Position numbers and translations under genes: made by a program
NCBI GenBank assembly: GCA_019634955.1
Contig: JAHCAK010000004.1
Location: 1 to 64,000, forward strand
DNA length: 64,000 nt
Direction: 5' to 3'
Source of the DNA: Burkholderiales bacterium
GTDB lineage: Bacteria; Pseudomonadota; Gammaproteobacteria; Burkholderiales; Usitatibacteraceae
Part shown: positions 1 through 64,000 of the stretch, one piece after another
Layout of the letters: every line of letters starts with the position of its first letter
How positions within the stretch are numbered: position 1 is the first letter of the stretch
Notes under the pieces: generated by a model
What the model saw: the letters and a program-made list of their open reading frames with translations, nothing else
Told to the model about the DNA's origin: nothing
Databases searched by the model: none

Positions 1-601
1 CGCACGCGACGAGCACCTCGTCCACGGCGCGGCCGTAGGGCAGGATCTCCATCGCCACCTGCTGGCTCGCGTACGGCCAGCCCAGCGGCAGCGCGAGGTT
101 CTGCAGGACGTCGATGGAAACGCACCGGCGCAGGTCGGCGGCCGCGATGCCCCGCGCGAGGGTGTCGCCCAGCTCGCTGATCTCCCAGTTGAGCGCGAGC
201 TCGGCCATCGCGAGTCCGCCGCCCCTCGGGTTCGGGCTGTAGCAGGTGAGTCGCGGCATCTCCTTCGGCGAGAGCCCGCCGGCGAGGTTGGACATCGCCG
301 CGTTGGAGAGCTCGATCGCGATCCGGCCCACGCTCCGCTGGCACGAGACGTAGGCCTGCGAGACGATCTTCTCGTTGCCCACGGGCGTGGAGAGCGCGAC
401 CTTGCGCGAGGCGAAGCGGATCGCGCCCAGCTTCGGGTGCGTCACGTCCTTCACGTCCCATTCGACGCCGGAGGCGTTGGCGCGCTCCTTGCCGATGGCG
501 GTGACGGCGTCCTGGGCGGCGGCCGCGAGGCTCGACAGGCAGAGCACGGCAAGCAGGAGCGTCTTCGGCACGCGTCGGACCCCGGGGGAAATGGCGCCCA
601 T
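1..601 (-). CDS. Exported protein of unknown function (C-terminus beyond the window)
   Basis: Open frame on the minus strand that runs off the left edge, so the stop is not seen. ATG at 601; a GTG at 571 would begin exactly at the signal peptide (VPKTLLLAVLCLSSLAAAAQD) and may be the true start. After a cleavage site near AAAQD the mature part (EWDVKDVTHPKLGAIRFASRK and onward) matches no family I recognise. It has two or three cysteines that could form disulfides. It diverges from the lipoprotein gene at 688, and the shared intergenic region has a -10-like hexamer facing the plus strand. Probably a periplasmic protein. Confidence 0.6.
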   Translation of the reverse strand, partial: MGAISPGVRRVPKTLLLAVLCLSSLAAAAQDAVTAIGKERANASGVEWDVKDVTHPKLGAIRFASRKVALSTPVGNEKIVSQAYVSCQRSVGRIAIELSNAAMSNLAGGLSPKEMPRLTCYSPNPRGGGLAMAELALNWEISELGDTLARGIAAADLRRCVSIDVLQNLALPLGWPYASQQVAMEILPYGRAVDEVLVAC

Positions 602-640
602 TCTAGGGGCGAAACGGCCCGAAGGCGAAGGCCGCGCCCC

Positions 641-649
641 TGCTATGAT
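641..649 (+). promoter_or_regulatory. Extended -10 promoter element
   Basis: TGCTATGAT is an extended -10 (TG-N-TATGAT, five of six bases of TATAAT). It lies 39 bases before the ATG of the lipoprotein gene at 688 and implies a transcription start near 656 with a leader of about 30 bases. No clear -35 is visible, as expected for an extended -10 promoter. Confidence 0.45.
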
Positions 650-687
650 GCCTCCGCCCACGCCCCCTAACCGGAAGTACGAAGAAC

Positions 688-1356
688 ATGCGCCTGCCCC
701 TGCTCGCCCTCCTCCTCGCCCTTGCCGCGTGCTCCCGGGCGCCCGAGCCGCTCGCCCCGGAACTGCAGGCCGTGCGCTGCCCCGCCAACAAGACCGCGCA
801 CGCGAGCGGCTCCTTCGCCGAGGGGCGGGTCATGTTCCTGTGCATCGCCAAGGAGCTTGCCGAGAAGCCGCACCTGCTGCGCTGCGACCTCGAGAGCCAT
901 CCGATGGTCTGCGAGGATGCCGGCAGCCTCGTCTTCAGCCGCGGCAAGGACGGCGTCGTCTACACGTCCTTCTATCCCGCCGGCAAGCGCCTGCTGGACC
1001 CGGAGACGATGGCGGGCGGCTCGCGTCTCACGGTGAACTTCCGCAACGGGCCGCCCCGTCACGCCACCTTCGACGAGGAGGAAACCGAGTGGCGCTTCCT
1101 TTACCCCGAAGCCGGCCGCCTGTTGCCCGCGGGCTTCGAGATCGTCAAGGGCGCCGTCTGCGACCGCCGCACGACGAGCCTCAGCAGCGGCACCTGCAAC
1201 CTCGAGGCGAGGAGCCATTCCCTTTACTGGCACCTCGCCGTGTCCTACCTGGACCAGCCGGGCGTGGGAATCACGCCGGACGAGTACAAGGCCGAGATGG
1301 AATTCTGGCTGCCTTTCCTGGGCCGGCTCGTCACCGACCCGGCGCCGAAAAGGTAA
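688..1356 (+). CDS. Putative lipoprotein of unknown function
   Basis: 222 residues. The N-terminus MRLPLLALLLALAACSR is a lipoprotein signal with lipobox L-A-A-C, the acylated cysteine being residue 15. The mature part contains several cysteines (near residues 30, 47, 66, 75, 159 and 171) that could form disulfides in the periplasm. No enzymatic motif is recognised. It is followed after 47 bases by another lipoprotein gene (serine hydrolase at 1404), and a TACACT -10-like hexamer lies between them at 1368-1373, so the two may be separately transcribed. Function unknown. Confidence 0.75.
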   Translation: MRLPLLALLLALAACSRAPEPLAPELQAVRCPANKTAHASGSFAEGRVMFLCIAKELAEKPHLLRCDLESHPMVCEDAGSLVFSRGKDGVVYTSFYPAGKRLLDPETMAGGSRLTVNFRNGPPRHATFDEEETEWRFLYPEAGRLLPAGFEIVKGAVCDRRTTSLSSGTCNLEARSHSLYWHLAVSYLDQPGVGITPDEYKAEMEFWLPFLGRLVTDPAPKR

Positions 1357-1403
1357 CGCACGGCGCATACACTACGGGGTCCCTGCCACCGGAGCTTCCG
1401 CCC

Positions 1404-2771
1404 GTGCAACGCCTGGCCCCCGTCCTTTCCGCATGCCTGCTTGCGGGGTGCGCGAGCCTTCCCGCCGGTGACGACCTCGCCGAGCGCGTCGACGCCCTCC
1501 TCGCCCCCCGGGTGGCCGCTCGCGAGTTCAGCGGGGCCGTCGTCCTCACCCGGCGCGGGCAGGTGGTTTACGAACGCGGCTTCGGCATGGCCAACCACGA
1601 GGCGGGCGTGCCTTTCACGCCGGACACGCCGACCGACGGCGGCTCGCTCGCCAAGCCGTTCACGGCGGCTGGCGTGTGGTGGCTCGCCCAGGAGGGGCTG
1701 ATCGACCTCGACGCGCCCGTCACGCGCTACCTTCCCGGCTTCCCGCACGCGGCGACGACGGTTCGCCACCTCGTCACGCACACGAACGGGCTGCCGCCCT
1801 ACTACGAGGCCTTCGACCCGCATTTCGCGCCGGGAGAGGTGCGCTCGACGCAGAGGCTCCTCGAGGTCACGGCGAAGATCGCGCCGCAGCCCGCGTTCCC
1901 GCCGGGCACGCGCTTCGAGTACTCCAACCTCGGCTTCGACGCGGCGGCGCTCGTGATCGAACGCGTCACCGGGCTCGGGTACGAGGCGTTCCTGCGCCAG
2001 CGCTTCTTCGCGCCCCTGGGGATGACCCGCACCTTCGCCCGCCCCGCCCGCTTCGCGGACTGGCCCGGCGTGCGCACGATGGGTTACGAGTGGAAGGCGG
2101 GAGCCTGGCAGGTGGTGGACGTGTTCGACGGCGAGGGCTTCCTCGGCGCCTCGAACCTCTACTTCTCCGCGTCGGACCTCTCGCGATGGGCGCGCGCGAA
2201 CGCCGCCGGCGCCGCCGTGCCGCCCGAGGTCCTCGCCGCCGGCCAGCAGCGGCCGGCGATCGACGGCCGCCCATCCCGCGTGACGGGCCTCAGCTGGTAT
2301 TGCGACGACGCGCGCGAGCGCTGCTACTACACCGGCAGCCTCAATGCCTTCCACGGCCTCGCCTACTGGGACCGGCGCCGCGACGAGACCGTCGTGATGG
2401 TCGCCAACAGCAGCCTGCCACCCTGGCGGACGATCACGCTGCAGCGCGATCTCGTCGCCGCGTTGTCGGGCATCCCGGCACGGCCCGGGCCCGAGCGCGC
2501 GTTCCAGCCGTTGGGAAAGGCGTCGCGCCCCGGCGCCGCGGGCACCTGGGTCTCGGACGCGACCGGCCCGATGACCGTTTCGCTGCGTGCCGGCGACCGG
2601 TTGCGGCTGCAGGCCGGCGCGGGGCTCGCGTTCGACATGTTCCAGGTGAGTCCGGAGGTGTTCTATGTCCCCGGGCCGGATTGGTGGGTGGCCTTCGCCG
2701 GTGGCGAAAGGCCGGCCGCCATGCACGTGCGGGGCATGTTCGTCGATGCGATCGCGCGCCGGCTGCCGTAA
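1404..2771 (+). CDS. Beta-lactamase-fold serine hydrolase, lipoprotein
   Basis: 455 residues from a GTG start. This start places a lipoprotein signal (lipobox L-A-G-C, Cys16) at the N-terminus; the open frame continues upstream but without a signal. The domain is the class C beta-lactamase/penicillin-binding-protein family. The catalytic S-x-x-K is Ser81-Leu-Ala-Lys84, the Y-x-N motif is Tyr173-Ser-Asn175, and a conserved VTHTNGL segment sits near residue 125. A small beta-domain follows at the C-terminus (about 375-455). Such proteins are usually peptidases or esterases acting on peptidoglycan peptides or small esters rather than true antibiotic-resistance enzymes. The substrate cannot be inferred here. 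Confidence 0.85.
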   Translation: MQRLAPVLSACLLAGCASLPAGDDLAERVDALLAPRVAAREFSGAVVLTRRGQVVYERGFGMANHEAGVPFTPDTPTDGGSLAKPFTAAGVWWLAQEGLIDLDAPVTRYLPGFPHAATTVRHLVTHTNGLPPYYEAFDPHFAPGEVRSTQRLLEVTAKIAPQPAFPPGTRFEYSNLGFDAAALVIERVTGLGYEAFLRQRFFAPLGMTRTFARPARFADWPGVRTMGYEWKAGAWQVVDVFDGEGFLGASNLYFSASDLSRWARANAAGAAVPPEVLAAGQQRPAIDGRPSRVTGLSWYCDDARERCYYTGSLNAFHGLAYWDRRRDETVVMVANSSLPPWRTITLQRDLVAALSGIPARPGPERAFQPLGKASRPGAAGTWVSDATGPMTVSLRAGDRLRLQAGAGLAFDMFQVSPEVFYVPGPDWWVAFAGGERPAAMHVRGMFVDAIARRLP

Positions 2772-2816
2772 CATCCGGACGACGGCACGCCCACCCCATC
2801 GACGGCACCCGCGCCC

Positions 2817-3197
2817 ATGACCGCCTACCGGCTCACCCTCGACGAAAGGCCCGGCTACCTGCACGCGAAGGTCGCCGGCGAGCGCACCCCTGAGAACGCC
2901 ATGCGCTGCCTGGACGAGGTCTACGCGGCCTGCGTGCGCACGGGCCTCGCGAACGTGCTGCTCGAGATGGACTTCACCGGGCCGAGCCTGGGCACGCCGG
3001 GGATCTTCCGGGTGATCGAGCACGCCAGCGCCAACGGGGCGCGGCTGGGCCGCATCGCCTACGTGGAGGCTTCCCTCGACGGGCAGCAGCGCGCGAAGTT
3101 CGCCGAGACCGTGGCCGTCAACCGCGCCGTGAACGTGCGGCTCTTCGAAGACGCCGCGCAGGCCGCCGCGTGGCTCGCGCCGGCCCCGAAGCGATGA
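2817..3197 (+). CDS. STAS/SpoIIAA-like protein
   Basis: 126 residues with no signal peptide. It has the alternating strand/helix pattern of small SpoIIAA-like (STAS-fold) proteins common in proteobacteria: RPGYLHAKVAGE near the start, ANVLLEMDF in the middle and an AVNVRLFEDAAQAAAWL end. The phosphorylated serine of true anti-anti-sigma factors is not evident, so a regulatory role is only inferred. Its TGA overlaps the ATG of the downstream acetyltransferase (ATGA at 3194), indicating translational coupling. Confidence 0.55.
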   Translation: MTAYRLTLDERPGYLHAKVAGERTPENAMRCLDEVYAACVRTGLANVLLEMDFTGPSLGTPGIFRVIEHASANGARLGRIAYVEASLDGQQRAKFAETVAVNRAVNVRLFEDAAQAAAWLAPAPKR

Positions 3198-3646
3198 GCG
3201 CGCGGAAGATCGACTTCGCCGACTACGACGACCCGCCCAAGGCGGTGCTCGACGCCGTCGACGAGGGCCTCGAGCGCCACAACCAGGCAGCGGCGCCGTT
3301 GCACGACGTGCGCCCGCTCGCCTGCGTCGCACGCGATGCCGAAGGCCGGGTGATCGGCGGCGCGGTGGGCCGCACCTGGGGAAGCTGCTGCGAATTGCTG
3401 CAGCTCTGGGTCGACCCGGGTTCGCGCAAGCAGGGCGTCGCCTCGCGCCTCCTGGAGCGGTTCGAGCGGCGCGCCGCCGGGCGCGGGTGCCACATCTACT
3501 ACCTCACGACCCTGAGCTTCCAGGCGCCGGCCTTCTACCGCAAGCGCGGCTATGCCGCCATCGCGGAGATCTCGGGCTATCCGGACGGCATCTCGAAGTA
3601 CCTGATGCACAAGGTCGTGCCCGCCGGCGATTTCGCGATCGCGTGA
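3194..3646 (+). CDS. GNAT-family N-acetyltransferase
   Basis: 150 residues. The acetyl-CoA binding core is visible: LQLWVDPGSRKQGVASRLLE (motif A, residues about 75-94, with the R/Q-x-x-G-x-G/A loop) and FYRKRGY (motif B, near 118-124). GNAT enzymes transfer acetyl from acetyl-CoA to an amine; the acceptor cannot be deduced. The start overlaps the preceding STAS-like gene by four bases, so the pair is probably co-expressed. Confidence 0.85.
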   Translation: MSARKIDFADYDDPPKAVLDAVDEGLERHNQAAAPLHDVRPLACVARDAEGRVIGGAVGRTWGSCCELLQLWVDPGSRKQGVASRLLERFERRAAGRGCHIYYLTTLSFQAPAFYRKRGYAAIAEISGYPDGISKYLMHKVVPAGDFAIA

Positions 3647-3749
3647 GGCGGCGATGGCGGAGCGGCCTGCCTGGTCCCGCCCCGGAATCGGCTTCGTGGC
3701 ATGATCGAGCCGCGCGGCGACGCGCGGTTCCCCCGGAAGGAGGGCGTCG

Positions 3750-4844
3750 ATGGTCACGCACCCCCAGCTCACGCTTCGCGACGTCCGCGCGCGCGCCGTA
3801 CTGGTGCCGATGCGCCTGCCGCTCGCGACCAGCGGCGGCACGATCTCCATCGCGCCCCTGGCGCTGGTCGACCTCGTGACGGAGGAGGGAGTCACCGGCA
3901 GCACCTACCTCTTCTGCTACACGCCGCTCGCGTTGAAGCCCGTGGTGCAGATGATCACGGACCTCGGGCCCTTCCTCGCCGGCGTCCCCGTGGCGCCCGT
4001 CGAGATCGACCGCAAGCTCCAGCGCCTTTTCCGGCTGCTCGGCGCCAAGGGCGTGGCGGGAATGGCGCTCGCCGGCATCGACATGGCGGCGTGGGATGCG
4101 CTCGCCCGCGCCGCGGGCCTGCCGCTCGCGCGGCTTCTCGGCGGCGAGGCGCGCAGGATCCCGGCGTACAACAGCAACGGGCTCGGCATCGTCGGCGCGG
4201 TGCGCGCCGGCGACGAGGCGGTGCGTCTGGCCGAGGGCTTCCGCGCGATCAAGGTGCGGCTGGGCTACGCCGACGCCACCGCGGACGTCGAGGTGGTGCG
4301 CGCGATCCGGCGCGAGATCGGCGACGGCGTCCTGCTGATGTCGGACTACAACCAGTCGCTCTCCGTCGCCGAGGCCTGCGTGCGCGTCGCCGCGCTCGCG
4401 GGCGAGGGCGTGCACTGGGTGGAGGAGCCCACGCTCGCCGACGACTTCGCCGGCCACGCCGCCATCCGCGCCAAGGCGGCGATCCCGATCCAGATGGGCG
4501 AGAACTGGTGGGGCCCGCGCGAGATGGCCAAGTGCCTCGACGCCGGCGCGTCCGACCTGTGCATGCCCGACGCGATGAAGATCGGCGGCGTCACCGGCTG
4601 GCTGCGGGCGGCGGCGCTGGCGGAGGCGGCGGCGATCCCCGCCTCCAGCCACCTGTTTCCGGAGGTCAGCGCGCACCTTCTCGCCGTCTCCCCGACCGGC
4701 CACTGGCTGGAGTACGTCGACTGGGCCGACCCCATCCTGCAGGAGCCGATGCGGATCGAGGACGGCCACGCCGTCATCGCCGACGCCCCGGGCACGGGCA
4801 TCGCCTGGGACGAGGACGCCGTGAAGCGACATCTCGTGGCCTGA
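3750..4844 (+). CDS. Enolase-superfamily enzyme (mandelate racemase/muconate lactonizing type)
   Basis: 364 residues with the two-domain layout of the superfamily: an N-terminal capping region (about 1-125) and a TIM barrel (about 135-345). Barrel metal ligands fit D in MSDYNQ (near 200), E in WVEEP (near 226) and E in QMGENWWG (near 250); the SSH segment near residue 302 supplies the His seen in mandelate-racemase-like members. The usual K-x-K at the end of the second strand is K-V-R here (AIKVRLGY), a change from mandelate racemase. Members racemise, cycloisomerise or dehydrate carboxylic acids such as sugar acids. It has its own RBS (ggaagga) and precedes the nitronate monooxygenase by 13 bases. 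Confidence 0.85.
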   Translation: MVTHPQLTLRDVRARAVLVPMRLPLATSGGTISIAPLALVDLVTEEGVTGSTYLFCYTPLALKPVVQMITDLGPFLAGVPVAPVEIDRKLQRLFRLLGAKGVAGMALAGIDMAAWDALARAAGLPLARLLGGEARRIPAYNSNGLGIVGAVRAGDEAVRLAEGFRAIKVRLGYADATADVEVVRAIRREIGDGVLLMSDYNQSLSVAEACVRVAALAGEGVHWVEEPTLADDFAGHAAIRAKAAIPIQMGENWWGPREMAKCLDAGASDLCMPDAMKIGGVTGWLRAAALAEAAAIPASSHLFPEVSAHLLAVSPTGHWLEYVDWADPILQEPMRIEDGHAVIADAPGTGIAWDEDAVKRHLVA

Positions 4845-4857
4845 CAAGGAGGGCGGC

Positions 4858-5898
4858 ATGGCGCTTCGCGACTTGCTGGGAACCGAGCTTCCGATCATCC
4901 AGGCCCCGATGGCGGGCGTGCAGGCCGCCGCCCTCGCGGTGGCCGTCTCCAATGCGGGCGCCCTCGGGTCGCTTCCCTGCGCGATGCTCGACACGGCGGC
5001 GATGCGCCGCGAGCTCTTCGCCATCTGCTCGCAGACGCGCAATCCCTTCAACGTGAACTTCTTCTGCCACGCACCGCCGCCCCCCGACGCGGCGCGCGAC
5101 GCCGCGTGGCTGGAGCGGCTGGCGCCCTACTACGCCGAACTCGGGGTGGATGCGGGCGCGATCCCGAAGGGGCCCGCCCGCCTGCCCTTCAGCCGCGAGG
5201 CCGCCGAGGCGCTGGCGGAGTTCAAGCCGCGGGTGGTGAGCTTTCATTTCGGCCTGCCGGCGCCGGAACTGCTGCAGCTCGTGCGCGCGTGGGGCGCGAA
5301 GGTCCTCGCCTCGGCCACGACCGTCCAGGAAGCGCTCTGGCTCGAGGCGCGCGGCGTGGACGCGGTGATCGCCCAGGGCCTCGAGGCCGGCGGGCACCGC
5401 GGCATGTTCCTCGGCGAGGACGTTTCGACGCAGGTGAGCACCTTCGCGCTCGTGCCGCAGGTGGCGCGTGCGGTGCGGCTGCCGGTGATCGCGGCCGGCG
5501 GCATCGTGGACGCGAAGGGCGTGGCCGCGGCGATGGCGCTCGGCGCCGCGGGCGTGCAGGCGGGCACGGTCTTCCTGCTGTGCCCGGAGTGCACGACGAG
5601 CGCGGTGCACCGCGCGGCGCTCGCGAGCGAGGCGGCGCGCGACACGGCGCTCACGAACCTCTTCACCGGCCGCCCGTCGCGCGGCATCGTGAACCGCGTC
5701 ATGCGAAACCTCGGGCCCATGAACGTGGCCGCGCCCCGCTTCCCGGGCGCCGCGCCCTTCATGGCGCCGCTGCGCGCCCGGGCCGAGAGCGCCGGCAGCG
5801 GCGACTTCTCGCCGCTGTGGTCGGGGCAGAACGCGAGCGCGTGCCGGGAGGCGCCGGCCTCCGAGGTGGTGCGGGAGCTGGCGCGCGGCCTCGCCTGA
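4858..5898 (+). CDS. Nitronate monooxygenase (2-nitropropane dioxygenase family)
   Basis: 346 residues. A flavin TIM-barrel protein starting with LPIIQAPMAG (FMN phosphate region). It carries the family signature IAQGLEAGGHRGMF (residues about 171-184), which includes the histidine associated with nitronate deprotonation, then VIAAGGIVDAKGVAAAMALGA and GAAGVQAGTVFLLCPE. NMOs oxidise alkyl nitronates such as propionate-3-nitronate with FMN and O2. RBS aggaggg lies just before the ATG. Probably cotranscribed with the enolase-superfamily gene. Some members of this fold act as enoyl reductases, so the substrate is not certain. Confidence 0.85.
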   Translation: MALRDLLGTELPIIQAPMAGVQAAALAVAVSNAGALGSLPCAMLDTAAMRRELFAICSQTRNPFNVNFFCHAPPPPDAARDAAWLERLAPYYAELGVDAGAIPKGPARLPFSREAAEALAEFKPRVVSFHFGLPAPELLQLVRAWGAKVLASATTVQEALWLEARGVDAVIAQGLEAGGHRGMFLGEDVSTQVSTFALVPQVARAVRLPVIAAGGIVDAKGVAAAMALGAAGVQAGTVFLLCPECTTSAVHRAALASEAARDTALTNLFTGRPSRGIVNRVMRNLGPMNVAAPRFPGAAPFMAPLRARAESAGSGDFSPLWSGQNASACREAPASEVVRELARGLA

Positions 5899-5918
5899 CC
5901 GCCAGCCGGCGGAATTTC

Positions 5919-5948
5919 TTGACGCTATCCCTCCGGTGGCCACAGAAT
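5919..5948 (+). promoter_or_regulatory. Sigma70-type promoter before the acetyltransferase gene
   Basis: TTGACG (5919-5924) and CAGAAT (5943-5948) are separated by 18 bases in an unusually A+T-rich stretch for this window. The predicted start is near 5955. A perfect 7-base inverted repeat follows in the leader (GTCGCGG at 5965-5971 with CCGCGAC at 5979-5985), then the GTG start of the gene at 6014. Confidence 0.5.
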
Positions 5949-6013
5949 AACGACCATTAGAGGCGTCGCGGACACCAGCCGCGACCAGAACCCATAAGAA
6001 ACAAAGGTTTACG

Positions 6014-6511
6014 GTGCATGGCCCCGTCCTGAGATTTCGCGCCCTGGGCCCCGGCGACCAGCAGCTCCTCTGGGACCTGCTCCATGTCGCGCTGTGGGAC
6101 CCGCCCCCTTCCCCTCTTCGCCCCCGCGCCATCCTCGCCCACCCGGACGTCCGCATCTACGCGGAGGAATGGGGCCGGCACCGCGGCGACGTGGGCGTGG
6201 TGGCGATGGTCGGGCGCGGCGCCACGCCCGCCGGCGGCGCGTGGATGCGGCTCGTCCCCGGCGGCAAGGGCCTCGCGTTCGTGGACGACGAGACGCCGCA
6301 ACTGGGCATCGCGATGCTGCCCCCCTACCAGCACAAGGGCCACGGCGAGCCGCTGCTGCGCGCCGCCATGGACGTGGCGCGCGCCTACGGCCACCGCCGC
6401 ATCTCTCTCACGGTGCATCCGGAAAACCCGGCCGTGCGGCTCTACGAGCGCTGCGGCTTCCGCAAGGTCGAACTGCGCCGGAGCTACCACCTCATGCTCG
6501 CGACGCTCTAG
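6014..6511 (+). CDS. GNAT-family N-acetyltransferase
   Basis: 165 residues from a GTG start, the first start after the in-frame leader. The core GNAT motif A is LGIAMLPPYQHKGHGEPLL (residues about 97-115), with the Q-x-x-G-x-G loop, followed by VHPENPAVRLYERCGF (motif B, about 136-151) and a final strand. This resembles RimI/RimJ-type small-molecule or protein N-acetyltransferases; the acceptor is unknown. It stands alone behind a good sigma70-type promoter. Confidence 0.8.
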   Translation: MHGPVLRFRALGPGDQQLLWDLLHVALWDPPPSPLRPRAILAHPDVRIYAEEWGRHRGDVGVVAMVGRGATPAGGAWMRLVPGGKGLAFVDDETPQLGIAMLPPYQHKGHGEPLLRAAMDVARAYGHRRISLTVHPENPAVRLYERCGFRKVELRRSYHLMLATL

Positions 6512-6572
6512 CGGCCCGGCCCTCCCCGCCGGCCCGCCTTGCTCCCCGCCCGCGCCGGGCGAACAATGGCGC

Positions 6573-7724
6573 ATGCGCCGCAAGCCCCTTCCGCTGCACG
6601 CGGCCGACCTGCAAGGGATCGGGCGCCTGGCCATCGACGCGACGCTGGGCGTCACCCGCCTCGTCGAGACGATGCACCACAACATCTCCCGCGCCCCGCT
6701 GCCGCTCGGCAAGGGGACGCAGGCGCCGGCCAGGGGGATCACCGGCCTCGTCTACCGGAGCATCCGCGGGGTCACGCGCGCGGTGGGCGGCGGCGCCGAC
6801 TTCGCGCTGGCCCAGCTCGCCGCGGTGGCGGGCCGGCAGGAATCCACGCCCGTGCGCGAAGCCATGATCGCCGCGCTCAATGGCGTGATGGGCGACCACC
6901 TCGCGGCCACCGGCAACCCCCTCGCGATCGCCATGCGCCTGCGGCGCGAAGGCAAGCCGCTGGACCTCCATCGAGAGGCGCTGGCCAGGGCGATTCCCGA
7001 GGCGAGCGAGCGCATCCTCCTCCTCGTGCACGGGCTCTGCCGCAACGACCTGCAATGGCGGCGCAACGGGCACGACCACGGCGCCGCGCTGGCGGCCGCC
7101 CCCGGGATCGCGCCGCCATTCACCCCGGTCTACGCCCACTACAACACGGGGCTGCACGTCGCCGCCAACGGGCGCGAGCTCGCCGCCCTCCTCGAGCGCC
7201 TCGTCGCCGCCTGGCCCGTGCCGGTCGAGGAGATCGCCATCCTCGCGCACAGCATGGGCGGGCTGGTGGTGCGAAGCGCGTTCCCCCGCGGCACGGGGGC
7301 GCGCCGCGCGTGGCCGCGCCTCGTGAAGCGGATCGTCTTCCTCGGCACGCCGCACGACGGCGCGCCCCTCGAGCGCGGCGGGCGCTGGATCGACGCGGCG
7401 CTCGACGCGAGCCCCTACACGACCGCCTTCGCGCGCCTGGGGAGGCTGCGCAGCGCCGGCATCAACGACCTGCGGCACGGAGCCGACCGCCCGTTGCCGG
7501 ACGGCGTGCGGTGCTTCGCCGTGGCCGCCTCCCTGGCGAAGCGTGGCGGCCGCATCGCCGATGCCGTGGTCGGCGACGGGCTGGTGCCGGTACCCAGCGC
7601 CTTGGGCGAGGGGTCGTCCCTCGCGTTTCCGGCGAGGAACCGCTGGGTCGCCCGCGGGCTGGGCCACCTGGACCTGCTCGACCATCCGGCCGTCCACGCG
7701 AAGCTCAGGCGGTGGCTCGGGTGA
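6573..7724 (+). CDS. Alpha/beta-hydrolase, lipase/esterase-like
   Basis: 383 residues; ATG at 6573 chosen because homology-like sequence starts there (MRRKPLPLHAADLQGIGRL). An N-terminal helical extension of about 130 residues precedes the hydrolase fold. The oxyanion region is LLLVHGLCRND (about 149-159) and the nucleophile elbow is LAHSMGGLV (Ser near residue 226). A later VVGDGLVPV segment holds the likely acid, and GLGHLDLL the likely catalytic His. The pattern matches PGAP1/lipase class-2-like hydrolases. Substrate unknown. Confidence 0.8.
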   Translation: MRRKPLPLHAADLQGIGRLAIDATLGVTRLVETMHHNISRAPLPLGKGTQAPARGITGLVYRSIRGVTRAVGGGADFALAQLAAVAGRQESTPVREAMIAALNGVMGDHLAATGNPLAIAMRLRREGKPLDLHREALARAIPEASERILLLVHGLCRNDLQWRRNGHDHGAALAAAPGIAPPFTPVYAHYNTGLHVAANGRELAALLERLVAAWPVPVEEIAILAHSMGGLVVRSAFPRGTGARRAWPRLVKRIVFLGTPHDGAPLERGGRWIDAALDASPYTTAFARLGRLRSAGINDLRHGADRPLPDGVRCFAVAASLAKRGGRIADAVVGDGLVPVPSALGEGSSLAFPARNRWVARGLGHLDLLDHPAVHAKLRRWLG

Positions 7725-7728
7725 GCCC

Positions 7729-8601
7729 GTGAGCCTGCTCAAGTCGATCGACGCGGCGTTCCTGCGCGTTCCCGCGGGCGGGATCTTCGGGCTCTCCGTC
7801 GCGGGCGTGGCGATGGTAGGCATCGTCGACTTCCTCGTCGGCTACGAGATCTCCGTCTCGCTGTTCTACCTCGTGCCCGTGGCCATCGCCGCATGGTATG
7901 GCGGGCCGCGCGACGGCATCACCCTCGCGGGCCTCGCCTGCGTGAGCTGGTACGCGGCCGACGTGGTCTCCGGGCACCCCTACTCCCACCCGGCCATCCC
8001 GGTGTGGAACGCGGCCGTGCGCTTCGGGTTCTTCGCGGTGGTCGCGGGGCTCGTCTCCGTCTACCACGATGCGCTTCGGCGGCAGCGCCAGCTCCTGCGC
8101 ACCGACCCCCTCACCGGGCTCGCGAACCGCCGCGCGTTCGGGGACGCGCTGGCGCACGACCTCGCGCTCGCCCGGCGCCGCGGCTCGGCCCTGTCCCTCG
8201 CCTACCTCGACCTCGACGACTTCAAGGCGGTGAACGACACGGCCGGGCACGCGGAGGGCGACCGCGTCCTGCGCACGGTGGGCGAGGTGCTCGGCCGTTC
8301 CTTCCGCGAGGCCGACACCGTGGCGCGCCTGGGCGGCGACGAGTTCGCCTTCCTCCTGCCCGACACGGGGCCCGAGGGCGCCGCGCAGGTGGCCGGCAAG
8401 CTCGCGGGCGAGCTGCGGCAGGCGTTCATCGCGGGCCAGTGGCCGGTCGACTGCAGCATCGGGGTGGTCACGTTTCCGCACGCCCGCGTGAGCATGGCCG
8501 ATGCGCTCGCCGCCGCCGACCGCGCGATGTACGAGGCCAAGCGCGGCGGCAAGGGGATGGTAGTCTCCCGCGTCATCGACAGCGAGACCGATCCTCCATG
8601 A
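7729..8601 (+). CDS. Membrane diguanylate cyclase (GGDEF)
   Basis: 290 residues from a GTG four bases after the preceding stop. About four membrane segments occupy residues 15-110. The cytoplasmic GGDEF domain begins at TDPLTGLANRRAF. The active site is RLGGDEFAF (GGDEF near residue 203), and the inhibitory I-site R-x-x-D (READ) lies five residues upstream. The enzyme should condense two GTP into cyclic di-GMP with product inhibition. The membrane region probably senses an unknown signal. Its end overlaps the start of the downstream tag gene. Confidence 0.9.
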   Translation: MSLLKSIDAAFLRVPAGGIFGLSVAGVAMVGIVDFLVGYEISVSLFYLVPVAIAAWYGGPRDGITLAGLACVSWYAADVVSGHPYSHPAIPVWNAAVRFGFFAVVAGLVSVYHDALRRQRQLLRTDPLTGLANRRAFGDALAHDLALARRRGSALSLAYLDLDDFKAVNDTAGHAEGDRVLRTVGEVLGRSFREADTVARLGGDEFAFLLPDTGPEGAAQVAGKLAGELRQAFIAGQWPVDCSIGVVTFPHARVSMADALAAADRAMYEAKRGGKGMVVSRVIDSETDPP

Positions 8602-9158
8602 CGAAGGCCGAAAGACGCTGCCCGTGGTGCCTGGGCTCCCCGGAATACGTCGCCTACCACGACCGCGAGTGGGGGCGGCCCGTGCACGACGACCGCGTGC
8701 TCTTCGAGTTCCTCGTGCTGGAGGGGGCGCAGGCGGGGCTCTCGTGGTCCACGATCCTCGCCAAGCGCGGGAACTACCGGCGGCTCTTCGCGGATTTCGA
8801 CCCGGCGAAGGTGGCGCGATTCACGCCGGCGCGCGTGGAGAAGCTGCTCGCCGACCCGGGCATCGTGAGGAACCGCCTCAAGGTGGAGGGCACGGTCCGC
8901 AACGCCAAGGCCTTCCTCGCCGTGCAGCGCGAGTTCGGCAGCTTCGACGCCTACGCGTGGCGGTTCGTGGGCGGCACACCGCTCGTCCGGCGGCGGCGCA
9001 CGATGAAGGACGTGCCCGCCTCGACCCCCGAGTCGGACGCCTTCTCCAAGGACCTGCGCAAGCGCGGCTTCACCTTCGTGGGCTCCACGATCATGTACGC
9101 TTTCATGCAGGCGGTCGGCATGGTGAACGACCACCTCGACGATTGCCCCTTCAAGTGA
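8598..9158 (+). CDS. tag: DNA-3-methyladenine glycosylase I
   Basis: 186 residues, the family's usual length. Characteristic segments are CPWC at the N-terminus, YVAYHDREWG, LEGAQAGLSWSTIL, a mid region GIVRNRLKVEGTVRNAKAF, KRGFTFVGSTIMYAFMQAVGMVNDH and a terminal Cys. The N-terminal Cys and His with the C-terminal His and Cys match the structural zinc site of E. coli Tag. It removes 3-methyladenine from alkylated DNA in base-excision repair. ATG overlaps the GGDEF gene stop by four bases. Confidence 0.92.
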   Translation: MTKAERRCPWCLGSPEYVAYHDREWGRPVHDDRVLFEFLVLEGAQAGLSWSTILAKRGNYRRLFADFDPAKVARFTPARVEKLLADPGIVRNRLKVEGTVRNAKAFLAVQREFGSFDAYAWRFVGGTPLVRRRRTMKDVPASTPESDAFSKDLRKRGFTFVGSTIMYAFMQAVGMVNDHLDDCPFK

Positions 9159-9173
9159 CCCGGGCCTGACCCC

Positions 9174-10007
9174 ATGAGACTCGCGATTGCCCTCGGTGCG
9201 GCCGTGCTGGCGGCCGCCCTGCCCGCCTTCGTCGCCGCCGAGCCGGAGCGGCACGTGCCATTCGTGCCGACGCCGGACGACGTCGCGGTGCGGATGCTGG
9301 AGCTCGCGAAGGTGGGCCCCGCGGACCACGTGATGGACCTGGGCTCGGGCGACGGGCGGATCGTCATCACGGCCGCGAAGCGTTTCGGGGCGAGCGGCAC
9401 GGGCTTCGAGATCATCCCGCACCTCGTCCGGCAGAGCCGCGAGCGCGCCAGGCGCGAGGGCGTGGAGGGCAAGGTGAGGTTCCTCGAGCTGGACCTCTTC
9501 AAGGCCGACCTCGATCCCGCCACCGTGATCACGCTCTACCTCTTCCCCGACGTGAACCTGAAGCTGCGGCCCTCCTTGCTGGCGCTCAAGCCGGGCACGC
9601 GCATCGTGTCGCACGACTTCGACATGGGCGACTGGAAGCCGGACCGCACGCTCACGATCCGCGGGCCGGGGAAGAAGCCGGGTTCCACGCGCACGCGCAA
9701 CCTCTACCTGTGGGTCGTGCCCGCGGACGTCGACGCGCTGTGGTGCGGCGAGGGCAACGCCACCGGCACGCGCATGACGATCGCGCAGCAGTACCAGCGC
9801 GGCACGGCGACGCTCTCCAACGTGCGCGGCGTGTACCACTTCGAGGCCGCGGTCGACGCCCACCGCGTGACCTCCCTCTCCGGGGACGGGCGGATCGCCT
9901 TCGTGGAGGAGAAGGACATGCTTCATGTCCGCGAGGCCGCCGGCCCGTTCGCGCACCTGCAGGGCGCCTCGTTCTCGAAGAGCTGCTGCGGCAGCTGCGC
10001 CTACTGA
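9174..10007 (+). CDS. Secreted class I methyltransferase-like protein
   Basis: 277 residues. The N-terminus MRLAIALGAAVLAAALPAFVAAEP is a clear Sec signal peptide. The mature part begins like a DOT1-type methyltransferase: VPTPDDVAVRMLELAKV, then motif I VMDLGSGDGRIVI (residues 53-65), GTGFEI (acidic end of strand 2) and LFLFPDVNLKLRP-type motifs. The last 100 residues are a separate beta-rich domain ending in KSCCGSCAY. A signal peptide on an SAM-binding fold is odd because SAM is not known in the periplasm. A degenerate paralogue lies at 11284 with the same tail. Confidence 0.75.
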   Translation: MRLAIALGAAVLAAALPAFVAAEPERHVPFVPTPDDVAVRMLELAKVGPADHVMDLGSGDGRIVITAAKRFGASGTGFEIIPHLVRQSRERARREGVEGKVRFLELDLFKADLDPATVITLYLFPDVNLKLRPSLLALKPGTRIVSHDFDMGDWKPDRTLTIRGPGKKPGSTRTRNLYLWVVPADVDALWCGEGNATGTRMTIAQQYQRGTATLSNVRGVYHFEAAVDAHRVTSLSGDGRIAFVEEKDMLHVREAAGPFAHLQGASFSKSCCGSCAY

Positions 10008-10014
10008 GCGGGCG

Positions 10015-10650
10015 ATGGCCGCCGACCTGAAGGCGATCTCCGCGGGGACGCTCGCGCACTACGAGCGCCGCGCCGCCGATTTCCGCGAGGGCACGCGCGA
10101 CCACGACGTCACGCAGAACATCGACGCGCTGCTGCGGCACGTGGAGGGCACGCCGCCTTTCACCATCCTCGATTTCGGCTGCGGCCCCGGGCGCGACCTC
10201 GCGGCGTTCACCGCGCGCGGCCACGTGGCCATCGGCCTCGACGGCGCGGCGAGCTTCGTGGCGATGGCGCGCGCGGAGAGCGGCTGCGAGGTGTGGCACC
10301 AGGACTTCCTCGCGCTCGACCTGCCGGCAGGGCGCTTCGACGGGATCTTCGCCAACGCTTCCCTCTTCCACGTGCCGCGCTCGGAGGTGCCGCGGGTTCT
10401 CGGCGAGCTGCGCGCGGCGCTCAAGCCCCGCGGGGTGCTCTTCTGCTCCAACCCGCGCGGCGCCAACGACGAAGGCTGGAGCAACGGCCGCTATGGCGCC
10501 TGGCACGACCTCGCCGGCTGGCGCGCCCTCGCGACCGCCGCGGGCTTCACCGAACTGGAGCACTACTACCGCCCGCCCGGCCTTCCCCGCGAGCAGCAAC
10601 CCTGGCTCGCCACCGTCTGGCGCCGGGACAGTGATCGGGGACGGTTCTGA
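10015..10650 (+). CDS. Class I SAM-dependent methyltransferase
   Basis: 211 residues, ATG eight bases after the preceding stop. SAM motif I is ILDFGCGPGRDLAAF (about residues 44-58), followed by GLDGA (strand 2), DGIFANASLFHVPR (motif near 106-119) and LKPRGVLFCSNP. Small-molecule methyltransferase of unknown substrate; no signal peptide, so cytoplasmic. The last eight or so codons and the TGA are supplied by a palindromic repeat (10623-10676), so the extreme C-terminus is not native to the family. Confidence 0.8.
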   Translation: MAADLKAISAGTLAHYERRAADFREGTRDHDVTQNIDALLRHVEGTPPFTILDFGCGPGRDLAAFTARGHVAIGLDGAASFVAMARAESGCEVWHQDFLALDLPAGRFDGIFANASLFHVPRSEVPRVLGELRAALKPRGVLFCSNPRGANDEGWSNGRYGAWHDLAGWRALATAAGFTELEHYYRPPGLPREQQPWLATVWRRDSDRGRF

Positions 10651-10676
10651 AGAACCGTCCCCGATTGGTGTCCCGG
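10623..10676. repeat. Long palindromic repeat overlapping the end of a gene
   Basis: Outer arms CCGGGACA (10623-10630) and TGTCCCGG (10669-10676) flank inner arms ATCGGGGACGGTTC (10634-10647) and GAACCGTCCCCGAT (10652-10665). The loop is TGAA, with a 3/3-base internal mismatch between outer and inner arms. The loop contains the TGA stop of the upstream methyltransferase. The GGGGAC core is shared with the repeats at 39331 and 50348, which suggests a dispersed family (REP/RAYT-type palindromes). It could also act as a hairpin terminator, but no U-tract follows. Confidence 0.7.
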
Positions 10677-10693
10677 GATAAGATCGCGGCAGG

Positions 10694-11284
10694 ATGAACG
10701 CCAGCCACCCCCTTCGCCTCAACGTCGGCTGCGGCCGGAGCCCGATCGCCGGGTGGACCAACCTCGACGCCGCGGCGCTGCCGGGCGTGGACATCGTCTG
10801 CGACCTCGAGACGGTGCGAACGAGCCCCATCCCCCTGCCAGACGATTCCGTGGACGAGATCCTGCTCTCCCACGTGATCGAGCACGTCCGCGACAGCCTC
10901 GCCCTCATGCAGGAGCTGTGGCGCGTGGCGAAGCCCGGGGCGCTGGCCGCGATCCGCTGCCCCCACGGCGCCACCGACCGCGCCTGGGAGGACCCGACCC
11001 ACCTGCGCGCCTACTACCCCGGCAGCTTCGGCTTCTTCGCCCAGCCGCACTACATCCGCTCGGACTACGGCTACCGCGGCGACTGGCAGCCGGAGGTGGT
11101 GCGGCTGCTCGTGGACCGCTCGCGCTGCGAGGGGCTGGCGGCGGCGGTCGCGTACGACAAGACGCGAACGGAGCGGAACGTCGTGCGCGAGATGATCTGC
11201 GAGCTGCGCGCGGTGAAGCCCCTTCGCGTCCCGGGCCGCGACGCGATCGTGCCGCCGCGGATCGAGATCGTGCAGGTCGACTGA
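10694..11284 (+). CDS. Methyltransferase type 11-like protein
   Basis: 196 residues. Motif I is LRLNVGCGRSPIAGWTNLD (about residues 7-25), followed by VDEILLSHVIEHV and LWRVAKPGALAAIRCPH, the pattern of methyltransferase-11 proteins that handle sugar or polysaccharide substrates. The tail (EMICELRAVKP) is unrecognised. A TAAGAT hexamer at 10679-10684, immediately after the palindrome, could serve as a -10 element. The stop TGA (11282-11284) overlaps the ATG of the next gene. Confidence 0.75.
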   Translation: MNASHPLRLNVGCGRSPIAGWTNLDAAALPGVDIVCDLETVRTSPIPLPDDSVDEILLSHVIEHVRDSLALMQELWRVAKPGALAAIRCPHGATDRAWEDPTHLRAYYPGSFGFFAQPHYIRSDYGYRGDWQPEVVRLLVDRSRCEGLAAAVAYDKTRTERNVVREMICELRAVKPLRVPGRDAIVPPRIEIVQVD

Positions 11285-12006
11285 TGCGCGCGCCGCTGGG
11301 CCGCCTGCTGGCCGCGCTTTGCCTGGCCGCCTCCCCCGCCACGGCCGCGAACCTCGCCGAGCCGGCCGCGAAGGCGCTGCTGCAGCTGGCTCGCGCGACG
11401 CCGGCCGATGCGGTCGTCGCCATCGGCGCGGGCGACGCTGCCGGCGTGCTGTCCGCGGCGACGCGGCTCGGCGTGGGGCGACCCCGCGTCACGGAAGGCC
11501 CCGAGCAGGCGGATATCCCGTCTGCCGACGTCGTCGTCGTGGCGCTCGAGGGCGAGGCGGCTCTGCGCCTGCGCCCGCTGCTCCTCGTGGCGAAGCCCGG
11601 CACGCGCGTGGTCGCCCTCGCGGCCGTGATGGGCGACTGGCAGGCCGATCGCAAGATGCCCATCGAACTGCCCGCCTCGGGCGGCGATCCCGCGCGCAAG
11701 GCGCTCGGCCACCTTTGGATCGTGCCGTCCAACCTCAACGGCGATTGGTGCGGGCAAGGTGCGGCCGGCGGCGCCGTGCTTCGCATCAGCCAGCGCCTGC
11801 AGGCGGTGGACGGCGCCTTCACGAAAGCCACGAAGGCGCTGCGCTTCGCGGGCCGCATCGACGGCACCCGCGTCGCCGCGGCCGGCGGCCGCCTCGCGCT
11901 CGAGCAATCCGGCGACCTCCTGCGCGTCACCACCGCCCAGGGCAACTACGCCGCTTACCGGGGCGCGACTTTCCTGCGCACCTGCTGCGGCACCTGCCCC
12001 TCCTGA
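11284..12006 (+). CDS. Secreted methyltransferase-like paralogue without SAM motif
   Basis: 240 residues with a Sec signal (MRAPLGRLLAALCLAASPATAA). It aligns along its length with the protein at 9174: LLLVAKPGTRVVALAAVMGDWQADRK corresponds to LLALKPGTRIVSHDFDMGDWKPDR, LWIVPSNLNGDWCGQG to LWVVPADVDALWCGEG, and both end in a CCG-x-C tail (RTCCGTCPS here). The glycine-rich SAM motif is degraded (VVAIGAGDAAGVL), so methyl transfer is unlikely. The conserved beta-domain and cysteine tail suggest the shared function resides there. Function unknown. Confidence 0.7.
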   Translation: MRAPLGRLLAALCLAASPATAANLAEPAAKALLQLARATPADAVVAIGAGDAAGVLSAATRLGVGRPRVTEGPEQADIPSADVVVVALEGEAALRLRPLLLVAKPGTRVVALAAVMGDWQADRKMPIELPASGGDPARKALGHLWIVPSNLNGDWCGQGAAGGAVLRISQRLQAVDGAFTKATKALRFAGRIDGTRVAAAGGRLALEQSGDLLRVTTAQGNYAAYRGATFLRTCCGTCPS

Positions 12007-12021
12007 GTTGGGCCGGTTCCG

Positions 12022-12047
12022 TAGACCGGTTCCGCGGAACCGGTCTA
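12022..12047. repeat. Perfect 26-base palindrome between convergent genes
   Basis: A perfect inverted repeat with no loop: TAGACCGGTTCCG followed by its exact reverse complement CGGAACCGGTCTA. It lies between the convergent ends of the secreted methyltransferase-like gene (stop at 12006) and the MFS gene, and it supplies the MFS stop codon (12045-12047 on the minus strand). GACCGGTTCC also appears partly repeated just upstream (CCGGTTCCG at 12013-12021). It could be a bidirectional terminator or another member of the palindromic repeats of this genome. Confidence 0.65.
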
Positions 12048-13262
12048 TTGGGGCCGGGCGCGGGAACCGACGGTGAGCGCCGTGGCGATGGCCAGCGTCT
12101 GCAGGGCCGCGACACCCCAGAGGACGTGCGAGTAGCGCCCCGCGTCCATGAGCGGCCCGAAGGCGAGCGGCGCGCAGGCGAGCCCCACGTCGATGCCGGA
12201 GTAGACGAAGCCGTAGATCCGGCCGAAGGCCGCCTGCCCGAAGGTGCTGGTGGCCGCGCGGCGCACCAGCATGTCGCGCGACGGCCCGGAGAACCCGGCG
12301 CCGAAGCCCATGATGCCCATGAGCGCGACGATCCCCCACGCCGGCGCCACGCCGAGGGCGAGCACCACCGCGCACAGCGCCGCCACCCCGAGGGCGAGGG
12401 CGACGTTGCGCTCCTGCGTGTCCGACTGCGAGGCGAAGAAGCCGCCCGTGCCCGTCCCCGCCGCCGAGCCCAGCAGGTATGCCGTGAGCCCCGAGGTCGC
12501 GAGCGCGATCGACACCCCGTAGCTCCTCTCGAAGATGGGCGCGGCGAAATTCTGCAGGATGCCGAAGGCCATCACCGTGAAGAAGAAGAACACGAAGCAC
12601 ATCCACACCACGGGCACGCCGAGGAACGCGAACGTTCCCCCGGCGCGGGTCTTCCCCTCCACCACCGCGAGCGGCGCGTCGTCGAGGAGCGCCCGGTTGA
12701 AGAGCAGGAACGCGAGCGCGGCCACCCCCACGATCGCCGCGGCGATCCCCGAGGCGCGCCACCCCCACGCGCCGGCCACCGCGATCATGAGCACGGGCGC
12801 GGCCGCCCACCCGAGGCTTCCGGAGAGCCCGTGCACCGAGAACGCGTGCCCCAGCCGCGGCGCCGACACGCGCCGGTTGAGGAGCGTGAAGTCCGCCGGG
12901 TGGAACACGCAGTTGCCCAGCCCCGCGACCATCGCCGCCGCGAGCAGCATCGGGAAGTTCTGCGCGGAGGCGAGCACGAGGCCCGAGGCCGAGAGCAGCG
13001 CGATCCCGCCCGCCAGCACCCGCAGCGCCCCGAAGCGGTCGACCACGAAGCCCGCCATCGCCTGCCCCAGGCCCGAGACCACGAAGAACACCGTCATCGT
13101 GAGGCCCACCTGCGTGAACGACAGCCCGAACTCGGCCATGAGCCACGGGAAGAGCGGCGGGATCATGAAATGGAAGAAGTGCGAGGTGCCGTGCGCGAAT
13201 CCCACGAGCGAGATCACCGCCGCGTCCTGGCGGAAGGGGGTGGCGGGCGAGGCGGTCGACAT
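12045..13262 (-). CDS. Major facilitator superfamily transporter
   Basis: 405 residues with about twelve membrane segments. The loop 2-3 motif GLGQAMAGFVVDRFGALRVL corresponds to MFS motif A, and a central loop separates two six-helix halves. The start ATG at 13262 (MSTASPATPFRQDA) was chosen because upstream sequence is not hydrophobic and lies in the promoter region. Substrate unknown; the VGFAHGTSHFFHFMIPPLFPW opening resembles FucP/YfcJ-like drug or oxyanion MFS members. A TAGAAT -10 sequence lies at 13299-13294 on this strand. Its stop codon is within the palindrome at 12022. Confidence 0.85.
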   Translation of the reverse strand: MSTASPATPFRQDAAVISLVGFAHGTSHFFHFMIPPLFPWLMAEFGLSFTQVGLTMTVFFVVSGLGQAMAGFVVDRFGALRVLAGGIALLSASGLVLASAQNFPMLLAAAMVAGLGNCVFHPADFTLLNRRVSAPRLGHAFSVHGLSGSLGWAAAPVLMIAVAGAWGWRASGIAAAIVGVAALAFLLFNRALLDDAPLAVVEGKTRAGGTFAFLGVPVVWMCFVFFFFTVMAFGILQNFAAPIFERSYGVSIALATSGLTAYLLGSAAGTGTGGFFASQSDTQERNVALALGVAALCAVVLALGVAPAWGIVALMGIMGFGAGFSGPSRDMLVRRAATSTFGQAAFGRIYGFVYSGIDVGLACAPLAFGPLMDAGRYSHVLWGVAALQTLAIATALTVGSRARPQ

Positions 13263-13304
13263 GGGAGGCGGGGAAATCCGGGCGGGGCGCCCGATTCTAT
13301 CGCG

Positions 13305-13318
13305 TTGACCGGAGTCAA
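13305..13318. promoter_or_regulatory. FNR/Anr-like palindrome upstream of the V-type ATPase operon
   Basis: TTGAC-CGGA-GTCAA is a perfect dyad matching eight of the ten conserved FNR positions (TTGAT-N4-ATCAA). Its centre (13311.5) is 63 bases before the first ATPase gene. If placed at -41.5, as at class II FNR promoters, transcription would start near 13353, and TAGGGT (13340-13345) lies at about the -10 position. It also sits just upstream of the TAGAAT of the divergent MFS gene, so it could act on either. Confidence 0.4.
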
Positions 13319-13374
13319 AGACCCCGCGGTCCCACGGGTTAGGGTGGAGGGGAACCCCCGGAGGCATCCGGCGC

Positions 13375-13722
13375 ATGAGCACTCACGAGAAGCCCGCGCC
13401 CGAAGCGATCGAGGCCTGCATCGCCCGGGTCCTTGCGGCCGAGCGCGAGGCGCAAGCCTCCATCGAATCGGCCCAGGGGCGTGCTGCGGCCGAAATCGCG
13501 CAGGCCCGTGCCCGCGCCCGTGCCATCGCCGAGCGCGCCGAGGCGAGGCTTGCCGCCGCCCGCCAGTCGGTCGAGGCCCGCCTCGCCCGCCACCAGTCGG
13601 AAGCCGACCGCCAGGTCCGCGAACTGGCCGAAGCCCTCGAGCCCGCCCAGGCCGACCCCGCGAAGCTCGACGAGGCCCTCGCGCGCGTGGCCGCCTCCCT
13701 CACCTCGAGCCGACTCCCATGA
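13375..13722 (+). CDS. V/A-type ATPase peripheral-stalk subunit (G/H-like)
   Basis: 115 residues, almost entirely a charged alanine-rich coiled coil (EAIEACIARVLAAEREAQASIESAQ and onward). This is typical of subunit G/H, which pairs with subunit E to form the peripheral stalk. No sequence motif defines the family beyond the heptads, so the assignment rests on its position as first gene of the ATPase operon and its length. ATGA overlap with the next gene at 13719. Confidence 0.65.
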   Translation: MSTHEKPAPEAIEACIARVLAAEREAQASIESAQGRAAAEIAQARARARAIAERAEARLAAARQSVEARLARHQSEADRQVRELAEALEPAQADPAKLDEALARVAASLTSSRLP

Positions 13723-14351
13723 TCGCCGCGGGCAGCCTCGAGTACGCCTTCGCGCGCATGCAGTCGCGCCTGTCGCGACGCCCGTCCGAGGGGACCTGGG
13801 CCGCCATCGAGGAAGCGCGCACGCTCGCGCCCATCGTCGACGCCGCGCGCGGCACTTCGCTCGAGACGCTCCTCGCGGCGCTGCCCCCGCAACCCGGCCT
13901 CCCCGAGACCGACCGCGCCGCGCGCACGGCGTGGGAGCGCACGGTCGACGAGGCCGCCGGATGGATGCCGCCCGAGTGGCACGCCGCGCTCGCCTGGTGC
14001 AAGGCTCGGCCCGGTGACGAGTCGCGCACGAAGCCGCATCCCACCCTGCTGCCCTCGCTCGCGCACCCCGAGTGGCGCCGCCGCTGGCCTCCGGACGCCG
14101 CCGACCCCGGCCTCGCCGCTCTTGCCCGGCGCGTGGAGGGTCACCTCGCCCGCTTCCGCATCGCGCAGCCGCACGAGGCCACGGGCCTTCGCCGCGCCTT
14201 CGAGGAGGGGCTCCTCGCCTTCTTCCGCCGCCATCCGGTCGCGCCGTCGGCCGCATTCGCCTGGCTCGCCCTCGCCGCCCTCGACCTCGAGCGCCTGCGC
14301 GGCGAGATCGAGCGGCGCCTCGCCTTCCCGGAAGCGAGGATCGCCGCATGA
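13719..14351 (+). CDS. Probable V/A-type ATPase subunit C/d-like protein
   Basis: 210 residues, helical, with no membrane segments. It lies between the stalk subunit and subunit I, where bacterial V-type operons encode subunit C (the central-stalk cap that contacts the K ring). SLEYAFARMQSRLS at the start resembles the opening of subunit C proteins, but the chain is shorter than the usual 320-360 residues and highly diverged. The assignment is mainly positional. Overlaps both neighbours by four bases. Confidence 0.5.
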   Translation: MIAAGSLEYAFARMQSRLSRRPSEGTWAAIEEARTLAPIVDAARGTSLETLLAALPPQPGLPETDRAARTAWERTVDEAAGWMPPEWHAALAWCKARPGDESRTKPHPTLLPSLAHPEWRRRWPPDAADPGLAALARRVEGHLARFRIAQPHEATGLRRAFEEGLLAFFRRHPVAPSAAFAWLALAALDLERLRGEIERRLAFPEARIAA

Positions 14352-16171
14352 TCCGCCCCCGCCCCGCCCGCTGGTTCGAGGCGCTCGTCGCCCGCGACGA
14401 CACCACGCTGCTGCTCGAAGCGCTGGCCGCGACGGGCGCCGTCGAGCTGGAAGCCCGCGCCGGCGCGACGCTTCCCGAGGCCTTCGCGACCGCCGGCCCG
14501 GCACTGGCGCGCTTCGCCGAATTCCGCTCCCGCTACGGCGGCTGGTGGCCGGCGACGGGGCTCGCCGCCTCGCGCTTCCCCGAACCCCCCGCGACGACGC
14601 TCGCGCGCGGCCTGGAGCGCCTCGACGCCTGGGCGCGCGACGCCGAACCCACCATCCGGCTGCTCGAGAAGAACGCGGAGGCGAGAGACGAGGCGCTGCG
14701 CTGGCACGACATCCTCGCCGTGCTCAAGGATTCGCGCGTGGACCTCGGCGCGCTCGCGCAGGCCGGGCCGCTCGCGCAGGCGCGGCTGCTCGCCTTCGCC
14801 CCCGGCCCCGAGCCGCCGCTGCCCGCGGCACTCCTCGTGCGCGAGGTCACCGCCGGCGAGCGACGCTACGCCATCGTGGTGGGCGGCGCCGCCGACATCG
14901 CCACCGCCGAGCGCGAGACCGTCGCCGCCAAGGGGCGCGCCTTCCCCATCGCCGCGTGGCTCACCGGCAACCGCGCCGCCAACCTCGCCGCGGCGAACGA
15001 CCGGCTTTCCCGCATCGCCGCCGAGCGCGCCGATCTCGATGCCGAGCTGGAGCGCCTCGACGAGCGCCACGGGCTGCGCGAGGCGCTGGGCGACCTCATG
15101 CGCCTGCAGTGGGTGATCGAGCACGTGCAGGCGCTCGAGTCCGGCGAGCGCTTCGCGTGGGTCACGGGCTGGACGAGCGACCGCGAGGGCGCGGAGCTCG
15201 CGCGTGCCGTGGACCGCTCCGGCGCCCGCGCGCTGCTGCATTTCGGAAGAGCGCCGCCGCTTTCCACCGCGCCGCTGCTCTTCGCGAACCCGCGCTGGGC
15301 GCGGCCCTTCGAGCTCTTCCCGCGGGCGCTCGGCGTGCCCGGCGCGACGGAAGCCGACCCCACCGTGGTGCTCGCCGTCGCCGTGCCTCTCATCTTCGGC
15401 TACATGTTCGGCGACGTGGGCCAGGGGCTCGTCATCGCCGCGGCGGGCCTGTGGCTGCGCGACCGCACGCCGGTGGCGAAGCTCTTCGTCGCCGGCGGGC
15501 TCTCGGCGGCCGCCTTCGGCTGGATCTTCGGCAGCCTCTTCAGCATCCACGGCGCCATCGCGCCGCTGTGGAAGGATCCGCTCGCCGATCCCATCACGGT
15601 GCTCGCGATCCCCATCGGCGCGGGCGCGTTGCTGCTCGCGGCCGGGCTCTGCCTCCATGCGCTGGGCTCCTTCTGGCGCGGGGAGTGGGCACGCCTCCTC
15701 GGCGAGGACCTGGGCCTGCTCGCCCTCTACGCCGGCATCCTCGGGCTCTTCGCGGACGCGGCCTTCCAGTGGCTCGCGCTCGCCGGAGCCTTCGCCTTCG
15801 TCGTGGGCCACGCCGTGCACGCGGGGCGGCCGCAGGCACTGGGATCGGGGCTGGGGGAGCTGGTCGAGCGCACGCTGCAGCTCCTCATCAACACGCTCTC
15901 GTTCGCGCGCGTCGGCGCCTTCGCGCTCGCGCACGCGGGGCTCTCCGGCGCCGTCTCGGCGCTGGCCGCCGAGCCCGAGAGCGTGCTCCTCAAGGCGATC
16001 ATCGTCGTCCTGGGCAACGCCCTCATCATCGTGCTCGAGGCGATGGTGGTCTCGATCCAGACCACGCGCCTCGTGCTCTTCGAGTTCTTCGCGCGCTTCC
16101 TCACCGGCGCGGGCAGGCCCTTCCGGCCGCTGGCCCCGCCACCCACCCTCATCGACGGAGACCTGAGATGA
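14348..16171 (+). CDS. ntpI: V/A-type ATPase subunit I (a subunit)
   Basis: 607 residues. A soluble N-terminal half (1-335, with coiled coil around 110-125 and 215-260) is followed by a membrane half with about seven helices. Family signatures are PLIFGYMFGDVGQGL (near 348-362), LLINTLSFARVGAFALAHAGL (near 514-534) and LGNALIIVLEAMVVSIQTTR (near 555-574), which holds the arginine/glutamate-containing half-channel helices. It forms the stator ion channel against the K ring. Overlaps the subunit K start by four bases. Confidence 0.93.
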   Translation: MIRPRPARWFEALVARDDTTLLLEALAATGAVELEARAGATLPEAFATAGPALARFAEFRSRYGGWWPATGLAASRFPEPPATTLARGLERLDAWARDAEPTIRLLEKNAEARDEALRWHDILAVLKDSRVDLGALAQAGPLAQARLLAFAPGPEPPLPAALLVREVTAGERRYAIVVGGAADIATAERETVAAKGRAFPIAAWLTGNRAANLAAANDRLSRIAAERADLDAELERLDERHGLREALGDLMRLQWVIEHVQALESGERFAWVTGWTSDREGAELARAVDRSGARALLHFGRAPPLSTAPLLFANPRWARPFELFPRALGVPGATEADPTVVLAVAVPLIFGYMFGDVGQGLVIAAAGLWLRDRTPVAKLFVAGGLSAAAFGWIFGSLFSIHGAIAPLWKDPLADPITVLAIPIGAGALLLAAGLCLHALGSFWRGEWARLLGEDLGLLALYAGILGLFADAAFQWLALAGAFAFVVGHAVHAGRPQALGSGLGELVERTLQLLINTLSFARVGAFALAHAGLSGAVSALAAEPESVLLKAIIVVLGNALIIVLEAMVVSIQTTRLVLFEFFARFLTGAGRPFRPLAPPPTLIDGDLR

Positions 16172-16518
16172 AAACCCCCTTCACGCTGCTGGCCGCGCTC
16201 GCCTTCGTGATCCTCCTCGCGGCGGCCGTCGTCACCGGGTCGCTCATCGCCGCCTCCCCGGCGCTCGCGGCCACCGCACCCGGCGCGCCGCTGGACCCGC
16301 AGACGCTGTCGTGGGGCCTCGCCGCGGCGGCGGCCTCCACCGCGCTCTCGGCGCTCGCCGCCGGCTACGCGGTGGCGAAGGTGGGCACCGCGGCCGTGGG
16401 CGCGCTCGCGGAGAAGCCGGAGCTGATGGCGCGGCTCCTCATCTTCGTGGGCCTCGCCGAGGGCATCGCGATCTACGGCCTCATCGTCTCCATCCTCATC
16501 CTCAACCGGCTGGGCTGA
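16168..16518 (+). CDS. ntpK: V/A-type ATPase proteolipid subunit K
   Basis: 116 residues. A cleavable or first hydrophobic segment (9-36) is followed by a helical hairpin (about 47-80 and 88-113). The ion-binding carboxylate is Glu98 in FVGLAEGIAIYGLI. The residue after the glutamate is Gly, not the Ser/Thr found in typical sodium-coordinating c rings, which mildly favours protons as coupling ion; this is inference. Stop TGA overlaps the next ATG. Confidence 0.9.
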   Translation: MKTPFTLLAALAFVILLAAAVVTGSLIAASPALAATAPGAPLDPQTLSWGLAAAAASTALSALAAGYAVAKVGTAAVGALAEKPELMARLLIFVGLAEGIAIYGLIVSILILNRLG

Positions 16519-16814
16519 TGGCCGCCTGCATCTTCATCGGCGACGCGGTCGAGGCGGCCGGCTGGCGGCTCGCGGGCGTGGACGCGCGCGTGGCGGAGCC
16601 CGGCGCCGAGGCCGCCGTGTTCTCGGCCGCGCTCGAGGAGGCGCCGCTCGTCCTCGTGGATGCCGCCGTCGCCGCCCTGCTTCCCGAGCCGCTGCTGCGC
16701 GCGGCGCTGCGCCGCCTCTCCCCCATCACCGTCGTGATGCCCGACCTGCAGGAGCAGGTCCCCTACCCCGACGTCGCCGCGCGCATGAAGCGCCAGCTCG
16801 GCATCGAAGGCTGA
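16518..16814 (+). CDS. V/A-type ATPase subunit F
   Basis: 98 residues. It starts with a Rossmann-like strand ACIFIGDAVEAAGWRLAGV, typical of subunit F (usually IAVIGD-x2-...GFRLAG). A VLVDAAVAALLP segment follows, then PITVVMPDL and a C-terminal helix that would enter the A3B3 core. Subunit F is part of the central stalk with D. Position between K and E agrees. Confidence 0.85.
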   Translation: MAACIFIGDAVEAAGWRLAGVDARVAEPGAEAAVFSAALEEAPLVLVDAAVAALLPEPLLRAALRRLSPITVVMPDLQEQVPYPDVAARMKRQLGIEG

Positions 16815-16817
16815 CCC

Positions 16818-17474
16818 ATGGACCCGCTCCACGCCACCGACGCGCTGCTCGACCTCATCGAGGCCGACCGCGTGCGCCGCTGCGAGGCGATCGAGGCCGA
16901 GGCCCGGCAAACGGCGGCGCAGCTGCTGGGCGAGGCGCGCTCCGCCGCGCGGTCGCGCGTGCGCGACGCCCTCGTGCACGAACGCCGGCGCCTGCGCGAC
17001 GGGCTCGCCGCCATCGACGCCTCGCTCGCGACGGAGGTGCGGCTGCACGACCAGCGCGGCTTCCGCGCGCTGCTGGACCGCACCTGGGAGCGCCTGCCCA
17101 CGGTGCTCGCGGTGCGCTGGAGCGACGCGGCCGACCGCGCGGCGTGGGTCGGCCACGTCATCGCCAGCGCGCGCGCCGTGCTCCCCGTGGGCGAATGGAC
17201 GATCACCCACGGGCCGGGCTGGCCGCCTTCCGAGCGCGAGGGCCTCGCGGAGGACCTCGAGCGCCTCGGCATCCAGGCGGTGTTCGTCGAGCGCACGGGC
17301 TTCGGTCCCGGGCTCGAGGTCCGCTGCCACGGCAACCGCGTCGACGGCACCGCGGCCGGCCTCACGGCGGACGCGGGCGAGGTCGGCGCGCGGCTGCTCG
17401 AGCAGCTGGCGACGGGCGACGCGGCACGAGGCCTTCGCGCCGGGCTCGCCTCCAACGAAGGGGCGCGCGCATGA
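16818..17474 (+). CDS. V/A-type ATPase subunit E
   Basis: 218 residues. The N-terminal half (1-80) is a long charged helix (DLIEADRVRRCEAIEAEARQT), the C-terminal half an alpha/beta domain, as in peripheral-stalk subunit E. Within the operon it follows F and precedes the catalytic subunit A, whose ATG overlaps its stop by four bases (ATGA at 17471). The family is assigned by architecture and position. Confidence 0.8.
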   Translation: MDPLHATDALLDLIEADRVRRCEAIEAEARQTAAQLLGEARSAARSRVRDALVHERRRLRDGLAAIDASLATEVRLHDQRGFRALLDRTWERLPTVLAVRWSDAADRAAWVGHVIASARAVLPVGEWTITHGPGWPPSEREGLAEDLERLGIQAVFVERTGFGPGLEVRCHGNRVDGTAAGLTADAGEVGARLLEQLATGDAARGLRAGLASNEGARA

Positions 17475-19240
17475 GCATGGCCGCCATCCGCTGGATCTCC
17501 GGCCCGGTGCTTCGCGCCACGGCGCACGGCTCCTTCTTCCTGCGCGAGTGCGTGCGCGTGGGCCCGCAGGCGTTGCTGGGCGAGGTGGTGCGGATCGACG
17601 GCGACGAGATCACCATCCAGGTCTACGAGGACACGACGGGGCTGCGGCCGGGCACGCTCATCGAGGGCGAGCGCCAGCCGCTGGCGGTGCGCGTGGGCCC
17701 GGCCCTGCTGGGCAACATCTTCGACGGCCTGCTGCGGCCGCTCACCGGCGTGGATGCGCGCGTGAAGGCGGGCTCGCGCCCGGCACCCCCCGCGCGGCTC
17801 GCCTTCCGGCCATCGCGCCAGGCGGGCGACACGGTGAAGGGCGGCGAGAGCCTGGGCGAGGTGATCCCCGCGGCCGGCCGCGCGCTCGCCTGCCTCGTGC
17901 CCCCGGACATCGCAGGCGAGATCGTCGCCATCGCCCCCGCGGGCGACTACGAGGACACGCACGCCGTCGCGACGGTGCGCACGGCCGACGGCGACGAGAA
18001 GGGCATCGCGATGTCGCATGCCTGGCCGGTTCGCGTGCCGCGCCCCGTCGCGCGACGGCTCCCCACCAGGGAGCCGCTCGTCACGGGCCAGCGCATCCTC
18101 GACACGCTCTTCCCCGTGGCACTCGGCGGCAAGGCGGCGATCCCGGGCGGCTTCGGCACCGGCAAGACCGTGCTGCTGGAAGCGCTCGCCAAGGGCTGCG
18201 CCGCCGACGTGATCGTCTACCTCGGCTGCGGCGAGCGCGGCAACGAGATGGCGGGCGTGCTGGAGGAATTGCCCGAGCTGGTCGACCCGCGCAGCAACCG
18301 CAAGCTCATGGAGCGCACCGTCATCATCGCCAACACCTCCAACATGCCGGTGGCGGCGCGCGAGGCCTCGATCTATTCCGCGATCACCGTGGCCGAGTAT
18401 TTCCGCGACCAGGGGCTGCACGTGGCGCTCATGGCCGACTCCACCAGCCGCTGGGCGGAGGCGCTGCGCGAGGTGTCGGGCCGCTTCGGGGAGCTGCCCG
18501 GCGAGGGGGGCTACCCCGCCTACCTCTCCTCGCGGCTCGCCGAGTTCTACGAGCGCGCGGCCCTCGTGGAGACGCTCTCGGGAAGCCGCGGGTCCGTCAC
18601 CGTGATGGGCGCGATCAGCCCGCCGTCGGGCGACTTCTCCGAGCCGGTGACGAGCCACACCAAGCGCTATGTGCGCGCCTTCTGGGCGCTGGACGTGAAG
18701 CGCGCGCAGGCGCGCTTCTACCCCGCCGTGCACCCGCTGCAGTCGTACTCCGAGGACGCGGCCGGGTTCGCGCCGTGGTGGAACGACAACGGCAACACGC
18801 AGTGGCTGGAGCTGCGCCGGCGCTTCCTCACCCTGCTGGACGAGCAGTCGCGGCTGGAGCGCATGGCCAGGATCATCGGCAAGGACGCGCTGCCGGCGCG
18901 CCAGCAGCTGACGCTCGCCTGCGCCGACCTGGTGAACGACGCGTTTCTGCGCCAGAGCGCCTTCGCGCCCAAGGACCGCGTGGCCGGCCCCGCCAAGCAG
19001 GCGGCGATGATGCGCCTCGTGGGCCGCTTCATCGAGCTCGCCACGCAGGCCGTGGCCGCGGGTGTGGCGCCGGACGCGCTCTCGCGGCTTGCCTGCCTGC
19101 GCCCGCTCGCGCGCATGGGCGAGGAGATCGGCGACGACGAGCCCGAGAAGTTCGACGCCGTTGCCGCCGCCGTCGAGACCGAGTTCCACGCCCTCATTCC
19201 CGCCCCGGAGGCCCGCGATGAAGCCGCGGCTGCTGGCTGA
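17471..19240 (+). CDS. ntpA: V/A-type ATPase catalytic subunit A
   Basis: 589 residues, the normal length. The N-terminal beta-barrel is 1-75, the A-type 'non-homologous region' insert about 110-190, and the Walker A motif is GGFGTGKT at 226-233. YLGCGERGNEMAGVLEELPEL, then MADSTSRWAEALREVSGRFGELPGEGGYP, holds the Walker B and catalytic residues. The C-terminal bundle starts near 440. Subunit A carries the catalytic nucleotide sites at A/B interfaces. The end overlaps the start of subunit B by 23 bases. Confidence 0.95.
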   Translation: MSMAAIRWISGPVLRATAHGSFFLRECVRVGPQALLGEVVRIDGDEITIQVYEDTTGLRPGTLIEGERQPLAVRVGPALLGNIFDGLLRPLTGVDARVKAGSRPAPPARLAFRPSRQAGDTVKGGESLGEVIPAAGRALACLVPPDIAGEIVAIAPAGDYEDTHAVATVRTADGDEKGIAMSHAWPVRVPRPVARRLPTREPLVTGQRILDTLFPVALGGKAAIPGGFGTGKTVLLEALAKGCAADVIVYLGCGERGNEMAGVLEELPELVDPRSNRKLMERTVIIANTSNMPVAAREASIYSAITVAEYFRDQGLHVALMADSTSRWAEALREVSGRFGELPGEGGYPAYLSSRLAEFYERAALVETLSGSRGSVTVMGAISPPSGDFSEPVTSHTKRYVRAFWALDVKRAQARFYPAVHPLQSYSEDAAGFAPWWNDNGNTQWLELRRRFLTLLDEQSRLERMARIIGKDALPARQQLTLACADLVNDAFLRQSAFAPKDRVAGPAKQAAMMRLVGRFIELATQAVAAGVAPDALSRLACLRPLARMGEEIGDDEPEKFDAVAAAVETEFHALIPAPEARDEAAAAG

Positions 19241-20597
19241 AGGCTGCGCGACCCGCCTCGCGGGCCCGCTCCTCTTCCTCAAGCGCACGGTGGACGTGGG
19301 CCTGAACGAGGCCGTCGAGGTGAAGGGCGCCGACGGGCGCACGCGGCTGGGGCGCGTGGCCGCCGCCGACCTCGAGACGCTCACCATCGAGGTGCTGGAA
19401 TCGACCTCGGGTCTCGCGCTCGACGAGGTGGTGGTGCGCTTCGTGGGCGAGCCGCTCACCTTCGCGCTCGGCCCCGGCATCCTCGGGCGCGTGTTCGACG
19501 GCGTCGGGCGCGTGATCGACGGCGGGCCTCCCATCCCGGCGCGCGAGGCCTACCCCATCGAGGGGCTGCCGTGGAACCCGGTGGCGCGCGGCGTGCCGCG
19601 CGACTTCATCGAGACGGGCGTGTCCTCGATCGACCTGATGAACAGCCTCGTGCGCGGGCAGAAGCTGCCGATCTTCTCCGGCGGCGGGCTGCCGCACGAC
19701 CGCATGGCCGCCGACATCGCCACCAACGCGCGGCTGCCGCGCGGCGCCAAGGGCGACTTCGCCATCGTCTTCGCCGGGATGGGCCTGCCGCACGACAGCG
19801 CGGAGTTCTTCCGCCGGCGGCTGGAGCAGGGCGGCGCGCTGGAGCGAACGGCCCTCTTCCTCAACCTCGCGGCGGATTCCTCCACGCAGCGCCTGCTCAC
19901 GCCGCGCTACGCGCTCACCGCGGCCGAGTACCTCGCCTTCGTCGAGGGCAAGCACGTGCTGGCCATCCTCACGGACATGACGAACTACTGCGAGGCGCTG
20001 CGCGAGGTGAGCTCCTCCAAGGGCGAGATCCCCAGCCGCAAGGGCTTCCCGGGCTACCTCTACTCCGACCTCGCCACGCTCTACGAGCGCGCGGGCACGG
20101 TGCGCGGGACGAAGGGCACGCTCACGCAGCTCTCCATCCTCACCATGCCCTCCGACGACATCACGCACCCGATCCCCGATCTCACGGGTTACATCACCGA
20201 GGGGCAGATCGTGCTCTCGCGCGACCTCGACCGGCGCGCGATCAACCCCCCGGTGAACGTGCTGCCGAGCCTGTCGCGGCTGATGAAGGACGGCACCGGC
20301 GAGAAGTACACGCACAAGGACCACCCCGCCCTCGCCTCCCAGCTCTACTCGGCCTACGCGCGCGCGGTGCAGACGCGCGTGCTCGCCGCCGTCGTGGGCG
20401 AGGACGGGCTCTCCGAGGCCGACCGGCGCTACCTCGCCTTCGGCGAGGGATTCGAGAGGAACCTCGTGAACCAGCCGGGCGCGCGCAGCTTCGCGGAGAG
20501 CATGGAGGCCGGCTGGCAGCTCCTGCGGGCGCTGCCGCACGCAGAGCTCACGCGCCTGTCCGACGAGCAGATCGCGCGCCACCTCGCCAAGGGCTGA
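19218..20597 (+). CDS. ntpB: V/A-type ATPase regulatory subunit B
   Basis: 459 residues. ATG at 19218 within the end of subunit A. Motifs: LGRVFDGVGRVIDGGPPI, ETGVSSIDLMNSLVRGQKLPIFSG (non-catalytic, P-loop degenerate, as normal for B), ILTDMTNYCEALREVSSSKGEIPSRKGFPGYLYSDLATLYERAG and LSRLMKDGTGEKYTHKDH. These identify the non-catalytic nucleotide-binding subunit that alternates with A. It is followed by the subunit D gene after eight bases. Confidence 0.95.
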   Translation: MKPRLLAEGCATRLAGPLLFLKRTVDVGLNEAVEVKGADGRTRLGRVAAADLETLTIEVLESTSGLALDEVVVRFVGEPLTFALGPGILGRVFDGVGRVIDGGPPIPAREAYPIEGLPWNPVARGVPRDFIETGVSSIDLMNSLVRGQKLPIFSGGGLPHDRMAADIATNARLPRGAKGDFAIVFAGMGLPHDSAEFFRRRLEQGGALERTALFLNLAADSSTQRLLTPRYALTAAEYLAFVEGKHVLAILTDMTNYCEALREVSSSKGEIPSRKGFPGYLYSDLATLYERAGTVRGTKGTLTQLSILTMPSDDITHPIPDLTGYITEGQIVLSRDLDRRAINPPVNVLPSLSRLMKDGTGEKYTHKDHPALASQLYSAYARAVQTRVLAAVVGEDGLSEADRRYLAFGEGFERNLVNQPGARSFAESMEAGWQLLRALPHAELTRLSDEQIARHLAKG

Positions 20598-20605
20598 GCA
20601 CCGCC

Positions 20606-21214
20606 GTGGCCGACGCCGCCCCCAGCCGCAGCGCCATCCTCGAGCTTCGCGACGAGCGGCAGGCCATGGTCGAGGGCCACGCCTTCCTCGACGAGAAGTG
20701 CCTCGCCATCGCCGCGGAGATCGTGAAGGAGCTCTCGCGCTACCTCGCGCTGGAACGCGGGCTGCAGGAGGCGTCGCGAGCGGCTGCCCGCGCCTTGGCC
20801 GCGGCCATCGCCCGCCACGGCCTCGCCGAGCTGCGCCTGCATCCCGTTCCTTCCGGCGACTCGCGGCGGCTGGCCGTGGAGACGCGGCCCGTGATGGGCG
20901 TGAAAATCGCGGCCGCCACTCTCGGCGGGGAGCGCCCGGCGAGGGTGCCGCCGGCGTGGGGCTCGCCCGAGGCCAACGCGTGCGCGGCGGCATTCGAGGC
21001 GCTGCTCGAGCTGGCCCCGCAAGCGGGCGCCGCGGCCGCCAACCTGGAGCGGCTCAGCGAGGAGTACCGGCGCTCCATCCGACGCGCCCGCGCGCTGGAC
21101 GACGTGCTCATCCCCGAGGCCGGCCGCGAGCTGGCCGCGATGGAGACGGGCCTGGAGGACCTGGAGCGCGAGGACGCCATCGCCATGCGGCTGGGGCTCG
21201 CGCCGGGCAGCTAG
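20606..21214 (+). CDS. ntpD: V/A-type ATPase central-stalk subunit D
   Basis: 202 residues from a GTG start, the only start giving the family N-terminus (SRSAILELRDERQAMVEGHAFLDEK). Two long antiparallel helices (about 8-60 and 135-195) flank a short beta region with RPVMGVKIAAATL. The second helix includes RRIRALDDVLIPE-like sequence (RRARALDDVLIPEAGREL), the conserved rotor-shaft motif. Last gene of the operon. It converges with the Kef antiporter gene with only 15 bases between the stops. Confidence 0.92.
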   Translation: MADAAPSRSAILELRDERQAMVEGHAFLDEKCLAIAAEIVKELSRYLALERGLQEASRAAARALAAAIARHGLAELRLHPVPSGDSRRLAVETRPVMGVKIAAATLGGERPARVPPAWGSPEANACAAAFEALLELAPQAGAAAANLERLSEEYRRSIRRARALDDVLIPEAGRELAAMETGLEDLEREDAIAMRLGLAPGS

Positions 21215-21229
21215 CGCCCGCCGAAGCCT

Positions 21230-23200
21230 TCAGCCGAAGAGCGCCCGCTCGGCCTTCCCGAGGTCGTCGGGCGAGCCGAAGAGCACCACCACGTCGCCCG
21301 CCTCGATCGCCATGTCGCGCGGCGGCTCGAGGTGCCGCTGGCCGCCGCGCACGAGCGCCGTGACCGCGATCCCCTCCAGGGGCAGCTCCCCGAGCGCCTT
21401 GCCCCGCATCGGGCTCTCGGCGGGTACCACCACGGGGCGCAGGCGGTCGGATTCCGCTTCCTGCGGCGCCTCCGCGACGGGCTCGCCGCGGAAGAACTCG
21501 CGCAGCAACTGGTAGCGGCCGTCGCGCCTTCCGCGCAGGCGCCGGGCGACGCGCGACAGCGGCACGTCGAGCAGCACGAGGGCGTGGGCGGCGATCATGA
21601 GGCTCGCCTCGAGCGTCTCCGGGACGACCTCCGTCGCCCCCGCCGCGCGCAGCTCGTCGACGTGCCGCTCGTCGCGCGTGCGCACCATCACCGGCAGGTC
21701 CGGCCGGAGCGTGCGCGCGTGCTGCAATACCTTGAGCGCCGCGGGAATGTCCTCGTGGCTCACGACCAGCAGGCGGGCCTCGCCGATCCCGACGGCCTCG
21801 AGGATGTCGCGCTGCGAGGAGTCGCCGTAGAACACGCGCTCGCCGGCGGTGTGAGCGGCCCGCACGCGCTCCGGGTCGAGGTCGAGGGCCACGAAGGCGA
21901 TCCCCTCCTCCTCCAGCACGTGCGCGACCGCCTGGCCGATGCGCCCGTAGCCGCAGACGATCACGTGGCCGCGCAGCCCCCCGAGCGCGCCCGCCTTCAC
22001 CTGCGGCACCGGCTCGCCGCGCTTCTCCGGCACGCCGCGGGCCAGCAGGCGCGCGAGCGGCGCGTGGTAGCGGATCACGAAGGGCGCGGCGATCATGGAG
22101 AAGAGCACGGCCGTGAGCGCGACCTGGCCCGTGCGCTCGTCGATGGCGCCCATGCCGAGCGCGATCGCGAGCAGCGCGAAGCCGAACTCCCCGCCCACCG
22201 ACAGGATCCAGCCCACGCGCCACGCGGTGAACGAGTCGATCCCGGACAGGCGCGCGATGGCCGAGACGATGATCGCCTTCACGCCGAGGAGGACCGCCGC
22301 GCCCGCCAGCGCCAGGTGCCAGACCTGCGGGATCGCGGCCGGATCGAGGAGCATGCCGATGCCCACGAAGAAGAGGCCCAGCAGCACGTCGCGGAACGGG
22401 CGGATGGTCGATTCCACCTGGTGGCGGAACTCCGTCTCGCCCAGCACCATGCCCGCGAGGAACGCGCCGAACGCCGTCGACATCCCCAGCCCCTGCGTGA
22501 CCCACGCGGCCAGCAGCGACACGAAGAGCACGGTGAGCGTGAACACCTCGGCGGAGCGCTGCAGGGCGACCAGCCGGAAGAGCGGCAGCAGCACGCGCCG
22601 CCCCACGACGAACACCACGACGAAGGCGAGCGCCGCCTTGGCGAGCGCCACGCCCAGGGCGCCGGCCATCGACCACGCGCCGGCCGCGGCCGACCCCAGC
22701 ACCGGGATCACGATGAGGATCGGCACCGCCGTCACGTCCTGGAAGACGGACATGGCGATCCCCATGCGGCCGTGGCGGCTGTGCTCCTCGCCCTGCTCGG
22801 CGAGCGCGCGGCTGATGATCGTGGTGGACGACTGCGCGAACACGGCCCCGACGACGAACGCCGCCGCGACGGGCAGGCCGAGGAACCAGGCGATCGCGCC
22901 CACGACCACGGTGGTGAGGGCCACCTGGGCCGTGCCCAGCCCCAGCACGACGCCCCGCAGGGCGTGGATCTGCGGCAGGGAGAAGTTCAGGCCGATGGTG
23001 AAGAGCAGGAAGACGATCCCGAACTCGGCCAGCAGCTGGACGGGCTGCGAGGCGATGACCGGCCCGGGCGTGTAGGAACCGAGCAGCACCCCCACGAGGA
23101 TGTAGCCGAGGCTCGAGGGGATCTTCAGGTGGTGGAAGGCGACCACCACGAAGATGGCGGTGCCGAGAAGAAGGAGCGTCTGGGCAAGCAGCGATTCCAT
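21230..23200 (-). CDS. Kef-type monovalent cation:proton antiporter with RCK domains
   Basis: 656 residues. Residues about 1-380 are a CPA2 transporter with about twelve membrane segments (MESLLAQTLLLLGTAIFVVVAF start, AQSSTTIISRAL, TAFGAFLAGMVLG). An RCK-N domain follows with the NAD(H) loop VIVCGYGRIGQAV, then an RCK-C domain (GKALGELPLEGIAV to the end). It resembles YbaL/KefB/RosB, which exchange K+ for H+ and are gated by nucleotides or thiols. ATG at 23200 was chosen because hydrophobic sequence begins there. Confidence 0.9.
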   Translation of the reverse strand: MESLLAQTLLLLGTAIFVVVAFHHLKIPSSLGYILVGVLLGSYTPGPVIASQPVQLLAEFGIVFLLFTIGLNFSLPQIHALRGVVLGLGTAQVALTTVVVGAIAWFLGLPVAAAFVVGAVFAQSSTTIISRALAEQGEEHSRHGRMGIAMSVFQDVTAVPILIVIPVLGSAAAGAWSMAGALGVALAKAALAFVVVFVVGRRVLLPLFRLVALQRSAEVFTLTVLFVSLLAAWVTQGLGMSTAFGAFLAGMVLGETEFRHQVESTIRPFRDVLLGLFFVGIGMLLDPAAIPQVWHLALAGAAVLLGVKAIIVSAIARLSGIDSFTAWRVGWILSVGGEFGFALLAIALGMGAIDERTGQVALTAVLFSMIAAPFVIRYHAPLARLLARGVPEKRGEPVPQVKAGALGGLRGHVIVCGYGRIGQAVAHVLEEEGIAFVALDLDPERVRAAHTAGERVFYGDSSQRDILEAVGIGEARLLVVSHEDIPAALKVLQHARTLRPDLPVMVRTRDERHVDELRAAGATEVVPETLEASLMIAAHALVLLDVPLSRVARRLRGRRDGRYQLLREFFRGEPVAEAPQEAESDRLRPVVVPAESPMRGKALGELPLEGIAVTALVRGGQRHLEPPRDMAIEAGDVVVLFGSPDDLGKAERALFG

Positions 23201-23291
23201 GCTCCCGCATGATCGCATGGGCAACGCACCCGATGGGTAGCCCCCGGGCGGGCTCTCGCCTAAACTCGCGGGCAAGGAACCCCCGCCGACC

Positions 23292-25430
23292 ATGCCCGCA
23301 AGACCCGTCCACGGTGAAACGACCCGCGAGGTGCGAGACGCGCTCGCGGAGGCGTTTTCCGTGTCCGTCACCAGCGAGCTCGCCGCCGTGACCGAGCTCC
23401 TCGAGCACCAGCTCCAGGCGACCGAGGACCGCGACAAGTGGCGCCCGCTCAGGCAGGCGATCGACGCGGTGCGCGATCTCGGGCACACCCTGCGCGGGCG
23501 GCTGGACGCGCACGTGAGGGAACGCATCGATGCCAAGCTCTCCCCCGGCAAGGACGCGTTCTCGCAAACGGCGAGGTTCTCGCTCGAGTCGCTCACCCTC
23601 GTCTCGGAGGACGAGGTGCAGGAGGAGATCGCCATCGGCAATGCGGCGCGCCGCCTGCGCGAGGCGACGACGGACGCCTTTTTCACGCTGAACGCGCGGC
23701 TCGCCGCGGCCGTCGGCGCGGAGCGCTTCCCGGAAGACAAGAGCCCGGTGCACCCGCGGGCGTTCGCGCGCGCGCTGCTGGATGCGATCGGGGAAGCCAC
23801 CGAGGACCGCGCCGTGCGGCTCGCCGCCTTCGCGGCCTTCGACCCGGCGATGCTGCACGCGCTGCCGAAGGCCTTCAAGGCGGGCAACGAACTGCTCGTC
23901 CACCGCGGCGTGCTCCCGGAACTGCGCCGCAGCTACGGAGCGCCGCAGCAAGTGCCCGGCGCGCGGGCCTCCATGCACGGCATGGAAACGGCCGGGGGCG
24001 CCCCGGTGGACGCTCCCCGCGCGCAGCCGGCCGCGCCCGCCACGCCGCGGGCCCTCTTCGACCGCCTGCTCGCGGCTGCGGCGGCGCCGGCACCCGCGCC
24101 TGCGCCGGAGCCCGCCCCCACCAGCGCCGGCCTCGTGACGCTGCAGGTGCGGCCAGAACTGGTGGAAGCGCTGCGGAGCCTGGAAGCCCGGTTGGCAACG
24201 ACCGAGCCCGCCGCGATGGCCACGCCCTCCCCGCCCTCGCCCGATATCGTGCGCCGCGCGCGCGACGACATGGGCGACGCGCTTACGCCCGCCGACGGCG
24301 TCGTGGCCGACCTGGTCGCGGCCATGTTCGGCCGGCTCTTCGACGACCCCGAGGTCTCGGACGCCGCGAAGGTGCAGCTCGGGCGCATCCAGCTGCCGGT
24401 ATTCAAGGCGGTGATGGCCGACCGGCGCTTCTTCACCGACCCGCACCACCCCATCCGCGGCCTCATCGATCGCATTGCGGAGCTGGGCGCCGCGGGCAAC
24501 GGCACGCCCGTGGACGGCCGCCACACGCACGAGTGGCTGGCGCAGGAGACAGAGGCCCTCCTCGCGGGCAACGCCTTCGACGAGGGATCCTTCGCCGCCG
24601 CGCGCGACCGCCTGGCGCAGGTGGCGCAGCGCCACCACGAGGCCGCGGACGAGGCCGACGACGTCGTGCAATCGGTGCGCAAGGAGGACGCGAAGGCCAC
24701 CGCGCTGCAGGAGGCGGCCCTCGAGGTGGCCCACCGCATCGACGCCGCCAAGTGCCCGCCCGTGACGGCCGCCTTCGCCTACCGGGCCTGGCGCCCGGTG
24801 CTGGAGCACGACCACCGCACGGCCGGCGCCGGGTCGCCGCAGTGGAACGCCGACATCGAGACGCTGGAAGACCTGCTGTGGACCCTCACGCCGCGCGCCA
24901 CGGCGGCAGAGCGCGAGAAGCTCAAGGCCCTCATGCCCACGGTTCGCTACCGCATGTGGCAGGGGCTGATCCGGGCCCAGCTCCCCACCGGGACGATCGA
25001 GGGCCTGCTGGACGAGCTGGACGGCATCCACGGCGTGATGCAGCGCGCCCCGCTTGCCGCCGCGCAGCACGAGCTGGCCACCACGGTCGCCTTCTCGCGC
25101 CCGGCGCGCGACGATTTCACGGCGACGCTGCACGTGAACTCCGAGGAGATCCGCGACGAGGGCCTCACCCGCGGCGCCTGGTACGAGTTCACCGAGGACG
25201 ACGGCACGGTGCGGCGCGCGCGCCTGGCCTGGGTGAGCCCGGTGCAGGGCGCCTGCGTTTTCAAGGACATCGCGCGCAACCGCTCCTTCGCCATCTCGCT
25301 CGCGGACCTGCGGGCGAAGCGCGAGGCGGGACGGGCGAGGCCCGTGGACGGGCCCGGCGTGGCGCGATCCTCCATCGAGGGCGCGCTCGAGGACGTGGCC
25401 CGCGAGCGGGGCGCCGTGGCCTCCGGTTGA
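23292..25430 (+). CDS. DUF1631-family protein
   Basis: 712 residues, soluble and helix-rich. Residues 1-240 and 320-700 match the betaproteobacterial DUF1631 family by general pattern (LEHQLQATEDRDKWRPLRQAI, MFGRLFDDPEVSDAAKVQLGRIQLPVFKAVMAD). A low-complexity Pro/Ala linker occupies about 230-275. The C-terminal 100 residues resemble a PilZ-like beta-barrel (GAWYEFTEDDGTVRRARLAWVSP, CVFKDI), so a cyclic-di-GMP or nucleotide-binding role is possible, though the canonical R-x3-R is not seen. Function unknown. TAAACT at 23261-23266 could be its -10. Confidence 0.75.
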   Translation: MPARPVHGETTREVRDALAEAFSVSVTSELAAVTELLEHQLQATEDRDKWRPLRQAIDAVRDLGHTLRGRLDAHVRERIDAKLSPGKDAFSQTARFSLESLTLVSEDEVQEEIAIGNAARRLREATTDAFFTLNARLAAAVGAERFPEDKSPVHPRAFARALLDAIGEATEDRAVRLAAFAAFDPAMLHALPKAFKAGNELLVHRGVLPELRRSYGAPQQVPGARASMHGMETAGGAPVDAPRAQPAAPATPRALFDRLLAAAAAPAPAPAPEPAPTSAGLVTLQVRPELVEALRSLEARLATTEPAAMATPSPPSPDIVRRARDDMGDALTPADGVVADLVAAMFGRLFDDPEVSDAAKVQLGRIQLPVFKAVMADRRFFTDPHHPIRGLIDRIAELGAAGNGTPVDGRHTHEWLAQETEALLAGNAFDEGSFAAARDRLAQVAQRHHEAADEADDVVQSVRKEDAKATALQEAALEVAHRIDAAKCPPVTAAFAYRAWRPVLEHDHRTAGAGSPQWNADIETLEDLLWTLTPRATAAEREKLKALMPTVRYRMWQGLIRAQLPTGTIEGLLDELDGIHGVMQRAPLAAAQHELATTVAFSRPARDDFTATLHVNSEEIRDEGLTRGAWYEFTEDDGTVRRARLAWVSPVQGACVFKDIARNRSFAISLADLRAKREAGRARPVDGPGVARSSIEGALEDVARERGAVASG

Positions 25431-25440
25431 TTCAGGTCAA
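25427..25440. promoter_or_regulatory. FNR/Anr-like palindrome upstream of a candidate sRNA
   Basis: TTGAT-TCAG-GTCAA matches nine of ten FNR consensus positions and is the exact reverse complement of the 14-base site before the hydrogenase operon (43574-43587). It overlaps the TGA stop of the DUF1631 gene. Its centre (25433.5) placed at -41.5 predicts transcription rightward from about 25475, with TACCCT (25462-25467) as a weak -10. Confidence 0.5.
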
Positions 25441-25474
25441 AAGAATTTCCGGGCGGGGACCTACCCTTTACGCA

Positions 25475-25571
25475 GTCGCGCAGCTCACCGCGCGGAAGGG
25501 CTTCCCCGCCGTTCCCCCAGGTACGGCGATTTTCTCCGGCAAGGCCGCAAGGTCATTGCCGGTTTTCTTTT
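25475..25571 (+). ncRNA. Candidate FNR-dependent small RNA (about 97 nt)
   Basis: The region between the FNR-like site and the intrinsic terminator has no plausible coding frame. It folds locally into a perfect 6-base stem CGCCGT/ACGGCG (25507-25512 with 25523-25528) presenting the C-rich loop TCCCCCAGGT, which is complementary to Shine-Dalgarno sequences. A terminator hairpin follows. A GGAAG/CTTCC stem precedes it near 25495. Size, terminator and C-rich loop are typical of trans-acting sRNAs, and FNR/ANR-activated sRNAs (FnrS, PhrS, AniS) are known elsewhere. Start site is inferred; no expression evidence. Confidence 0.4.
25536..25571 (+). terminator. Intrinsic (Rho-independent) terminator
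   Basis: Stem CCGGCAA (25536-25542) and TTGCCGG (25556-25562), extendable by GGCC/GGTC-type partial pairing inside, followed by TTTTCTTTT (25563-25571). The U-tract points to rightward termination, so it ends transcripts of the DUF1631 gene and/or the candidate sRNA. The OmpA-like gene on the opposite strand has its stop at 25587. Confidence 0.7.
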
Positions 25572-25586
25572 CCGGGCCACGCTGCC

Positions 25587-26447
25587 CTACTTGCGCACCA
25601 GCTCCACCCGCCTGTTCTTCGCCCTGCCCTCCTCGCTGCGGTTGTCGGCCACGGGGCGCTCCTGCCCGAAGCCCGCGGCGGAAAGGCGCTTCGCGTCGAT
25701 GCCGCCGGCCACGATGGCGGCCATGACGCTCTGCGCCCGCTTCTCGGAGAGCGACTTGTTGGCGGCCGCCTGGCCCACGTTGTCGGTGTGGCCCTCGATC
25801 GCGACCTTGAGGGCCGGGGCGGACTTGAGCGCCGCCACGATCTCGCGCACGGTGGCCTGCCCGTCGGACTTCAGGTCCCACTTTCCCGTGTCGAAGTTGA
25901 TGTAAAGGGCGATGAAGCCGTTGCGGTTCAGCTCGTCGAGCAGCTTGTTCGCGCTGACCACCTGCTGCATCGCGGCCACCTCCACGACCTGCAGCCGGTA
26001 GCTCTGGGCGGGGGCGCTGAAGATCTCCGGCTCCACGCGCACCCACACCTCCTTGCCGCCCGTCGCCACCCTGAGCGTCGTCTCGCCGCCGTCGCCCTCG
26101 CGCGGCAGGCGCTCGTAGACGACCTCGCCCCCGATTGCCTTGACGGCATTCTGGTAGTTGCGAAGCAGCTGCAGCGGGCTGGGCTGCTTCTGCGGGTCGC
26201 CGTGGAAGTAGCGGATCACCGTCGCATCGCCCTCCACCGCCTTGCGCTGCGGCTCGCCGCCCTGCTGCCCCACCGCGAACTCGACGGCGTTGTAGTTCTT
26301 CTCGTACTCGGCGATGTGGGAGCCGGGGTAGCGCGTGAGGAGCGGGTGGTCCTTCGACTTCGGCACGTCCGGGGCGGGGAACACCGCGCAGGGCAGGGCC
26401 AGCGCGGCCATGAGGACCAGGCGTTGGAACGGCTTCAAGGGGGTCAT
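25587..26447 (-). CDS. OmpA-family outer membrane/peptidoglycan-associated protein
   Basis: 286 residues. A signal peptide (MTPLKPFQRLVLMAALALPCAVFPAPD) gives the start at 26447; upstream in-frame sequence is Arg-rich and non-coding in character. An N-terminal domain (27-150) of unknown type precedes the OmpA-like peptidoglycan-binding domain: IALYINFDTGKWDLKSDG, VAIEGHTDNVGQAAANKSLSEKRAQSV and SAAGFGQERPVADNRSEEGRAKNRRVELV. The domain binds diaminopimelate in the cell wall. The N-terminal part resembles proteins that carry DUF4892-like or unknown OmpA fusions. Confidence 0.88.
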   Translation of the reverse strand: MTPLKPFQRLVLMAALALPCAVFPAPDVPKSKDHPLLTRYPGSHIAEYEKNYNAVEFAVGQQGGEPQRKAVEGDATVIRYFHGDPQKQPSPLQLLRNYQNAVKAIGGEVVYERLPREGDGGETTLRVATGGKEVWVRVEPEIFSAPAQSYRLQVVEVAAMQQVVSANKLLDELNRNGFIALYINFDTGKWDLKSDGQATVREIVAALKSAPALKVAIEGHTDNVGQAAANKSLSEKRAQSVMAAIVAGGIDAKRLSAAGFGQERPVADNRSEEGRAKNRRVELVRK

Positions 26448-26529
26448 TCCGGGGCTCCTCGCGGGAAGAGGCAGCCAAGTTAGCGCACGGCGGCGCGGTC
26501 GTCCAACGGCGGCGCGTGCGCGGGCCGGC

Positions 26530-26850
26530 TTACGGGTCGATCGCCGCGAGCGCCGCGCCGATGGCGCCCGCATCGCCGGGCCGCACGAGTCGCGACGCCT
26601 CGCGGCCATCGGCCAGGAACACCAGCGTCGGCCAGAGCTTCACGCCGAAGGAACGCCCCAGCGGCCGGCCCCGCCCGTCGGCGACCTTCAGGTGGCGCAC
26701 GCGCGGGTGGGCGGCCAGCGCCTCCGCGACGAGCGGCTGCGCCGCGCGGCACCAGCCGCAGGTGGGGCTGCCGAACTCGAGCAGCGTCGGCCCGGGCAGC
26801 GCATCGACCTGCGCGCGCGCGGGCTCGGTGTCGGCGTAGGCCTCGGCCAT
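26530..26850 (-). CDS. Thioredoxin-like protein
   Basis: 106 residues without a signal peptide, so cytoplasmic. Thioredoxin fold with redox motif C-G-W-C at residues 31-34 (FGSPTCGWCRAAQ) and the cis-proline segment LWPTLVFLADG near 73-83. It would reduce or isomerise disulfides, or act as a specialised reductase. ATG overlaps the TGA of the upstream DUF3592 gene. It is the last gene on the minus strand after the hydrogenase cluster, but a role in hydrogenase assembly is not implied by its sequence. Confidence 0.85.
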   Translation of the reverse strand: MAEAYADTEPARAQVDALPGPTLLEFGSPTCGWCRAAQPLVAEALAAHPRVRHLKVADGRGRPLGRSFGVKLWPTLVFLADGREASRLVRPGDAGAIGAALAAIDP

Positions 26851-27347
26851 CACGGCAGGAGCCCCACCTTGCCCGCCACGATCCACGCGAGGCCGGCGGC
26901 CGCGAAGAGCGCCACCAGGCCCGCGGCGAGCATCCCGAGGGGCAGGAACCACACGCCGCCTCGCGCGTCGACCAGCGGCTCGACCTTGCCGAGCGGGTCC
27001 ACGAGGAGCCGCGCCGTTTCGCCCACCGCGTGCGCCCCCGCCTGGTCCGCGCCCAGCGGGGAACGCACGCGGCCCCGGCTGCCATTGGGCAAGGCGAACT
27101 CGTAGACGGGAAAGAAGAAATCCTGCGGGCCCTGCAGCGTCGGCCGCGAAGGCATGTTGCCGGCCGTGTACTGCGCGGTCCGCGGAGCGAAGCGCGTCTC
27201 CTTGACGACCTCCACCACCCTGCCCTCGACGCGCACCCATCGCCCGAGGGCCCGCAGGCGGGTCGCGAGCCCGGTGCCGCCCAGCCACAGGAGCAGCAGC
27301 CCCATGGCGAGGAAGCCCAGCGCGAAGGCGGAGACGATGATCGTCAT
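26850..27347 (-). CDS. DUF3592-family membrane protein
   Basis: 165 residues with an N-terminal membrane helix (about 3-25), a beta-rich exposed domain and a C-terminal hydrophobic segment (135-162). The pattern W-x-x-V-E-G-x-V (RWVRVEGRVVEVV), then FFFPVYEFALPNGSRGRVRSPLG and VGETARLLVDPLGKVEPLV, is typical of DUF3592 proteins. Function unknown. It begins 36 bases after the end of hypX and overlaps the thioredoxin-like gene, so it may be read as a tail of the hydrogenase transcript. Confidence 0.75.
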   Translation of the reverse strand: MTIIVSAFALGFLAMGLLLLWLGGTGLATRLRALGRWVRVEGRVVEVVKETRFAPRTAQYTAGNMPSRPTLQGPQDFFFPVYEFALPNGSRGRVRSPLGADQAGAHAVGETARLLVDPLGKVEPLVDARGGVWFLPLGMLAAGLVALFAAAGLAWIVAGKVGLLP

Positions 27348-27382
27348 GGCCCGCGCATTCTCGGCGCGCGGGCGGCCGCGGG

Positions 27383-29098
27383 TCAACCGGGCGCGCCGGC
27401 GCGGTGCGAGGCGAGGTAGTACGGCGTCCTCGCCTTGGGCAGCTTGTGCACGAAGTGGTAGCGCGCCACGTGGTAGCTGGGGTCGAAGCCGTAGAAGTTG
27501 AGCTTCATGCGCTCGAGCTCCTCCTCCCGGTACTTGTCCAGCGGCTTGGCGGTCTCGTCCACGAGCCGCTGGCGGCGCTTGGCGAAGAGCGTGTCGGCGT
27601 AGCGCGGGTCTTCCGCCATGGCCTGCGCGCGCTTGACGGCTGCCGCGAGGAAGGCGTGCGGGTCGTGGCCGAAGCGCGCGTCGGCCAGCCCGAGCTGCAC
27701 GGCCTCGTGCGAGCCCATGGGCAGGCGGCGCGCCGTGATCTCCCGCGCGCGCTTCTCCCCCACGCGGCGCGGCAGCAGGTAGGTCCAGTACTCCGAGCCG
27801 TAGAGGTTGCCCATGCCCTTGTAGTGCGGGTTGAGCACGACGCCGCGGTTGAGCCACACGCGGTCGGCGGCGAGCGCGAGGAAGACGCCGCCCGCGCCGG
27901 CGTTGCCCGCGAGCGCCGAGACGGTGAGGCGATCCGTCATGGTGATGACCTCGCGCGCCACGTCGTCGATGGCGTTGATGCTCTCCCAGGAGGCGTCCGC
28001 CGGGCGCCCCGTCGCCTCGATGGCGTTGAGGTGGATGCCGTTTGACCAGAAGTCCTCGCCGCCGGCCAGCACCAGCACCTTCGTCGGGCGGCATTTCGCC
28101 ACCTGCAGCGCGGCCAGCAGGCGGCGGCACTGCGAGGGCGACATGGCGCCGTTGTGGAAGGCGAAGTGCAGCACGCCCACGTCGCCGTGCTCCTCGTAGC
28201 GCAGTTCCCGCCAGGTGTCGCCGTGCGGCGGCGCGTCCACCGCGTAGGCGATCTCGGCCACGCCCGCGAGGGCGTCGCCCAGCACCTCGGTGGCCGGGAG
28301 CTTGAGCGTGGGGTCCCCGCTTTCGGGCGCGATCGCCTGCAGGTGCGAGATCCACACCGCGCCGTCGCGCGTGGCGCGCAGTATCCCGCCGTGGCGCGTG
28401 GCGATGACCCCGCCGGGCACGGGGCCGCGAAGCGTTCCCTCCGCGTGCGCGCCGAAGAGCCGCACCGGGCGCCCGAGGATCTCGTCGCGCAGGCCCGGGA
28501 AGCCGTCGGCGGAGTGGATCTTGCGCAGCACGGTGAGCGTGTCGTCCGCCGCCCAGTCGATGGCGCGGTCGGCCTGGCGCACGAGGGGCCGTGCGCGGCC
28601 GCGGGCCTCGGCTCCCAGGTCCGCAACCTGCACCGGCTTCTCGCCGCGCGCGAAGGCCTTCACGGCCTCCGTCACCGCCGTGACGGCTGCCTCCGTCACC
28701 TCGCGCCGGTAGAGGCTCGACTTGGGGGCGAGCCGCATGGGAAACGCGCGGTGCGCCCACACCGGCCCGGCGTCCATCTCGCCCACGGCCTGGAGCACCG
28801 TCACGCCCCACTCGCGCTCGCCCTCGAGGATGGCCCAGTCGAGCGCCGAGGGGCCGCGGTCGCCCGGCACGCCCGGGTGGACGACGAGGCAAGGCACTGC
28901 CGACCACACGGCCTCGGGAATCGCGCGCTTGAGGAAGGGCGCGATCACGAGGTCCGGTTTCGCGAGCGCCAGCGCCTGCGCCGTGAGCGCGTCGTTCACG
29001 TCCAGCTCGATGGCCACCTCGTGCCCGAGCTCGCGCAGCTCGATGAAGAGGCGCTGCGCGAGGCCGTTGAAGGCGTGGGTGAGGAAGAGGATCTTCAT
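27383..29098 (-). CDS. hypX: Hydrogenase maturation factor HypX (CO-ligand synthesis)
   Basis: 571 residues in two modules. Residues 1-260 are formyltransferase-like: MKILFLTHAFNGLAQRLF, PCLVVHPGVPGDRGPSALDWAI with the formyl-binding HPG, and a C-terminal OB-like part. Residues about 270-571 are enoyl-CoA hydratase/isomerase-like (LVLAGGEDFWSNGIHLNAIEA; SALAGNAGAGGVFLALAADRV). HypX (HoxX) converts formyl-THF via formyl-CoA to the active-site CO of [NiFe] hydrogenases made in air. Its presence fits the oxygen-tolerant enzyme encoded upstream. It starts seven bases after hypE. Confidence 0.93.
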   Translation of the reverse strand: MKILFLTHAFNGLAQRLFIELRELGHEVAIELDVNDALTAQALALAKPDLVIAPFLKRAIPEAVWSAVPCLVVHPGVPGDRGPSALDWAILEGEREWGVTVLQAVGEMDAGPVWAHRAFPMRLAPKSSLYRREVTEAAVTAVTEAVKAFARGEKPVQVADLGAEARGRARPLVRQADRAIDWAADDTLTVLRKIHSADGFPGLRDEILGRPVRLFGAHAEGTLRGPVPGGVIATRHGGILRATRDGAVWISHLQAIAPESGDPTLKLPATEVLGDALAGVAEIAYAVDAPPHGDTWRELRYEEHGDVGVLHFAFHNGAMSPSQCRRLLAALQVAKCRPTKVLVLAGGEDFWSNGIHLNAIEATGRPADASWESINAIDDVAREVITMTDRLTVSALAGNAGAGGVFLALAADRVWLNRGVVLNPHYKGMGNLYGSEYWTYLLPRRVGEKRAREITARRLPMGSHEAVQLGLADARFGHDPHAFLAAAVKRAQAMAEDPRYADTLFAKRRQRLVDETAKPLDKYREEELERMKLNFYGFDPSYHVARYHFVHKLPKARTPYYLASHRAGAPG

Positions 29099-29105
29099 GC
29101 GGGCT

Positions 29106-30155
29106 TCAGCAGATGCGCGGCAGCTGCTCCCCGGCCAGCCAGTCGACCATGCGGCTGCCGCCGAAGCCGGTGCGCATCTGCACGAAATGGTGCGCGTCCT
29201 CGACGACCTCGCCGATGATCGCGGCATCCCGGCCCTGCGGGTGGGCCCGCATGGCCGCGAGCAGCCGCGGCGCGTCGTCGGCGGAGCAGATGGCCACGAG
29301 CTTGCCCTCGTTGGCGACGTAGAGCGGGTCGAGCCCGAGGAACTCGCAGGCGGCCGCCACCTCCGCGCGCACGGGGATGGCGGCCTCCTCCAGCCGCATG
29401 CCGACGCCGGACTGGCGCGCGATCTCGTTCAGCGTCGTCGCGAGCCCGCCGCGCGTGGGGTCGCGAAGGCAGTGCAGCGTCGGCACCGCCTCCACCATCG
29501 CCGCCACCAGGCGGTGCAGCGACTGCGTGTCGGAGGCGATCGTGGTCTCGAAGGTGAGGTTCTCGCGCAGCGACATGATGGCCACGCCGTGGTCGCCCAT
29601 CGTGCCGGAGACGAGGATCGCATCCCCGGGGCGCGCGCGGTTGCCGGAGACCTCGATGCCCTCGGGCACCACGCCCACGCCGGTGGTGTTGATGAAGACG
29701 CCGTCGCCCTTGCCCTTCTCCACCACCTTCGTGTCGCCGGTGATGATGGGCACGCCCGCCTCCATCGCCGCCTTCGCCATCGATTCGACGATGCGCTTCA
29801 GGTCCGCGAGCGGGTAGCCCTCCTCGAGGATGAAGCCGGAGGTGAGGTAGAGCGGCTTCGCCCCGGCCATCGCGACGTCGTTCACGGTGCCGTGCACCGA
29901 CAGGCACCCGATGTCGCCGCCGGGGAAGAAAAGCGGCGTGATCACGTGGCTGTCGGTGGCGACCACGAGGCGCCCGCGCGGCATCGGCACGCGCGCCTGG
30001 TCGTTCATCTCGCGCAGCCACTCGTTGTCGAAGGCGGCGAGGAAGAGCTCGTCGATGAGCTGCGCCATGGCGCGCCCGCCGCTGCCGTGGCTCATGTCCA
30101 CGACGCCGCGCTTGAAGTCGATGGGGCGGATGTAGTCCTTGCGTGCGCTGTTCAT
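29106..30155 (-). CDS. hypE: Hydrogenase maturation protein HypE
   Basis: 349 residues. PurM-like ATPase: MSHGSGGRAMAQLI (N-terminal glycine-rich loop), VVATDSHVITPLFFPGGDIG, HGTVNDVAMAGAKP, PIITGDTKVVEKGKGDGVFINTTG and RDPTRGGLATTLNEIA. The chain ends PRIC with the C-terminal cysteine that accepts the carbamoyl group and is dehydrated to thiocyanate, the source of CN ligands. It works with HypF, HypC and HypD. Confidence 0.96.
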   Translation of the reverse strand: MNSARKDYIRPIDFKRGVVDMSHGSGGRAMAQLIDELFLAAFDNEWLREMNDQARVPMPRGRLVVATDSHVITPLFFPGGDIGCLSVHGTVNDVAMAGAKPLYLTSGFILEEGYPLADLKRIVESMAKAAMEAGVPIITGDTKVVEKGKGDGVFINTTGVGVVPEGIEVSGNRARPGDAILVSGTMGDHGVAIMSLRENLTFETTIASDTQSLHRLVAAMVEAVPTLHCLRDPTRGGLATTLNEIARQSGVGMRLEEAAIPVRAEVAAACEFLGLDPLYVANEGKLVAICSADDAPRLLAAMRAHPQGRDAAIIGEVVEDAHHFVQMRTGFGGSRMVDWLAGEQLPRIC

Positions 30156-30159
30156 GGCG

Positions 30160-31326
30160 TCAGGAGGCCGGACGGTAGCGGCCGTAGGTGTAGTGGGCGG
30201 CGCAGGCGCCCTCGGAGGAGACCATGCAGCTGCCCATGGGCGTCTCGGGGGTGCAGGCGGTGCCGAAGACCTTGCAGTCGGTGGGCCGCTTCACGCCGCG
30301 CAGGATGGCGCCGCATTCGCAGGCCTTGTTGTCGGGCACCGTGCGGTCGCGCAGGCCGAAGCGCTTCTCCGCGTCGAAGGCGGCCCACTTCTCCTTGAGG
30401 CGCAGCGCGCTGTAGGGCACGCGCCCCAGGCCCCGCCACTCGAAGGCCTGGCGCAGCTCGAAGACGTCGGCCACGAGCGACTTCGCCTTGGCGTTGCCCT
30501 CGGGGGTGACCGCGCGAGAGAACTCGTTCTCGACCTCGGCGCGGCCGTCGTTCACCTGCCGCACCAGCATCTCGATCGCCTGCATCACGTCCAGCGGCTC
30601 GAAGCCGGCGATGACCACGGGCTTGCGGTACTCCTCGGCGAAGTAGTCGTAGGGCTGGCTGCCGATCACCGTGGAGACGTGCGCCGGGCCCACGAAGCCG
30701 TCTATCTTCACGGTGCCGAGTTCCCGCACCTCGGGGGATTCGAGGATGTGCGCGATGGCCGACGGCGTGAGCACGTGGTTCACGAAGACGGTGAAGTTCG
30801 CGAGGCCCAGCTCTCGCGCCTGCCGCACCACCAGCGCCGTGGGCGGCGTGGTCGTCTCGAAGCCGATGGCGAGGAAGACCACCTGCCGCTCCGGCTCCTC
30901 CTGCGCGATGCGCAGCGCGTCGGCCGCCGAGTAGACCATGCGGATGTCGGCGCCGCGGGCCTTCGCCTTCATGAGCGAGAGCCCGTTGGAGGCCGGCACG
31001 CGCATCACGTCGGCGTAGGTGCACAGCGTCACGTTCTCCCCTCGCCCGCTTGCGGGAGAGGGGTCGGGGGCGAGGGGGCCGAGAGCGAGCTCGATCGCCA
31101 TGTCGATCCGGCCGATGGGCAGCACGCACACGGGGCAGCCGGGCCCGTGGACCATCACCACGTTCGCCGGCAGCAGGTCCTTCACGCCGTAGCGCGAGAT
31201 CGCGTGCGTGTGCCCGCCGCAGAACTCCATGAAGTGGTAGGTGCGGCCGGGGTCGGCGGCCTCGCCGATGCGCGCCGCGATGGCGCGCGCCAGCTCGCCG
31301 TCGCGGAACTCGTCCACGTACTTCAC
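30160..31326 (-). CDS. hypD: Hydrogenase maturation protein HypD (with in-frame repeat insertion)
   Basis: 388 residues from a GTG that overlaps the hypC stop (GTGA). Conserved cysteine motifs: FCGGHTHAI, HGPGCPVCVLP (redox/ligand-binding cysteines), and a [4Fe-4S] region with CGAILRGVKRPTDC and the terminal SEGACAAHYTY. HypD with HypC assembles the Fe(CN)2CO unit. Residues about 83-97 (PLAPDPSPASGRGE region) have no counterpart in E. coli HypD, where strand GRID...EIA runs directly into the CTF/CTYGD strand. The extra 45 bases coincide with a palindromic repeat. Confidence 0.95.
   Translation of the reverse strand: MKYVDEFRDGELARAIAARIGEAADPGRTYHFMEFCGGHTHAISRYGVKDLLPANVVMVHGPGCPVCVLPIGRIDMAIELALGPLAPDPSPASGRGENVTLCTYADVMRVPASNGLSLMKAKARGADIRMVYSAADALRIAQEEPERQVVFLAIGFETTTPPTALVVRQARELGLANFTVFVNHVLTPSAIAHILESPEVRELGTVKIDGFVGPAHVSTVIGSQPYDYFAEEYRKPVVIAGFEPLDVMQAIEMLVRQVNDGRAEVENEFSRAVTPEGNAKAKSLVADVFELRQAFEWRGLGRVPYSALRLKEKWAAFDAEKRFGLRDRTVPDNKACECGAILRGVKRPTDCKVFGTACTPETPMGSCMVSSEGACAAHYTYGRYRPAS
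31036..31080. repeat. Dispersed palindromic repeat inserted in frame in hypD
   Basis: On the plus strand CTCCCCTCGCCCGCTTGCGG is followed by GAGAGGGGTCGGGGGCGAGG. The core CTCGCCCGCTTGCGGGAGAG pairs as CCCGC-TT-GCGGG with flanks, and the CCCCTC/GAGGGG ends recur. This is the common proteobacterial CCCTCTCCCGCTTGCGGGAGAGGG-type repeat, normally intergenic. Its length of 45 bases is a multiple of three, so hypD stays open. Confidence 0.75.
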
Positions 31327-31556
31327 GCGGCCTCCGGCTCTGCGGCGGCCAGGCCGGCGAAGAGCTCGAGGGTCTTCCTCGCCTCCTCGGGGTCGAGCTT
31401 CTGCAGCGCGTAGCCCACGTGCACGATCACGTAGTCGCCGGGCCAGACGTCGTCCACGAGCGCGAGCGAGATTTCCTTCCGCACGCCGGCCAGGTCGATC
31501 ACGGCCTGGTCGTTGTCGCGCAGCTCCACCACCTTCGCGGGAATGGCAAGGCACAT
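31323..31556 (-). CDS. hypC: Hydrogenase maturation chaperone HypC
   Basis: 77 residues. Starts MCLAIPAKVVEL with the N-terminal Met-Cys whose cysteine binds the Fe(CN)2CO unit and the pre-large subunit. DVWPGDYVIVHVGYALQKLDPEEA is the family's C-terminal pattern. One base separates it from hypF, and its stop overlaps the hypD GTG. The second HypC-type protein in the cluster (38297) is the HupF/HoxL form. Confidence 0.96.
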   Translation of the reverse strand: MCLAIPAKVVELRDNDQAVIDLAGVRKEISLALVDDVWPGDYVIVHVGYALQKLDPEEARKTLELFAGLAAAEPEAA

Positions 31557-31557
31557 G

Positions 31558-33903
31558 TCATTCGTCTCCCGGTTCGTTCCTCGACGACGCGAGCTCCTGC
31601 AGCGCGGCCCACGCCTGCCCCAGCGCGATGCCGCCGTCGTTGGCCGGGGCCGCGCGGGCCTCCAGCACGGTGAGGCCGCCCGCGCCCAGCGCGCGCCGCA
31701 GCCCCTCGGAAAGGATGGCGTTCACGAAGCAGCCGCCGCCGAGGGCCACGGCCGCGAGCCCCTCGCGCGCCGCCGCCTCGCGCGCCCATGCGGCGAGCGC
31801 CTGCACGAGCGTCGCGTGGAAGAGCGCCGCGCCGTAGGCCGCGTCCGTCGTGGCCGCGAGCCGCTCGGCCAGGGGCAGCAGGTCCAGCGTCGCCTCGGGG
31901 GTGATGCGCCAAAGCGACCGCTCCGCCGCGACCGGCCCATGGGCGGCCGCGAGCGCCTCGAGCTGCATCGCCGCCTGGCCTTCGAAGGCCGACACCTCGC
32001 GCACGCCGAGCAGCGCCGCCGCGGCGTCGAACCAGCGGCCGGCGGAGGTGGTCAGCGGCGCATTGGTGCCGCGATCGAGCATCTCGGCCACGATGGCCGC
32101 GCCCGGGCGCGAGTAGCGCTGCGCGACCTCCGCGCCGCGGCCCAGCGCGTGCAGCGCCGCGGCCCCCATGCGCCACGGCTCGCGCGCGGCACGGTCGCCG
32201 CCGGGAAGGCGAAGCGTCCCCAGGTGGCCCAGCCGGCGGAAGCGCGCGCCGTCGACGCGCAGCAGCTCCCCGCCCCAGGCCGTGCCGTCGGTGCCCATTC
32301 CGACGCCGTCCATCGCGAGCCCCAGGACGGGCCCCGCGATGCCGTGCTCCGCGCACACCGCGGCGATGTGCGCGTGGTGGTGCTGGATGGCGAAGGCGGG
32401 AATGCCGCGCTCGGCCGCCAGGCGCGCGGCCAGCCGGCTCGAGTAGAAGTCGGGGTGCAGGTCGTGGGCGCACGCCGCCGGCTCGACCTCGAGGATCGCG
32501 AGCAGGTGCGCGACGGCCTCATCCAGCGACTCGCAGGTGGGCGCGTTGTCGAGGTCGCCCACGTGCGGCGTGAGGAAGGCCTCCGCACCGCGCGTGACGC
32601 ACGCGGTGTTCTTGAGCCAGGCGCCAGTGGCGAGCACCGGCGGGCCGTGCCGCGGCAGCGCGATGGCGCGCGGCGTCCACCCGCGGGCGCGGCGCACGAA
32701 GGCCGGGCCCTCGGGGGTCGCGCGCACGAGGCTGTCGTCGCAGCGCGCGGCGATGTCGCGGTCGTGCACGACGAAGGCGTCGGCGATGCCCGCGAGGCGC
32801 CGCACGGCCTCGTCGTTGCCGGTCACCAGCGGCTCGCCGCCGGGGTTGGCGCTCGTCATGACGAGGACGAGATCCTGCGGGGCCTCGAGCCAGGCGGTGC
32901 CGGCCTTCGCGCCGCTCGCCTCGAAGAAGAGCAGCCACTGCAGCGGCGTGCACGGAAGCATCGCGCCCAGCGCGGAGACGCCGCCCGCGATGCCGGCGAG
33001 GCGCTCGTCGCACGCCGGGCGCTTGGGGCACAGGACGATGGGCCGCTCGCGCGACTCGAGCAGCGCGCGCGAGTCGGCGTCGATCACGGCGAAGGGTTCG
33101 AGCGAGGCGGCGTTGGCCGCCATCACGGCGAAGGGCTTCTCCTCGCGCTGCTTGGCGGCGCGCAGCCTCGCCACGGCGCGGACGTTGGCCGCGTCGCAAA
33201 CGAGGTGGAACCCGCCCAGGCCCTTCAGGGCGACCACCTTGCCGTCGCGGATCTTCGCCAGCGCCGCGGCGATCACGTCGGGGCGCGCGACCGGCTCGCC
33301 GTGCTCGCCCAGCAGCGCGATGCGCGGCCCGCACACGGGGCAGGCGTCGGGCTGGGCGTGGAAGCGGCGGTCGGCCGGATCGCCGTACTCGCGCGCGCAG
33401 GCCGGGCACATGGCGAACGGCGCCATCGTGGTGCGCGGGCGGTCGTAGGGCACGCCCTTCGTGATGGTGAAGCGCGGCCCGCAGTGCGTGCAGTTGATGA
33501 ACGGGTAGCGGTAGCGGCGGTCGGCCGGGTCGAAGAGCTCGGAAAGGCAATCCGGGCAGGTGGCCGCGTCCGGCGTGACGGGCGTGGTCGCCGTGCCGCC
33601 GCGACTGGCCGCGATGGCGAACCCCGCCCCGGGCTCGGCCGCCACGGCCTGCGCCTCGACGGCCGTGACGCGAGAGAGCGGCGGCGCGTCGGCGGCCACG
33701 CGGCGCAGGAAATCCTCGAGCGCCGCGCGCGGGCCCTGGACTTCCGCGAGCACCCCTTCGGCATCGTTCAGCACCCAGCCGTCCAGGGACAGCTCATGGG
33801 CGAGGCGCCACACGAACGGCCGGAAGCCCACGCCCTGCACCGTGCCGCGCACGCGCACGCGGCGGCGCTCGGTGGCGGCTGGGGCGAGGACGGGGGTGTC
33901 CAT
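31558..33903 (-). CDS. hypF: Carbamoyltransferase HypF
   Basis: 781 residues. Domains in order: acylphosphatase (VRVRGTVQGVGFRPFVWRLA, about 14-100); two zinc fingers (CPDCLSELF, CTHCGPRF, CPACAREYG, CPVCGPR, about 115-205); YrdC-like nucleotide-binding (KVVALKGLGGFHLVCDA, about 220-400); and a Kae1-like domain with the metal-binding IQHHHAHIAAV (near 520) and DGVGMGTDG. HypF uses carbamoyl phosphate and ATP to load HypE with a carbamoyl group for CN synthesis. Start ATG at 33903, 15 bases after hypB. Confidence 0.96.
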   Translation of the reverse strand: MDTPVLAPAATERRRVRVRGTVQGVGFRPFVWRLAHELSLDGWVLNDAEGVLAEVQGPRAALEDFLRRVAADAPPLSRVTAVEAQAVAAEPGAGFAIAASRGGTATTPVTPDAATCPDCLSELFDPADRRYRYPFINCTHCGPRFTITKGVPYDRPRTTMAPFAMCPACAREYGDPADRRFHAQPDACPVCGPRIALLGEHGEPVARPDVIAAALAKIRDGKVVALKGLGGFHLVCDAANVRAVARLRAAKQREEKPFAVMAANAASLEPFAVIDADSRALLESRERPIVLCPKRPACDERLAGIAGGVSALGAMLPCTPLQWLLFFEASGAKAGTAWLEAPQDLVLVMTSANPGGEPLVTGNDEAVRRLAGIADAFVVHDRDIAARCDDSLVRATPEGPAFVRRARGWTPRAIALPRHGPPVLATGAWLKNTACVTRGAEAFLTPHVGDLDNAPTCESLDEAVAHLLAILEVEPAACAHDLHPDFYSSRLAARLAAERGIPAFAIQHHHAHIAAVCAEHGIAGPVLGLAMDGVGMGTDGTAWGGELLRVDGARFRRLGHLGTLRLPGGDRAAREPWRMGAAALHALGRGAEVAQRYSRPGAAIVAEMLDRGTNAPLTTSAGRWFDAAAALLGVREVSAFEGQAAMQLEALAAAHGPVAAERSLWRITPEATLDLLPLAERLAATTDAAYGAALFHATLVQALAAWAREAAAREGLAAVALGGGCFVNAILSEGLRRALGAGGLTVLEARAAPANDGGIALGQAWAALQELASSRNEPGDE

Positions 33904-33917
33904 TGCGGGCGGAATCC

Positions 33918-34808
33918 TCAGGGCTTCCCGGACTCGGCGCAGGTGCACACGGCGCCGCAACCGACGCCCACCGTGCCGCGGATGCGCCGGCCCCGCGCCT
34001 CGCGCGCGCCGCCGCGGACCCAGTCGATCCACTTGTCGAGCCCCTCGCCCGTCGTGGCCGAGACGCGCAGCACCTCGATCGCCGGGTTCACGCGCCGCGC
34101 GTTGGCCTCGCACAGGGCCGCGTCGAAGGCGAGGTGCGGCAGCAGGTCGCACTTGTTGAGGAGCATGAGGTCGGCGGCGGCGAACATGTCCGGGTACTTG
34201 AGCGGCTTGTCCTCGCCTTCGGTGACCGAGAGCACGACGACCTTGTGCGCCTCGCCCAGGTCGAAGGCCGAGGGGCAGACGAGGTTGCCCACGTTCTCGA
34301 TCATGACGATCGAGTCCTCGCGCGGGGCGAGCGCCTCGAGCGCGTGGCCGACCATGTGCGCGTCGAGGTGGCAGCCCTTGCCGGTGTTCACCTGCACGGC
34401 CCTGGCGCCGGTCGCGCGGATGCGGTCGGCGTCGTTCGAGGTCTGCTGGTCGCCCTCGATCACCGTGATGGGGAGGTCGCCGGCGAGGCGCTTGATCGTC
34501 TCGACAAGCAGCGTGGTCTTTCCCGAGCCGGGGCTGGAGACGAGGTTCAGCGCGAAGATGCCCTTGGCGGTGAAGAGGCGCCGGTTGGCGTTGGCCTCGG
34601 CGTCGTTCTTCGCGAGGATGGCCTGCTCCACCGCGACCGCGCGGTCCGCCGGGGTGCTCGCCGCGTGCGAGTGCGACGGGCCTTCGCCGTGATGATGGTG
34701 ATGGTGGCCATGGTCGTGGCCGTGGCCGTGGTCGTGGTCATGGTGATGATGGTGCCCGTGGCCGTCGATCGTCACCTGGTCCGTCCCGCATCCGCATGTC
34801 GTGCACAT
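33918..34808 (-). CDS. hypB: Nickel-binding GTPase HypB
   Basis: 296 residues. N-terminal high-affinity nickel motif CTTCGCG (residues 2-8), then a His/Asp-rich stretch (about 15-47) that stores nickel, then the G domain: [12 protein letters not shown] (P-loop), [30 protein letters not shown] and [11 protein letters not shown]. It inserts nickel into the large subunit with HypA. The C-terminus has an extra Cys-rich tail (Cys284, Cys288, Cys290 in [14 protein letters not shown]) beyond the usual end of the G domain, possibly a further metal site. Confidence 0.95.
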
Positions 34809-34821
34809 CGCATTCTCCGTT

Positions 34822-35163
34822 TCAGGTTCCCAGAAGGTCCTTCACCCGCATTTCCGTGCCGCCGTTCACCTGCAGCCGCGCGCCGCCGCAGGCGGGGCAC
34901 AGGTCGCCGCGCGCCTCGACGGGCACCGACCGCGAGCAGCCGAAGCACCACGCGGTGCCGGGCGTCTCGTCGATCGCGAGCGCGGCGCCCTCGGCGAGGC
35001 TGCCGCGCACCACGGCGTCGAAGCAGAAGCGCAGCGCCTCGATCTCGACCGCGGCGAGGCGCCCGATCTCGAGGCGCACCTCCTTCACGCGCGTGAAGCC
35101 CTCGCGGCGCGCCGTCTCCTCGACGATCCCGAGCACGCTCTCGGCGATCGACATCTCATGCAT
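34822..35163 (-). CDS. hypA: Nickel metallochaperone HypA
   Basis: 113 residues. Begins [16 protein letters not shown], the family's N-terminal nickel site (Met1-His2-Glu3). The zinc site is formed by WCFGC and LCPACG in the second half. It delivers nickel with HypB to the hydrogenase large subunit. The start overlaps the end of hupK by eight bases. Confidence 0.96.
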
Positions 35164-36259
35164 GGCCGGCCTCGTAGCGCACGGCGACGCAGGGGTCCAG
35201 CGACGAGACGAGCCAGCGCACGCCGCGCTCGAGCGCCGCCGCGTCGGCCGCCGCCATCCCCACCGCCCCCCGCGCGAAGGCGCCGTCGGGGTGGAAGTTC
35301 CATTCCGTGGGCGCGACGATGCGGTAGGCGCCGATCCGCCCGCCCTCGAGCGTCACGCGGTGCACCAGCAGGCCGCGCGCCGTCTCCACCCAGGCGATGG
35401 CCGAGCCCTCGCCCAGCGCGATGGCGCCGTGGCGCCCGCCGGCCGCCTCCAGCGCGGCCGCGAGGTCCACGAGCCGAGCCACGACGCGCGCGCCCGCGCC
35501 GCGACCCCAGCGCGCGATCGCGTCGGCCACGAGCGGGTGCCCGCCCGTGCGCGCGAGGGCGCCCGTCTCGCGCGGCCGGCCCTGCCACTGCGGCGCCGCG
35601 TCGAATTGCGCATCCGCGTCGATGGCCGGCGCCAGCGCCCGGGCCACCCAGCGGTCGTCGCCGTAGGGGAGCAGCTCGACGTCGCTCGCGCCCAGCGAGG
35701 GGTCGGCGGCGAGCAGGCGCGCGACCAGCGTCGCGACCGGCGTCTCCTCCCGCGCGAGCCAGCCCTGCAGCGCCTCGACCGAGTCGATGCGCAGGAAATC
35801 CGCCGGCGCCATGCCGAGGATCGCCTCCCTCGCCCACGCGGACGCCTCGCGGCGCGGCGCGGCGTCGGCCGTGTCCTCGCCGGCGTCGAGCAGCGGCGCC
35901 AGCGCCTTGCGGCCGCCGGCGAGCGCCTCGACCTGCGGGGCCAGGCCGGCAAGCCGAGGCCAGTCCACGAGCAGGCGCCAGGCGTGCTCCTGCACGGTCC
36001 GGCGGGCGATGCGCGTCGCGCGTGGCCACCCGGTCACTGCGGCCGCGCCGCCCCCAGCCGCCTGACGGCCGCGTGAGCGATGGGCCTGCGAGCGGCCGCA
36101 GATCGCGAAGAGCGTGCCGGCCAGCACCGGCGCCTCGTCGGCCGCGCGCCCGGCGAAGAGCCGGTTCGCCACGCGCGGGCGATCGGCCTGGGCCGAAGCC
36201 CGGCTCACGCGTCCCGAGGCGGTCTCGATGCGCACGACCAGCTCACCCTCGATCGACAT
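35156..36259 (-). CDS. hupK: Hydrogenase assembly protein HupK/HoxV
   Basis: 367 residues. A degenerate relative of the hydrogenase large subunit: the N-terminus (GELVVRIETASGRVSRASAQ) mirrors the large-subunit opening. The usual R-x-C-G-x-C active-site motif is reduced to AICGRSQAH (Cys54 only), and the C-terminal motif is [13 protein letters not shown] instead of DPCxxCxxH. HoxV-type proteins serve as scaffold for the Fe(CN)2CO cofactor before its transfer to the pre-large subunit. Overlaps hupJ and hypA. Confidence 0.85.
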   Translation of the reverse strand: MSIEGELVVRIETASGRVSRASAQADRPRVANRLFAGRAADEAPVLAGTLFAICGRSQAHRSRGRQAAGGGAAAVTGWPRATRIARRTVQEHAWRLLVDWPRLAGLAPQVEALAGGRKALAPLLDAGEDTADAAPRREASAWAREAILGMAPADFLRIDSVEALQGWLAREETPVATLVARLLAADPSLGASDVELLPYGDDRWVARALAPAIDADAQFDAAPQWQGRPRETGALARTGGHPLVADAIARWGRGAGARVVARLVDLAAALEAAGGRHGAIALGEGSAIAWVETARGLLVHRVTLEGGRIGAYRIVAPTEWNFHPDGAFARGAVGMAAADAAALERGVRWLVSSLDPCVAVRYEAGHA

Positions 36260-36752
36260 GGCCCGGTCCGGAGAAGCGGCCGCGGATGAAGTCGCGCTTG
36301 CTCACCGGCGCGGGCGGCGGCGCCTCGGCCGCGCGCGCCTTGGCGTCGTTGCCTGCGTCAAAGAGCGCTTCCAGCGACGCGGCCGCGACGGCCCGCGCGG
36401 TCTCGTGGTCCTCGAAGCCCTGCGCGGGCGAGAAGAGCGAGCACGCGTGGTATTCGCCGATCTGCGCGTCGTGGCCAGAGACGAAGCGGAAGCCGCCGGC
36501 CGGCAGCGTCACGATGCGCTCGCCGCCCGCGCCCAGCGCCGCCCACTCGCCCTCGCCGGGCGTGAGGACCAGGTTCACGAACCAGGGCGTGACGAGCGCC
36601 CCCAGCCACTGGCCTTCCCACGCGCGGAAGCCCACGGCCTCGACGCGCAGCCGCTCGTTCAGGAACGGCAGCCCCGCCATGCGCGTCTTCCAGATGCGCG
36701 TGAACGCGCTTTCCAGGCGGCCAGTGGGGTCGTCGCGCAGGAGCTCAGCCAT
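36243..36752 (-). CDS. hupJ: Hydrogenase assembly chaperone HupJ/HoxT (HybE family)
   Basis: 169 residues. Conserved core MAGLPFLNERLRVEAVGFRAWEGQWLGALVTPWFVNLVLTP and PAGGFRFVSGHDAQIGEYHACSLFSP is characteristic of HybE/HupJ proteins, which bind the small or large subunit precursors before export. Overlaps the rubredoxin gene upstream by eight bases and hupK downstream by 17 bases, so strongly coupled. Confidence 0.9.
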   Translation of the reverse strand: MAELLRDDPTGRLESAFTRIWKTRMAGLPFLNERLRVEAVGFRAWEGQWLGALVTPWFVNLVLTPGEGEWAALGAGGERIVTLPAGGFRFVSGHDAQIGEYHACSLFSPAQGFEDHETARAVAAASLEALFDAGNDAKARAAEAPPPAPVSKRDFIRGRFSGPGHVDRG

Positions 36753-36939
36753 CGTCGATCGCCAGGAACTTGTCCTGCTCGGCCGAGCAGTTGGGGCAGC
36801 TCCAGTGAGGCGGAAGCCGCTCGAAGGGCGTGCCGGGCTCCACCTGCCAGACGGGGTCGCCCTGCGCGGGGTCGTAGACGTACCAGCAGATGCGGCACTC
36901 GCGCCGGCCGCCCTCCCGCGCCTCGCGCACGGCGCTCAT
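36745..36939 (-). CDS. hupI: Rubredoxin HupI/HoxR
   Basis: 64 residues with the two iron-binding knuckles C-R-I-C-WYVYDP and C-P-N-C-SAEQDKF. The short leader and the ECRICWYVYDP start distinguish it as the hydrogenase-linked rubredoxin. In Cupriavidus and Rhizobium the homologue is needed for correct FeS clusters of the small subunit in the presence of oxygen. It sits between hupH and hupJ, the standard position. Confidence 0.93.
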   Translation of the reverse strand: MSAVREAREGGRRECRICWYVYDPAQGDPVWQVEPGTPFERLPPHWSCPNCSAEQDKFLAIDDG

Positions 36940-36944
36940 CGCCC

Positions 36945-37808
36945 CTAGCCCTCCTGCAGCCAGCGCAGGAGGTCGCCCAGGCGCTCGACGCTGTCGTCGT
37001 AGTCCTCGGCGCCGGCGCGGGCCGACTCCGGAAAATCCACCACCTCGATGGTGTCGAGGATCATGGTGTTCATCGAGTTGAAGTAGCGCACGCGCCAGAC
37101 GCCGCGGGCGCGCGTGGCGGTGATGCGGCAGTTGCCGAAGCCGCGCGAGAGGATCGCCACGGGCCCCTCGCCCAGCACGGCGGCGAGTCCGTCGTGGTCG
37201 GCGGGCGCGAGCGGGAGCAGCGAGAGGTTCACCACGTGCGCCGGCGTGCCGGGCTTGAAGCGCTGCGCGTGGTGGCGGATCTCGCTCACGATGGCCGGGG
37301 CGTTCATGACGCCGGCCGGCAGGAGGGAGGCGTCCAGCCGCGCGCCGTTGGCCTTGGCGGCCGCGTCCTTCACCACCGCGGGCATGTCGCCGGCCTCGAG
37401 GATGTCCTCGATCGTCGCGCCGCGCTCGTCCTCGAGCCGCACGCGCCAGACGCCGGCGAAGGCCGTCTCCTGCGCGCGCCACGCGGGCGCGCCGTTGGCG
37501 CCGTTCACCACCGCGCTCACCTCGCCCTGCCCCAGCGAGTCGTTGAGGGCCGCGAGCGCGCCGGGCGCCATGGCCTTCACGGAGAAGCGCGGCGAATCGC
37601 CCGCGCCGGGGCGGTGGCGCTTCATCGCCTCCAGCAGCTGCTCGACGACCGCCGCGGCCGCCGCGAGGTCCGTGGGCGCCGCGTTCTCGGGCGGGATGGG
37701 CGTCCTGAGCGGCTCCGCGCCGGGCATGGGCAGGTAGTGGAACTCCTCGTCCTCGACCGGTTGGGAGCCGGCGCCGAAGGGAACGACGGGAATCGGGAAG
37801 TCTTTCAT
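36945..37808 (-). CDS. hupH: Hydrogenase accessory protein HupH/HoxQ (HyaF family)
   Basis: 287 residues. Starts MKDFPIPVVPFGAGSQP; the C-terminal half is the conserved part: VSAVVNGANGAPAWRAQETAFAGVWRV, LGEGPVAILSRGFGNCRITAT, WRVRYFNSMNTMILDTIEVVDFPE and EDYDDSVERLGDLLRWL. HupH/HyaF takes part in maturation of the small subunit under oxygen. Position between hupG and hupI is canonical. Confidence 0.92.
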   Translation of the reverse strand: MKDFPIPVVPFGAGSQPVEDEEFHYLPMPGAEPLRTPIPPENAAPTDLAAAAAVVEQLLEAMKRHRPGAGDSPRFSVKAMAPGALAALNDSLGQGEVSAVVNGANGAPAWRAQETAFAGVWRVRLEDERGATIEDILEAGDMPAVVKDAAAKANGARLDASLLPAGVMNAPAIVSEIRHHAQRFKPGTPAHVVNLSLLPLAPADHDGLAAVLGEGPVAILSRGFGNCRITATRARGVWRVRYFNSMNTMILDTIEVVDFPESARAGAEDYDDSVERLGDLLRWLQEG

Positions 37809-37839
37809 GGCGGGTCCTTCGCTCGGGTGCGGGACGGGA

Positions 37840-38295
37840 TCAGTGGCAGGACGGGGCGCCTGCGGCGGCCACGGGAATGACGCGGGCCGGCAATGGGCGC
37901 GCCTCGCCCGTCACCAGCTCGTTGACGGCCGCGAGGTACTCGGCCCAGTCGCGAAGGCCCTCGATGTTGCCCAGCCATTCGCCCTGGCGCACGAACACCA
38001 GCGCGGGCCAGCGGCGCACGCCGTAGGTGGCGGCCTTGGCGTTGGCGAACGGCGGCGGCAGCACGGCCATGCGGAAGGGCCGCGCGGCGGCCGCGGCGAG
38101 CTCCGGGAGGATCACCGCGACGTCGGTCACCTCGCGGAAGCGCACGGGGTCCTCGGTGAAGAAGAGCGCCGCCTCGCCGGGGGCGCTCACGAAGGCGTCG
38201 AAGGTGGCCTCGTCGAGCCGTGCGGCGCCGTGGGCGTCGACCAGCCGGGTGACGAGGGGCGGCTCGGCGGGGGCCGGGCGCGTGGCGACGGTCAT
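37840..38295 (-). CDS. hupG: Thioredoxin-like hydrogenase chaperone HupG/HoxO (HyaE family)
   Basis: 151 residues with a thioredoxin fold but no C-x-x-C: the active-site strand reads AALFFTEDPVRFREVTDV, and PALVFVRQGEWLGNIEGLRDWAEY is the C-terminal family segment. HyaE/HoxO binds the Tat signal of the small subunit and prevents premature export. ATG at 38295 follows the HupF stop by one base. Confidence 0.9.
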   Translation of the reverse strand: MTVATRPAPAEPPLVTRLVDAHGAARLDEATFDAFVSAPGEAALFFTEDPVRFREVTDVAVILPELAAAAARPFRMAVLPPPFANAKAATYGVRRWPALVFVRQGEWLGNIEGLRDWAEYLAAVNELVTGEARPLPARVIPVAAAGAPSCH

Positions 38296-38296
38296 C

Positions 38297-38608
38297 TCAG
38301 GTCTCCTTGTGGCGCAGGTGCTCGGGAAGCTGGGGCTCGCGGCCGACGAGGTCGGCGAAGGCGGCGTCGATCGCGGCGCCGTCGCCCTGCAGCACCGCGG
38401 CGAGGGCATCCAGCGCGGCATCGACCCGCGCGGCCGATTCGGGCGTCATGACCTCGCGGGCGGCGCCCACGAAGGTGAGGAGCCAGGTGCCGGGGGCCTG
38501 CGCGCCCACGAGCGCCATGTCGATGAGCGCGCGGCCGTCGCGGCCCACGCACCAGGCGGCGCCCTCGCCGTGGGGCTCGATCACCTGCATCGGGATGCCG
38601 AGGCACAT
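38297..38608 (-). CDS. hupF: HypC-type chaperone HupF/HoxL
   Basis: 103 residues. Begins MCLGIPMQVIEPHGEGAAW with the N-terminal Cys2 of HypC-type proteins, then DMALVGAQAPGTWLLTFVGAAREVM. It is longer at the C-terminus than HypC, as is usual for HupF/HoxL, which protects the large subunit when the enzyme matures in oxygen. Lies directly after hupD. Confidence 0.93.
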   Translation of the reverse strand: MCLGIPMQVIEPHGEGAAWCVGRDGRALIDMALVGAQAPGTWLLTFVGAAREVMTPESAARVDAALDALAAVLQGDGAAIDAAFADLVGREPQLPEHLRHKET

Positions 38609-38610
38609 GG

Positions 38611-39228
38611 CTAGCGCTCGAGCGAGGCGCGCAGCGCGAGCAGCCGCGCGTCACCGACACGGCAGGCTTCCTGCTCGCTGGGGCGGCCGGATTCGTAGGC
38701 GTCGATGGCGAGGCTCGCGTCGAAGAGCGGCGCGGCATCCCCGGGGGCGCGCGGCACGCCGGGAACGCCCCAGGCGGCGAGCGCGTCCAGGCCCGCCTCC
38801 AGCGCGCGCGGCAGCCTCTCGCGGACGACGTCGGTGAGGCTGCCGCCGAAGTCCTTCAGGTGCTTCGGCTGCACGCCCACCAGCACCGCGCGCTCGGGCG
38901 AGTGGCCGGAGAGCTGGGCGAGCGAGAGCACCTCCTGGAAGCTCGACTGGTGCAGGCTCATCTTGCCCACGCCGATGTAGTGCGGGATCTCGTCGTCGCG
39001 CACGATCTGCAGCGTCCCGGGCTCGAGGCCGTAGTCGATCGCGTCGAAGACGAGGATGCGGCGCGCGGCCTGCACGTGGGGCAGCAGGTAGAGCCCCTGG
39101 GTGCCGCCGTCCATGAGGGTGACCGACTCGGGGAAGCGCCAGCCCTCGTTCAGCGCCGCCACCGCCCGCACCCCGAAGCCCTCGTCGGCCCAGAGCACGT
39201 TCCCGATCCCCAGCACCAGCGTGTCCAT
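38611..39228 (-). CDS. hupD: Hydrogenase large-subunit endopeptidase HupD/HoxM
   Basis: 205 residues. N-terminal LVLGIGNVLWADEGFGVRAV carries the nickel-sensing Glu16; other ligands are Asp in LVFDAIDYG (near 62) and His in KMSLHQSSF (near 93). The protease removes the C-terminal peptide of the large subunit after nickel insertion. It is separated from the structural genes by the HigA-like gene and an FNR-like site 72 bases before its start, so the maturation genes may have their own promoter here. Confidence 0.94.
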   Translation of the reverse strand: MDTLVLGIGNVLWADEGFGVRAVAALNEGWRFPESVTLMDGGTQGLYLLPHVQAARRILVFDAIDYGLEPGTLQIVRDDEIPHYIGVGKMSLHQSSFQEVLSLAQLSGHSPERAVLVGVQPKHLKDFGGSLTDVVRERLPRALEAGLDALAAWGVPGVPRAPGDAAPLFDASLAIDAYESGRPSEQEACRVGDARLLALRASLER

Positions 39229-39299
39229 CGCGTCTCGACCCCGGTTGTTACGACGGCGGTTACAGTTCCGCCATCTTCCCGCAGGGGGGAAACGCGCTG

Positions 39300-39313
39300 T
39301 TGATGCCGGTCAA
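39300..39313. promoter_or_regulatory. FNR/Anr-like palindrome upstream of hupD
   Basis: TTGAT-GCCG-GTCAA matches nine of ten FNR consensus positions. Its centre is 78 bases upstream of the hupD ATG, comparable to the spacing at the hydrogenase structural operon. At -41.5 the start would be near 39265 on the minus strand; a convincing -10 hexamer is not obvious there (AAGATG or TGTAAC). Confidence 0.5.
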
Positions 39314-39330
39314 GTAACGAGGGGGGTGGC

Positions 39331-39388
39331 AGCGGTGGAAGTCGGGGACTGTCCCCGATTCCGGGGACTGTCCCCGACTTCCACCGCT
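39331..39388. repeat. Palindromic repeat at the end of the HigA-like gene
   Basis: Arms AGCGGTGGAAGTCGGGGAC (39331-39349) and GTCCCCGACTTCCACCGCT (39370-39388) are perfect complements. The centre contains two copies of GGGGACTGTCCCC, itself a small palindrome. The right arm overlaps the stop of the HigA-like gene (39387-39389). The same GGGGAC-W-GTCCCC unit builds the repeat at 50348. Confidence 0.75.
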
Positions 39389-39737
39389 AGCCGCGGGCGG
39401 CGGCCTTGATGCCCTTCATCGCCTGGTGGACGTCCCAGGCGATCTGCAGCTGCATCCAGAACTCCGGTTCGGTGCGGAAGTACGCCGCGAGGCGCACCGC
39501 GGTGTCGGGCGTGACGCCCCGCTTGCCGCGGATGAGCTCGTTCACCCGCCGCCGGGAGATGCCGAGGGCGTCGGCCAGCGCGAGCTGCGTGAGCTTGAGG
39601 GGCTTGAGGTAGCGGGTGTCGAGGAAGTAGCCGGGGTGGACCGGCTCCCTCCTTGCCCGCGGCCGCCCGGCCCCGGCTATGCGGGGCTTGACCGGGCGGG
39701 CCGCGTTGCCTCCCTTTCCCATGACGGGGGTGAGCAT
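39387..39737 (-). CDS. HigA-type antitoxin/XRE-family regulator (no toxin partner)
   Basis: 116 residues; an internal ATG at 39722 is an alternative start. Residues about 33-112 match HigA: HPGYFLDTRYLKPLKLTQLALADALGI, the helix-turn-helix SRRRVNELIRGKRGVT, then AVRLAAYFRTEPEFWMQLQ and WDVHQA. HigA normally neutralises the RNase HigB and represses its own operon. No higB-like frame is found on either side. It lies inside the hydrogenase cluster between hupC and hupD, eight bases after hupC, where the usual order has no such gene. Confidence 0.85.
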   Translation of the reverse strand: MLTPVMGKGGNAARPVKPRIAGAGRPRARREPVHPGYFLDTRYLKPLKLTQLALADALGISRRRVNELIRGKRGVTPDTAVRLAAYFRTEPEFWMQLQIAWDVHQAMKGIKAAARG

Positions 39738-39744
39738 CGGGTGG

Positions 39745-40434
39745 TCAGTTCTTGATGTCGCGCCACCCGCTGATCATGCTGGAGACGACCGTGAGGCCGG
39801 AGGTGATGTCCTCGCGGATCACGAAGTACAGGTGCACCATCGTGAACCAGATGAGGTACCACATCCCGAAGTGGTGCCACGTGTGGACGTCCTGGCTCTG
39901 CCCGAAGAGCGGGATCACCCACGACGAGAACCAGCTGTATTGCCAGGTCCCCATCCCGGTGCCCTCGCCGTAGAGCGCGAAGCCGGTGACCACCATGAAG
40001 AGGCTGCCCAGCAGGTACATCCCGAACATCGCCGCCATGGCGAGCTGGTTGTGCCCGTAGTGCCAGTCGTTATCCCGCCGGATGAAGAGGTAGTGCCCCA
40101 GCACCCGGAAGAAGCTGCGCCACCAGGAGGGCCGGAACACGAACACCGGCACCAGGAACATCTCGCGGGAGAACGGGTTGCCCACGATCGCCCAGTAGGC
40201 GCGCATGAGCAGCACGACCGCGAAGACGTACCCGGCGGCGAAGTGCGCGAAGCGCATGTAGCCCATCAGGTAGTTGTCGATGGCCTCGCCCGGGGCCGAG
40301 GGCAGCGGGGTTCCGATGAAGTACCCCGTCACGCACAGCACCACCATCGCGAGCGCCATCACCCAGTGCCAGATGCGCACCGGCGCCTCCCACACGTACT
40401 TGGGAAACTTGAGGTCCCTTCCGTCGATCGACAT
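39745..40434 (-). CDS. hupC: Ni/Fe-hydrogenase b-type cytochrome HupC/HoxZ
   Basis: 229 residues with four membrane helices. Haem-ligand histidines lie in VRIWHWVMAL, YMRFAHFAAGYVF, VHTWHHFGMWYLIW and MVHLYFVIRED. It anchors the hydrogenase on the periplasmic face and passes electrons from the distal FeS cluster to quinone; in oxygen-tolerant enzymes the proximal haem is also important for recovery from oxygen. Starts nine bases after the large subunit. Confidence 0.95.
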   Translation of the reverse strand: MSIDGRDLKFPKYVWEAPVRIWHWVMALAMVVLCVTGYFIGTPLPSAPGEAIDNYLMGYMRFAHFAAGYVFAVVLLMRAYWAIVGNPFSREMFLVPVFVFRPSWWRSFFRVLGHYLFIRRDNDWHYGHNQLAMAAMFGMYLLGSLFMVVTGFALYGEGTGMGTWQYSWFSSWVIPLFGQSQDVHTWHHFGMWYLIWFTMVHLYFVIREDITSGLTVVSSMISGWRDIKN

Positions 40435-40443
40435 GTGGGTCTC

Positions 40444-42237
40444 CTAGCGGACCTGCACCCTGGCGAGCTCCTGGCCGTCCGGCGAGATCACGTGGCTCGC
40501 GCAGGCGAGGCACGGGTCGAAGCTGTGGATGGTGCGCAGGATCTCGAGCGGGTGCTCGGGCTTCGCCATGGGCGTGTTCATGAGGCTCGCTTCATACGCG
40601 CCGATCTGGTTCTTCGCGTCGCGCGGGCCCGCGTTCCACGTGGTCGGCACGATGCACTGGTAGTTGTCGATCTTCGTGTCCTTGATCTTGATCCAGTGAC
40701 CGAGCGCGCCGCGCGGGGCCTCGCAGTAGCCCGCCCCCTTGGCCTCCTTCGGCCAGGTGGAGGGCTCCCACTTCTCGACGTTGGCGGTGTCGAGCTTGCC
40801 GGCCTTGATGTTGGCCATGAGCTTGCCGTAGAAGTGCTTCATCTTGTGGGCGGCCCAGGAGGCCTCCAGCCCGCGCGCGGCGGTGCGGCCGAGCGTCGAG
40901 AAGAGCGCCGGGAGGGGCACGTCGAGCTTCTTGAGGACCATGTCCACGGGCTCCTTGAACTCCGGGTTGCCCATGGCGTAGCCGACGATGTAGCGGGCGA
41001 GCGGGCCGACTTCCACCGGCTGGCCCTTGTAGCGCGGGCTCTTCACCCACGAGTACTTGGCGCTCTCGTCGATCTCCTGGATGTCGGTCTTCGAGCCCTT
41101 CGTGCCCTTGCCGAGCACGAAGTTGGGCTCGGTGACGCCGTCGAAGGGATGCAGGCCCTTCGACTCGTCGGCGTACTTGTACCAGGAGTGGGTCACGAAC
41201 TCCTGGATCATCGCCGGGTCCTTGAGGTCGACCGCGTGGATGTTCTTCAGGTCGCCGCCCAGGATCGCGCCGCGCGGCATCAGCAGCGACTTGTTCGACT
41301 GGTCGTTGGCGATCTCCGGGAACTCCCCGTACGACATCACGTTGGTCGAGGCGAGCCCGTTGCCGATGGCGCCCCAGTGCTTGTAGAACGAGGCGATCGC
41401 CAGCAGGTCGGGGATGTAGACCTTGTCGATGAAGTCGATCGTGTCGTCGATGATCTTGCCGACCATGTTGAGGCGTTCCATGTTGATCGCGCCCACCGCG
41501 CCCGCGCGGTCGACGTTGATCGAGCACGGAACCCCGCCCACCAGCCAGTTCGGGTGCGGGTTCTTGCCGCCGAAGATCGTCTGGATCTTCACGATCTCCT
41601 TCTGGAAGTCCAGCGCCTCGAGGTAGTGGCCCACCGCCATGAGGTTCGCCTCCGGCGGCAGCTTGTAGTCGGGGTGGCCCCAGTAGCCGTTGCGGAAGGG
41701 CCCCAGCTGGCCGGATTCGACGAACTTCGTCAGGCGCGCCGCGAGGTCGCGGTAGTAGCCCGGCGACGAGTTCGGCCAGGAGGAGATCGACTGCGCCAGC
41801 TCGCTCGTCTTCCTGGGGTCGGCCTTGAGGGCCGAGACCACGTCCACCCAGTCCAGCGCGTGCAGGTGGTAGAAGTGCACCAGGTGGTCCTGGGCGTAGA
41901 GCGTCGAGTGCATCAGGTTGCGGATGATGTTGGCGGTGTCCGGGATCGGGATGTTCAGCGCATCCTCGACGCAGCGCACCGAGGCGAGCGCGTGAACGCC
42001 CGTGCACACGCCGCAGATCCGCTCCACGAACGCCCACGCGTCGCGCGGGTCGCGGCCCTTGAGGATCACCTCCAGCCCGCGCCACATCGTGCCCGTGGAG
42101 ACGGCGTTCTGGATCACGCCCTTCTTGTCGACGTTGCACTCGATGCGCAGGTGGCCCTCGATGCGGCAGATCGGATCGACGACGATCCGCTTGCCGCTGT
42201 TGTCCAGCTTGAATCCTTGGGTCTCGAGAACGGCCAT
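40444..42237 (-). CDS. hupL: [NiFe] hydrogenase large subunit HupL/HoxG
   Basis: 597 residues. Nickel ligands: [10 protein letters not shown] (Cys75, Cys78) and DPCLACASH (Cys576, Cys579). N-terminal [13 protein letters not shown] is the family opening. HupD would cleave after His582 and release a 15-residue tail. It oxidises H2 at the Ni-Fe(CN)2CO site and is carried through the membrane with the small subunit. ATG is two bases after the small-subunit stop. Confidence 0.97.
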
Positions 42238-42239
42238 GG

Positions 42240-43325
42240 CTATTTCCCCTCGGGTTTCGTGGAACCGGGTTTCTCGGAGGCTTTCCTGATCGCGGTCACC
42301 GCGGCGTGCGCCACGACCGCGGCGCCGACCACGCCGGCCGCGACGGCGCCGACCTTGTCGGCGTTCGCCTCGATCCCGAAGGCCGGGATGTTCGTGAGCC
42401 GGTCGTAGAAGGAGCCCTTGTCCCAGAAGCCGTCCTCGGAGCAGCCGATGCAGCCGTGGCCCGACTGGATCGGGAAGGACACGCCCTCGTTCCAGCGCGT
42501 GGTCGAGCACGCGTTGTAGGTGGTCGGGCCCTTGCAGCCGACCTTGTAGAGGCAGTAGCCCATGCGGGCGGCCTCGTCGTCCCACTTCTCGACGAACTGG
42601 CCGGCGTCGAAGTGCGGGCGGCGGTAGCACTTGTCGTGGATGCGCTGGCTGTAGAACATCTTCGGGCGGCCCTGGCGGTCCAGCTCGGGGATGCGGTCGA
42701 AGGTGAGCACGTAGGTGACGATGGCCGTCATCACCTCGGCGATGGGCGGGCAGCCCGGCACCTTGATGATCGGCTTGTCGGTGATGACCTTGTCGATCGG
42801 CACCGCGTTGGTGGGGTTGGGCTTGGCGGCCTGCACGCAGCCCCAGGAGGCGCAGGAGCCCCAGGCGATCACGGCCTTGGCGTCCTTCGCGTACTTCTTG
42901 AGGGTCTCCACGAAGGGCTTGCCGTAGTAGATGCAGTACATCCCGTCCTCGTTGAGCGGCGGGTTGCCCTCCACGGCGAGGATGTAGTTGCCCTTGTGCT
43001 TCTCGATCGTCTCGTGGGCGTTGGCGCGCAGCTGCTCGCCGGCGGCCGCCGAGAGGGTCATGTGGTAGTCGAGCGACAGGAGCGAGAGCACCGCGTCCTT
43101 GGCCAGCGGGTGCGCCGAGCGGATGAAGGACTCGGAGCAGCAGGTGCACTCCAGGCCCTCGATCCAGATGACCGGGGTGCGCGGCTTGTTCTCCAGCGCG
43201 TGCGCGATCTGGGGCGCGACCGTGGGCGAGAGCCCCAGCGAGGCCGTCGTCAGGCTGCAGAACTTGAGGAAGCTGCGCCGCGAGATGCCCTGCCGGCGGA
43301 GCACGTCGTAGAAGGTCTCAGTCAT
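42240..43325 (-). CDS. hupS: [NiFe] hydrogenase small subunit HupS/HoxK, oxygen-tolerant type
   Basis: 361 residues. A Tat signal with RRSFLKF (residues 16-22) spans 1-45. The proximal cluster ligands are Cys60, Cys63, Cys158 and Cys192, and the two extra cysteines of the [4Fe-3S] cluster are present: Cys62 (ECTCCSE) and Cys163 (GSCASWGC). The medial and distal clusters use [20 protein letters not shown] and [11 protein letters not shown]-terminal membrane anchor lies near 332-354. The six-cysteine pattern marks group 1d, oxygen-tolerant hydrogenases (MBH of Cupriavidus, Hyd-1 of E. coli). Confidence 0.97.
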
Positions 43326-43506
43326 GGTCCTTGTCCCCTTTCCGGCCGGAGAGCAGCACGCCCGCGATCACGGCGAGGATCCCGCCCAGCGCGAGGAGGT
43401 CGACGAAGTGGTGGGCCTCGCCCACGGCGCCGTGCCCGGGGTGGCCCCAGGCGGCGGTCGCGGCGGCGGCGAGGACGAGGGTGGTGACAGCGGCGGTGAG
43501 CTTCAT
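43318..43506 (-). CDS. Small histidine-containing membrane protein heading the hydrogenase operon
   Basis: 62 residues. A signal-like hydrophobic start ([21 protein letters not shown]) is followed by [17 protein letters not shown], then a membrane helix ([15 protein letters not shown]) and a charged tail GRKGDKDHD. The HPGH motif after the cleavage site recalls HupE/UreJ nickel permeases and DUF6732 small proteins, but it is too short to be a permease. The His cluster would lie in the periplasm. RBS gaggagg precedes the ATG, and its end overlaps hupS by eight bases. A nickel-related role is only suggested. Confidence 0.65.
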
Positions 43507-43573
43507 GAGGCCTCCTCGGAGATCCGGAACCCGGACATGAACCGGACTTTCTGCCCATGAAGGGGCCCCGCTC

Positions 43574-43587
43574 TTGACCTGAATCAA
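43574..43587. promoter_or_regulatory. FNR/Anr-like palindrome upstream of the hydrogenase structural operon
   Basis: TTGAC-CTGA-ATCAA matches nine of ten FNR consensus positions. Its centre lies 74 bases before the first gene of the hydrogenase operon (ATG at 43506). The rest of the roughly 300-base intergenic region (43507-43805) holds no gene. A TACACT hexamer at 43742-43747 may be a -10 for the divergent TRAP operon. Confidence 0.5.
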
Positions 43588-43805
43588 CGGGAGTGGCGGG
43601 GGCGGCGGGTGCGTAACGGTGCCCGTAACATCGTCACACCGCGCGGATACCCCCCGAAGCATCGTGCACCCGCCCCGGGGCTGTCCGTGGAGGGCGTCCC
43701 GGACCCTGCGCCGGTCATCGACGGCGCCGCCGGGATGTGCCTACACTTGGGCCATCCGGCGGTCCGAGCGCCTGCCGGCCCACAAAACCGAACGAGGAGA
43801 TGCTC

Positions 43806-44780
43806 ATGAACACCCGCACCCTGCTGGGCGCGCTTTGCGCGTGCCTGTTCACCACCGCCGCCGCCGTCGCCCAGACCGAGATCAAGTTCGGCCACGTGGG
43901 CGAGCCCGGCAGCCTCTTCGCCCAGTCGGCGGAGGAGTTCGCCCGCCGCGCCAACGCCAAGCTCGGCGACAAGGCCAAGGTCGTCGTCTACGGCTCCAGC
44001 CAGCTGGGCGGCGACAAGGAGCTGGTCCAGAAGCTCAAGCTCGGCACCGTGGACATCGCCCTGCCCTCCACCGTCATGACCTCGGAGGCCGACATCTTCG
44101 GCGTCTTCGAGATGCCCTACCTGGTGAAGGACAGGAAGCACATGGCGCGCATCGAGAAGGAGGTCTTCTGGCCCTCGATCGCCCCGGCGGCCGAGAAGAA
44201 GGGCCTCAAGGTGATCGCGGTCTGGGAGAACGGCTACCGGCACATCACCAACAGCAAGCGGCCCATCAACACGCCCGACGACCTCAAGGGCATCAAGCTG
44301 CGCGTGCCGGAGGGCAAGTGGCGCGTGAAGATGTTCCAGGCCTACGGCGCCAACCCCGCGCCGATGAAGTTCTCGGAGGTCTTCACCGCCCTGCAGACGG
44401 GCGTCATGGACGGCCAGGAGAACCCCTTCACGCAGATCACCAGCGCCAAGTTCCAGGAAGTGCAGAAGTTCATCTCCCTCACCGGCCACGTCTACACCCC
44501 GGCCTACGCCACCGTCGGCGCGAAGAAGTGGGCCACGCTCCCGGCCGACGTGAGGAAGATCCTCGAGGACACGGCGAAGGAGACGCAGGCCTTCGTCTAC
44601 GAGCTGGCCGAGAAGGGCGACAAGGACCTCCTGGGCGTGATCACCGCGGCGGGCGTGAAGTCCAACGTCCCCAACAAGGACGCCTTCGTGGCCGCCTCCA
44701 AGCCGGTCTACGAGGAGTTCGCCAAGGAGGTCGCCGGATCGAGGGAAGTCATCGACCGCGCCATCGCGCTCGGCAAGTAG
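43806..44780 (+). CDS. dctP: TRAP transporter substrate-binding protein (DctP family)
   Basis: 324 residues. Signal peptide (MNTRTLLGALCACLFTTAAAVAQ) then EIKFGHVGEPGSLFAQSAEEFARRANAKLG. The conserved IKLRVPEGKWRVKMFQAYGANPAPMKFSEVFTALQTGVMDGQENP includes the Arg that binds the substrate carboxylate and the helix typical of DctP. Periplasmic receptor for an organic acid of unknown type. RBS gaggag lies before the ATG. Followed after three bases by the small membrane subunit. Confidence 0.93.
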   Translation: MNTRTLLGALCACLFTTAAAVAQTEIKFGHVGEPGSLFAQSAEEFARRANAKLGDKAKVVVYGSSQLGGDKELVQKLKLGTVDIALPSTVMTSEADIFGVFEMPYLVKDRKHMARIEKEVFWPSIAPAAEKKGLKVIAVWENGYRHITNSKRPINTPDDLKGIKLRVPEGKWRVKMFQAYGANPAPMKFSEVFTALQTGVMDGQENPFTQITSAKFQEVQKFISLTGHVYTPAYATVGAKKWATLPADVRKILEDTAKETQAFVYELAEKGDKDLLGVITAAGVKSNVPNKDAFVAASKPVYEEFAKEVAGSREVIDRAIALGK

Positions 44781-44783
44781 CCG

Positions 44784-45284
44784 ATGACGCTGCAGTCGTT
44801 CCGCCGGGGATACGAGCGCTTCCTCGAGAGGATCTGCATCGCGCTCATGGCCGCGCTCGCCCTGGAAGTCACGGCGGGCGTGGCCTTCCGCTACTCCGGC
44901 CACTCCCTCGTCTGGTACGACGAGGTCGCCACGATCCTCTTGGCGTGGGTCACCTTCTACGGCTCGGCCCTCGCCGTCCTCAAGCACGCGCACATGGGCG
45001 TTCCCGAGGTCGTGCGGATGCTGCCCGCGGGCCCGCGGGTGGCCGCCGCCGTCGTGGCGCAGCTGTGCACGATGGCGTTCTTCGTGCTTCTCGCCTGGGT
45101 GGGCTACACGATCCTCGAGATCCTCGCCTCGGACCGGCTCGTCTCCCTGCCGGAGGTGAGCGTCGCGTACGCGAACTCGGTGATCCCGATCAGCGCCGTG
45201 CTGTTCATCGTGGGCCAGCTGCTGGTGTTCCCCGAGGTGCTGCGCAGCGCGCGCGGCGGGGCCGCGGCCGGGGGGCACGCATGA
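44784..45284 (+). CDS. dctQ: TRAP transporter small permease (DctQ family)
   Basis: 166 residues with four membrane helices (about 18-38, 48-70, 88-110, 128-150). The family segment FRYSGHSLVWYDEVATILLAWVTFYGSALAVLKHAHMGVPEVVRML is present. It joins the binding protein to DctM. The stop overlaps the dctM ATG by four bases. Confidence 0.9.
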   Translation: MTLQSFRRGYERFLERICIALMAALALEVTAGVAFRYSGHSLVWYDEVATILLAWVTFYGSALAVLKHAHMGVPEVVRMLPAGPRVAAAVVAQLCTMAFFVLLAWVGYTILEILASDRLVSLPEVSVAYANSVIPISAVLFIVGQLLVFPEVLRSARGGAAAGGHA

Positions 45285-46564
45285 CCGGGTTCCTGGTGCT
45301 GGCGTGCGTCGTGGTGCTGGTCCTGATCAACGTCCCGATCGCCGTGGCGTTGTGCATCGCTTCCGTCGTGGCGATGGTGACGACGCAGGGCCTGGCGAGC
45401 CTGCCGAACGTGCCGCTCGCGCTCTACCAGGGCGCGACCAGCTTCCCGCTCATCGCGATCCCGCTGTTCATCCTCTCGGCGGCGATCATGAACACGTCGG
45501 GTATCTCGCACCGGCTCATCGATTTCTGCCAGGCGCTCGTCGGCTGGATGCGGGGGGCGCTCGCGCAGGTGAACGTGCTGAGCCACATGTTCTTCGCCGA
45601 GATCTCGGGTTCCGCGGTCGCGGGCGTGGCCGCGACCGCCTCCATCATCATGCCGGCCATGAAGGAGCGCGGGTACCCCGGCCCCTTCACCGCGGCGGTG
45701 ACCTCCTCGACGGCCACGCTCGCGATCATCCTGCCGCCGTCGATCCCCATGATCCTCTACGCGGTCATGGCGGGCGCCTCGGTGGTGCAGATGTTCGTCG
45801 CGGGCATCGTCCCGGGCCTGCTCACGGGCTTCGGCTTCATGGCCCTGTGCTACTGGTACGCGCTGCGCTTCAACTGGCCGGTGGAGGAGATCTTCCAGTG
45901 GGGCAAGCTCTGGCGCGCCTTCAAGCACGCGTTCTGGGCGCTCACGCTGCCCGTCATCATCCTGGGCGGGATCTTCGGGGGCATCGTCACCGCGACCGAG
46001 GGCGCCGCGCTCGCGGTCGTGGCTTCCCTCCTGGTGGGCGGCCTCGTCTACCGCGAGCTCGACTGGCCGCGGCTGCGCGAGGCGGTCGTCGACGGCGCCG
46101 TGCAGACCGGCTCGGTGATGCTGCTGGTGGCCGCCTCGGCCCTGCTCGGGCTCTACCTCACCGAGGTGCAGCTTCCGCAGCAGATCGCCAGGGCGATGCT
46201 CTCGGTCACCAACGAGAAGTGGGCCATCCTCGCGATCCTGAACGTCTTCTTCCTCGTCATCGGCATGTTCCTGCATTCGGCCGCGGCCATCATCCTGGTG
46301 GTCCCGATCGTGATGCCGGTGGTGACCGCCGCGGGGATCGACCCGATCCACTTCGGCGTGATCGTGACGCTCAACCTCGCCATCGGCCAGCAGACGCCGC
46401 CCGTGGCGAGCGTGCTGCTGCTCACCTGCTCCATTGCCAAGGAAAGCGTCTGGGACGTGACCAAGGCCAACATCCCGTTCATCGGGGTGCTGCTCTTCAC
46501 GCTGATCATGGTGACCTACGTGCCGTTCGTGACGCTGGGCCTCGTCAACTTCCTCTACAGGTAA
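45281..46564 (+). CDS. dctM: TRAP transporter large permease (DctM family)
   Basis: 427 residues with about twelve membrane helices. Motifs: SFPLIAIPLFILSAAIMNTSGISHRLI, AEISGSAVAGVAATASIIMPAMKERGYP, LPPSIPMILYAVMAGASV and HFGVIVTLNLAIGQQTPPVASVLL, all typical of DctM. It carries out sodium- or proton-coupled import of the acid delivered by DctP. Followed five bases later by an enoyl-CoA hydratase, which suggests that the imported acid is catabolised through a CoA ester. Confidence 0.93.
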   Translation: MTGFLVLACVVVLVLINVPIAVALCIASVVAMVTTQGLASLPNVPLALYQGATSFPLIAIPLFILSAAIMNTSGISHRLIDFCQALVGWMRGALAQVNVLSHMFFAEISGSAVAGVAATASIIMPAMKERGYPGPFTAAVTSSTATLAIILPPSIPMILYAVMAGASVVQMFVAGIVPGLLTGFGFMALCYWYALRFNWPVEEIFQWGKLWRAFKHAFWALTLPVIILGGIFGGIVTATEGAALAVVASLLVGGLVYRELDWPRLREAVVDGAVQTGSVMLLVAASALLGLYLTEVQLPQQIARAMLSVTNEKWAILAILNVFFLVIGMFLHSAAAIILVVPIVMPVVTAAGIDPIHFGVIVTLNLAIGQQTPPVASVLLLTCSIAKESVWDVTKANIPFIGVLLFTLIMVTYVPFVTLGLVNFLYR

Positions 46565-46568
46565 GCGC

Positions 46569-47348
46569 ATGACCGACACGATCCTCGTCCGCCGCGAAGG
46601 CGACATCGCCACCGTCGTCCTCAACCGCCCGGAGAAGCTCAACGCCCTCACGAAGGGCATGTGGCGGCAGCTGGGCGACGCCTTCCTCGAGCTCGGCGCC
46701 GACGACTCGGTGCGCTGCATCCTGCTGCGCGGCGCCGGGGAGCGCGCCTTCGCCCCCGGCAACGACATCGGCGAGTTCGAGAACGAGCGCTCCAACGTCG
46801 GGCAGGCGCGCGCCTACGGCGAGGTGATGACGCGCACCATCGAGGCCATCGGCGGCTGCCGCCACCCGGTGGTCGCCCAGATCCACGGCATCTGCGTGGG
46901 CGGGGGGCTGGAGATCGCCGGTCTCGCCGACATCCGCATCTGCGGGGAGTCCAGCCGCTTCGGCGTGCCCATCAACAAGCTCGGGCTCGTCATGGCCTAC
47001 TCCGAGATCGGGGCGCTCATCCGGCTGGCGGGCGAGGCCGTGGCGCTCGAGATCCTCCTCGAGGGCCGCGTCTTCGACGCGCGCGAGGCGAAGGAGAAGG
47101 GCCTCGTGACCCGCGTGGTCCCGGATGCCGAGGTCGAGGCCGAGTCGAAGGCCACCGCGCGGCGCATCGCCGACGGCGCGCCGCTGGTGGCGCGGTGGCA
47201 CAAGAAGTTCGCGCGCCGCTTCCGCGATCCCCGACCGCTCGCCGCCGCGGAGCTGGAGGAGGGATATGCGTGCTATGGCACCGAGGACTTCCAGATCGGG
47301 AGGAAGGCCTTCCTCGCGAAGGAGAAGCCTTCGTTCAAGGGGCGATGA
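46569..47348 (+). CDS. Enoyl-CoA hydratase/isomerase-family protein
   Basis: 259 residues of crotonase fold. The oxyanion-hole segments are ERAFAPGNDIGEF (about 58-70) and HGICVGGGLEIAGLADIRICG (about 104-124). Catalytic glutamates of classic hydratases would fall in SRFGVPINKLGL and YSEIGALIRLAG; the second Glu is present, the first is replaced by an Asn/Lys context, so isomerase, hydrolase or lyase chemistry is equally possible. Directly follows dctM, probably in the same transcript. Confidence 0.85.
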   Translation: MTDTILVRREGDIATVVLNRPEKLNALTKGMWRQLGDAFLELGADDSVRCILLRGAGERAFAPGNDIGEFENERSNVGQARAYGEVMTRTIEAIGGCRHPVVAQIHGICVGGGLEIAGLADIRICGESSRFGVPINKLGLVMAYSEIGALIRLAGEAVALEILLEGRVFDAREAKEKGLVTRVVPDAEVEAESKATARRIADGAPLVARWHKKFARRFRDPRPLAAAELEEGYACYGTEDFQIGRKAFLAKEKPSFKGR

Positions 47349-47357
47349 AAGGCATGG

Positions 47358-47518
47358 AAACGCCGATTGCCGCCGATGCCCCGCCGATTGCCGCAGATGA
47401 GTTCGGTCGTGCATTCAAGGTCGCCGTCGATCCTGCAGTCATGCCCCTGCTCACTTAAGTCATCCAGTCCTTGCCTTATCGGCGGCAATCGGCGGGGCAT
47501 CGGCGGCAATCGGCGTTT
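47358..47518. repeat. MITE-like element with 37-base perfect terminal inverted repeats
   Basis: Left arm 47358-47394 begins AAACGCCGATTGCCGCCGAT, right arm 47482-47518 is its exact reverse complement over 37 bases. Each arm contains two copies of CGCCGATTGCCGC-like units around GATGCCCC. The 87-base interior has no gene; the upstream hydratase frame could read through it only if its stop were lost. It fills most of the gap between the enoyl-CoA hydratase (47348) and the CoA-transferase (47545). Confidence 0.75.
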
Positions 47519-47544
47519 TCAAAGCCTCACGCGTGGATGACTCG

Positions 47545-48747
47545 ATGACCGGGCCACTTGCGGGAATCCGCGTCGTCGAGCTGGCCCAGATCATGGCCGG
47601 CCCCACCTGCGGCATGCTGCTCGCCGACATGGGCGCCGACGTGATCAAGGTCGAGAAGCTCCCTGGCGGCGACGACACGCGCTCCTACTCGCGCCCGTCG
47701 GTGAACGGCGAGTCGGCCGCGTTCATGATGCTCAACCGCAACAAGCGCGGCATCGCGGTGAACCTGAAGACCCCCGAGGGCCTCGAGGTCGTGAAGAAGC
47801 TGCTGCTCACCGCCGACGTGGTCACCGAGAACTACCGCAAGGGCACGCTCGAGAAGCTGGGCCTGGGCTGGGACGTGCTGCACGCGCTCAACCCGCGCCT
47901 CGTCTATTGCGTGGTCTCCGGCTACGGGCGCACCGGGCCCTACGCCGACAAGGGCGGCTTCGACCTGATCGCGCAGGGCTTCGCGGGGCTCATGTCGATC
48001 ACCGGGGAGCCGGGCGGCGCGCCCGTGAAGTCCGGCTCGCCCATCGCCGACATCAACGCCGGGATCTTCGCCGCGCTGGGCGTCGTCTCGGCGCTGCACG
48101 CGCGCAACGCTTCCGGACGCGGGCAGATGGTGGACACCTCCCTCATGGAGGCGGCCATCCAGCAGACCTACTGGCAGAGCGCCATCTACCTCGCCACCGG
48201 CGAGAACCCGGGCCCCTCGGGCTCGGCGCACATCCTCACCGCGCCCTACCAGGCGTTTCCCACCGCCGACGGCTGGATCAACGTGGGCGGCGCCAACCAG
48301 TCCAACTGGGAGCGGATCGCCAAGGCCATCGGCCGCGAGGACCTCATCGCCGACCCGCGCTTCGTCACCAACGGCGAGCGCATGCGGCACCTGGCGGAAC
48401 TGACGCCGCTCATCGCCGAGCGCATGAAGTCGCGCACCTCGGCCGAGTGGATCGCGGAGTTCGAGGCGGCCGGGGTCCCGGTGGGGCCCATCAACCGCAT
48501 CGGCGACATGCTGGCCGACCCGCAGGTGGCCGCGCGCGAGATGGTGGTCGAGGTGGAGCACCCCAAGGCCGGGCGCACGAAGGCGATCGGCATGCCGGTC
48601 AAGTTCTCGGAGACGCCCTGCGCCGTCACGCGCCCTTCCCCGCTCCTCGGGCAGCACACGCGCGAGATCCTCGGCTCGCTGGGCTACGACGGGCCGGCCA
48701 TCGACCGGCTGGCGGCCGCGGGCGCCGTTCTTTGTGACGATTCGTGA
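47545..48747 (+). CDS. Class III CoA-transferase (CaiB/BaiF family)
   Basis: 400 residues from ATG 47545 (MTGPLAGIRVVELAQIMAG); GTG at 47533 is an alternative start. The conserved N-terminal segment GPTCGMLLADMGADVIKVEKL is followed by MMLNRNKRGIAVNLKTPEG and LVYCVVSGYGRTGPYADKGGFDLIAQGFAGLMSITGEP; the catalytic aspartate is in MVDTSLMEAAI (near 198). It moves CoA between carboxylic acids. With the TRAP system and crotonase it forms a likely acid-catabolic set, though the repeat at 47358 separates it from them. Confidence 0.92.
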   Translation: MTGPLAGIRVVELAQIMAGPTCGMLLADMGADVIKVEKLPGGDDTRSYSRPSVNGESAAFMMLNRNKRGIAVNLKTPEGLEVVKKLLLTADVVTENYRKGTLEKLGLGWDVLHALNPRLVYCVVSGYGRTGPYADKGGFDLIAQGFAGLMSITGEPGGAPVKSGSPIADINAGIFAALGVVSALHARNASGRGQMVDTSLMEAAIQQTYWQSAIYLATGENPGPSGSAHILTAPYQAFPTADGWINVGGANQSNWERIAKAIGREDLIADPRFVTNGERMRHLAELTPLIAERMKSRTSAEWIAEFEAAGVPVGPINRIGDMLADPQVAAREMVVEVEHPKAGRTKAIGMPVKFSETPCAVTRPSPLLGQHTREILGSLGYDGPAIDRLAAAGAVLCDDS

Positions 48748-48750
48748 CGG

Positions 48751-48789
48751 CTTAGGGTTTTCTTAGGGAACCCGGAAGGAAGTCTTAGG
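48751..48789 (+). promoter_or_regulatory. Triple CTTAGG direct repeat (response-regulator-type box)
   Basis: CTTAGG occurs at 48751-48756, 48762-48767 and 48784-48789, i.e. starts offset by 11 and 22 bases, one and two helical turns. CTTAGG-N5-CTTAGG resembles the CTTAA-N-type PmrA/QseB half-site arrangement of OmpR-family regulators. It lies 62-100 bases before the cytochrome c gene, with TACAGT (48812-48817) as a possible -10. Confidence 0.5.
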
Positions 48790-48850
48790 AACGGGCCCGG
48801 CGGCGCCCGCCTACAGTGGCGGCATTCCCTCACCGCACTGGAGACCCGCC

Positions 48851-49378
48851 ATGCCCGCCTTCATCCGCCGCGCCGCGCCGCTCGCCGCCGCCGTGGCCCT
48901 GCTCACCGCCGCCACCGCCGCCCTGCATGTCGAGGCCGGCAGCACCGCCAAGCCCGCCGCCGCCCCCGCCGCCGACGCGAAGTCGATCGAGCGCGGCCGC
49001 TACCTCGCCCGCATCGCCGGCTGCAACGACTGCCATACGCCCGGCTACGCCCAGACCGGCGGCAAGGTCGACGAGAAGCTCTGGCTCACGGGCGACTCGC
49101 TCGGCTGGCAGGGCGCGTGGGGCACGACCTACCCCTCGAACCTGCGCCTGGCGCTCGCGAAGATGACGGAGCAGGAATGGGTGCGCGTGGCGAAGAGCGC
49201 CCAGTTCCGCGCGCCGATGCCGTGGTTCGCGCTGCACGACATGTCGGAGGCAGATTTGCGCGCCATCTACCGTTATGTGCGCCACCTCGGCCCCGCCGGC
49301 GAGCCCGCGCCCGCGTACCTCCCGCCCGGGCAGGCCGCGAAGGGCCCGGTGATCGCCTTCCCGGGCCAGGCCCACTGA
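48851..49378 (+). CDS. Exported mono-haem cytochrome c
   Basis: 175 residues. Signal peptide (MPAFIRRAAPLAAAVALLTAATAAL), then ERGRYLARIAGCNDCHTPGY with the haem motif C-N-D-C-H (residues 58-62). The distal Met ligand is probably in FRAPMPWFALHDM (near 120). C-terminal ADLRAIYRYVRHLGP is the usual last helix. Periplasmic electron carrier or subunit of a dehydrogenase; the LWLTGDSLGWQG...TTYPSNL segment is typical of cytochromes attached to aldehyde or alcohol dehydrogenases. No dehydrogenase gene is adjacent. Confidence 0.88.
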   Translation: MPAFIRRAAPLAAAVALLTAATAALHVEAGSTAKPAAAPAADAKSIERGRYLARIAGCNDCHTPGYAQTGGKVDEKLWLTGDSLGWQGAWGTTYPSNLRLALAKMTEQEWVRVAKSAQFRAPMPWFALHDMSEADLRAIYRYVRHLGPAGEPAPAYLPPGQAAKGPVIAFPGQAH

Positions 49379-49391
49379 CCCGGTCGGCGAC

Positions 49392-50345
49392 ATGACCGCC
49401 CCCCGCAAGATCATCGCCGTCGTGGGCGCCACCGGCGCCCAGGGCGGCGGCCTCGCCCGCGCCATCCTCGAGGACCCCGCCGGGGGATTCGCCGTGCGCG
49501 CCCTCGTCCGCAACCCGGAAACGGACGCCGCCCGGGCGCTGGCCCGCGCCGGCGCCGAGGTGGTGGCCGCCGACGTGGACGACGAGGCGAGCCTCGCGCG
49601 CGCCTTCGCGGGCGCGCACGGCGCGTACTGCGTCACCTTCTACTGGGCGCATTTCTCGCCGGACAAGGAGCTGGCGCAGGCGGGCAACCTCGCCCGCGCC
49701 GCCCGCGCGGCGGGCGTGCGCCACGCCCTCTGGTCCACGCTCGAGGACACGCGGCGATTCGTGCCGCTGGAGAGCCAGCGCATGCCCACGCTCATGGGCC
49801 GGTACAAGGTGCCGCACTTCGACGCCAAGGGGGAAGCCGACGAGCTCTTCCGGCAGGCGGGCGTGCCCACCACGCTCCTCCTCACGAGTTTCTACTGGGA
49901 CAACCTCGTGCACTTCGGCATGGGCCCGAAGCCCGGGCCCGACGGCACGCTCGCCATCACCATGCCCATGGGAAACGCCCGGCTTCCGGGCATCGCCGCG
50001 GAGGACATCGGGCGCTGCGCGTACGGCGTGTTCAAGGCCGGGCCGGCCTTAGTCGGCCGGACGGTGGGCATCGCCGGCGAGCACCTCACGGGCGCGCAGA
50101 TGGCCGAGGCGCTCGGCCGCGCCCTCGGCCGGCCCGTGCGCTACCAGGACGTGCCGCCGGAGGTGTATCGCGGCTTCGGCTTCCCGGGCGCCGACGACCT
50201 CGGCAACATGTTCCAGTTCAAGCGCGATTTCGAGGCGGACTTCTGCCGCGCGCGCGACGTGGCGCACTCGCGGTCGCTCAACCCGCGGCTGCAGGACTTC
50301 GCCGCGTGGCTGGGTGCGAATGCGGGGAGAATTCCGGTGGCGTAG
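49392..50345 (+). CDS. NmrA-like NAD(P)-binding protein
   Basis: 317 residues. Rossmann motif IIAVVGATGAQGGGLARAIL (G-A-T-G-x-x-G, residues about 7-26), VRALVRNPETDAARAL, and AHGAYCVTFYWAHFS. The active-site Tyr-x-x-x-Lys of short-chain dehydrogenases is replaced, as in NmrA/HSCARG-type redox-sensing proteins. It begins 13 bases after the cytochrome c stop, so likely cotranscribed. It ends two bases before the palindromic repeat at 50348. Confidence 0.87.
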   Translation: MTAPRKIIAVVGATGAQGGGLARAILEDPAGGFAVRALVRNPETDAARALARAGAEVVAADVDDEASLARAFAGAHGAYCVTFYWAHFSPDKELAQAGNLARAARAAGVRHALWSTLEDTRRFVPLESQRMPTLMGRYKVPHFDAKGEADELFRQAGVPTTLLLTSFYWDNLVHFGMGPKPGPDGTLAITMPMGNARLPGIAAEDIGRCAYGVFKAGPALVGRTVGIAGEHLTGAQMAEALGRALGRPVRYQDVPPEVYRGFGFPGADDLGNMFQFKRDFEADFCRARDVAHSRSLNPRLQDFAAWLGANAGRIPVA

Positions 50346-50347
50346 TC

Positions 50348-50399
50348 GTCGGTTGACGGGGACAGTCCCCAAAAGCGGGGACAGTCCCCGTCAACCGAC
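50348..50399. repeat. Palindromic repeat between convergent genes
   Basis: Arms GTCGGTTGACGGGGAC (50348-50363) and GTCCCCGTCAACCGAC (50384-50399) are perfect complements and enclose two GGGGACAGTCCCC units separated by AAAAG. Same build as the repeat at 39331. It lies between the stops of the NmrA-like gene and the GAF protein, and supplies the latter's stop codon (50391-50393). Confidence 0.75.
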
Positions 50400-51725
50400 T
50401 TCGACCAACTCCAGCACCCGCGAGACGGCGAGCCGGAAGCGCCCGCGGCCCGATTTCTCGATGCGCACGCCGGCGTCGCGCTCGTCGAGGCGCCGCGCGA
50501 GGAGGATCAGCCGCGCCTCGAGGTTGTCGCCGATGTCCGGGAGCTTCACGCGCGGGTCCAGGCGCAGCTCCTTGTTGCTGAACTCGGTGCGCCCGGTGGC
50601 GAGGAAGTCGGTGACGAGCGCGTGGAAGATGCTGCCGGCGACCCCCTTGATGAGGTAGTCGCCGCCGAGGAACACGGAGTCGTTCTCGGCGAAGTGCCGC
50701 ACCTGCAGCGCCGGGCCCGCGACGGGTGAAGCCCCGGGCGCGGCCGCCGCGGGCGCGTCCTCGCCTTCGGCGGCCTGCAGCACGTGGATCGCCGCACCCA
50801 GCTGCCCGGCGACCGCCACCAGCGCGTCCTCGTCGTCGTAGCCGAAGCGCTGGTCCTCGGCCGCCTCCACGAAGAGCACGCCCAGCAGCCGCCCGAAGGC
50901 CTCGATGGGCACCGCGAGCTGGCTGCTCGACTCCGCGAGCCCCGGCAGGGGAATCTCCGTCTCGAGCACGATGCCGTCGCGCAAGGCCGCCTCGCGGATG
51001 GCGCGGCCGTAGGCGTACTCCGCCTGCGCGTAGCCGATGCGGATGGGCGTGCGCTCGCGCGCCGCCACCCCGATCACGCCCTGCCCCAGCGGGATCTCGG
51101 ATCCCACGCCGGAATCCGCGTAGCCGCGGCTCGCCACCGTGTAGAGCCGCCCGCCGCCGGCGTCGCGCAGCATCACGAGGGCGTGCTCCACCGCGAACTT
51201 CTCCGCGATGCATTCGAGGGCCGTGTCGAGCAGCGACTCCAGGTCGGCGATGGCGCCGATCCGGCGCGCGCAGTCGCGCACGGCCGCGAGCAGGTTCCTG
51301 TCCTCCGGCGGCGCGGGCAGCACCGGCCCCGGCACGCGCTCGATGGCCTCCACGCGGTACACGTCGGAGCCCTGCAGGCGGAAGACGCCGGTCATCCCCG
51401 TGTGCGAGGCGATGCCCGCGAGCTTCGCCTTCATGCGCTCGAAGAGCGGCCCCGCCGTCTCCGTGCGCAGGTAGCGGATCACGAGCCGGTAGCGCGCGAT
51501 GGTGCGCGAATCCACCACCAGCAGGCGCGCTACCGGGTTGGCCAGCACGTTCTGCCGCGTCTTGTTGAAGAACTGCCACGAGAGCGCCACGTGCGCCGGG
51601 TCCACGTACTCCACCTGCGAGAGGTAGGCGCAATTGGGCGTGCCGTCGGGCGCGCAAGTGGCGATGAGGGCCGGGATGCTGCCGTCCAGCGCCCGGCGGA
51701 TGGCGTCCAGCGTGAGCGGGCTCAC
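50391..51725 (-). CDS. FMN-split-barrel/GAF multidomain regulator-like protein
   Basis: 444 residues from a GTG that overlaps the upstream stop (GTGA). Residues 1-125 are a pyridoxamine-5-phosphate-oxidase-like split barrel (GSIPALIATCAPDGTPNCAYLSQVEYVDPAHVALSWQFFNKTRQN). Residues about 145-315 are a GAF domain (LESLLDTALECIAEKFAVEHALVML, LAVPIEAFGRLLGVLFVEA). The last 100 residues (VFLGGDYLIKGVAGSIFHALVTDFLA and onward) look like a winged-helix output module. It probably senses a flavin- or ligand-linked redox signal. Function unknown. Confidence 0.7.
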   Translation of the reverse strand: MSPLTLDAIRRALDGSIPALIATCAPDGTPNCAYLSQVEYVDPAHVALSWQFFNKTRQNVLANPVARLLVVDSRTIARYRLVIRYLRTETAGPLFERMKAKLAGIASHTGMTGVFRLQGSDVYRVEAIERVPGPVLPAPPEDRNLLAAVRDCARRIGAIADLESLLDTALECIAEKFAVEHALVMLRDAGGGRLYTVASRGYADSGVGSEIPLGQGVIGVAARERTPIRIGYAQAEYAYGRAIREAALRDGIVLETEIPLPGLAESSSQLAVPIEAFGRLLGVLFVEAAEDQRFGYDDEDALVAVAGQLGAAIHVLQAAEGEDAPAAAAPGASPVAGPALQVRHFAENDSVFLGGDYLIKGVAGSIFHALVTDFLATGRTEFSNKELRLDPRVKLPDIGDNLEARLILLARRLDERDAGVRIEKSGRGRFRLAVSRVLELVEVG

Positions 51726-52216
51726 CGGGCGCCCGCCCCGAGCGGCGTCCCCGCGCCCGGCCCCGGCGTCTGCACGAAGGCAGCCGTCGGCGTGAAGGTG
51801 ATGGCCACCGCCTCGGCCCAGTCGCCGCCGAGGAGCGCGCGCGGCATCTCCGGCGGGTAGCCGACGCCCACGAGGTCCTCGACCAGCGCCGCCCGCTCGC
51901 GCGCCACCAGCGCCTCGTCGCCGGGCAAGGGCGGGCCGGCCTTGGCGTCCGTGCCCTTCAACTGCACGGTGCGGTGCGTGCTGGGCAGCGTCGCCACGAA
52001 CGAGATGGCGCCGTTCATCGCCAGCTCCGCGAGCAGCGCTCCGCACTGCGAGGCGAGCACGAACGCCGTCACCTGGCGCCGGTCCGCCGACACGCGGCAG
52101 CCGATGCCGCGGACGAGGTTGGGGATGTTCGTGGGGCCGCGCGAGGAGACGTGCACCGACACGCCGCGTTGCAGGAACGCGGCCAGCTCGGGGTCGATGA
52201 GGGCGGCTTCGGGCAT
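51722..52216 (-). CDS. Pyridoxamine-phosphate-oxidase-like (FMN split barrel) protein
   Basis: 164 residues. LIDPELAAFLQRGVSVHVSSRGPTNIPNLVRGIGCRVSADRRQVTAFVL resembles the core of small FMN-binding split-barrel proteins, followed by ISFVATLPSTHRTVQLKGTDAK. It is translationally coupled to the GAF protein downstream, which has its own split barrel, so the two probably act together. Substrate and cofactor use are not established. It diverges from the TauE-like gene at 52243. Confidence 0.65.
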   Translation of the reverse strand: MPEAALIDPELAAFLQRGVSVHVSSRGPTNIPNLVRGIGCRVSADRRQVTAFVLASQCGALLAELAMNGAISFVATLPSTHRTVQLKGTDAKAGPPLPGDEALVARERAALVEDLVGVGYPPEMPRALLGGDWAEAVAITFTPTAAFVQTPGPGAGTPLGAGAR

Positions 52217-52242
52217 GCAGTCGCGGATGATACTCTTTCACG

Positions 52243-52992
52243 ATGCCCACGCTCTCCGTCCTCGCCACCCTCGCCGTCGCCGCCCTCGTCACCTCCTTCA
52301 TCTCCGGCATCCTCGGGATGGCCGGCGGCATGATCCTCATGGGCGTGCTGCTCGCGCTCCTCACGGTGCCGCAGGCGATGGTGCTGCACGGGGTGACGCA
52401 ACTCGCCGCCAACGGCTGGCGGGCCGTCCTGTGGCGGCGCGAGATCGACTGGCGCGTCTTCCGCGGCAACGCCTGGGGCGCGTTCGCCGCGCTCGCCGCC
52501 TTCGCGCTGGTGCAGCTGGTGGCGAGCAAGCCCGTGGCGCTGCTGGTGCTGGGCATCACGCCCTTCATCGGGCTGGCGCTCCCCGAGAAGCTGGTGCTGG
52601 ACGTGAAGAAGCGCGGGCACCCGTTCCTGTGCGGCGTGGTCTGCACGGGCCTGCAGCTCATCGCCGGCGTCTCCGGCCCGATCCTGGACGTCTTCTTCGT
52701 GCGCTCGAAGATGGACCGGCGCGCCGTCGTGGCCACCAAGGCCTCGATCCAGAGCCTCGGGCACGTCATCAAGATCGCCTACTTCGGCGGTCTCGTGGCC
52801 GCGGCGCAACGCGGCACCGTGGACCTGCGCCTGGCCCTGCTCATGGTGGCGCTCGCCATCGCCGGCACGACGCTCTCGCGCCGCGTCCTCGAGCGGCTCA
52901 CCGACGCCTCCTTCCGGCAGTGGACGCGGTGGGCGGTGATGACGATGGGAATCGCCTACCTCGCCACCGGCGCGTGGATGCTCGCGCGGTAG
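52243..52992 (+). CDS. Sulfite exporter TauE/SafE-family permease
   Basis: 249 residues with about eight membrane segments. Family sequence: LVTSFISGILGMAGGMILMGVLLALLTVPQAMVLHGVTQLAANGWRA, the first repeat with the G-x-G-G-G-like turn, and a second repeat GVSGPILDVFFVRS near 142-155. Such proteins export sulfite, sulfonates or organosulfur anions. TACTCT (52231-52236) lies just before the start and would give a very short leader. Confidence 0.87.
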   Translation: MPTLSVLATLAVAALVTSFISGILGMAGGMILMGVLLALLTVPQAMVLHGVTQLAANGWRAVLWRREIDWRVFRGNAWGAFAALAAFALVQLVASKPVALLVLGITPFIGLALPEKLVLDVKKRGHPFLCGVVCTGLQLIAGVSGPILDVFFVRSKMDRRAVVATKASIQSLGHVIKIAYFGGLVAAAQRGTVDLRLALLMVALAIAGTTLSRRVLERLTDASFRQWTRWAVMTMGIAYLATGAWMLAR

Positions 52993-52999
52993 GGGTATC

Positions 53000-53479
53000 T
53001 CAGGCGCCGGCGCGCCGCGCCACCGGCCAGTAGAGGTCCATCACCTCCAGGCGAACCGCCTGCAGCCGCTCCACAGCCGAAGCGAGGAGCTTCCTCATCA
53101 GGTCGTAGCCGAAGGCGCGGTCCGATTCGCACAGCGCGCGCAGCCGCGCCGCGTCGAAGGCGAGCACGCGCGTGTCCTGCAGCGTGCGCGCCTGCAGCAC
53201 GCGGTCGTGGCCGCCCAGCACCGCCGTCCAGCCGAACTCGTCGCCCGCCTCCACGGTGTCGAAGGGGAACGCCCCGCTGGGCGGCGTGATCTCCAGCACC
53301 ACGCGGCCGGAGACGACGAGGTAGAAGTCCTGGCACTCCTCGCCCTCGCGGTAGATGACCTCGTCCTTCGCGAAGCGGACTTCGCGGGCGAGCGCGGCGA
53401 GCTGGTCGGCATCCTGGGGGTCGAGCCCGGCGAAGAACGGCTGCTCGCGGGCCAGCGCCATCGGCGATTGCGCATTCAT
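53000..53479 (-). CDS. Cyclic-nucleotide-binding-domain protein
   Basis: 159 residues, a single CRP-like sensor domain: FFAGLDPQDADQLAALAREVRFAKDEVIYREGEECQDFYLVVSGRVVL, then the phosphate-binding-cassette region DTVEAGDEFGWTAVLGGHDRV and LAFDAARLRALCE. A C-terminal helix is followed by the end of the chain; no helix-turn-helix. The cassette lacks the usual R-S/T pair for cAMP, so a different ligand or a protein-interaction role is likely. It has its own strong promoter (53555-53582). Confidence 0.82.
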   Translation of the reverse strand: MNAQSPMALAREQPFFAGLDPQDADQLAALAREVRFAKDEVIYREGEECQDFYLVVSGRVVLEITPPSGAFPFDTVEAGDEFGWTAVLGGHDRVLQARTLQDTRVLAFDAARLRALCESDRAFGYDLMRKLLASAVERLQAVRLEVMDLYWPVARRAGA

Positions 53480-53554
53480 GGGTATCCCTCCTGTCGCTTG
53501 TCGGTCTTGTGCCGCAGGCCGGCGGGCGCGAGGCCCGTTGCGGCCTGCAAGACC

Positions 53555-53582
53555 AACATACGCCCCGGAGGGGCCGCGTCAA
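53555..53582 (-). promoter_or_regulatory. Sigma70-type promoter of the cyclic-nucleotide-binding gene
   Basis: On the minus strand TTGACG (53582-53577) and TATGTT (53560-53555) are separated by 16 bases. The leader of about 65 bases contains an imperfect inverted repeat: GGTCTTG...GCAGGCC near 53504 pairs with GGCCTGCAAGACC near 53543-53555, which might influence expression. Confidence 0.55.
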
Positions 53583-53594
53583 GGGGGCAAGGGA

Positions 53595-55364
53595 CTACAT
53601 CGAGATCGAGCCCTCGCGGAACTCGGTCTTGTCCAGCCACACGTTCACGAGCACGGGCTTCCCGGCGCGCGCGAGCCGGCGCGCCTCCGCCAGCCCGTGG
53701 TCGACCTCCGCGTCCGTGCGGATCTCCACGCCAGCCGCGCCGAAGCCCTTCGCCACCTCGTGGTAGGCGGTGCGGGCGAGCACGGTGCCCACGTCGTCGC
53801 CCAGCATCTTCACCTGCTCGCGCGCGATCTGCGTCCAGCCGGCGTCGTTGCCCACGACGGCGATGACGGGAATGCCGTGGCGCACGAAAGTGTCGAACTC
53901 CGCGAGGCCGTAGCCGCTGGCGCCGTCGCCCCAGACGATCCACACCTCGGCGCCCGGCCGCGCCACCGCCGCGCCGATGGCGAAACCCGCGCCCACGCCC
54001 AGCGTGCCGAAGGCGCCGGGGTCCAGCCAGGCGAGCGGCCCGCGCGGGCGCAGGATGTAGGAGGCGGTCGCGACGAAGTCGCCGCCGTCGGCCACGAAGA
54101 CGGCGTCCTGCGCGGCAGCCGCCTCCATCTTGCGGAAGAACGACACGGGGTTCACGTGCGGGCCGTGCTTCGCGGCCTGCCCGTCGATCCCCGCCTCGCG
54201 CTCCGCGTCGCGCGCCTGCAGCGTGGCGACCCAGTCAGGCCGCTTCTTGCCGTGCGCCTTGTGGGCGAGCGCCACGAGGAAGCGGCCCGCGTCGCCGATG
54301 GCCTCGATGTCGGCCGTGCGGTTGAGCCGCGCGTCCTTCGTGCTGCGGTTGGCGGCGATGAGGGTCGCCGAGCGGCGCACGTGCTTGCCGTAGTCGAGCC
54401 GGAAGTCGCAGGGCACGCCCGCGAGGAGCACGCAATCGGCTTCCCGCAGCGCCTTGCGCCGCGCGTGGCGCATCTGCAGCGGGGAATCCCGTCCCAGCAG
54501 ACCGCGCGCCATCCCCGAAAGGTAGACGGGAATGCCCAGCCGCTCGACGGCGTGGGCCACCTTCGCGGCCGCCCCGGCCTCCACGAGCGCCTGGCTTCCC
54601 AGCACCATGAGCGGCCGCTCGGCCTTGGCGAGCGCGTTGGCCGCGAGCGTGAGCGGGGTATCGCCGGCCAGCGGCGCCGGCACCGCCCGCGGCTTCGGCG
54701 AGTAAGGCTCACCCGCGCCCTCGAACATCCTGTCGGCGTGGCGGTTCAGGTACCAGCGCAGGAAGCGGTCGCCGATCGAGGTGCCCGTGCCGGCGGCATC
54801 CGTGTACCAGCCGCGGATGAGGGTCTCGTCGTAGAGCAGGTCGACGGGGCACTCGACGAAGGTCGGGCCCGGCACGCCGGCCATCGCCTCCGCGAGCGCC
54901 TCCTCCACCGCCGGGCCGAGGTCGGCCACGCGCCGCACCTGCCGCACGAGCTTCACGTGCGGCTCCACCAGCGGCGCCTGCTCGATGTCCTGCAACGCGC
55001 CGCGCCCCTGCAACGCCGTGGGCGCGCCGCCGCCCAGCAGCAGCACGGGCGACTGCGCGAGCTGCGCGTTCTTGAGCGCGGTGATGGTGTTGGTGATGCC
55101 GGGGCCGGCGGTGACGGCGGCGACCCCCGGCGTGCCGGTGAGGCGCGCGGCCGCGTCCGCGGCGAAGACGGCCGTCACTTCGTCGCGCGTGTCGACGATC
55201 GCGATGCCGCGCCGCTTCGCCGCCACGAGGATGGGCGAGATGTGCCCGCCGCACAGCGTGAAGATCCACTTGACGCCCCAGGCCTCGAGCGCGGCGGCCA
55301 CCCGCTCGCCGCCGTGCGCCGGCGCGTCCCCGTGCCCCGCCTTGCCCTTCTTCCTTGCGACCAT
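53595..55364 (-). CDS. Thiamine-diphosphate-dependent lyase (acetolactate synthase-like, HACL2/ILVBL type)
   Basis: 589 residues with three ThDP-enzyme domains: N-terminal Pyr domain ([20 protein letters not shown]; catalytic Glu in [15 protein letters not shown]), central domain (about 210-345) and C-terminal PP domain with [20 protein letters not shown] and VVGNDAGW (GDG...N motif for Mg-ThDP). The segment [22 protein letters not shown] and the FREGSISM end resemble ILVBL-type 2-hydroxyacyl-CoA lyases more than anabolic acetolactate synthase. It starts four bases after an acyl-CoA ligase gene, supporting a role on 2-hydroxyacyl-CoA esters. Confidence 0.85.
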
Positions 55365-55368
55365 CGCC

Positions 55369-57078
55369 TCAGCCTTTCGCCTGTTGCGCCGCTCGCGCCT
55401 CGTGCCGGCGCGCGAGCTCGCGGTAATCGACCTTGCCCACCTTGGTGAGCGGGAGCGTGTCGACGAACTCGACCTCCCGCGGGCAGGACCACTTGATGAG
55501 GTGCTCGCGGCAGTGGGCGATGATCGACTCCTCGATCGCCGCCCCGGCCTGCGCGCGGTCGCGCAGCACCACGCAGGCCTTCACGCGTTCGACCTGCGCC
55601 GGGTCGGGCACGCCGATCACGCAGGCCTCCGCCACCGCCGGGTGCCTGAGGATCACCGCCTCGACCTGCGCCGGGTACACGTTGAAGCCCGAGGACTTGA
55701 TCATGCGCTTGAGCCGCACGGAGAAGTAGGCGAAGCCGTCGGCGTCCATCTTCCCGAGGTCGCCCGTGTGCAGCCAGGTGCGGCCGTCGGCGTGCGCGCG
55801 CAGCGCCTGCGCCGTGGCCTCCGGGTCGTCGAGGTAGCCCAGCATCACCGCCGGGCCGGCGATGCAGATCTCGCCCTCCTCGCCCACGGGCGCCGCCTCG
55901 GTCGTGCCGGGCTTCACCACCTTGGCCAGCATGTCGGGGAACGGGATGCCGATGGAGCCCTCGCGGTACTCCGCGAGCGGCGTGGCCATGATGCCGGTCA
56001 CCGCCTCGGTGAGCCCGTAGCCCTCGAGGAGCTTCACCTTGCCGCCGCCCTTGGCAACCATCGCCTCGAAGCGCTCCTTCACCGCGCGCGGCAGCGTGTC
56101 CGCGCCACAGAAGCACGCGGTGAGGCAGGAGAGGTCCGCGTGCGCGAGCGAGGGGTCCTTGGTGAGCGCGTCGAAGAGCGTGGGCACGCCCACCAGCACG
56201 TTCGGGCGGTCGCGGCGCAGCACCTTCGAGACGACCTCGGCGCTGAACTGCGGCACGAGGATGGACTTGCCGCCGGCCATGAAGGCGGCGTTCACGCACA
56301 CGCCCAGCCCGAAGCCGTGGAAGATGGGCAGGATCGCGAGGATGGCGTCCTTCTCGCCCATGCCGCACCACGAGGCCGCCTGCATCCCCTCGGCGATGAA
56401 ATTGCGGTGCGAGAGCACGATGCCCTTCGGCAGCCCCGTCGTCCCGCCGGAGAAGAGGATCGCGGCGGGGTCGTCGGTGGCGCCCACCGGCGGGTCGGTC
56501 GCGGGCCGTGCCGCGGCGAGGAGCGGCGCCCACCGGCGCACGCGCGCGTCGGCCGGCACGGGCGGGATCTTGCGCCCCTTGGTGACCCGGAAGCCCAGCC
56601 GCTTGAGGGGCGAGAGGTACTCGGGGATCGCGGCGACGAGGATCCTCTCGAGCGGCGCCTTCGGCGTTGCCGCCGCGAGCGTGCCGTAGAAGGCGTCCAG
56701 CACCAGCGCCATGCGCGCCCCCGTGGCGTCGAGGAAGTGCGTGATCTCCGGCGCGGTCGAGAGCGGGTGGATGAGCGCCGGCAGCGCCCCCAGCCGGTTG
56801 GCGGCGTAGAAGGCGATCACGCCCTGCGGCGTGGTGGGCATCGAGATGAGGAAGCGGTCGCCCGCGCGAAGCCCCTCTGCGGCCAGCGCCGCGGCGCAGC
56901 GGTCCACGGCTTCGAGGAACGCCGCGTAGGTGGCCTTCGTGCCGAGGAAGTCCCACGCGATCGATCCGGGCACGCGCCGCGCCGTGGCCGCGAGCGCCCC
57001 GTAGAGGGTCACGCGCGGGTAGTCGATCGTGTGCGGCACGCTCCCGTAGAAGCGCAGCCAGGGGCGCTCGCCGATCAT
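55369..57078 (-). CDS. AMP-dependent acyl-CoA synthetase/ligase
   Basis: 569 residues. Adenylation signature [20 protein letters not shown] (about residues 204-223), then [19 protein letters not shown], the hinge region [32 protein letters not shown] and the C-terminal lysine near [12 protein letters not shown]. It activates a carboxylate to the acyl-CoA via acyl-AMP. ATGA overlap with the upstream small gene; four bases before the ThDP lyase gene. The pair suggests activation and cleavage of a hydroxy or branched acid. Confidence 0.93.
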
Positions 57079-57581
57079 TTCGGCAGGCGCCGGTAGTTCA
57101 CCACCAGCGTCTCCTGCCAGGCCTCGCCCTCGCGGTGCTCGCGCGCGACGCGGAAACCGTCCGCCCCCTGCCGCGTCCAGCTCGTGCGCGATTCCGGCCG
57201 GCCCTCGACCTTCGGCGGGAGGTAGCGGATGGCCCCGCCCTCCACCACCGCCTCGGAGAGGCTCACCGAGCCGTTGCTCGCCCAGAGGACGATGGCGATG
57301 CGCCCGGTCTTCGGCTCGCGGTGGAAGAGGCTGTCGCCGCGGAAGCCCGGCGGCTTGTTGTCGATGGCGCCGATCTCGATGGTGCCGCGCAGGAACCGGC
57401 CGTACTGCACCTCGTAGCACTGCCGGTCGGTGACGCGCCCCTGGGCATCCTTGCCTTCCCAGCAGGCGCCGGCGAGATCCTTCATCCAGCCGAGGAAGGC
57501 GAGCGGGTCGGCCGCGGGCGCCTGGGCTGGCGACAGCGCGGGCAGGAAGGCCAGCGCGGCGATGGCGAGCGTCTTCTTCAT
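57075..57581 (-). CDS. Exported protein of unknown function
   Basis: 168 residues. Signal peptide [23 protein letters not shown] gives the start at 57581. The mature part [43 protein letters not shown] has the look of small lipocalin-like 'heterologous' beta-barrel proteins (W-x-G...GR...G-x-x pattern) with two cysteines that could pair. No catalytic motif. Overlaps both neighbours by four bases (ATGA), so it belongs to the ligase/lyase operon. Confidence 0.65.
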
Positions 57582-57967
57582 CGGACTCCCACGAGGGCGA
57601 TCTCGGCGCCGCGCCGCTCCAGGTCGACAAGAACCGGCTCGCCGGCCCGCTTGTCCGCCCGGACGGTGGCGGGGACCACCACGAAATTGAGATGGTAGGT
57701 GGTGTACCACAAGCCGTGCCCCGCGCACTTGACCGTGATCGAACCCTTGCGCGGGTCGGCCGCGCGCCCGGCCCCGATCTCGAGCCGCCAGGCGCCGTCG
57801 CAGCCCTCGGGCCAGCGGCTGGGCTCGTGAATCACGGTGGCGCGCCCATCCGGGGAAGCCGCGGCCGCCTTGGCGCCCGCCTCGACGTCGTAGGCCACGC
57901 GGGTCGCCGCGTCCGTGCAGCCGGCCGCGAGCGCCCCGGCGACGATGGCGGCGGCCGCCCGGCCCAT
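57578..57967 (-). CDS. Putative lipoprotein, first gene of the ligase/lyase operon
   Basis: 129 residues. Lipoprotein signal MGRAAAAIVAGALAAGCTD with acylated Cys17. The mature part has two cysteines (WPEGCDGAWRLEIG and VKCAGHGLWY) and is predicted mostly beta. No known family. Stop overlaps the next ATG. It starts ten bases after the end of the binding-protein gene at 57978, so the whole stretch 58832-53595 may be one transcript. Confidence 0.6.
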   Translation of the reverse strand: MGRAAAAIVAGALAAGCTDAATRVAYDVEAGAKAAAASPDGRATVIHEPSRWPEGCDGAWRLEIGAGRAADPRKGSITVKCAGHGLWYTTYHLNFVVVPATVRADKRAGEPVLVDLERRGAEIALVGVR

Positions 57968-57977
57968 GGCCCGCGTG

Positions 57978-58832
57978 CTACTCCGGCAGCGCCTGGATCT
58001 CGAAGGCCGTCCTCATCGTCGCGCCGAGCGGCGCGCCGAGCGGGTCGAACCACTTCGCGTAGATCTTCTCGATCTCGCCCGTGCGCATGAGGTTCGAGAG
58101 CGTGCGGTTCACGACCAGCTTGAAGTCGGCGTCGTTGCGCCGGAGCATGAGGCCGAAGGGCTCGTAGGAGAGGAGCCGCCCCGTCACCACGTAGTCGTTG
58201 GGGTTCCTCGCCTTCGAGCGCAGGCCCATGAGCTGGATGTCGTCGCTCACGTTGGCGTCCACGCGCCCGCTCTCGAGCACGAGGAAGCCCTCGCCGTGGT
58301 CCTTCACGTTGAGGATCCTGATGCCGAGGTTGAGCTTGTCCGAGAGGTTCTTGATGACACGCTCGTTCGTGGTGCCCTGCGAGACCGAGATCGTCCTGCC
58401 CCTGAGGTCCTCGACCTCCTTGATGCCGGACTTCGCCTTTACCAGCAGGCGCGTGCCGCCGATGAAGGTGACGTGCGAGAAGTCGGCCTGCTTCTGCCGC
58501 GTGAGCGTGTTGGTGGTCGAGCCGCACTCGAGGTCCACCGTGCCGTTGGCCACGAGCGGGATGCGAGTCTGCGACACCACCGGGATCCTGCGCACCTTGA
58601 GGTCCGGCATCTTCAGCTCGGCCTTCACCGCCTCGACCACCTTGTCGCACAGGTCGATGGAATAGCCGATGGCGTTCTGCTTCTCGTCGAGGTAGGAGAA
58701 GGGGACGGAGGTCTCGCGGATGCCGAGCGTGATCGTGCCCGTCTCCTTCACCTTCTTCAGCGTCCCGGCGAGTTCCTGCGCCGCGGCGGTCCCGGAGGCG
58801 AGCAACAGCAGTACGATGGCGATGCGCTTCAT
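57978..58832 (-). CDS. Amino-acid ABC transporter substrate-binding protein (GltI-like)
   Basis: 284 residues. Signal peptide MKRIAIVLLLLASGTAAAQ then LAGTLKKVKETGTITLGIRETSVPFSYLDEKQNAIGYSIDLC, RIPLVANGTVDLECGSTTNTLTRQKQADFSHVTF and VSQGTTNERVIKNLSDKLN. These are the features of glutamate/aspartate-binding GltI (DEBP). The Arg/Thr ligands for the alpha-carboxylate are present. No permease or ATPase genes are adjacent, so partners lie elsewhere. TAGAAT (58876-58871) on this strand is a plausible -10. Confidence 0.9.
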   Translation of the reverse strand: MKRIAIVLLLLASGTAAAQELAGTLKKVKETGTITLGIRETSVPFSYLDEKQNAIGYSIDLCDKVVEAVKAELKMPDLKVRRIPVVSQTRIPLVANGTVDLECGSTTNTLTRQKQADFSHVTFIGGTRLLVKAKSGIKEVEDLRGRTISVSQGTTNERVIKNLSDKLNLGIRILNVKDHGEGFLVLESGRVDANVSDDIQLMGLRSKARNPNDYVVTGRLLSYEPFGLMLRRNDADFKLVVNRTLSNLMRTGEIEKIYAKWFDPLGAPLGATMRTAFEIQALPE

Positions 58833-58889
58833 GGCGGATGGGCCTCCCTGGCCTTTTCGTCGGACTGCCGATTCTATAGGAACCCCCGC

Positions 58890-59822
58890 ATGCCCCCTCG
58901 CAAGACCTGCGCCGTCGTCGGCGGCGGCACCATGGGCGCCGACATCGCCCTCACGCTGGCCCGCGCCGGCTGCCCCACCCACCTGGTCGAGACCTTCGCC
59001 GCCGTGCGCGAGGCGCTTCCCGCGCGGCTGGCCGCGGGGCTCGCCGCCCTCGGCTGCCCCGACCGGCTGGATTTCCTCGAGGTGCACGCGAGCCTGGACG
59101 ACCTCGACTGGCCCGCCGTCGACCTCGTGATCGAGGCGGTGCCGGAGAAGCTGGAACCCAAGCGCGCCCTCTTCGCCGACCTCGCGCGCCGCGCGCGGCC
59201 CGACGCCTGGCTCGCGAGCAACAGCTCGAGCTTTCCCATCAGCGCCATCGCCGACGGGCTGCCCGGGCAGGGGCGGTTTGCCGGCCTGCACTACTTCATG
59301 CCGGCGCACCTGGTGCCGCTGGTCGAGGTGGTGTGCGGCGCCGGCACGGACCCGGCCGTCGCCCGTGCCCTCGCGGATTTCATGCGCGCGACCGGCAAGG
59401 TGCCCGTGATCGTGCGCAAGGACCTGCCCGGCTTCCTCGCCAACCGCCTGCAGCACGCGCTGGCCCGCGAGGCCTACGCGCTCATCGACGCGGGCGTGGC
59501 CACGGCCGAGGACGTCGACGCCGCCGTGCGCTTCGGTTTCGGGTTCCGCTACCTCGCCGCCGGGCCCATCCTGCAGAAGGACCACGCCGGCATCGACGTG
59601 CACGCCGCCGCCGCCGCCACCATGTACCCGGACCTCGCGGCCAACACCGTGCCCGCGAAGTGCCTCACCGACCGCGTGGCGGCCGGGCGGCTGGGCATGA
59701 AGACGGGAGGCGGCTTCTACGACTGGACGCCGGAGACGATCGCCGCCGAGAAGGCGCGCTACGAGGCCGTCCTGCGCGGGGCGCTCGCGCTGCTGGCGGA
59801 CGAGTTGCCGAAGGTGGAGTGA
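58890..59822 (+). CDS. 3-Hydroxyacyl-CoA dehydrogenase-family protein
   Basis: 310 residues. NAD motif CAVVGGGTMGADIALTLARAG (G-x-G-x-x-G, residues about 7-27), then VDLVIEAVPEKLEPKRALFADL, ASNSSSFPISAIA, GLHYFMPAHLVPLVEVV (catalytic His near 136) and DLPGFLANRLQHALAREAYALIDAGVA. The C-terminal helical domain has MKTGGGFYDWTPE. Short members of this type oxidise 3-hydroxyacyl-CoA, 3-hydroxybutyryl-CoA or hydroxy acids such as L-gulonate or carnitine. Divergent from the binding-protein gene; both promoters overlap near 58871-58880. Confidence 0.9.
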   Translation: MPPRKTCAVVGGGTMGADIALTLARAGCPTHLVETFAAVREALPARLAAGLAALGCPDRLDFLEVHASLDDLDWPAVDLVIEAVPEKLEPKRALFADLARRARPDAWLASNSSSFPISAIADGLPGQGRFAGLHYFMPAHLVPLVEVVCGAGTDPAVARALADFMRATGKVPVIVRKDLPGFLANRLQHALAREAYALIDAGVATAEDVDAAVRFGFGFRYLAAGPILQKDHAGIDVHAAAAATMYPDLAANTVPAKCLTDRVAAGRLGMKTGGGFYDWTPETIAAEKARYEAVLRGALALLADELPKVE

Positions 59823-59825
59823 GGG

Positions 59826-60056
59826 TCAGGACGCCTTGCCGCGCTTGTAGACGATGACCTTGGCGCCGCCGTCGCAGGTGCCCACGACGCGCCGGTCGCC
59901 CTCCTCGCCCTTCTTCACGGCTTCGAGCGTGTAGGCCTTCACGCCCTTCTTCTCGATCTTGGCCGCGATCTCGGCCTTGAGCTCCTCGCAGTCCTTGCGC
60001 GCAAGGGCCGGGGTGGAGGCGATGGCGAGGGCGACGGCGAGCATCAGGATCTTCAT
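59826..60056 (-). CDS. DUF1161-family small periplasmic protein
   Basis: 76 residues. Signal peptide MKILMLAVALAIASTPALA then KDCEELKAEIAAKIEKKGVKAYTLEAV and GTCDGGAKVIVYKRG. The D-C-E-E-L...C-D-G-G pattern with two cysteines is the DUF1161 signature. Function unknown; these proteins are small, periplasmic and often stress-related. TATGCT (60089-60084) may be its -10. It converges with the preceding dehydrogenase, with three bases between them. Confidence 0.85.
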   Translation of the reverse strand: MKILMLAVALAIASTPALARKDCEELKAEIAAKIEKKGVKAYTLEAVKKGEEGDRRVVGTCDGGAKVIVYKRGKAS

Positions 60057-60152
60057 GGAGTCCTCCCGGGGTCTGACGCGCGAAGCATAGCCGCCCGCGC
60101 CGGCCGTGGCGAGGGGAGGCGTAGAATCCCCCGCGACCCCGAGGAGCCCGCC

Positions 60153-61619
60153 ATGCGCTACCGCCACGACCCGGAAGGCCTGCGCCTGCCGGTGAAGATC
60201 GACGCCACGAGCAACGGCGAGTTCGCCCCCATCCCGCTCGCGCCGGAGCACCACCACGCGCACCGCCTGGCCCACGAGGCGGCCACGGCCAACGCGAGGC
60301 GCACGGGACTCGACCGGCGCTCGTTCCTCGTCTCCGCGGCCGGGGTCGCCTCGACGCTGCTCGCCTTCAACGATGCCTACGCGGCCGCAGGGCGGCGCGG
60401 GGGCTGGTTCGACCTGCCGCGGGAGGCGGCGCTGGACGGGCCGCTCGCGCGCTCGGCGCTGGACGGGCGCGAGTTCATCTTCGACGTGCAGGGACACTTC
60501 GTGAATCCCACGGGCGCGTGGACGAAGCGCCTGCCCGGGGGCGCGCGTCCCCTGCAGATGCCCAGGACGCAGGCCTGCGGGCCGTCGAAGGGGCCCGGGA
60601 CGCTCGACTATCTCCAGTGCATCGGCCCCGACGAGTTCGTGAAGGACGTCTTCCACGATTCCGACACCGACCTCATGGTGCTCTCCTTCGTGCCCTCCAC
60701 GCGCGAGGGCGAGCCGCTCACCATCGAGGAGGCCGCGGCCACGGCGCGGGTCGTGGAAAAGCTCGAGGGCACGCACCGCCTCTACATCCACGGCCGCGTG
60801 AACCCCAACCAGCCCGGCGACCTCGAGGGCATGGACGAGCTGGCCTCGCGCCACCGCATCAGCGCGTGGAAGACCTACACGCAGTGGGGCCCGGACGGCA
60901 AGGGCTTCTGGCTGGACGACGACGCGGGGCTCGCCTTCATCGAGAAGGCCCGCAAGCTGGGCGTGAGGAACATCGCCATCCACAAGGGCCTGCCCTTCGG
61001 GCGGCGCTCCTACGAGCACTCCACCTGTGCCGACGTGGGGCGAGTGGCGAAGCGCTTTCCGGACGTGAACTTCCTCATCTACCACGCCGGTTTCGTGGCC
61101 GGCAGCCCCGAAGGGCCCTACGACCCGGCGCGCACCGACGGCATCGACGCGCTGGTCACGAGCCTCGCCCAGGCGGGCCTGAAGCCGGGGGCGAACGTCT
61201 ACGCGGAGCTCGGCTCCACCTGGCGCTTCCTCATGCGCGACCCCGACTCGGCCGCCCACGCGCTGGGCAAGCTCTTCAAGGCCGTTGGGGAATCGAACGT
61301 GCTGTGGGGGACGGACTCGATCTGGTACGGCTCGCCGCAGGACCAGATCCAGGCCTTCCGCGCCTTCCAGGTCGCGCCGGCGCTGCGCGAGAAGCACGGC
61401 TACCCGGAGATGACCCCCGCGCTGCGCGCCAAGGTGTTCGGCCTGAACGCCCTGCCCCTCTACCCCGTGCCGAAGGAGGTGCTGGACAAGCACCTCGCGA
61501 AGGACCGCGTCGCCCGCGACCGCGAGGAAGCGCGCGAGCGGCCCGACCCCACCTTCCTCACCCACGGGCCGAAGACGCGGCGCGAGTTCATGAACCTGCT
61601 GGCCTGGTCGGGCGCATGA
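60153..61619 (+). CDS. Amidohydrolase-family (amidohydrolase 2) protein with twin-arginine motif
   Basis: 488 residues. An N-terminal extension of about 50 residues precedes a Tat-like signal LDRRSFLVSAAGVASTLLAF (about 52-71). The TIM-barrel part starts near 105 (FIFDVQGHFVNP) and includes LYIHGRVNPN, ISAWKTYTQWG, NIAIHKGLPFG, FLIYHAGF and VLWGTDSIWYG. The usual N-terminal H-x-H is D-V-Q-G-H here; later His and Asp match metal or acid residues of amidohydrolase 2 decarboxylase/hydrolase enzymes. TAGAAT (60122-60127) is a likely -10. Stop overlaps the nudC ATG. Confidence 0.8.
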   Translation: MRYRHDPEGLRLPVKIDATSNGEFAPIPLAPEHHHAHRLAHEAATANARRTGLDRRSFLVSAAGVASTLLAFNDAYAAAGRRGGWFDLPREAALDGPLARSALDGREFIFDVQGHFVNPTGAWTKRLPGGARPLQMPRTQACGPSKGPGTLDYLQCIGPDEFVKDVFHDSDTDLMVLSFVPSTREGEPLTIEEAAATARVVEKLEGTHRLYIHGRVNPNQPGDLEGMDELASRHRISAWKTYTQWGPDGKGFWLDDDAGLAFIEKARKLGVRNIAIHKGLPFGRRSYEHSTCADVGRVAKRFPDVNFLIYHAGFVAGSPEGPYDPARTDGIDALVTSLAQAGLKPGANVYAELGSTWRFLMRDPDSAAHALGKLFKAVGESNVLWGTDSIWYGSPQDQIQAFRAFQVAPALREKHGYPEMTPALRAKVFGLNALPLYPVPKEVLDKHLAKDRVARDREEARERPDPTFLTHGPKTRREFMNLLAWSGA

Positions 61620-62449
61620 TCGCGGCGCCCGCCACCTTCTCGCCCCTCGCCGCCCCCCGCCCCGACCCCGCGCCCCTCACCTTCGTCTTCGAGGGCGACG
61701 CGATCCTCGTGGCCCGGGGCGGCCTCGGTTTGCCCGATGTCGCGGCGTGCGATGCGCTCGGGATCGACCCCGCGGCGACGGTGCCGGTGGGCCTCTGGGG
61801 CGCCCGTTACTGCCGCGCGGCGTGGGTTCCGCGCGGCACGGCGCCACCGGCCGGCCACGCCTTCCGGCGGTTGCGCTCGCTTTTCGGCGTGGCGGACGAG
61901 GGCTGGCTCGCCATCGCGGGGCGCGCGCGCCAGCTCGCCGAATGGGACCGGACGCACCGCTTCTGCGGCGCCTGCGGGGAAGCCACCCGGCGCCTGGCCG
62001 CCGAGCACTCGAGGCTCTGCGACGCCTGCGGGCAATCGGCCTGGCCGCGCGTCTCCCCGGCCATGATGGTCCTCGTGCGGCGCGGCGACGCGATCCTGCT
62101 CGCGAGGCACGCACGCGGCACGGGGCGCTGGTCGGCGCTCGCCGGCTTCGTCGAGGCGGGGGAATCCCTCGAGGACACGGTCCACCGCGAGGTGCGCGAG
62201 GAAGTGGGCCTGGCGGTGGCGGGCGTTCGCTACTTCGCGAGCCAGTCGTGGCCGTTCCCGCACTCGCTCATGGTGGCCTTCACGGCGGAGCACGCGGGCG
62301 GCGAGCTCGCGCCCGACGGGGACGAAATCGCGGAGGCGCGCTGGTTCGGGCCCGGCGACGCCCTGCCCGAGCTCGCGGCCGCGCAGTCGATCGCCCGCGC
62401 CCTGATCGACGCCCACCTGCCGGCGGGCGCCGCCGCGGCTACTCCGTGA
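61616..62449 (+). CDS. nudC: NAD(+)/NADH pyrophosphatase NudC (Nudix)
   Basis: 277 residues. N-terminal domain 1-110, zinc ribbon with HRFCGACGE and LCDACGQ (about 116-142), Nudix box GFVEAGESLEDTVHREVREEVGL (residues about 180-202; G-x5-E-x7-R-E-U-x-E-E-x-G-U) and the NudC-specific S-Q-x-W-P-F-P-x-S motif (SQSWPFPHS, near 210). It cleaves NADH to NMNH and AMP and can remove NAD caps from RNA. Start overlaps the amidohydrolase stop. Ends within the opposing gene at 62439. Confidence 0.94.
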   Translation: MIAAPATFSPLAAPRPDPAPLTFVFEGDAILVARGGLGLPDVAACDALGIDPAATVPVGLWGARYCRAAWVPRGTAPPAGHAFRRLRSLFGVADEGWLAIAGRARQLAEWDRTHRFCGACGEATRRLAAEHSRLCDACGQSAWPRVSPAMMVLVRRGDAILLARHARGTGRWSALAGFVEAGESLEDTVHREVREEVGLAVAGVRYFASQSWPFPHSLMVAFTAEHAGGELAPDGDEIAEARWFGPGDALPELAAAQSIARALIDAHLPAGAAAATP

Positions 62450-62771
62450 CGGCCGGCGGCGGGACCCGCCGCGACAACGGGAAGATCCCGAAATTGCGGA
62501 TGAGGCCGCCCACGGCCACGATCGCGAGCGCCGCCGCGCCCCCGGCCATGATGGCGAGGTACATGGCCATCCCGCCCTCGTGGGGGCGGCGCGCGATCGC
62601 GTCGGCGTGCAGCCACCCGCCCACGACGATGGCCACGGGCACCGAAAGCACGAGCGTCGCCACGTTGAAGACCAGGACGGGGCGGCCGTCGGCCATGCGC
62701 GGGCTCGTCTGGAAGAAGGCCACGACGGCGACGACGAGGATCACGGCCAGGGTGAGGAACATGAAGGGCAT
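62439..62771 (-). CDS. Small integral membrane protein
   Basis: 110 residues with three membrane helices (about 2-20, 33-55, 70-95). MPFMFLTLAVILVVAVVAFFQTSPRM and PVLVFNVATLVLSVPVAIVVGGWLHADA are the hydrophobic parts. No family recognised. ATG at 62771; upstream in-frame Met would add a short polar leader. It overlaps the end of nudC by 11 bases in opposite direction. Confidence 0.6.
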   Translation of the reverse strand: MPFMFLTLAVILVVAVVAFFQTSPRMADGRPVLVFNVATLVLSVPVAIVVGGWLHADAIARRPHEGGMAMYLAIMAGGAAALAIVAVGGLIRNFGIFPLSRRVPPPAVTE

Positions 62772-62977
62772 GGCGGGTCTCCCGGGGGCCGGCGCCGGCG
62801 GGCGCGCAACCCAATACCTGTAGATGATGTGCAACTTTACCGCATCCGGCACGGGGCGGGTACACTCCTTGCTGATGCCGTCGCATCGCCCGCCCCGCCG
62901 CCCCGCCTGACCGCCCTGCCTTGGACACCCCCGCCCCGCACGCCGAACCGCCCGCCCGGGATGACGCGCCGCCGCCC

Positions 62978-64000
62978 GTGACCCCCGCGCAGTTCCGCGA
63001 CGCCATCGTCGCGAAGCTCGTCTATTCCGTGGGCAAGGACCGCCGCCACGCGCTGGACCACGACTGGCTCATCGCCACGGCGCTCGCCGCGCGCGACCAG
63101 ATCGTCGAGCGCTGGATGCGGGCCACGACCCGCACCTACCGCGACGGCAGGAAGCGCGTCTACTACTTCTCCCTCGAGTTCCTCATCGGCCGGCTGCTGC
63201 TGGACGCGCTCTCGAACCTCGGGCTCGTGGGCACCGCGCGCGAGGCGCTCGCGGACCTCGGCGTGGATTTCGACCGCCTGCGCGGCCTGGAGCCCGACGC
63301 GGCGCTGGGCAACGGCGGCCTCGGCCGGCTCGCGGCGTGCTTCATGGACTCGCTCGCGACGCTGGGCATCCCGGCCCACGGCTACGGCATCCGCTACGAC
63401 CACGGCATCTTCCGCCAGGCGATGAAGGACGGCTGGCAGATCGAGCTGCCCGAGGACTGGCTCTCCTCCGGCAACCCGTGGGAGTTCGAGCGCCCCGAGG
63501 TCACCTACACGATCGGCTTCGGCGGCACGGTGGACGCCGTTCCCAACGCCGACGGCACGACCCGCTCCGTGTGGCGCCCGGCCGACAGCGTGAACGCGGT
63601 CGCGTTCGACACGCCCGTGGTCGGCTGGCGGGGCCGTCACGTGAACACGCTCAGGCTGTGGTCGGCGCGGGCCGGCCACCCCATCGTGCTCGAGGACTTC
63701 AACCGCGGCGACCACGTGGGCGCGCTCGCCGACCGCGTGCGCCTGGAAGCCATCTCGCGCGTGCTCTACCCCAGCGACGACACGCCCGCCGGCCACGAGC
63801 TGCGCCTGCGCCAGGAGATCTTCTTCGCCTCGGCGTCGCTGCAGGACCTGCTGCGGCGCCACAAGTCGCAGCACGGCGAGCTCTCTTCGCTGCCGGACCA
63901 CGTCGCCATCCAGCTGAACGACACGCACCCGGCCATCGCCATCCCGGAACTCATGCGCCTGCTCGTGGACGAGCACGGCATGCCCTGGGACTACGCCTGG
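62978..64000 (+). CDS. glgP: Glycogen phosphorylase, N-terminal part (cut by window end)
   Basis: At least 341 codons, open to the window edge. GTG at 62978 (VTPAQFRDAIVAKLVYSVGKD) is taken as start; TTG at 62921 is possible. The sequence follows E. coli GlgP closely: YYFSLEFLIGRLLLDAL, ALGNGGLGRLAACFMDSLATLGIPAHGYGIRYDHGIFRQ, DWLSSGNPWEFERPEV, VNTLRLWSARA, SRVLYPSDDTPAGHELRLRQEIFFASASLQDLLRRH and IQLNDTHPAIAIPELMRLL. It releases glucose-1-phosphate from glycogen. The pyridoxal-phosphate lysine lies beyond the window. TACACT (62861-62866) may be its -10. Confidence 0.94.
   Translation, partial: MTPAQFRDAIVAKLVYSVGKDRRHALDHDWLIATALAARDQIVERWMRATTRTYRDGRKRVYYFSLEFLIGRLLLDALSNLGLVGTAREALADLGVDFDRLRGLEPDAALGNGGLGRLAACFMDSLATLGIPAHGYGIRYDHGIFRQAMKDGWQIELPEDWLSSGNPWEFERPEVTYTIGFGGTVDAVPNADGTTRSVWRPADSVNAVAFDTPVVGWRGRHVNTLRLWSARAGHPIVLEDFNRGDHVGALADRVRLEAISRVLYPSDDTPAGHELRLRQEIFFASASLQDLLRRHKSQHGELSSLPDHVAIQLNDTHPAIAIPELMRLLVDEHGMPWDYAW

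Follow-up and report, generated by a model that had tools for sequence, protein, structure and literature searches.

The window, that is, the whole stretch of 64,000 nucleotides that was analysed, carries a DUF1631 gene and a convergent OmpA-family gene separated by ~155 bases, and this interval houses on the plus strand a compact unit (25427-25571) that, judged from its sequence, is very likely an sRNA gene (Table 1). The elements claimed for it by the original prediction, namely an FNR-like dyad, TACCCT at class II distance, a perfect stem with a C-rich loop, and a closing hairpin followed by TTTTCTTTT, were all confirmed by direct reading. The TGA stop codon of the DUF1631 gene (25428-25430) coincides with three bases of the dyad TTGATTCAGGTCAA, the centre of which falls at −41.5, as in class II promoters, if +1 is placed at 25475. 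Further downstream, GGGCTTCCCC sits between the 5' hairpin (SL1) and the C-rich hairpin (SL2), whose loop, UCCCCCAGGU, represents a putative second anti-Shine-Dalgarno motif. A simple sigma-70 scan of positions 25000-26200 returned no promoter, and TACCCT is a weak −10 element; the bulged SL3 hairpin was not among the calls of a terminator scan. Across the window, dyad-like sites are commoner than expected (11 vs 2.4).

Table 1. Coordinates of the candidate sRNA unit and its neighbour genes in the window
Feature	Position	Strand	Details
DUF1631 gene (PF07793), left neighbour	23292-25430	+	
FNR-type dyad TTGATTCAGGTCAA	25427-25440	+	Direct reading; 1 mismatch to TTGATNNNNATCAA
−10-like TACCCT	25462-25467	+	21-nt spacer after dyad; class II spacing
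Predicted sRNA transcript, ~97 nt	25475-25571	+	Start predicted from −10, end from terminator
5' hairpin SL1, short, GC-rich	25476-25495	+	Folding; sequence and length differ among species
UC-rich linker CUUCCCC	25501-25507	+	Invariant in 6/6 unit-bearing genomes; putative first anti-Shine-Dalgarno motif
C-rich hairpin SL2	25507-25528	+	Perfect 6-bp stem CGCCGT/ACGGCG; invariant in 6/6
Predicted intrinsic terminator SL3	25536-25571	+	Stem CCGGCAA...TTGCCGG (25536-25562), then TTTTCTTTT (25563-25571)
OmpA-family gene (PF00691), convergent right neighbour	25587-26609	−	

Conservation and occurrence of the unit

To place the unit phylogenetically, we used a genus sample of eight genomes comprising its own (G000) and seven congeners (G001-G007). 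The unit is present in six of them (G000, G001, G002, G004, G006, and G007), so that the co-conservation of dyad, stem-loop, and terminator proposed as a check by the original prediction is found in 5/7 congeners. Both half-sites of the dyad (TTGAT/GTCAA) are identical in the six unit-bearing genomes and its centre is variable; TANNNT lies exactly 21 nt 3' of the dyad in all six, and the dyad, this exact distance, the C-rich element, and the terminator recur jointly. In the six-sequence alignment, 11 of the 14 dyad positions, 4 of the 21 spacer positions, and 4 of the 6 positions of the −10 element are invariant, as are 28 contiguous bases of the C-rich element. For comparison, the 3' end of the DUF1631 gene (244 codons) displays 58%, 64%, and 34% invariant first, second, and third codon positions, and its longest invariant run is 17 nt, these values deriving from the five genomes with the gene and those of the core from the six unit-bearing ones. 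The distance from dyad to core ranges from 74 to 100 across the six genomes, predicted transcripts of the relatives are 97-123 nt long, and the SL1 region is gapped and aligns poorly. Constancy of the 21-nt spacing and variability of the dyad-to-core distance thus suggest a fixed promoter geometry and an unconstrained 5' portion of the RNA. The six genomes amount to fewer than six independent observations, because G002 and G004 are close kin, the DUF1631 ends being 90% identical, and flanking proteins in other places are near-identical between G001 and G007.

According to the original prediction, the dyad and the C-rich loop should persist in relatives that keep the DUF1631 gene. Within the genus this holds: all five congeners in which a DUF1631 ortholog, or in G001 what is left of it, occupies this position retain both, along with the −10 element and the terminator. 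The two other congeners, G003 and G005, lack the unit and showed no gene closely matching DUF1631: the search, which also overlooked the G001 remnant, gave 29% identity or, at E 1e-10, nothing. Outside the genus the expectation fails. Four genomes of another genus (g4) encode DUF1631 relatives at 47-49% identity; in three of these (G012, G014, and G016) the next gene, enoyl-CoA hydratase-like by eye, directly follows and no dyad is found, and in the fourth (G018) a 2-mismatch dyad comes after the DUF1631 stop codon, with the contig ending ~100 bases further. A covariance search with the core gave no strong match in any g4 genome. Given DUF1631 relatives without dyad in g4 and congeners with the unit, we regard the unit as a genus-level feature.

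The surroundings of the unit are far less stable. In G001 the DUF1631 gene has been internally deleted, with only its ends remaining, and the unit is intact. On the right, G000 and G002 have the OmpA gene as the immediate neighbour. In G006 two genes precede OmpA, one small and unidentified and the other GNAT-like (by eye); in G004 the neighbour is Fic-like (by eye), and G007 and G001 carry other sequence there. Since switch, C-rich hairpin, and end signal are kept together while the surrounding DNA changes, the candidate looks like a genuine gene. That the hairpins merely terminate the DUF1631 or the convergent OmpA gene, and that the dyad is a chance overlap with a stop codon, is accordingly very improbable: terminators are indeed expected between convergent genes and the stop codon does supply three dyad bases, but a terminator needs neither a dyad whose distance to a −10 element is constant in 6/6 genomes nor 28 invariant bases ahead of it, the unit is whole in G001 despite decay of DUF1631 and elsewhere despite changes of the right neighbour, and the T-run follows the stem on the plus strand only.

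We further searched for the unit beyond the genus by several means, from which divergent homologs could escape. At the DNA level, nine of 61 genomes, own included, gave a match at E ≤ 0.01; the whole unit was found among these in its own genome and the five congeners, and the remaining hits were short and lacked it. Two of the hits, L007 and L009, which span 29 and 33 bases and include neither dyad nor terminator, were attributed to chance, and L008 and L010-L012 were also set aside as short (22-33 bases), the latter three being restricted to the surroundings of the dyad. The covariance model (R1), a type of search also suggested by the original prediction, was built from the six members, which therefore score 92-98 bits by construction; a scan of 28 family genomes and 300 order genomes with it recovered these members but no convincing core in the 20 family genomes beyond the genus or in the order draw. 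The strongest match otherwise (G065, locus L055; 40.7 bits, E 4e-9) shows a different small stem followed by a strong terminator-like hairpin, and a dyad-like site with 2 mismatches lies 137 nt upstream; this match was judged unrelated by eye. Weaker matches were examined at 46 loci, and after leaving out four cut by a contig end, none of the 42 had a dyad with 0-1 mismatches in the 170 nt upstream. An architecture pattern (dyad, 21 nt, TANNNT, 25-55 nt, TTCCCC) was matched in 5 of 369 genomes of the class, own included, and the other four matches contain none of three 10-base core pieces and were rejected as instances of this unit. Finally, an exact 20-mer of the core retrieved five records from a GTDB-based collection, taken to be the five unit-bearing congeners; all are MAGs, two carrying the label Betaproteobacteria and the others Burkholderiales, Pseudomonadota, and Lysobacter.

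Comparison with Rfam (4227 families, gathering score) yielded no match in the whole window. At a relaxed threshold, the best hit within 25400-25600 had E = 0.5 (anti-hemB, 14.1 bits vs a gathering score of 49.5), and FnrS, which exists as an Rfam family, was absent; no paper on this RNA was among those listed in searches of the open-licence PMC literature. The candidate would fit an established functional class, the FNR-activated trans-acting sRNAs, and as a particular RNA it appears to be new, its core having been found in one genus alone.

Folding and coding potential

The folding energy of 25475-25571 is unusually low (z = −3.1), with none of 200 shuffled sequences folding equally well; the corresponding values are weak in G007 (z = −1.92) and not unusual in G001 (z = −0.31). 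Most folds predict weak pairing or none for the linker CUUCCCC and the loop UCCCCCAGGU. In G000 and G004 the linker forms a weak hairpin of 3 bp, and in some of the other predicted structures it pairs elsewhere. In the six-sequence alignment of the SL3 stem, 95.5% of cells are paired and 4 of the 11 pairs are changed on both sides. Over all 17 pairs, the covariation score reached 0.196 vs 0.101 in shuffled alignments (0/500 as high), and both-side changes amounted to 4 vs 1.8 (7/500 as high); the number of further pair types was unremarkable (7 vs 5.7; 51/500 as high). A control alignment slid by one column also contained three both-side-changed pairs, but just 38% of its cells were paired. 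Covariation is uninformative on the SL2 stem, because this stem never varies.

Regarding coding capacity, the six unit-bearing genomes share no frame that spans the core. G000 and G006 lack any start codon 3' of the predicted +1 from which translation could run through the core. In the other four, an ATG or GTG at the predicted +1 opens a frame through it, the core being read in frame 0 in G002 and G004, in frame 1 in G007, and in frame 2 in G001, where frame 0 is additionally open from a start five bases after +1. These starts would fit a role of the dyad in expressing a short leaderless protein or an RNA of dual function, all the more as G002, G004, and G001 have frame 0 open from a start at +1 or close to it; we nevertheless consider this highly improbable, since the frame is missing in G000 and G006 and differs among the other four, the invariance of the core extends to all three codon positions, and long open frames are common in this GC-rich DNA. 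Joint retention of the unit, the lack of a common frame, and the covariation of the terminator together lend support to the proposal of a free-standing sRNA gene put forward by the original prediction.

The probable regulator of the candidate

The genome of the candidate (G000) encodes FNR (NCBIfam NF008365, 236.5 bits vs a cutoff of 228), with the cysteine cluster CSQCNLRELC and the motif ETVSR. A dyad is located 54 bases before the fnr start codon and is shared with the divergent hemN. Genome-wide, the strict dyad TTGATNNNNGTCAA occurs at 23 sites vs 0 for the reversed control. Inspection of the neighbours at 16 of these 23 sites identified, with scores above cutoff, ccoN (TIGR00780), hemN (TIGR00538), nqrA (NF003759), a gene for a HyaD/HybD-type hydrogenase maturation protease that lies in the window (site 39300), and a gene for a DmsE-family decaheme cytochrome (TIGR03508). 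The dyad also precedes an ArrA-like reductase gene, whose best match is ArrA, below cutoff, and which is cut at the locus edge. In one orientation, TANNNT follows at 20-22 nt in 5 of the 16 sites, including those of ccoN, nqrA, and the sRNA unit, and nqrA has the same TACCCT upstream at a spacing identical to that of the unit.

Across the genus sample, the FNR-type cysteine cluster was identified in six of the eight genomes (G000, G001, G002, G003, G006, and G007), that is, in 5/6 of those bearing the unit, plus G003, which has FNR without the unit. This search covered loci L119-L148 in six frames, corresponding to part of 65 HTH matches, and we state absence of FNR for G004 and G005 only, because all matches of these two had loci. 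Unit-bearing G004, a MAG that is 90% complete, has no FNR among its four Crp-type matches, and G005 has none among its Crp/Fnr matches. The candidate's genome encodes a second Crp/Fnr protein, a paralog that shares ETVSR and has no cysteine cluster, and a cysteine-free paralog of this type (L125-type) is also present in G004.

FNR as the regulator is thus our inference, given the existence of the ETVSR paralog without a cysteine cluster. For the same reason, the assertion of the original prediction that nothing else in the segment explains the site proves slightly too strong. Control by another Crp/Fnr regulator, for instance the cysteine-free paralog, in response to a signal other than oxygen would fit the recognition-helix motif ETVSR shared by the L125-type proteins and the occurrence of one of them in G004, where FNR was not found. 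The same type of dyad before ccoN, hemN, and nqrA in this genome and the FNR cysteine cluster in five of the six unit-bearing genomes argue against this alternative, which we hold to be unlikely. FNR-type activation of the sRNA gene, as read from these sequence features, is on balance quite likely.

Parallels, targets and proposed function

To our knowledge, FNR- or ANR-controlled sRNAs have been described in few bacteria. In the available text of PMC5703892, FnrS of E. coli is FNR-dependent and hypoxia-induced and regulates central and energy metabolism, and PhrS of Pseudomonas aeruginosa is ANR-dependent, base-pairs with mRNA, and is implicated in PQS synthesis. The candidate resembles both in its predicted FNR/ANR-type control, and it had no Rfam match. 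AniS of Neisseria meningitidis, betaproteobacterial like the candidate, appears in the accessible part of PMC4423775 as an Hfq-linked, anoxia-induced sRNA, and a title cited there names FNR control; its targets are called elusive in the available portion of PMC5362039. A sequence relation between AniS and the candidate was checked through Rfam alone.

The closest likeness in layout is to NmsRA and NmsRB, sibling sRNAs of the betaproteobacterial Neisseria with three stem-loops, in which the UC-rich SL1-SL2 linker and the UC-rich SL2 loop are conserved and show partial complementarity to Shine-Dalgarno sequences (PMC5362039, available sections). The predicted fold of the candidate follows the same plan of variable 5' hairpin, UC-rich linker, C-rich loop, and terminator, and it likewise combines three stem-loops with a conserved linker and SL2 loop. 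Unlike the candidate, the NmsRs are siblings, and FNR activation is absent from their description in the accessible sections of that paper (PMC5362039). RsaE/RoxS of the Firmicutes are controlled by O2/NO sensors and have C-rich regions that can pair with G-rich Shine-Dalgarno sequences (PMC4409812, in the part available); they differ from the candidate in being under ResD/SrrA control, where FNR is predicted for the candidate, and in their host phylum, and we claim no homology.

Hfq is encoded in six of the eight genus genomes, G000 included, and was not found in unit-bearing G002 and G007, both draft MAGs. The target pattern TGGGGGAA N2-14 ATG matched 55 times in six genomes vs 21 for the reversed-pattern control. 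Among 52 re-examined matches, 35 had an ORF of at least 60 aa and seven homologous pairs emerged, and no homologous gene occurred among the Shine-Dalgarno-anchored matches in more than two lineages of the six genomes. One pair joins two distinct lineages (G001 and G002) and encodes a small secreted protein with orthologs in six of the eight genus genomes. GGGGGAA stands before its start in G001, G002, and G004 and is missing in G000, G003, and G006, that is, it is present in 3/5 unit-bearing genomes with the ortholog, G003 being devoid of the unit; the G004 site was missed by the pattern because a T is required before GGGGGAA, and others are likewise missed. The secreted protein is therefore a weak lead and not a conserved target. 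As for the TCA region, TCA-cycle targets being expected of an NmsR-type sRNA, eight genes of the sdh-gltA and prp regions (sdhC and sdhD being left out) gave no pairing signal, none of them exceeding in duplex energy the 5th percentile of a background of 1500 random segments from the window.

Lack of a conserved target in these tests would suit a genuine FNR-type sRNA that holds a protein or another RNA, as a sponge, instead of ribosome-binding sites, and so would the invariance of the entire C-rich hairpin, stem included, which exceeds the needs of a short seed. Inspection by eye, however, revealed no known protein-binding motif, and C- or UC-rich single strands are the pairing regions in RoxS/RsaE and the NmsRs, as far as the available parts of PMC4409812 and PMC5362039 describe them; we deem sequestration somewhat unlikely. 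Repression in trans through anti-Shine-Dalgarno pairing, in turn, has about even chances on present sequence evidence.

Overall, the locus probably harbors a free-standing, FNR-activated, trans-acting sRNA gene of an uncultured-looking betaproteobacterium. We infer its transcription, oxygen response, use of Hfq, anti-Shine-Dalgarno pairing, and repressive activity, which would be connected as follows. When oxygen is scarce, FNR would bind the dyad at −41.5 and activate transcription from ~25475, and the RNA would end near 25571 at the intrinsic terminator, with a U-rich tail that would suit Hfq. The transcript would fold into the variable 5' hairpin, the UC-rich linker, the conserved C-rich hairpin, and the terminator, and its two C-rich stretches would, most likely, base-pair with mRNAs at G-rich ribosome-binding sites, Hfq probably assisting. 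The outcome would be lower translation of genes unwanted at low oxygen, repression of such dispensable genes being our best guess from the parallels with NmsR, FnrS, PhrS, AniS, and RoxS/RsaE.

More tentatively, the unit may be an oxygen-gated double anti-Shine-Dalgarno riboregulator, in which an FNR promoter is joined to an NmsR-/RoxS-like C-rich RNA, and hence a proteobacterial counterpart of RoxS/RsaE. On that same joint and equally tentative reading, a single genus could have invented or fixed it and retained it despite decay of the host locus. If true, this would suggest that oxygen-responsive C-rich sRNAs arise repeatedly. The lineage-restricted candidate offers a defined, testable promoter and seed, with very strong conservation of the C-rich element, in a genome where FNR-type sites stand upstream of genes for a cbb3 oxidase, a decaheme cytochrome, and an ArrA-like reductase.

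FNR-type sites in the window and beyond

FNR-like sites are enriched in the window. Scanning its whole length for matches to TTGATNNNNATCAA with up to two mismatches returned 11 dyad-like sequences versus 2.4 expected, a count that none of 100 shuffles reached. The dyad of the predicted sRNA unit is itself one of three identical copies of the 14-mer TTGATTCAGGTCAA among the strict FNR-type sites of the source genome, G000. The other two copies are listed below together with further dyads and associated genes; the short ORF next to the copy in the window had no family match. Arsenate respiratory reductase ArrA was the best match of the molybdopterin reductase gene at 533 bits, which is below the cutoff of 1600; the locus edge truncates this gene.

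FNR-type dyads of G000 and the genes that accompany them
Feature	Position	Strand	Context
Copy of TTGATTCAGGTCAA	window 43574-43587		upstream of short minus-strand ORF 43321-43506
Copy of TTGATTCAGGTCAA	G000:C75:4726-4739		precedes rubrerythrin-like gene
FNR-type dyad	window 39300-39313		upstream of the protease gene in the next row
HyaD/HybD-family hydrogenase maturation protease gene	window 38614-39228	minus	
Molybdopterin reductase gene	L023:2-1312		FNR-type dyad ahead of it

A Crp/Fnr paralog (L125, L126 and L120) carries the ETVSR motif and is devoid of the N-terminal cysteine cluster. Such a cysteine-cluster-free protein with ETVSR also occurs in the congener G005, in which FNR itself was not found.

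Complementarity within the predicted sRNA unit and to a candidate target

Within the promoter spacer, the 8-base stretch GGCGGGGA (window 25452-25459) is exactly complementary to the linker sequence TCCCCGCC (25503-25510). Of these two arms, the one in the spacer precedes the predicted +1. Complementarity to the C-rich loop region of the predicted sRNA was also evident in GGGGGAA, a motif placed directly ahead of the start of a small secreted protein gene in the congeners G001, G004 and G002 (start regions in L208, L210 and L211); it is absent from this position in G000, G003 and G006.

The DUF1631 neighbourhood and matches in relatives

In G001, two ends alone remain of the DUF1631 gene, joined as a short remnant (L005:1150-1407), and this remnant adjoins an intact sRNA unit. 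Outside the genus, the covariance model built from the six unit members (R1) yielded a sole match above 29 bits, L055 in G065 (G065:C31:104149-104228; 40.7 bits, E 4e-9), where a terminator-like hairpin is preceded by a stem unlike that of the sRNA unit. This locus could be either a far relative of the unit or an unrelated RNA.

In G018, a genome of genus g4, the dyad-like CTGACCGCGATCAA is located 22 nt past the stop codon of a DUF1631 relative (L092). TAGACT follows 24 nt after it, and then a start codon; the contig ends there. The arrangement is possibly an FNR-type promoter of another kind in the corresponding position.
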